Source: Tannerellaceae bacterium (lineage in GTDB: Bacteria; Bacteroidota; Bacteroidia; Bacteroidales; Tannerellaceae). From it: DNA of 14,918 nt. Shown here one piece after another: positions 1 to 14,918 of the stretch. Made by a program: the position numbers and the translations under genes. The first letter of the stretch is position 1; the number at the start of each line of letters is the position of its first letter. The stretch lies in contig JAITHO010000153.1 of the NCBI GenBank assembly GCA_031279915.1, positions 1 through 14,918 of the forward strand. Direction: 5' to 3'. The notes under the pieces were generated by a model. That model saw only the letters and a list, made by a program, of their open reading frames with translations. It was not told where the DNA came from and did not search any database.

Positions 1-1307
1 CCCATGCCGCCGTCGCCAACCCAGAAGGATCCAACGAACCACCCGAAGCTGAACTTGCGGCAGATGGCGGCCAATAGTGTGGTTGCATAGTCTTTCACGG
101 CCCGACCCTTCGACTCGGCTTCGTGCTTGATGGCGCTCACGGCTTTGAAGGCGGCCGCACCTAAGATTGTGTACAAAACGTCGCCCGCGGCTTTGTTGCT
201 TTCTTTCGATGGATTGGAGTGATAGCTCCCGATGAGATCTTTAAACTGTTCCTGCTTGAGCCCAAGCTGACGCTTCGATTCCTCAACTATTATCCTGCAC
301 GCCATCTCCGATCCCTTACGGGAATAAGGCGCGGAGCCGGCTCCGTCGGCCACTACCATTATGTACCAACCATCTTCGAAGTCCAGCGCAAAGTCGTCGT
401 CGCGGGCTTTACCTTCTTGGGCGTGCGAGCGTCCGCGACGGCTTGCGCCTACCATGTCTTTCTTTGCAATCGGACCGTCGTCAACCAAAACGAACTGCAT
501 CGCCGAATCTTCCTTATAGTATTCAATCGAGGGAGAGGTTGGTATCGGTTTCCACAGCGAGCGAGGATCATGGTTGATAATTAGAATCATATTGTGCGAG
601 GAGTATTTTTGCTGGTTTGGCTTTCGGTAGAACATCTTTACCGGAAAGTCGCCTGCTTCGTGGGGTGTGCCGATAATATGGCTGGACTTACGGTCGTATC
701 TTAATCCTATTTGCTCAAGGCCTTCGAAGTAGATATCGTATATATCGGTTTGACGACGTATGGATAAGCAGTCAACAACGTATTGTTGATTCACTCTCCC
801 GTTCGGGAAGATTATCTGCTTGTCGCGCAACATTAGTTTGCCTGTAAGGAGGGGCATGGGTAATATTGGAGGGGTTGAAGATGATTGTTGCTCGGATGAT
901 GGAGATGGATCCGGCTTTGGTTTCGGCCAAGGAGGGGGCTCCGGATAGTATTCATACAATACTGGTATTGTTTTTTGGGGTCGTTCGGGCTCGTCGTGCT
1001 TTGGATTGACTTCGGGAGCTGCTTCCGGAGCCGGATTTGACTGTGAGTTGGCTTCCGCCGGCGGATTATCGGCCTCAACCGATTCGCTTTCATCTTCCGA
1101 CGCCTCTGCATCTATTGATACTATGGGCGCTACCTGATCAAGATACTCGTCCCAAAGGCTGATGAAACATTCAACGATTTCGTCTTGCTGCGAACGGAGG
1201 AAGTTGTCAACTATTTTTTCTTTGTCGGGCAGCGATTCTATGCGTTCGTGCTCGACTCTGAGTTTGCCGGCTATGTTTTCACATAGTTCTTTCCATACAT
1301 CGTTCAT
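1..1307 (-). CDS. PP2C-type Ser/Thr protein phosphatase of a Ter (TerY-P) cluster, 3' end outside window
   Basis: 435 codons are visible and the reading frame is still open at the left edge, so the gene is partial. Residues 1-60 look helical. Residues 62-152 are an acidic, Pro/Ser-rich linker. Residues 153-245 are a probable beta-sandwich with an IIGTPHEAGDF signature like putative Ig (He_PIG-type) domains. From about residue 286 there is a PP2C_2-like catalytic domain: GRSHAQEGKARDDDF (292-306), ADGAGSA with metal-ligand Asp321, and WVGDGG with Asp432. The family hydrolyses phospho-Ser/Thr using two Mg/Mn ions. The ATG at 1307 lies 5 nt after the stop of the VWA-zinc-ribbon gene, and AAAGG at 1317-1321 is the only convincing Shine-Dalgarno site in this operon. 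In known TerY-P triads a PP2C sits with a TerY VWA protein and a kinase; the kinase would be expected beyond position 1. The phosphatase call is firm; the Ig-like domain is an inference from its pattern. Confidence 0.88.
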   Translation of the reverse strand, partial: MNDVWKELCENIAGKLRVEHERIESLPDKEKIVDNFLRSQQDEIVECFISLWDEYLDQVAPIVSIDAEASEDESESVEADNPPAEANSQSNPAPEAAPEVNPKHDEPERPQKTIPVLYEYYPEPPPWPKPKPDPSPSSEQQSSSTPPILPMPLLTGKLMLRDKQIIFPNGRVNQQYVVDCLSIRRQTDIYDIYFEGLEQIGLRYDRKSSHIIGTPHEAGDFPVKMFYRKPNQQKYSSHNMILIINHDPRSLWKPIPTSPSIEYYKEDSAMQFVLVDDGPIAKKDMVGASRRGRSHAQEGKARDDDFALDFEDGWYIMVVADGAGSAPYSRKGSEMACRIIVEESKRQLGLKQEQFKDLIGSYHSNPSKESNKAAGDVLYTILGAAAFKAVSAIKHEAESKGRAVKDYATTLLAAICRKFSFGWFVGSFWVGDGGM

Positions 1308-1312
1308 GCCTA

Positions 1313-2365
1313 TCATCCTTTGGCCCTGTTTATATCAAAGCCGTCGCCGCCGGCGCTGTACGAGGCCCGGTTTCCACACCATGGGCAGGTGCTGACCTTC
1401 TCGGTACCTACGCAATGAATATTGCCGCAAGTCCCGTCTAACGCAATGCCGTAAGGATTACCACAACACGGACAGGATGGGAAGCCCATGAGCTTGCTTG
1501 TACTAACTTTTAGGTTGGACGACTGCTCATCGGCTAGCTCAAAATATGTGTCGTCAACCTTGTAGGCGCCAACCAAGCGGTAATCGAGTCCAATGTCGCC
1601 GCTGTCGTCGGCAAAGACGTGCTTCTTATATTTAATCACGTAGGCCTGCTTTGTATTCTGACACTTTGCAAGTAATACTATGAAGGGATCAACCGTTGGC
1701 GGCTTAAAATCGGTTTTCGACAAGTCTATCTTGGAGATGGTATCTCCGTCGGAGCCTGCTAACTCTATTCCGTCGGGATGCGTGTCGACGGCCTTACTGC
1801 TGGTTTGTATGGATGCTGTGACCCACTTGAAGAACTCTTTGTAAGCTTCCTGGTCGGTATCCTTAAACAACAGAACCGTTTCTGTTAACTCGCCCAATAC
1901 GCGGCTATCGGTGTTATCTCCAAATGATATTGCTACCAAATTGACCTTCCGCTGCCAATTTCGCTTCCATTCTGCTATGGCGGCCTGGAGGTCGGAGGGA
2001 TTATCGGTTGGAACTCCGTCGGTGAACAAGAACACGATTGGCTTCCAATCACCTTTTTCTTCCAACGTCGTCGGCACGAAGTTCTTTCGTAGTTCATACA
2101 TCAAGTGGCCGAGCCCTTTGCTCAGAGATGTACCACTGCCCAGGGGGAAGCGCGGCGGATAGAAGCTAAGCACTTCTTGAAGCGGAGCCAATGTCTTGGC
2201 CTGACCCGCAAACGCAAGGACTGATACCCATACGGTCTCAAGAGCGTAAGGATCTCTACGTAGTTCTCGGATGATTGAGCCCATGCCCTCCTGAACTTGT
2301 TCTATCGGATCGCCCGCCATCGACTCGGAGACGTCAATCAAAAAGTAAACCGGTAAGCGTCTCAT
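1313..2365 (-). CDS. TerY-like VWA protein with C-terminal zinc-ribbon (TerY-C) domain
   Basis: 350 aa, cytoplasmic (no signal peptide). The VWA domain spans about residues 1-190 with an intact MIDAS metal site: DVSES (Asp11, Ser13, Ser15), a Thr near 79 in SGTS, and Asp116 in FTDG. A linker and beta-rich region (190-296) leads to a cysteine cluster: CPCC at 298-301, Cys313, Cys318 and CPWC at 327-330. These give zinc-ligand pairs as expected for the TerY-C module. VWA domains with MIDAS bind partner proteins through a divalent metal. In Ter systems this TerY type is coupled to a PP2C phosphatase and a kinase, and here the phosphatase gene starts 5 nt downstream. The first residues, MRRLPVY, are shared with the two upstream VWA paralogs, so the three genes arose by tandem duplication. 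Upstream gap is 26 nt; no Shine-Dalgarno, A/T-rich leader. Confidence 0.9.
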   Translation of the reverse strand: MRRLPVYFLIDVSESMAGDPIEQVQEGMGSIIRELRRDPYALETVWVSVLAFAGQAKTLAPLQEVLSFYPPRFPLGSGTSLSKGLGHLMYELRKNFVPTTLEEKGDWKPIVFLFTDGVPTDNPSDLQAAIAEWKRNWQRKVNLVAISFGDNTDSRVLGELTETVLLFKDTDQEAYKEFFKWVTASIQTSSKAVDTHPDGIELAGSDGDTISKIDLSKTDFKPPTVDPFIVLLAKCQNTKQAYVIKYKKHVFADDSGDIGLDYRLVGAYKVDDTYFELADEQSSNLKVSTSKLMGFPSCPCCGNPYGIALDGTCGNIHCVGTEKVSTCPWCGNRASYSAGGDGFDINRAKG

Positions 2366-2391
2366 GGTATTAGAAATAAATTTAATATGAT

Positions 2392-3024
2392 TTAGATTAC
2401 TGTATTGACTTCCGGAGGCGGAGGAGGTAAGGTTTGCTCTCCCGCACCTAAGCTTCGATTGCCTTCACTTACGGCCACTGTTACCCAGGCGAAGAATTTC
2501 CTGAAAGTAGGCCCATCCGTGGTATCCAGATGAACAATCTTATCCGTTAGAAGCTTAACATTCTCTGGCTGGAGCTTGTTGCCAACCAAACAAACTATGA
2601 TATTGCTAAAATTACAGCGCTTGATCTCCGGAATAACTTGAGTGAAGAGCAAACCATCCGACGCCCGACCGTCACAAAGTATGAAAAGGAGTGGGAGCCA
2701 GTCGCCTTTACGATCTTCAGACCCGCGCCGGACTTCTGCGTCAACTTTTTTACAAACAAACTCTAGCGCCTCGCCCAAGTGAGTCCCGCCCGCAGCCGGT
2801 TGAGCTATGATCGGGACTTGCACCTGTTCGAGTGAAGTCAGAGGCAGTATCTGTTCGGGATATCGATTGAAGGTTATCATGCTCAGATGAACAGTTTCCA
2901 ATGCATACGGATCTTGTCGTAATGACGCAACCATAGTTTCCAATCCCACCTTTATGGCTTCGATGGGTTCGCCCCGCATCGCGCCTGATGTTTGAATCAA
3001 TATATAAACAGGAAGCCGCCTCAT
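2392..3024 (-). CDS. VWA-domain protein (TerY-like) with degenerate MIDAS
   Basis: 210 aa, a single VWA domain starting with the same MRRLPVY as its neighbours and sharing the DPYALET segment near residues 38-44. The first MIDAS motif should read DxSxS, but here it is QTSGA: Gln11 replaces the metal-binding Asp and Ala15 replaces the last Ser. Thr81 and Asp118 (CDG) remain. Metal binding is therefore probably weak or lost, and the protein may act as a non-metal partner of the intact paralogs. It ends in a polyproline tail, LPPPPPEVN, shared with the next VWA protein upstream. Gaps are 22 nt to the upstream gene and 26 nt to the downstream gene, consistent with one operon. The domain call is firm; loss of metal binding is an inference from the replaced residues. 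Confidence 0.88.
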   Translation of the reverse strand: MRRLPVYILIQTSGAMRGEPIEAIKVGLETMVASLRQDPYALETVHLSMITFNRYPEQILPLTSLEQVQVPIIAQPAAGGTHLGEALEFVCKKVDAEVRRGSEDRKGDWLPLLFILCDGRASDGLLFTQVIPEIKRCNFSNIIVCLVGNKLQPENVKLLTDKIVHLDTTDGPTFRKFFAWVTVAVSEGNRSLGAGEQTLPPPPPEVNTVI

Positions 3025-3046
3025 GCTTCAATTACTTTCGCGGATA

Positions 3047-3685
3047 TCAAACTACTAGATTAACTTCGGGCGGGGGAGGAGGCAGCTCGCTCGGGCCACT
3101 TAAGTCGGCTCCGTTCTTCTCCAAATTGATGCCGGCCTGACTAACCGACGAGGATATCCATTTGAAAAAGGCCGAGATTGATTTGCTATCCGCCGTTGCT
3201 AACTCAACAACCGTTCCGGATATCTTTTTCAACACCTCCGTTTTGGCCGACGGACCCGCAGCGCATGCTATGATCTCGCCCGTCTTCTTCGTTTGCAACT
3301 CCTTCAAACCTTTCTCCCAATTGTCCGTAGGGCCGCCATCGGTCATGATGAATACAAGCGGCTTCCAGTCGCCCTTCACCTCCTGGGAACTCTTTGTTAC
3401 TTCAGTATCTATCTTCTGAGCGAGCAGAGATAAAGCTTCGCCCAGGGCCGTGGCGCCCGACGCTTTCAGATCTGGAGTTTGAAACATTGAAAGCTCTGTC
3501 AGCGGAATGATTTGTTTAGCTGATGTGTCAAAAGTGATCACGCTGAGATACGCGGTCTCTAATGCGTAGGGATCTTTCCGCAACGAAGCAACCAATTCTT
3601 GCATTCCATTCTTTACGGCCTCGATGGCTTCGCCCATCATTGAGCCTGATGTGTCGAGCAGCAAGTAAACAGGAAGTCGTCTCAT
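3047..3685 (-). CDS. VWA-domain protein (TerY-like) with intact MIDAS
   Basis: 212 aa, single VWA domain. MIDAS residues are complete: DTSGS at 11-15, Thr79 in SGAT, and Asp116 in MTDGGPTD. It aligns over its full length with the degenerate paralog just downstream and ends in the same LPPPPPEVN tail after a Gly/Ser-rich stretch. There is no signal peptide or membrane segment, so it is cytoplasmic. The ATG at 3685 is 5 nt from the stop of the TerD-like gene upstream. Family knowledge: VWA proteins of Ter clusters are thought to assemble with TerD-type proteins into complexes linked to stress, phage or metal-oxyanion resistance; the exact role here is not visible. Confidence 0.9.
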   Translation of the reverse strand: MRRLPVYLLLDTSGSMMGEAIEAVKNGMQELVASLRKDPYALETAYLSVITFDTSAKQIIPLTELSMFQTPDLKASGATALGEALSLLAQKIDTEVTKSSQEVKGDWKPLVFIMTDGGPTDNWEKGLKELQTKKTGEIIACAAGPSAKTEVLKKISGTVVELATADSKSISAFFKWISSSVSQAGINLEKNGADLSGPSELPPPPPEVNLVV

Positions 3686-3690
3686 AATTA

Positions 3691-4302
3691 TTACAGGTAT
3701 TTTGAGATTACAGTGTTCAGGGTCCCTTGTAAGTCACGGTCGGCGGTTGACTCGCCGATGGCGTTGAACTTCCATTCGTCGCTCCTTTTGTAGAACACAC
3801 CCATAACCATTGATACGCTTCCGGCAAATGTGGCGTCGTTGGCGATGTCGTAGGTTGCAAACACTTCGTTCACTCTTGTGGGGGTGCCTTCATAGATACG
3901 AATCGAGGCAAATGGGATGGTCTTGAAGTCGTGCCCTCTAAAGCTGTTCAATACGAAGGATATCTTGGTGACGGATGAAGGCAATTTGTCTAAGTCGACA
4001 GTTATCACCTCGTTGTCTAAACCATCATCGCCTCCCATGTCGCCTGTCAGATCGTCGCCGCTATGACGAATTGATCCGTTGCTCGAACGCAGATTGCCAA
4101 AGTATATCACTTCCTGCATCCTCTTGTTATCGTCGAAGGTCGCGCAACTTGCATCCAAGTCAACAGCCTCCATCTTCTTCATGCCGAAAAAGTTTTTCTT
4201 CTCAATGGCGCCCCAGTTAACGCCAACGCAAATTGTTTGCAGCTTCTTGCCGCCGCTCTTTTCCAGATTTATCCTCTGGCCCTTTTCTAATTTGATCGCC
4301 AT
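3691..4302 (-). CDS. TerD-family calcium-binding stress protein (TerZ/TerX-like)
   Basis: 203 aa, complete TerD-type domain. It opens with MAIKLEKGQRINL, has VGVNWG at 26-31, an inserted Lys/Phe-rich loop (34-46), and VDLDAS at 47-52. The acidic SGDDLTGDMGGDDGLDNE segment (81-98) holds the expected Ca2+ ligands, and the domain closes with the conserved DEWKFNAIG (175-183). The longer loop and the ICVGVNWG start fit the TerZ/TerX branch better than TerD itself, but no exact symbol is assigned. It sits 5 nt after the other TerD-family gene and 5 nt before the first VWA gene, so all are surely cotranscribed. No Shine-Dalgarno is seen; the leader is A/T-rich. Confidence 0.9.
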   Translation of the reverse strand: MAIKLEKGQRINLEKSGGKKLQTICVGVNWGAIEKKNFFGMKKMEAVDLDASCATFDDNKRMQEVIYFGNLRSSNGSIRHSGDDLTGDMGGDDGLDNEVITVDLDKLPSSVTKISFVLNSFRGHDFKTIPFASIRIYEGTPTRVNEVFATYDIANDATFAGSVSMVMGVFYKRSDEWKFNAIGESTADRDLQGTLNTVISKYL

Positions 4303-4307
4303 AATGA

Positions 4308-4871
4308 TTATACATATTTATTTAAGAAGTATTCCAAGCCGCCCTTATAACCTATACCCATAGCTTCGAATTTCCACTCGTCATCCTTCTTGTACAAACG
4401 TCCGAATTCAACGGCCGTCTCAATTGAGAAGTCTTCCTCAAGTTCATACTTGGCTATCACCTCCGAAGTATTCGTGTCATAAATACGAATGAAGGAGTTG
4501 CGAACCTGGCCGAAGTTCTGCCTACGTGCTTCTGCCTCGTGGATGGTTACCGTGAAGACGATTGATTGTATGCGCGGGTCTATTCGGTTCAAATCCACCG
4601 TCAACGTTTCATCATCTCCGTCGCTGTTGCCGCCGGTGGTGTCGTCGCCAGATGATTCTACGGCCCCGTCGGGCGATTTGGGCTGGTTATAGAATATAAA
4701 GAACTCCTCCTGCGGCACTTTGCCGTTAGCTCCAAGCATAAACGCCGATGCGTCGAGGTCAAAGTCGGCGCCAGTACCTTGATTTGGATCCCAGCCTAAG
4801 CCAAGACTTACCTTTGACAGCCCAATTCCAATGCGCTGTCCCTTAACTAATTTTTCTAACTTAATTGCCAT
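4308..4871 (-). CDS. terD: TerD-family calcium-binding stress protein
   Basis: 187 aa from the ATG at 4871, the usual TerD length (about 190 aa). An in-frame ATG at 4961 would add 30 residues unlike any TerD family N-terminus, so it was not used. Motifs: GLGWDPN at 24-30, FDLDASAFML at 37-46, the acidic Ca2+-binding segment GDDTTGGNSDGDDE at 75-88, and DEWKFEAMG at 164-172. TerD proteins are soluble, bind two Ca2+ ions, and belong to the tellurite/phage/colicin resistance group. It is the first gene of the minus-strand operon running to the phosphatase. A TAnnTTTG promoter candidate lies about 100 nt upstream. The symbol is family-level; it could equally be called TerE. Confidence 0.92.
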   Translation of the reverse strand: MAIKLEKLVKGQRIGIGLSKVSLGLGWDPNQGTGADFDLDASAFMLGANGKVPQEEFFIFYNQPKSPDGAVESSGDDTTGGNSDGDDETLTVDLNRIDPRIQSIVFTVTIHEAEARRQNFGQVRNSFIRIYDTNTSEVIAKYELEEDFSIETAVEFGRLYKKDDEWKFEAMGIGYKGGLEYFLNKYV

Positions 4872-4968
4872 TGTAATTTGATTTAAATTGTTGGTATTCG
4901 AGAGTAAAAATCCTCTTACATTATAGTAATGCAAAAGGTATCTATACATGTTTAATTTCAAGCAGAGG

Positions 4969-4997
4969 CAAAAATAACAAATTTAATCAGATGCAAA
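4969..4997 (-). promoter_or_regulatory. candidate Bacteroidota promoter for the ter operon
   Basis: On the minus strand, TTTG (4994-4997) is followed after 17 nt by TATTTTTG (4969-4976), matching the Bacteroidota -33/-7 pattern TTTG...TAnnTTTG, with spacing 1-2 nt shorter than typical. Transcription would start about 90 nt upstream of the terD ATG. A second overlapping match, TAAGTTTG, ends at 4994. Seen by eye only. Confidence 0.4.
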
Positions 4998-5076
4998 CTT
5001 ATCGAATTAATATTTTAAATATTTAAGATACTATTTTGTATTTCCGCCTCCCTACGGCAAGCACAACTATAATTGT

Positions 5077-5913
5077 TTAGGATTTCTCCGAGGATGCAGG
5101 AGGAGTTTTTGAGGATGATTTGGCTTCCTGCTTTGGCGCTTGGCCCGCGCTATCAGTTTGGCTGGATTCCTTTTTGCGATTACGAGCCACAATGCTAGCA
5201 TGACGATGATAAATGGCCATGAACTGATCGATATTCATATTTATGAGACCTATAATCCTAGTCATCCTCGCCTTAAGTTCAGATGGAAACGGCAAGAGCA
5301 TGATGCCGGTGATAGCTTTGCAAAAGTTGCCGAAGGATCTGTTCATCTTCCGACGCACAGTATGACCTTTGCCCAGGCTCTTTTGCTCAATGCGCACCTG
5401 ATTCCTGTTATTGTATTGCTCGTCGAACTCGTCATTGGCCGCCTCAAGCCTATCAACAATCTCCTTCAAGTTGTATTTCACCAAGGATGAATCATATTGC
5501 CGCAAGTTGCTTATCATGGCGCGAATCAATGTGGTTTCAGTTTCATACTCTTTCTTGTCGGCCTGCTTGTGCTCATTAATGATTAGCTTCAGGCGCAATG
5601 CCTCCAAGCGCTCTTCTTCTGATTGCGGATATCTGACAAAGGGCGACAAACGACTTGCAAGCGCTCGCATACTGAAGTCGCGTCCCTTATCCTTGCGCGC
5701 AATATTCCTTGTTTCGTACAGCGTTTGATTGTTCAGAAATATAGCTTCTAACTGCTCCCAATTTTCCTTCAGATCGTTGAACAAATCAACAAGCTCAGGT
5801 ATCGTTGCTATCTCGGCCTCAACCTCAGTTATAATATTCTTAACGAACTGCAGATTCTTGCCCATTTCAAGTCTGCTTAAAAGATTGCTGTAAGACTTAA
5901 TTTCAATTTGCAT
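5077..5913 (-). CDS. DUF6261-like helical protein of unknown function
   Basis: 278 aa, almost wholly helix-forming, with heptad-like stretches at 20-60, 100-135 and 145-170. Features recalled for the Bacteroidota family DUF6261 are visible: an RDFSMRALASRL segment (a conserved RD after an early helical pair), an EEERLEALRL stretch, and an ANDEFDEQYNNRN motif late in the protein. The last 32 residues are low-complexity Ser/Lys/Gln/Pro. No signal peptide or clear membrane helix, although GIMLLPFPSEL is locally hydrophobic. It lies 205 nt upstream of terD on the same strand, but each gene has its own promoter candidate, so a functional link to the Ter genes is unproven. The family assignment is from memory of the pattern and moderate only. 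Confidence 0.72.
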   Translation of the reverse strand: MQIEIKSYSNLLSRLEMGKNLQFVKNIITEVEAEIATIPELVDLFNDLKENWEQLEAIFLNNQTLYETRNIARKDKGRDFSMRALASRLSPFVRYPQSEEERLEALRLKLIINEHKQADKKEYETETTLIRAMISNLRQYDSSLVKYNLKEIVDRLEAANDEFDEQYNNRNQVRIEQKSLGKGHTVRRKMNRSFGNFCKAITGIMLLPFPSELKARMTRIIGLINMNIDQFMAIYHRHASIVARNRKKESSQTDSAGQAPKQEAKSSSKTPPASSEKS

Positions 5914-5944
5914 ATAATATTTGTTTTATGATTTATATAGGACG

Positions 5945-5952
5945 CAAAATTA
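5945..5952 (-). promoter_or_regulatory. candidate -7 element for the DUF6261-like gene
   Basis: The minus strand reads TAATTTTG, a TAnnTTTG match ending 31 nt before the ATG at 5913. No clear TTTG -33 partner is seen. The 42-bp repeat array begins about 37 nt further upstream. Confidence 0.35.
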
Positions 5953-5988
5953 TATATTAATTTGATTGATGAAAACCGTCAGCAGATA

Positions 5989-6492
5989 AAAAGCGTCCGA
6001 TTTTTGCTTCCCCAGAATGTTCGGCAAGTGAAAAGCGTCCGATTTTTACCTCCCCAGAATGTTCGGCAAGTGAAAAGCTTCCGCTTTTTACTTCCCCAAA
6101 ATGTTCGGCAAGTGAAAAGCGGATGACTTTTGCCTCCCCAGAATGTTTAGCAAGTGAAAAGCGGATGACTTTTGCCTCCCCAGAATGTTCGGCAAGTGAA
6201 AAGCGGATGACTTTTGCCTCTCCGAAATGTTTGGCAAGCAAAAAGCGGATGACTTTTGCCTCTCCGAAATGTTTAGCAAGTGAAAAGCGGATGACTTTTA
6301 GCTCCTCAGAATGTTTAGGAAGCAAAAAGCGGATGACTTTTACTTCCTAGGAATGTTTAGGAAGCAAAAAGCGGATGACTTTTACTTCTCCAGAATGTTT
6401 AGGAAGCAAAAATCGTACGCTTTTTACTTCCCCAGAATATTTGGCAAGCAAAAAGCGGATGACTTTTTGTTCGCGAACAAGTTATTGAATGT
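5989..6492. repeat. array of twelve 42-bp tandem repeats
   Basis: Units start at 5989, 6031, 6073, 6115 and so on every 42 bp to 6451, without a single indel; the last unit decays after about 6468. Each unit is an A4-N9-T4 dyad (for example AAAAGCGGATGACTTTT) plus a spacer of about 25 bp, of the type GCCTCCCC, AGAATGTT, CGGCAAGTG. Units 4-10 and 12 share the core GCGGATGAC; units 1, 2, 3 and 11 carry other cores. The array fills the space between the SDR gene (stop at 6482) and the promoter of the DUF6261-like gene. Because 42 is a multiple of 3, several frames stay open, giving 14-residue periodic pseudo-peptides, but stop codons arise freely in some units (TAG in unit 9), arguing against translation. 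Confidence 0.95.
6467..6480. repeat. perfect 14-bp palindrome at the array edge
   Basis: TTGTTCGCGAACAA is its own reverse complement. It replaces the normal spacer in the last repeat unit and lies 2 bp from the stop codon of the SDR gene. It could be a protein-binding site or a short hairpin; no T-tract follows it on either strand in a standard terminator arrangement. Confidence 0.7.
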
Positions 6493-7513
6493 GGCCGAAC
6501 CTTAGGAGGCTTTCGGCTGTGGCCAGGAGAGCTTCTTCATTAGTTCGCGGATGCCAACCGAGGAGTGTGCGAGCCTTTTCGTTACTTGCATTGCGGTCGA
6601 TGCCAAGCATGGGAGCGATGGCTCTGGCTTCGGCGTTGAACAGGGAGGCTAAGCGAACGACGGCATTGGGCAGAACTTTTAGGGAAACGTTGGCAGATGC
6701 TTCGGGCATCTCGTGTTTGAGTAGGATGGCGATCTGGGGAAGCGTAACGACTCCGCCGCTGAGTGCAAGGAAGCGTTCGCCGGCGGCCGATGGATGTGTC
6801 ATGGCTCGGATGTGCAGGTCGGCAAGGTCGCGCACGTCAACGATGCCCATGCCGAGCTTCGGAACAGCCTTCATACTTCCGCTAATGATATTCTTCAGCA
6901 GCTCGGAGCCGCTCGATAGAGATGGTCCGAGCGCGGGGCCGAAGATTGCCATCGGGTTAATAATGCTGAGCTCCATCTGAAGGCCTTCGGAGCGGATAAA
7001 GTTCCATGCGGCGAGCTCGGCCATCACTTTGGATTTGTTGTATGCAGATAAACCGCGCTGATTGGGGTCTGTCCAGCTCTTTTCGGTGATTAATCCGGCT
7101 TCTTTTTTGTGTCCGTAGCCAACGGCGCCAAAGTTGGAGGTCATAACTACGCGACGCGCGCCTGCTTTTAATGCTGATCTGAGTACGCGGAGGGTTCCGT
7201 CGACTGCGGGGCGTATCATTTCGTCTTCGCGTCGGGGTAATCGGAGGCAGATTGGCGATGCGATGTGCATAACGTAGGCGCATCCGGAGGCGGCCATGTC
7301 CCAATTGGCGTCGTCGGTGAGATCGGCTTCAACGAAGGAGAGTTGTTTGCATTCAATCAGGCCTCCGTTGCGCATCATATCTATTACTTCGGCTTGCCGG
7401 CTTAGCGATCGCAAGGTGGCGCGTACATGATATCCTTTCTGGAGAAGCTGGAGGATTACGTTGCTGGCAACAAATCCGGCGCCGCCGGTTACGAGGACTT
7501 GCGTGTTTGTCAT
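6482..7513 (-). CDS. NAD(P)-dependent extended SDR, dihydroflavonol-4-reductase/aldehyde reductase-like
   Basis: 343 aa, the normal length for the family. The N-terminal Rossmann motif is TGGAGFVASN (9-18), with Arg31 and Arg35 after the second strand suggesting NADP preference. Asp64 of the EADLTD segment fits the adenine-ring contact. The catalytic set is Ser126 (MTSNFGAVG) and Tyr158-x3-Lys162 (AYNKSK), and INPMAIFGP follows as in DFR-like enzymes. Such proteins reduce aldehydes, ketones or sugar derivatives in the cytoplasm; the substrate cannot be read from the sequence. ATG at 7513. It is divergent from the Fic remnant and followed by the tandem repeat array, so it looks monocistronic. 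Nearby epimerases share the fold, but the spacing of motifs favours the DFR/aldehyde-reductase group. Confidence 0.88.
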   Translation of the reverse strand: MTNTQVLVTGGAGFVASNVILQLLQKGYHVRATLRSLSRQAEVIDMMRNGGLIECKQLSFVEADLTDDANWDMAASGCAYVMHIASPICLRLPRREDEMIRPAVDGTLRVLRSALKAGARRVVMTSNFGAVGYGHKKEAGLITEKSWTDPNQRGLSAYNKSKVMAELAAWNFIRSEGLQMELSIINPMAIFGPALGPSLSSGSELLKNIISGSMKAVPKLGMGIVDVRDLADLHIRAMTHPSAAGERFLALSGGVVTLPQIAILLKHEMPEASANVSLKVLPNAVVRLASLFNAEARAIAPMLGIDRNASNEKARTLLGWHPRTNEEALLATAESLLRFGHIQ

Positions 7514-7595
7514 GGTATATATAATGTATGTTTTTATGAAGAGAATTGAAGGCTATTACTGCCTGCTAATGTACGACAAAATCAAGATACATCAT

Positions 7596-7603
7596 TACAT
7601 TTG
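7596..7603 (+). promoter_or_regulatory. candidate -7 element upstream of the Fic remnant
   Basis: TACATTTG matches TAnnTTTG, 33 nt before the ATG at 7637. The 11-base context ATTACATTTGC is identical to that before dxs. No clear -33 element. Confidence 0.35.
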
Positions 7604-7636
7604 CTTCGCTATGGGCTTTCCCAAACATAATTAGAG

Positions 7637-7912
7637 ATGATGAATATTCCGGCATACACGATTAGCGCAAAAGCAATTGACTTTGTTGCTCGCATAGCTG
7701 AAAAGATAGTCGAATTAAAGGACTCCGGAGCTTATGACGGCAATTTTCAGATGCGAAGAACTAACAGGCTGCGTTCTATACACTCGTCGCTGGCCATTGA
7801 AAACAATCCCCTGTCTCTCGCGCATGTAAAAGATATAATTGCAGGTAAAAGATCGCTTGGATTACCTCAGCATATAATGGAAGTAAAGAACGCTAAGCTT
7901 GAATCAGGATAG
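7637..7912 (+). pseudogene. Fic/DOC family protein remnant, N-terminal region only
   Basis: 91 codons matching the start of the large Fic proteins of roughly 330-380 aa (Fic_N region): RTNRLRSIHSSLAIENNPLSL (41-61), then VKDIIAGKRSLGLP (64-77) and MEVKNA (81-86). SLAIEN (51-56) fits the [S/T]xxxE[G/N] inhibitory helix that blocks ATP binding in Fic AMP-transferases. The frame stops at 7910-7912, just where the catalytic Fic core (HPFxxGNGR) should begin, and no such core is found in any frame before the neighbouring gene starts at 7979. The protein therefore keeps the inhibitory segment and lacks the enzyme. A promoter-like TACATTTG precedes it, so it may still be expressed as a small peptide, but decay after deletion is the simpler reading. 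Confidence 0.85.
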
Positions 7913-7978
7913 CTGAAGGCGGAAGTAAGGAATGTTTTGGGAGAATATCTGCGGATTAGGATGGGAAAAGGGCTTGGC

Positions 7979-8452
7979 TCAGCTCCAGACAAGGCCGACG
8001 ATCTCGGCTAAACCCAAGGCGTCGGTATGGTCGAAGTCATCGAGGCTGTCGCTATCCACGTCGAGCACTCCGACGATCCCTCCGGAGCCGATTATGGGTA
8101 CAACTATCTCCGATCGAGACGCCGAATTGCAGGCTATATGTCCGGGGAACTTGTCGACGTCAGGAACGATGATGGTTCGACCTTCATTCCAGGCCGTTCC
8201 GCACACGCCCTTGCCGCGCGATATTCGGGTGCAGGCTACGGGGCCTTGAAAGGGGCCAAGTACAAGCTGATCTTCCTTCACCAAATAGAAGCCGACCCAA
8301 AAGAATCCGAAGGTTTGCTTCAGGGCGGCGGCAACGTTGGCCATATTGGCTGTAAGATCGTTCTCGGAGGCAACGAGGGACTTGATTTGAGGTATGAGTA
8401 CGGCGTATCTCTCCTGCTTGGTTCCGGATGCGATTGATAATTCTTCGGCCAT
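7979..8452 (-). CDS. msrC: free methionine-(R)-sulfoxide reductase, GAF domain (fRMsr)
   Basis: 157 aa from the ATG at 8452. An upstream in-frame TTG at 8482 would overlap the next gene and add ten residues outside the family, so it was rejected. A single GAF domain carries the three cysteines of the family in the motifs GPVACTRI (Cys74), GKGVCGTA (Cys84) and GHIACN (Cys108), spaced exactly as in E. coli YebR/MsrC (84, 94, 118). The substrate-binding acids Glu115, Asp131 and Asp133 are also kept. The enzyme reduces free Met-R-sulfoxide using thioredoxin and defends against oxidation. Oddities: HIACN instead of the usual HIACD, and a C-terminus a few residues shorter than E. coli. It lies 19 nt downstream of the nucleotidyltransferase and converges on the Fic remnant. 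Confidence 0.9.
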   Translation of the reverse strand: MAEELSIASGTKQERYAVLIPQIKSLVASENDLTANMANVAAALKQTFGFFWVGFYLVKEDQLVLGPFQGPVACTRISRGKGVCGTAWNEGRTIIVPDVDKFPGHIACNSASRSEIVVPIIGSGGIVGVLDVDSDSLDDFDHTDALGLAEIVGLVWS

Positions 8453-8471
8453 GGGGTTGAGGATATGTTTT

Positions 8472-8792
8472 TTATTTGTCAACGATTACAATTCCGCTCT
8501 TTTTAATCTCGTCAATGAAAGGATCGCCTTCGCGGAAATAGTCGGTAGGGTAAGTTTGAGATTCGATGCGTATGTACGGCTTGCGGATACCGATGTATGG
8601 GAATAGTTTCTTATCGTCGGGCAAGCCGGTAAACTCGTCGGCAACTAATGCGACGTCAATGTCTGACCATTCATGCTGCGTGTTCCTTGCAAATGATCCA
8701 AACAGGATGACGGTACGCAGATTCACTCCTTGTTCTTCTATCTCGCGAGCGTAATCGCCCACAATCTTTATTGCAGCATCTTGAGTAAGCAT
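8472..8792 (-). CDS. minimal nucleotidyltransferase (MNT) domain protein
   Basis: 106 aa from the ATG at 8792. A TTG at 8852 would add 20 residues but follows immediately on an in-frame stop and gives an atypical N-terminus. The nucleotidyltransferase signature is GSFAR (32-36) followed by SDIDVALV (43-50), giving the two metal-binding Asp44 and Asp46; Glu77 in RIESQTY is the likely third acid. MNT proteins transfer nucleotides to proteins or small molecules and often pair with a HEPN toxin as the antitoxin half of a toxin-antitoxin module. No HEPN partner is seen next to it, so it may be solitary. It probably shares a transcript with the downstream methionine sulfoxide reductase. Confidence 0.82.
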   Translation of the reverse strand: MLTQDAAIKIVGDYAREIEEQGVNLRTVILFGSFARNTQHEWSDIDVALVADEFTGLPDDKKLFPYIGIRKPYIRIESQTYPTDYFREGDPFIDEIKKSGIVIVDK

Positions 8793-9003
8793 GTCCGGAT
8801 AGTCTTTACACTTATATATTATTTCGTGCGAATATACAGTCTTTGAATCCAACTATGAAATATGGCCAATGACGCAGCGTACATCCCGTCCATAGCATGC
8901 TCCGGCCTGTGCAATATTAGTTATATGGATGAACTTGCTTATTTGCTCTTGCCATAGTCCTCCCTCAAGCGAACTTAAGCCATCAGCCATGCCGGGAATT
9001 GAT

Positions 9004-9011
9004 TACATTTG
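9004..9011 (+). promoter_or_regulatory. candidate -7 promoter element of dxs-trkA-trkH
   Basis: TACATTTG matches the Bacteroidota TAnnTTTG element and ends 17 nt before the dxs ATG, implying a very short leader of roughly 10 nt. A convincing TTTG -33 box is not present. Confidence 0.45.
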
Positions 9012-9028
9012 CGAAAATTTTGTAATAC

Positions 9029-10945
9029 ATGTCTGAAACGCAATCAACCAACATTCTTCAAACTATTGATTTACCAAGCGACCTCCGCGCGCTAGCTGTC
9101 GAACAGTTACCTCAGCTTTGCGCCGAAATACGGCAATACATCATCGATGTTCTATCCGAAAACCCAGGACACCTTGGAGCAAGCTTAGGCGCCGTCGAAC
9201 TTACCGTAGCCCTGCATCACGTGTTTAATACTCCATTCGACCGTATAATATGGGACGTTGGACATCAAGCTTATGGCCACAAGATTCTCACCGGACGGCG
9301 GGAAGCTTTCCCAACTCTCCGACGATACAAAGGCATCAGCGGTTTCCCAAATCCAGCCGAGAGCGAGTTCGACGCCTTCATCGCCGGACATGCTTCAAAC
9401 TCGATCTCGGCTGCCCTGGGAATGTCCGTAGCTTCCTCCCTGAAAAACGAGGAGCAGCGGAACGTAATTGCCGTAATCGGTGATGGAGCTATGACCGGCG
9501 GGCTTGCATTCGAGGGACTTAATAATGCCTCCATCAATCCCAACAACCTCCTCATCGTTCTTAATGACAATAATATGGCCATCGACGGCAGCGTCGGAGC
9601 AATGAGCGAATACTTGGTGAATATCACAACCAGCTATCCCTACAATAAACTACGATACGGCCTCTATCGCGGCATGAGGAAGCTACACCTCATTAATGAT
9701 AACCGCAAGGGGCTTATCCTGAGATTTAACAACAGTTTGAAGGCTTTGCTCACCAGCCAGCACAACCTGTTTGAAGGTTTCAGCATACGATATTTCGGCC
9801 CCGCCGACGGACATGATGTTGCAGGCATCGTTCGCATCCTTAACGACATCAAAAACATGAAAGGCCCTAAGCTGCTGCACATAAAAACCAAGAAGGGAAA
9901 GGGATTCAAGCCGGCTGAGGAATCGGCCACGGAATGGCATGCGCCTGGAAAGTTCAACAAGGAAACGGGCGAACGCATAGTTGTTGAATCGCTCAACCAG
10001 CCGCAGCTCTACCAAGACGTGTTTGGACATACGCTCGTGGAGCTGGCCGCCTCCGACAGCCGGATCGTTGGCATCACTCCGGCCATGCCGACGGGCTGCT
10101 CCATGACCTATATGATGAAGGCTTATCCGGGAAGGGCGTTCGACGTTGGAATAGCCGAGGGCCACGCCGTTACCTTCTCCGCCGGACTGGCTAAGGAGGG
10201 AATGCTACCCTTTTGCAACATATACTCCTCGTTTATGCAAAGGGCTTACGATAATCTGATCCACGACGTGGCGCTTCAAAAGTTACATCTGGTGCTTTGC
10301 CTTGACAGGGCAGGAATTGTTGGTGAGGATGGAGCAACGCACCACGGATTATTCGACTTGGCATATCTGCGCCCTATCCCCGGACTGATCATCAGCTCGC
10401 CGCTTAATGAATGGGACTTGCGCAACCTGATGTTCACCGCATCTAAGTCTGCAAACGCCCAGGCTCCCTTCGTGATCAGATATCCCAGAGGTAAGGGCGA
10501 AAAGAAGGACTGGCGCAACAGCCTGCAAGAACTTCCGATCGGCAAAGGACGAAAGATGGCCGACGGCAATCAGATCGCTGTCCTCTCCATCGGATCTATC
10601 GGCAACCAAGTCATTAGAGCTTGCGAAATCCTGGGTGACGGATTCAGCGTAGCTCACTACGATATGATCTTCCTGAAGCCTATCGACGAGGAGATACTCC
10701 ACGAGGTGGGCCTCAAATTCTCAGTCGTCATTACGATCGAGAACGGAGTTCGATCGGGCGGGCTGGGAAGCGCCGTGCTGGAATTTATGGCCGATCACGG
10801 ATACTCGCCCCGCATCGTTCGCATAGGCGTTCCCGACGTCTTTGTGGAGCACGGCTCCATCGACGAACTATCGGCTCTGTATGGCCTCGACGCAATCAGC
10901 ATCGCCGAAACCATCCGCAACGAACTGCTTCGGCCCCAAGCATGA
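9029..10945 (+). CDS. dxs: 1-deoxy-D-xylulose-5-phosphate synthase
   Basis: 638 aa (E. coli 620). It condenses pyruvate and glyceraldehyde 3-phosphate with thiamine diphosphate, the first step of the MEP isoprenoid pathway, also feeding thiamine and pyridoxal synthesis. Motifs: GHLGASLG with His48, [11 protein letters not shown] (75-85), GHAS at 120-123, the ThDP/Mg motif GDGAMTGG (151-158) ending in LNDNNMAI (178-185), EWHAPGKF (302-309), the catalytic glutamate Glu377 in GIAEGHAV (equivalent to E. coli Glu370), and [14 protein letters not shown] (435-448). The C-terminal transketolase domain is complete. It overlaps trkA by 4 bp (ATGA), so the three genes form one operon. I recall dxs-trkA-trkH as a common Bacteroidales order. 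No unusual features. Confidence 0.98.
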
Positions 10946-12279
10946 AAATTATTATTGCCGGAGCCGGCGAAACAGGTACGCACCTGGCCCGAATGCTCGC
11001 CAAAGAACGCCACGACATTGCGCTGATAGACGAAAGCGAAGAACGCCTCCGCAGTCTGGCCAATGAGGAGATTCTTCCCATAACGGGCAATCCCGTATCC
11101 TTCCACGACCTGAAAGAAGCTGGAGCCGGAAGCGCCGATCTGTTCGTTAGCGTCACTCCAGAGGAATCGGTGAATGTCACAGCTTGCATGCTGGCCGCTC
11201 GACTTGGAGTTCGGAAAACATTCGCCCGAATCAACAACTATGAATACATGCTGCCGGGCAACCGAGAGTTTTTCGAAGGCCTCGGCATAAGCGCTATGAT
11301 ATATCCGGAGATGCTCGTAGCGCAAGAGATAACAACTGCCATTGGCCGGCCATGGACGCGACAATACTTCGAGTTATTCGGAGGCGCTCTCGTGATGCTT
11401 GGAGTGAAAATACGTGAAAACTCATGCCTGATAAACCTCCGGCTATCGGAACTACCTCCCGAAACGAAGCAATATCACATCGTTGCGATCAAACGAATGG
11501 ACACAACCTTTATTCCCAACGGCAACAGCATGGTAATGTCAGGCGATACGGTCTTCTTCACCACCACTAAAGACTGCGTTGAAGAAGTTCGACGGCAAGC
11601 AGGCAAGAAGAATCCCGAAGTCAAAAAGATCTTCATTCTCGGAGGAACGCGCATAGCAATACGCACATGCCAACTCCTTCCGCAAAGCATTCGAGTTAAG
11701 CTCATCGAGAAAGACCGAGATAAATGCCACCGCATTGCCGACATGGCTCCGGATAATGTGCTTGTAATTCATGGCGACGGACGAGACCTCGACCTCCTCC
11801 GGCAAGAAGGCATCGAAGATGCGCAAGCCTTCGCCGGACTCACCGATAACGAAAGCACCAACATCATGTCATGTCTGACAGCAAAGCGTTTCGGCGGCGT
11901 GGTTAAAACAATCGCCGAAGTGGAAAACCTCGACTACATCCCTCTGGCGGAGAATATGGACATAGGATCGGTTGTCAACAAGAAACTGCTGGCGGCGGGA
12001 TACATCTACCGCTTCTTGCTCGACAGCAATGTGGCTAACGTCAAAATATTCTCCTTCGCCAATGCTAACGTTGCCGAGCTCACGGCACGCGCCGGCTCGA
12101 AGGTCACGCGCAAGCCGGTAAAAGAACTGCGTTTGCCTTGCGACATGACTCTCGGCGGCTTGATGCGAAACAAAGAGTCTATACTGATCAAAGGCGATAC
12201 GCTGATTCAGGCCGACGATCGCGTTATAGTCTTCTGCCTGGATGCCGCTCTGAGGCGCTTGGATGAATACTTCAGCTGA
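10942..12279 (+). CDS. trkA: Trk potassium uptake system NAD-binding regulatory subunit TrkA
   Basis: 445 aa (E. coli 458). Cytoplasmic regulator of the TrkH K+ channel. It has the typical duplicated layout: RCK_N domain 1 with Rossmann motif GAGETG (7-12) and Asp30 at the end of strand 2, RCK_C 1 around 140-215, RCK_N domain 2 with LGGTRI (233-238), then RCK_C 2 at the C-terminus (about 365-445). The NAD/NADH-binding glycines of the first domain are intact; the second reads GGTRIA and is less canonical, as usual for TrkA. The start codon overlaps the dxs stop, giving translational coupling. trkH follows after 55 nt. Confidence 0.97.
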
Positions 12280-12334
12280 TTGGCTGGCTATACGATCTTA
12301 GTCTAAAATATTTTCCAAACAATTAAAAGCTCAA

Positions 12335-13813
12335 ATGAACCTCCGATTTATCATCAAGATGCTGGGCCTCGTGTTTCTTTTCGAAACTATATTCATGGCG
12401 GCGGCTACGGTTGTTGCATATTGTTATGCGGAGGGAGATTTTGTGCCGTTCTGCATCGCATGCGCTTCTATTGGCTTCGCCGGAATAGTGTTTTATCTGC
12501 TCGGAAGAAAAGATGACGAACATTCGGCTGGGCCGCGCGAGGGAATGATTGTCGTTGCTCTCACTTGGGTTTGCCTCTCGCTCTTCGGCATGTTGCCGTA
12601 CTATCTCGGAGGATATGCCGATGGCGTCACTAACGCTTTTTTCGAAACAATGGCTGGATTCACAACGACGGGTTCGACTATAATGACTGACATCGAAGCT
12701 TTGCCTCACGGGATACTCTTTTGGCGCAGCCTCACGCAATGGCAGGGAGGGCTGGGCGTTGTGGTGTTCACAGCGGCTCTGCTGCCTCTGTTTGGCGGAG
12801 GAGTATCGCAGATGTTTGAGGCCGAAGTTACAGGAACGGGAATCAGTCACGAACGCTTCCGCCCCCGCGTCACGCAGGTTGCCAAGATGCTTTCGGGGAT
12901 ATATATCATGCTGACGGCTGTTCTTTGCCTCTTGCTCGTCATGGGGCCGATGGACTGGTTCGACGCTCTTAATCATGCAATGACTACGGTGTCGACCGGC
13001 GGATTCTCTACTAAAAACGCTAGCCTATCTTTTTGGGATTCGGCATATCTGGAGTACGTTGAGATGATCTTCATGTTCGTGGGATCGGTGAATGTCACAT
13101 TGCTATACTTCCTCCTGAGGGGCAACTTCCGCAAGTTCTTTGCCGACGAGGAGCTTCGATGGTTCGCTTGCATCATTGTGATATTCGTTGGCGCCACGGC
13201 TGCATGGCTTCTGTTGACGGCGGCGATCAGGCTGCCCGATGCGGTCTTGCCGGCGGCTGAGGAATTGCTGCGAAAGTCGGCGTTCCAGGTTATATCGCTA
13301 ATATCTTCTTCGGGCTTCACTATTGACGACTATGTTCCCTGGGGATCTTTCTTCTGGCTCTTGGCCATGATGCTGATGTTTATAGGAGGATGCACCGGCT
13401 CAACCAGCGGAGGCCTCAAGGCCGGACGATTTGCTATCGTCAACAAAAATCTCTCTAACGTGTTTCGCCGCCAAATGCATCCGCAGGCTATCCTGCCCGT
13501 GCGCATGAACGGACATGCCATCAGCTCCGACAACGTATACCGATGCCTGGCTTTCACCTTCGTTTATATTGCTCTCGCTATGACGGGAAGCCTTGCCCTG
13601 ACGCTATGCGGATTTGAATTTGACGAGGCTATCGCCGCATCGCTCTCGGCCATCAGCAATATAGGCCCCGGGCTGGGCGAACATGGTCCTGATTCAACCT
13701 TTGCCAACGCTTCTGCGCCGGCTAAATGGCTCCTATCTTTCCTTATGCTCACCGGACGCTTGGAGATATTCACTGTACTGATGCTCCTTGTGCCGGGATT
13801 TTGGAAGAGATAA
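12335..13813 (+). CDS. trkH: Trk potassium uptake transmembrane subunit TrkH
   Basis: 492 aa, about ten hydrophobic segments, inner membrane. The four selectivity-filter loops can be read: TTTGST near residue 111, STGGFST near 226, SSSGFTI near 325, and NIGPGLG near 446, each with the glycine of the K+ filter. GGCTGSTSGGLK (about 353-364) is the conserved TrkH/KtrB gate-region motif. With TrkA it takes up K+ driven by membrane potential or cation gradient. The ATG at 12335 follows an A-rich leader (AATTAAAAGCTCAA) with no Shine-Dalgarno. It is the last gene of the operon; the REP-like hairpin 32 nt downstream may end the transcript. Confidence 0.97.
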   Translation: MNLRFIIKMLGLVFLFETIFMAAATVVAYCYAEGDFVPFCIACASIGFAGIVFYLLGRKDDEHSAGPREGMIVVALTWVCLSLFGMLPYYLGGYADGVTNAFFETMAGFTTTGSTIMTDIEALPHGILFWRSLTQWQGGLGVVVFTAALLPLFGGGVSQMFEAEVTGTGISHERFRPRVTQVAKMLSGIYIMLTAVLCLLLVMGPMDWFDALNHAMTTVSTGGFSTKNASLSFWDSAYLEYVEMIFMFVGSVNVTLLYFLLRGNFRKFFADEELRWFACIIVIFVGATAAWLLLTAAIRLPDAVLPAAEELLRKSAFQVISLISSSGFTIDDYVPWGSFFWLLAMMLMFIGGCTGSTSGGLKAGRFAIVNKNLSNVFRRQMHPQAILPVRMNGHAISSDNVYRCLAFTFVYIALAMTGSLALTLCGFEFDEAIAASLSAISNIGPGLGEHGPDSTFANASAPAKWLLSFLMLTGRLEIFTVLMLLVPGFWKR

Positions 13814-13845
13814 GGGAGGTCAAAAGGCCTTCCTGTCCTCAAAAT

Positions 13846-13872
13846 AGGTCATTCCCGCGAAGGCGGGAATCT
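13846..13872 (+). repeat. REP-like palindromic repeat, left arm
   Basis: 27-bp element containing ATTCCCGC-GAAG-GCGGGAAT, a strong 8-bp-stem hairpin. Its exact reverse complement recurs at 13947-13973. It has the ATTCCC-N8-GGGAAT form of the dRS3 repeats known from Neisseria. It lies 32 bp after the trkH stop. Confidence 0.85.
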
Positions 13873-13946
13873 TCGATCGATTGCTGTGACGAATCTGTTA
13901 GCCCTTGTATGAATAACACATTTACATTCGTCCCCTTTTTGATCGG

Positions 13947-13973
13947 AGATTCCCGCCTTCGCGGGAATGACCT
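13947..13973 (-). repeat. REP-like palindromic repeat, right arm
   Basis: Perfect reverse complement of 13846-13872. The match extends inward another 6 bp with one mismatch (13941-13946 against 13873-13878) and outward through an A/T-tract with one indel. A 7-bp inverted pair (GACGAAT at 13888, ATTCGTC at 13926) is nested inside, so the whole stretch 13841-13980 can fold on itself. A third, degenerate half-copy (TTCGCGGGAATCAC) lies at about 13994-14007. Confidence 0.85.
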
Positions 13974-14100
13974 GCTTTTCTAATCGCCTCCAATTCGCGG
14001 GAATCACTTTTGCCCTCCATAGCCGAAGGGTTTTCTTTTAATTATTAAAAACAACTAACGACTTGCGCTGCTGAGGGGGAGCGCTGCCGGAGTATGGGCT

Positions 14101-14712
14101 TCAGAAAAGATCATCCCAGTGGATGTCTTTCTCGCTTTGCGAGGGGGAGTCGGGATTGTTGTTGTCGTCGGCTTGACGGGCTAAGGCTTCGCGCAGGTAT
14201 CGCACGGCTTTGTCTAACTCGGCGTTCATTTCATCGCTGCTGTCGGCTGCCGAGATGGGATGATCGGGATACAAGCGCACAAGATCTTCTAATACCTTGG
14301 AGGCTTCGGAGGGCTTGCCCATGCCGTCGTAGGCAATGCTTAGATTCAGGTAGGTCATGTAGTTTTTCGGATCGCATTCCAAGGCTTTTGTAAATGCCTC
14401 AACGGCTTCCGCAAAATTATGGAGATCGTTATGGGCCTTCCCAACGAAATGCCAGCCGCTTGGATGCGACGGATTGATGGCTATTGCCTTTTTGTAGTAT
14501 TCCAAAGCTTTGGAGTATTCGCCTGTTACGTGATACACGCGGCCTATGCTGCTGTATATGTCCGGATAATCGCGCAGAATAACGAGAGCCGTGAAGTAGG
14601 CATCCAGGGCTTGACGGTACTGGCCTTTTTTGAAGAACTGAATGCCGTTCAGAAACTGCTCGTGAGCTTCGTTTTCGTGATAAATTCGAATGTGGGATAT
14701 GTATTTTTCCAT
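14101..14712 (-). CDS. tetratricopeptide repeat (TPR) protein
   Basis: 203 aa from the ATG at 14712. A longer frame beginning at a TTG (14778) was rejected because it would run across the -7 promoter-like TATCTTTG. Four TPR units lie at about residues 18-51, 52-85, 86-119 and 120-153, with typical small/large residue patterns (for example GEYSKALEYYKKAIAINP and HNFAEAVEAFTKALECDP). The C-terminus is acidic and Asn/Asp-rich and ends IHWDDLF. No signal peptide, so probably a cytoplasmic scaffold protein. Partners cannot be deduced. Monocistronic, converging on trkH. Confidence 0.88.
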   Translation of the reverse strand: MEKYISHIRIYHENEAHEQFLNGIQFFKKGQYRQALDAYFTALVILRDYPDIYSSIGRVYHVTGEYSKALEYYKKAIAINPSHPSGWHFVGKAHNDLHNFAEAVEAFTKALECDPKNYMTYLNLSIAYDGMGKPSEASKVLEDLVRLYPDHPISAADSSDEMNAELDKAVRYLREALARQADDNNNPDSPSQSEKDIHWDDLF

Positions 14713-14725
14713 GATTGACTTTTTG

Positions 14726-14733
14726 CAAAGATA
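14726..14733 (-). promoter_or_regulatory. candidate -7 element for the TPR gene
   Basis: The minus strand reads TATCTTTG, a TAnnTTTG match 13 nt upstream of the ATG at 14712; it supports the shorter start and a nearly leaderless transcript. No clear -33 box. Confidence 0.4.
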
Positions 14734-14881
14734 AAAGTTTTCGGCATTTTCTTTTCCTTTCGCTGCCTTCAGCCACAATACGGCGCATTTATGTCCGTCA
14801 CAGATACTTCAAGCTGGTTTATACAACCGAATAATCACTATCGCACAGAAAATTTGACTTCAAAATACCCCAAATGCTAAC

Positions 14882-14918
14882 GACAATGGCTCGCGGAAAT
14901 TAATTTGGAGCTATTGTC
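14882..14918. repeat. imperfect inverted repeat at the right edge
   Basis: GACAATGGCTC (14882-14892) and GAGCTATTGTC (14908-14918) are inverted with one mismatch in 11, separated by 15 A/T-rich bases. It is cut by the window edge and may be longer. It could be a terminator of a gene to the right, an operator, or an element end. Confidence 0.55.

Follow-up and report, generated by a model that had tools for sequence, protein, structure and literature searches.

The six genes at positions 1 to 4,871 of the window (the whole 14,918-nt stretch of Tannerellaceae DNA analysed here), together with the genes that follow them on a second contig of the same genome, are read here, with somewhat more belief than doubt, as a Ter phospho-signalling module of Bacteroidales in which a Ca2+ pump would serve as the membrane arm. 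The gene arrangement is beyond chance, because the same order recurs in Bacteroidota and a close variant is present on three Pseudomonadota plasmids. The TerY-PP2C-kinase module itself is not new, being a known arm of Ter loci. The combination is thus the ordinary terY/TerY-P arrangement, and the interpretation given in the initial annotation is partly supported as a whole. Tellurite is rare, yet the Ter genes are widespread, including on pathogen plasmids and in huge phages.

Operon layout and the adjoining kinase

As listed in Table 1, all six genes lie on one strand according to the ORF list of the whole window. The two TerD proteins, the three VWA paralogs that all start with MRRLPVY, the phosphatase and their close spacing had been described before, and they were borne out by the ORFs and the Pfam matches, as was the Ter family background. 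The intergenic spacing is 5, 5, 22 and 26 nt from terD to the start of TerY3; PP2C has two candidate starts: the one at 1307 leaves 5 nt after TerY3, the one at 1316 gives an overlap of 4 nt. The terD ATG is at 4871, and the mechanical ORF begins at a TTG further upstream. The nearest solved relatives of the terD product are 2kxt/2kxv and 3ibz, with which its acidic DFDLDAS and DGDDE stretches are aligned. No operon protein of the window obtained an NCBIfam name above cutoff, and the two TerD-domain genes are the only ones found in this genome (60.75% complete). The pattern TTTG-N17-TANNTTTG, which we take to be the Bacteroides-type promoter consensus, gave two matches in the window against 0.25 expected. 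The second match is on the opposite strand, within terD.

Table 1. Features of the operon in the window
Feature	Positions	Strand	Remarks
Possible Bacteroides-type promoter, TTTG-N17-TANNTTTG	4969..4997	-	About 97 nt ahead of the terD ATG; pattern match
terD-like gene 1, first of the operon	4308..4871	-	187 aa; Pfam TerD 2.1e-68
terX-like TerD gene 2	3691..4302	-	203 aa; Pfam TerD 5.9e-39
TerY1, VWA protein, intact MIDAS (DTSGS..T..D)	3047..3685	-	Pfam VWA 2.7e-13
TerY2, VWA protein, changed MIDAS (QTSGA..T..D)	2392..3024	-	Pfam VWA 1.8e-9
TerY3, VWA (intact MIDAS) and TerY_C metal-binding domain	1313..2365	-	VWA 1.1e-12, TerY_C 5.2e-39
PP2C phosphatase, 5' part, cut by contig end	1..1307	-	Pfam PP2C_2 3e-24

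A kinase had been expected just left of position 1, and it is there. One end of contig C133 of the same genome equals the window end over an exact 119 nt; positions 1-510 of C133 hold the remainder of the PP2C gene, and a Ser/Thr kinase gene follows at C133:568-2061 (92% identity to the same-genus copy), so that the phosphatase does have a kinase beside it. The kinase matches Pfam Pkinase at 3e-9, and its predicted model, a weak one (mean pLDDT 66.8), shows a kinase fold with a beta-rich tail. In 21 loci the motif HSDLSYxN is invariant, and so are the cysteines C354, C359, C374 and C377 (CxxxxC..CxxC); a Pfam search for a zinc ribbon behind the kinase domain gave no match. The PP2C positions D265, DG282-283, DG455-456 and DD517-518 are likewise invariant in the 21 loci and presumably include metal-binding residues. 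The full PP2C of the same-genus copy was modelled as a helical N-terminus, a low-confidence proline-rich linker, a beta domain and a catalytic domain with the PP2C fold.

Comparison of gene order across 80 Bacteroidota loci, as had been proposed, found PP2C in 77 and the kinase in 76, with three TerY copies in 59 loci, two in 15 and one in 6. The kinase is not always present: two loci (L016 and L017) hold TerD and TerY1-3, with kinase and phosphatase absent both nearby and elsewhere in these MAGs of unstated completeness. Hence the phospho arm may be dispensable. The distribution is patchy: TerY_C turned up in 12 of the 123 genomes of the family, and one of these 12 has a different compact module. 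The epimerase flanking the operon was detected at E 1e-60 in only two of 18 genus genomes (G000 and G017), and no empty-site comparison was possible.

TerY2 and the known Ter and TerY systems

By alignment, the MIDAS site of TerY2 is without its first Asp and its second Ser (QTSGA as against DxSxS). Metal binding by all three VWA proteins is thus not supported: TerY1 and TerY3, judged from their motifs, are expected to bind metal at this site, and TerY2 is not. QTSGA occurs in TerY2 of 17 of 21 Bacteroidales loci, all of one clade, within which the altered middle-VWA site is conserved as QTSGAM. With a conserved change confined to one of its three VWA subunits, the operon offers a way into the question of which VWA contacts require metal.

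TerY matches were obtained in 2331 plasmid records. Three of these records were examined for gene order; among the 25 matches listed, TerY1 identity was 63-67% in 23, and 48.5% and 30.5% in the remaining two. The plasmid ter loci of Klebsiella pK2044, Conchiformibius and Enterobacter read terY-terX-terY-terY(TerY_C)-PP2C-kinase. They share with the present operon the gene families, the three TerY and the order TerY2-TerY3-PP2C-kinase, but TerX/TerD stands between the first two TerY genes there and ahead of all three here. The present operon further differs in its changed TerY2 MIDAS and its downstream Ca2+ ATPase, and its genome, as far as assembled, yielded only two TerD-domain genes and no TerC. 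The corresponding arm of E. coli KL53 is terY3Y2XY1W in the available part of PMC11003894. The chromosomal loci of Flavobacterium and Sphingobacterium share the order TerD-TerX-TerY1-TerY2-TerY3-PP2C-kinase, frequently accompanied by HAD, PRTase and TelA, although most of these have TerC after the kinase and their TerY2 MIDAS is intact.

Type III-A CoCoNuT, in the available sections of PMC11090510, also has a duplicated TerY-like VWA with a damaged MIDAS copy beside an intact one. The residue missing in that copy is the middle Thr, and RNA is the predicted target, whereas Asp and Ser are replaced here and no nuclease was seen in the operon. Anti-phage TerY-P, reportedly described by Gao et al. 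2020, likewise combines VWA, PP2C and a Ser/Thr kinase, but the accessible portions of PMC7699616 and PMC11090510 present it as three genes with one VWA and an OB-fold kinase, TerD going unmentioned in those portions.

Ca2+ pump or TerC downstream of the kinase

In the present genome the kinase is followed by genes for a HAD hydrolase, a PRTase and an acyltransferase, then by 402 nt containing repeats. Beyond these a Ca2+ P-type ATPase gene begins, of which the contig end leaves a 148-aa fragment (Cation_ATPase_N 7e-16). Because the acyltransferase and the 402 nt with repeats separate PRTase and pump, co-transcription is doubtful in this genome. Among 27 Bacteroidales loci, 16 were informative, with a kinase and either a transporter or sufficient downstream sequence; PMCA was present in 10 of these, neither transporter in 6 and TerC in none. 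The 59 loci of other Bacteroidota orders showed the opposite, with TerC near 39, neither at 20 and PMCA at none (Fisher 1e-8, or 2e-7 with two near-duplicate pairs collapsed, shared descent being uncorrected). No TerC was found in the present genome (60.75% complete) or in the DNA covered at any of the 27 Bacteroidales loci. The 'calcium-dependent' assembly of the initial annotation thus gains indirect support from the pump downstream in many Bacteroidales loci. Four Ter-linked pumps of relatives are PMCA-type (TIGR01517, 606-678 bits, curated cutoff 507), and one linked pump retains PEGL and DKTGT in an alignment with solved Ca2+ ATPases.

The pump might be merely a frequent neighbour, at a landing site or as a housekeeping gene, of a plain, already described TerY-P/Ter stress module. 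We consider this possible but clearly the less probable account. The core order agrees with the plasmid ter loci, and 6 of 16 informative loci have no pump. At E 1e-100, PMCA occurs once per genome in 18 of 27 Bacteroidales genomes, ter or no ter, and the Ter-linked pump is the sole PMCA found in the four complete linked cases; it could thus be a housekeeping gene placed there by chance. Elsewhere PMCA lies about 53 kb from the operon (G172) or on a contig without a detected ter gene (G504), and at the same threshold G017 and G505 gave none. Neighbour families c7 (L011, L126 and L155, L157) and c16 (L056 and L156) flank both linked and free pumps. Against a functionless neighbour, the flanks of linked and free pumps share nothing beyond c7 and c16, and in 7 of 10 loci the pump gene lies 1-31 nt behind the last recognised gene before it or overlaps that gene (the other three gaps are 138, 290 and 402 nt), always on the same strand. 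Moreover, the linked pumps do not belong to a single PMCA lineage: in a tree leaving out the L074, L084 and window-genome pumps, which are cut by contig ends, seven full-length Ter-linked pumps spread over more than one part, with three label changes forced by well-supported branches. A similar linkage exists on an Alkaliphilus (Clostridia) plasmid, as PRTase-StiP-HAD-TerD-TerD-AIM24-P-type ATPase. Outside the operon, 0 of 14 Bacteroidales PMCA loci had ter genes in the DNA covered.

By eye, family c7 appears integrase-like. In L074, about 1.1 kb including a 348-aa ORF lies between the kinase and a TerB-like gene, whose Pfam TerB and EF-hand matches are both below cutoff.

Proposed role, remaining alternatives and mobile elements

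In the favoured phospho-signalling module, the kinase and PP2C would control how far the TerD/TerY proteins are phosphorylated; TerY1 and TerY3 would bind partners through metal, and TerY2 would be a metal-independent structural partner. Ca2+ would be read by the TerD proteins, and the pump, placed in the membrane complex that contains TerC in other Ter systems, would lower cytosolic Ca2+ or restore its level. HAD and PRTase, where present, may supply the kind of nucleoside-like signal that Ter systems have been proposed to use, and the module may in the end protect against envelope or oxidative stress, and possibly against phage or colicin. The stronger statement, that a dedicated Ca2+ pump replaces TerC in the Bacteroidales Ter operon and that TerY2 is a fixed, metal-blind VWA subunit, is put forward only tentatively. 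If true, Ca2+ would be the physiological ion of Ter systems, with TerD as a Ca2+-reading scaffold and kinase/PP2C as its gate, and one operon would encode the sensor, the kinase, the phosphatase and the pump of a bacterial pathway for Ca2+ stress signalling. A Ca2+ pump in TerC's place points to Ca2+ as the natural signal, which can be tested in culturable Bacteroidota. The Ter-PMCA linkage looks new, though Anantharaman 2012, which reportedly sets out the Ter/TerY-P scheme, may already mention it. 'TerD' and 'P-type ATPase' each occur somewhere in the available text of several papers, among them PMC12363816, PMC13188454 and PMC5701452.

A metal or oxidative stress module that mainly handles tellurite, Zn or Mn, with Ca2+ incidental, seems unlikely. 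Deletion of Klebsiella terC alters responses to Te, Zn, Mn and phage in the accessible part of PMC12054061, but no TerC was found in the present, 60.75% complete genome or in the DNA covered at the 27 Bacteroidales loci, and the transporter present is of the Ca2+ type. More unlikely still is an anti-phage defence system of TerY-P type: VWA, PP2C and kinase carry that name in anti-phage work (available parts of PMC7699616 and PMC10889362), the distribution is patchy and an integrase-like gene (by eye) adjoins two loci, but no TerY-P model matched the window proteins or the L010 phosphatase, the L010 kinase matched only kinase models of other defence systems, and weakly (best E 2.5e-5), seven scanned window proteins had no credible PADLOC match (the three TerY proteins none to its TerY model at E 0.01), and, where the TerY-P-like modules shown to act alone have an OB-fold on the kinase (PMC11090510, available sections), this kinase has its Cys pattern and a beta-rich tail. 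The sole PADLOC match among the window proteins scanned paired TerY3 with a type IIG restriction model (E 0.0025) and was taken as chance.

Turning from these alternatives to mobile elements, the PMCA neighbourhoods listed for Cetobacterium, Roseburia and Calothrix plasmids contain no ter genes, so the linkage is not general. Parabacteroides and Bacteroides 'plasmid' PMCA matches look chromosomal, list no ter genes and were set aside. No viral contig gave a TerY3 pattern match, and the two viral PMCA loci had no ter gene. Jug phages of Bacteroides have TerD operons in three described genomes and a Ca2+ P-type ATPase in most, but the two are not placed together, and TerY and kinase go unmentioned, in the accessible text of PMC12363816. 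A truncated Ca2+ ATPase frame accompanies three TerD frames on one strand in a 4.5-kb unverified faecal 'phage' record.

The kinase beyond the contig end

The six genes TerD-TerX-TerY1-TerY2-TerY3-PP2C were confirmed at the positions that the initial annotation had given them, with gaps of 5, 5, 22, 26 and 5 nt, the MRRLPVY start common to the three VWA paralogues (TerY1-3) and the domains as named. A Ser/Thr kinase had also been predicted to the left of position 1. The window is the entire contig C204 of a 2.09-Mb MAG (60.75% complete), whose nearest named relative among the matches listed is the Tannerellaceae MAG Pc512_bin25 (86% over TerY3); this name presumably points to a termite-gut collection. 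When the window's genome was searched with the PP2C and kinase of the same-genus genome G017, its contig C133 was found to carry the C-terminal part of PP2C and a kinase 92% identical to the query. The window end is identical to the first 119 nt of C133, and this stretch was found at those two contig ends only. G017 shows the same gene order as the window plus C133, with an unbroken PP2C. Thus, the kinase prediction holds. Downstream of the kinase, C133 encodes HAD, PRTase_3 and an acyltransferase, and then the beginning of a cation ATPase gene, while G017 has an acyltransferase without HAD or PRTase and its contig stops shortly beyond.

As phmmer found no homologue of the DUF6261 protein in the comparison locus L010, this gene is probably not part of the operon. 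The long Fic-type copy of L010 adjoins the same GAF-like and epimerase genes.

Coordinates of features in the window, on C133 and at two other loci
Feature	Sequence	Position	Remark
Ter operon	window	1-4871	minus strand
PP2C, C-terminal part	C133	1-507	
Ser/Thr kinase	C133	568-2061	
DUF6261 gene	window	5077-5913	upstream of terD, same strand
42-bp tandem repeat	window	5988-6467	roughly 11 copies with several open frames, flanked by the DUF6261 gene and an epimerase gene
Short-unit repeat ORF	C133 (locus L103)	4733-5092	comparable by look
Fic-like start, 91 aa	window	7637-7912	by eye resembles the 333-aa Fic-type protein of L010
ORF encoding PRRRESS...SRLRGND peptide	window	13726-13983	presumably typical of short palindromic dispersed repeats
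Kinase frame	L014	8462-9906	one in-frame stop
Compact module	L012 (same genus)	117-5066	short TerY_C protein, kinase, VWA, PP2C-like

Transporters downstream of the kinase

The operon core is of a known kind, and the parts worth following are the downstream pump and the altered TerY2. Transporters were counted at 90 loci, 80 found by TerY3 (the best 80 of 163) and 10 from the compared genomes, with repeats removed (L013 and L010 are one contig, and several loci from these genomes duplicate named ones). Outside Bacteroidales, TerC lay near 39 of 59 loci and a PMCA-type Ca2+ ATPase near none; the 20 loci with neither were all Flavobacteriales, with 5-6 kb examined beyond the kinase. In contrast, the 16 informative Bacteroidales loci gave the Ca2+ ATPase in 10, neither transporter in 6 and TerC in 0, after exclusion from 27 of five without a kinase in the sequence and six that lacked a transporter and had <2.5 kb of downstream sequence. 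The four order-unplaced loci showed TerC (2), neither (1) and no kinase (1). Fisher's test on the order contrast, counting loci regardless of shared descent, gave P 1e-8, or 2e-7 with L011/L126 and L056/L057 merged.

In 7/10 linked loci the ATPase starts 1-31 nt beyond the preceding recognised gene or overlaps it; the gaps elsewhere are 138 nt (L084), 290 nt (L076) and 402 nt (the window's genome). The pump directly follows the kinase in L011 and L126; elsewhere the two are separated by HAD-PRTase (L127, L084), a TerB-like gene (L056, L057, L076, L111), a 348-aa ORF then a TerB-like gene (L074), or HAD-PRTase-acyltransferase (the window's genome).

Ten ter-carrying genomes were searched for the pump at E 1e-100. 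It lay complete within the operon in G028, G475, G483 and G341, as a fragment there in G479 and the window's genome, and elsewhere in G172 and G504; none was found in G017 or G505 at this threshold. Ter genes were absent at 14/14 free PMCA loci (11.7-19.5 kb each), including the G172 and G504 copies. Two gene families are common to the flanks of free and linked pumps: c7, tyrosine-integrase-like by eye (free L155, L157; linked L011, L126), and c16 (free L156; linked L056). The seven full-length linked pumps do not form one clade, and well-supported branches force three label changes, which may reflect several independent linkage events, or linkage accompanied by losses. An Alkaliphilus plasmid (Clostridia) shows the order PRTase-StiP-HAD-TerD-TerD-AIM24-ATPase, but three other plasmid PMCA neighbourhoods contain no ter genes, which counts against a general link. 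L170, an unverified faecal 'Bacteriophage sp.' record, carries a truncated Ca2+ ATPase frame together with three TerD frames, all on the same strand.

TerD may bind Ca2+, judging from the literature on a solved relative, and the linked pump is of the Ca2+ type. Kinase and PP2C have their catalytic motifs, and structure models recovered the folds of the catalytic parts. The two enzymes may exert phospho-control over the TerD and TerY proteins, with Ca2+ as a putative signal and the pump as a candidate membrane arm. The HAD/PRTase metabolite idea originates in PMC7824862, which attributes signal production to PRTase and HAD and sensing to TerB/TerD, and counts TerC as a membrane part.

The MIDAS of TerY2

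In the first alignments, which count L010 and L013 although they are one contig, the VWA metal site (MIDAS) was complete in 64/65 rows of TerY1 (the remaining row being truncated), 86/86 of TerY3 and 65/80 of TerY2. In a later TerY2 set of 86 loci with repeats removed, QTSGAM replaced the motif in 17/21 Bacteroidales and 2/4 unplaced loci. Among the other 61, 57 showed the DxSxSM pattern and the last four, start-extended, had the intact motif further inward. The QTSGAM rows made up one side of a single branch (SH-aLRT 97) in a quick tree with the MIDAS columns kept in, which indicates that the change is old and retained. Pump and altered TerY2 are not always paired, as L011, L126 and L074 carry the pump with an intact TerY2.

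Distribution of the core

The Ter operon core is ordinary. TerY1 matched 2331 plasmid records at 6836 places, with three places per record in 24/25 of the plasmid records among those listed, and three plasmids examined in detail had the order TerY-TerX-TerY-TerY3-PP2C-kinase. Among 80 Bacteroidota loci found by TerY3 (the best 80 of 163), PP2C was present in 77 and the kinase in 76, while three TerY genes occurred in 59, two in 15 and one in 6; the single-TerY loci L015 and L042 have <0.5 kb of upstream DNA. Two of the four kinase-less loci, L019 and L068, end too early, and the L019 genome has kinase and PP2C on a different contig. For the other two, L016 and L017, neither gene was found nearby or elsewhere in their MAGs (completeness not stated); both read TerD-TerX-TerY1-3. 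The TerY_C domain is rare in the order (9/393 genomes, 8 above cutoff); in the family it occurs in 12/123, one being a different compact module in G015.

The L014 kinase copy is possibly decaying or mis-assembled. An AIM24-family gene, checked by Pfam on the L073 copy, directly precedes TerY3 in L014, L018, L058, L068, L071, L073 and L083, and the Alkaliphilus Ter operon likewise has an annotated AIM24 gene. The VWA protein of the distinct L012 module matches PADLOC TerY weakly (E 0.003), and the module continues, by eye, with a 264-aa frame and a TPR-like frame.
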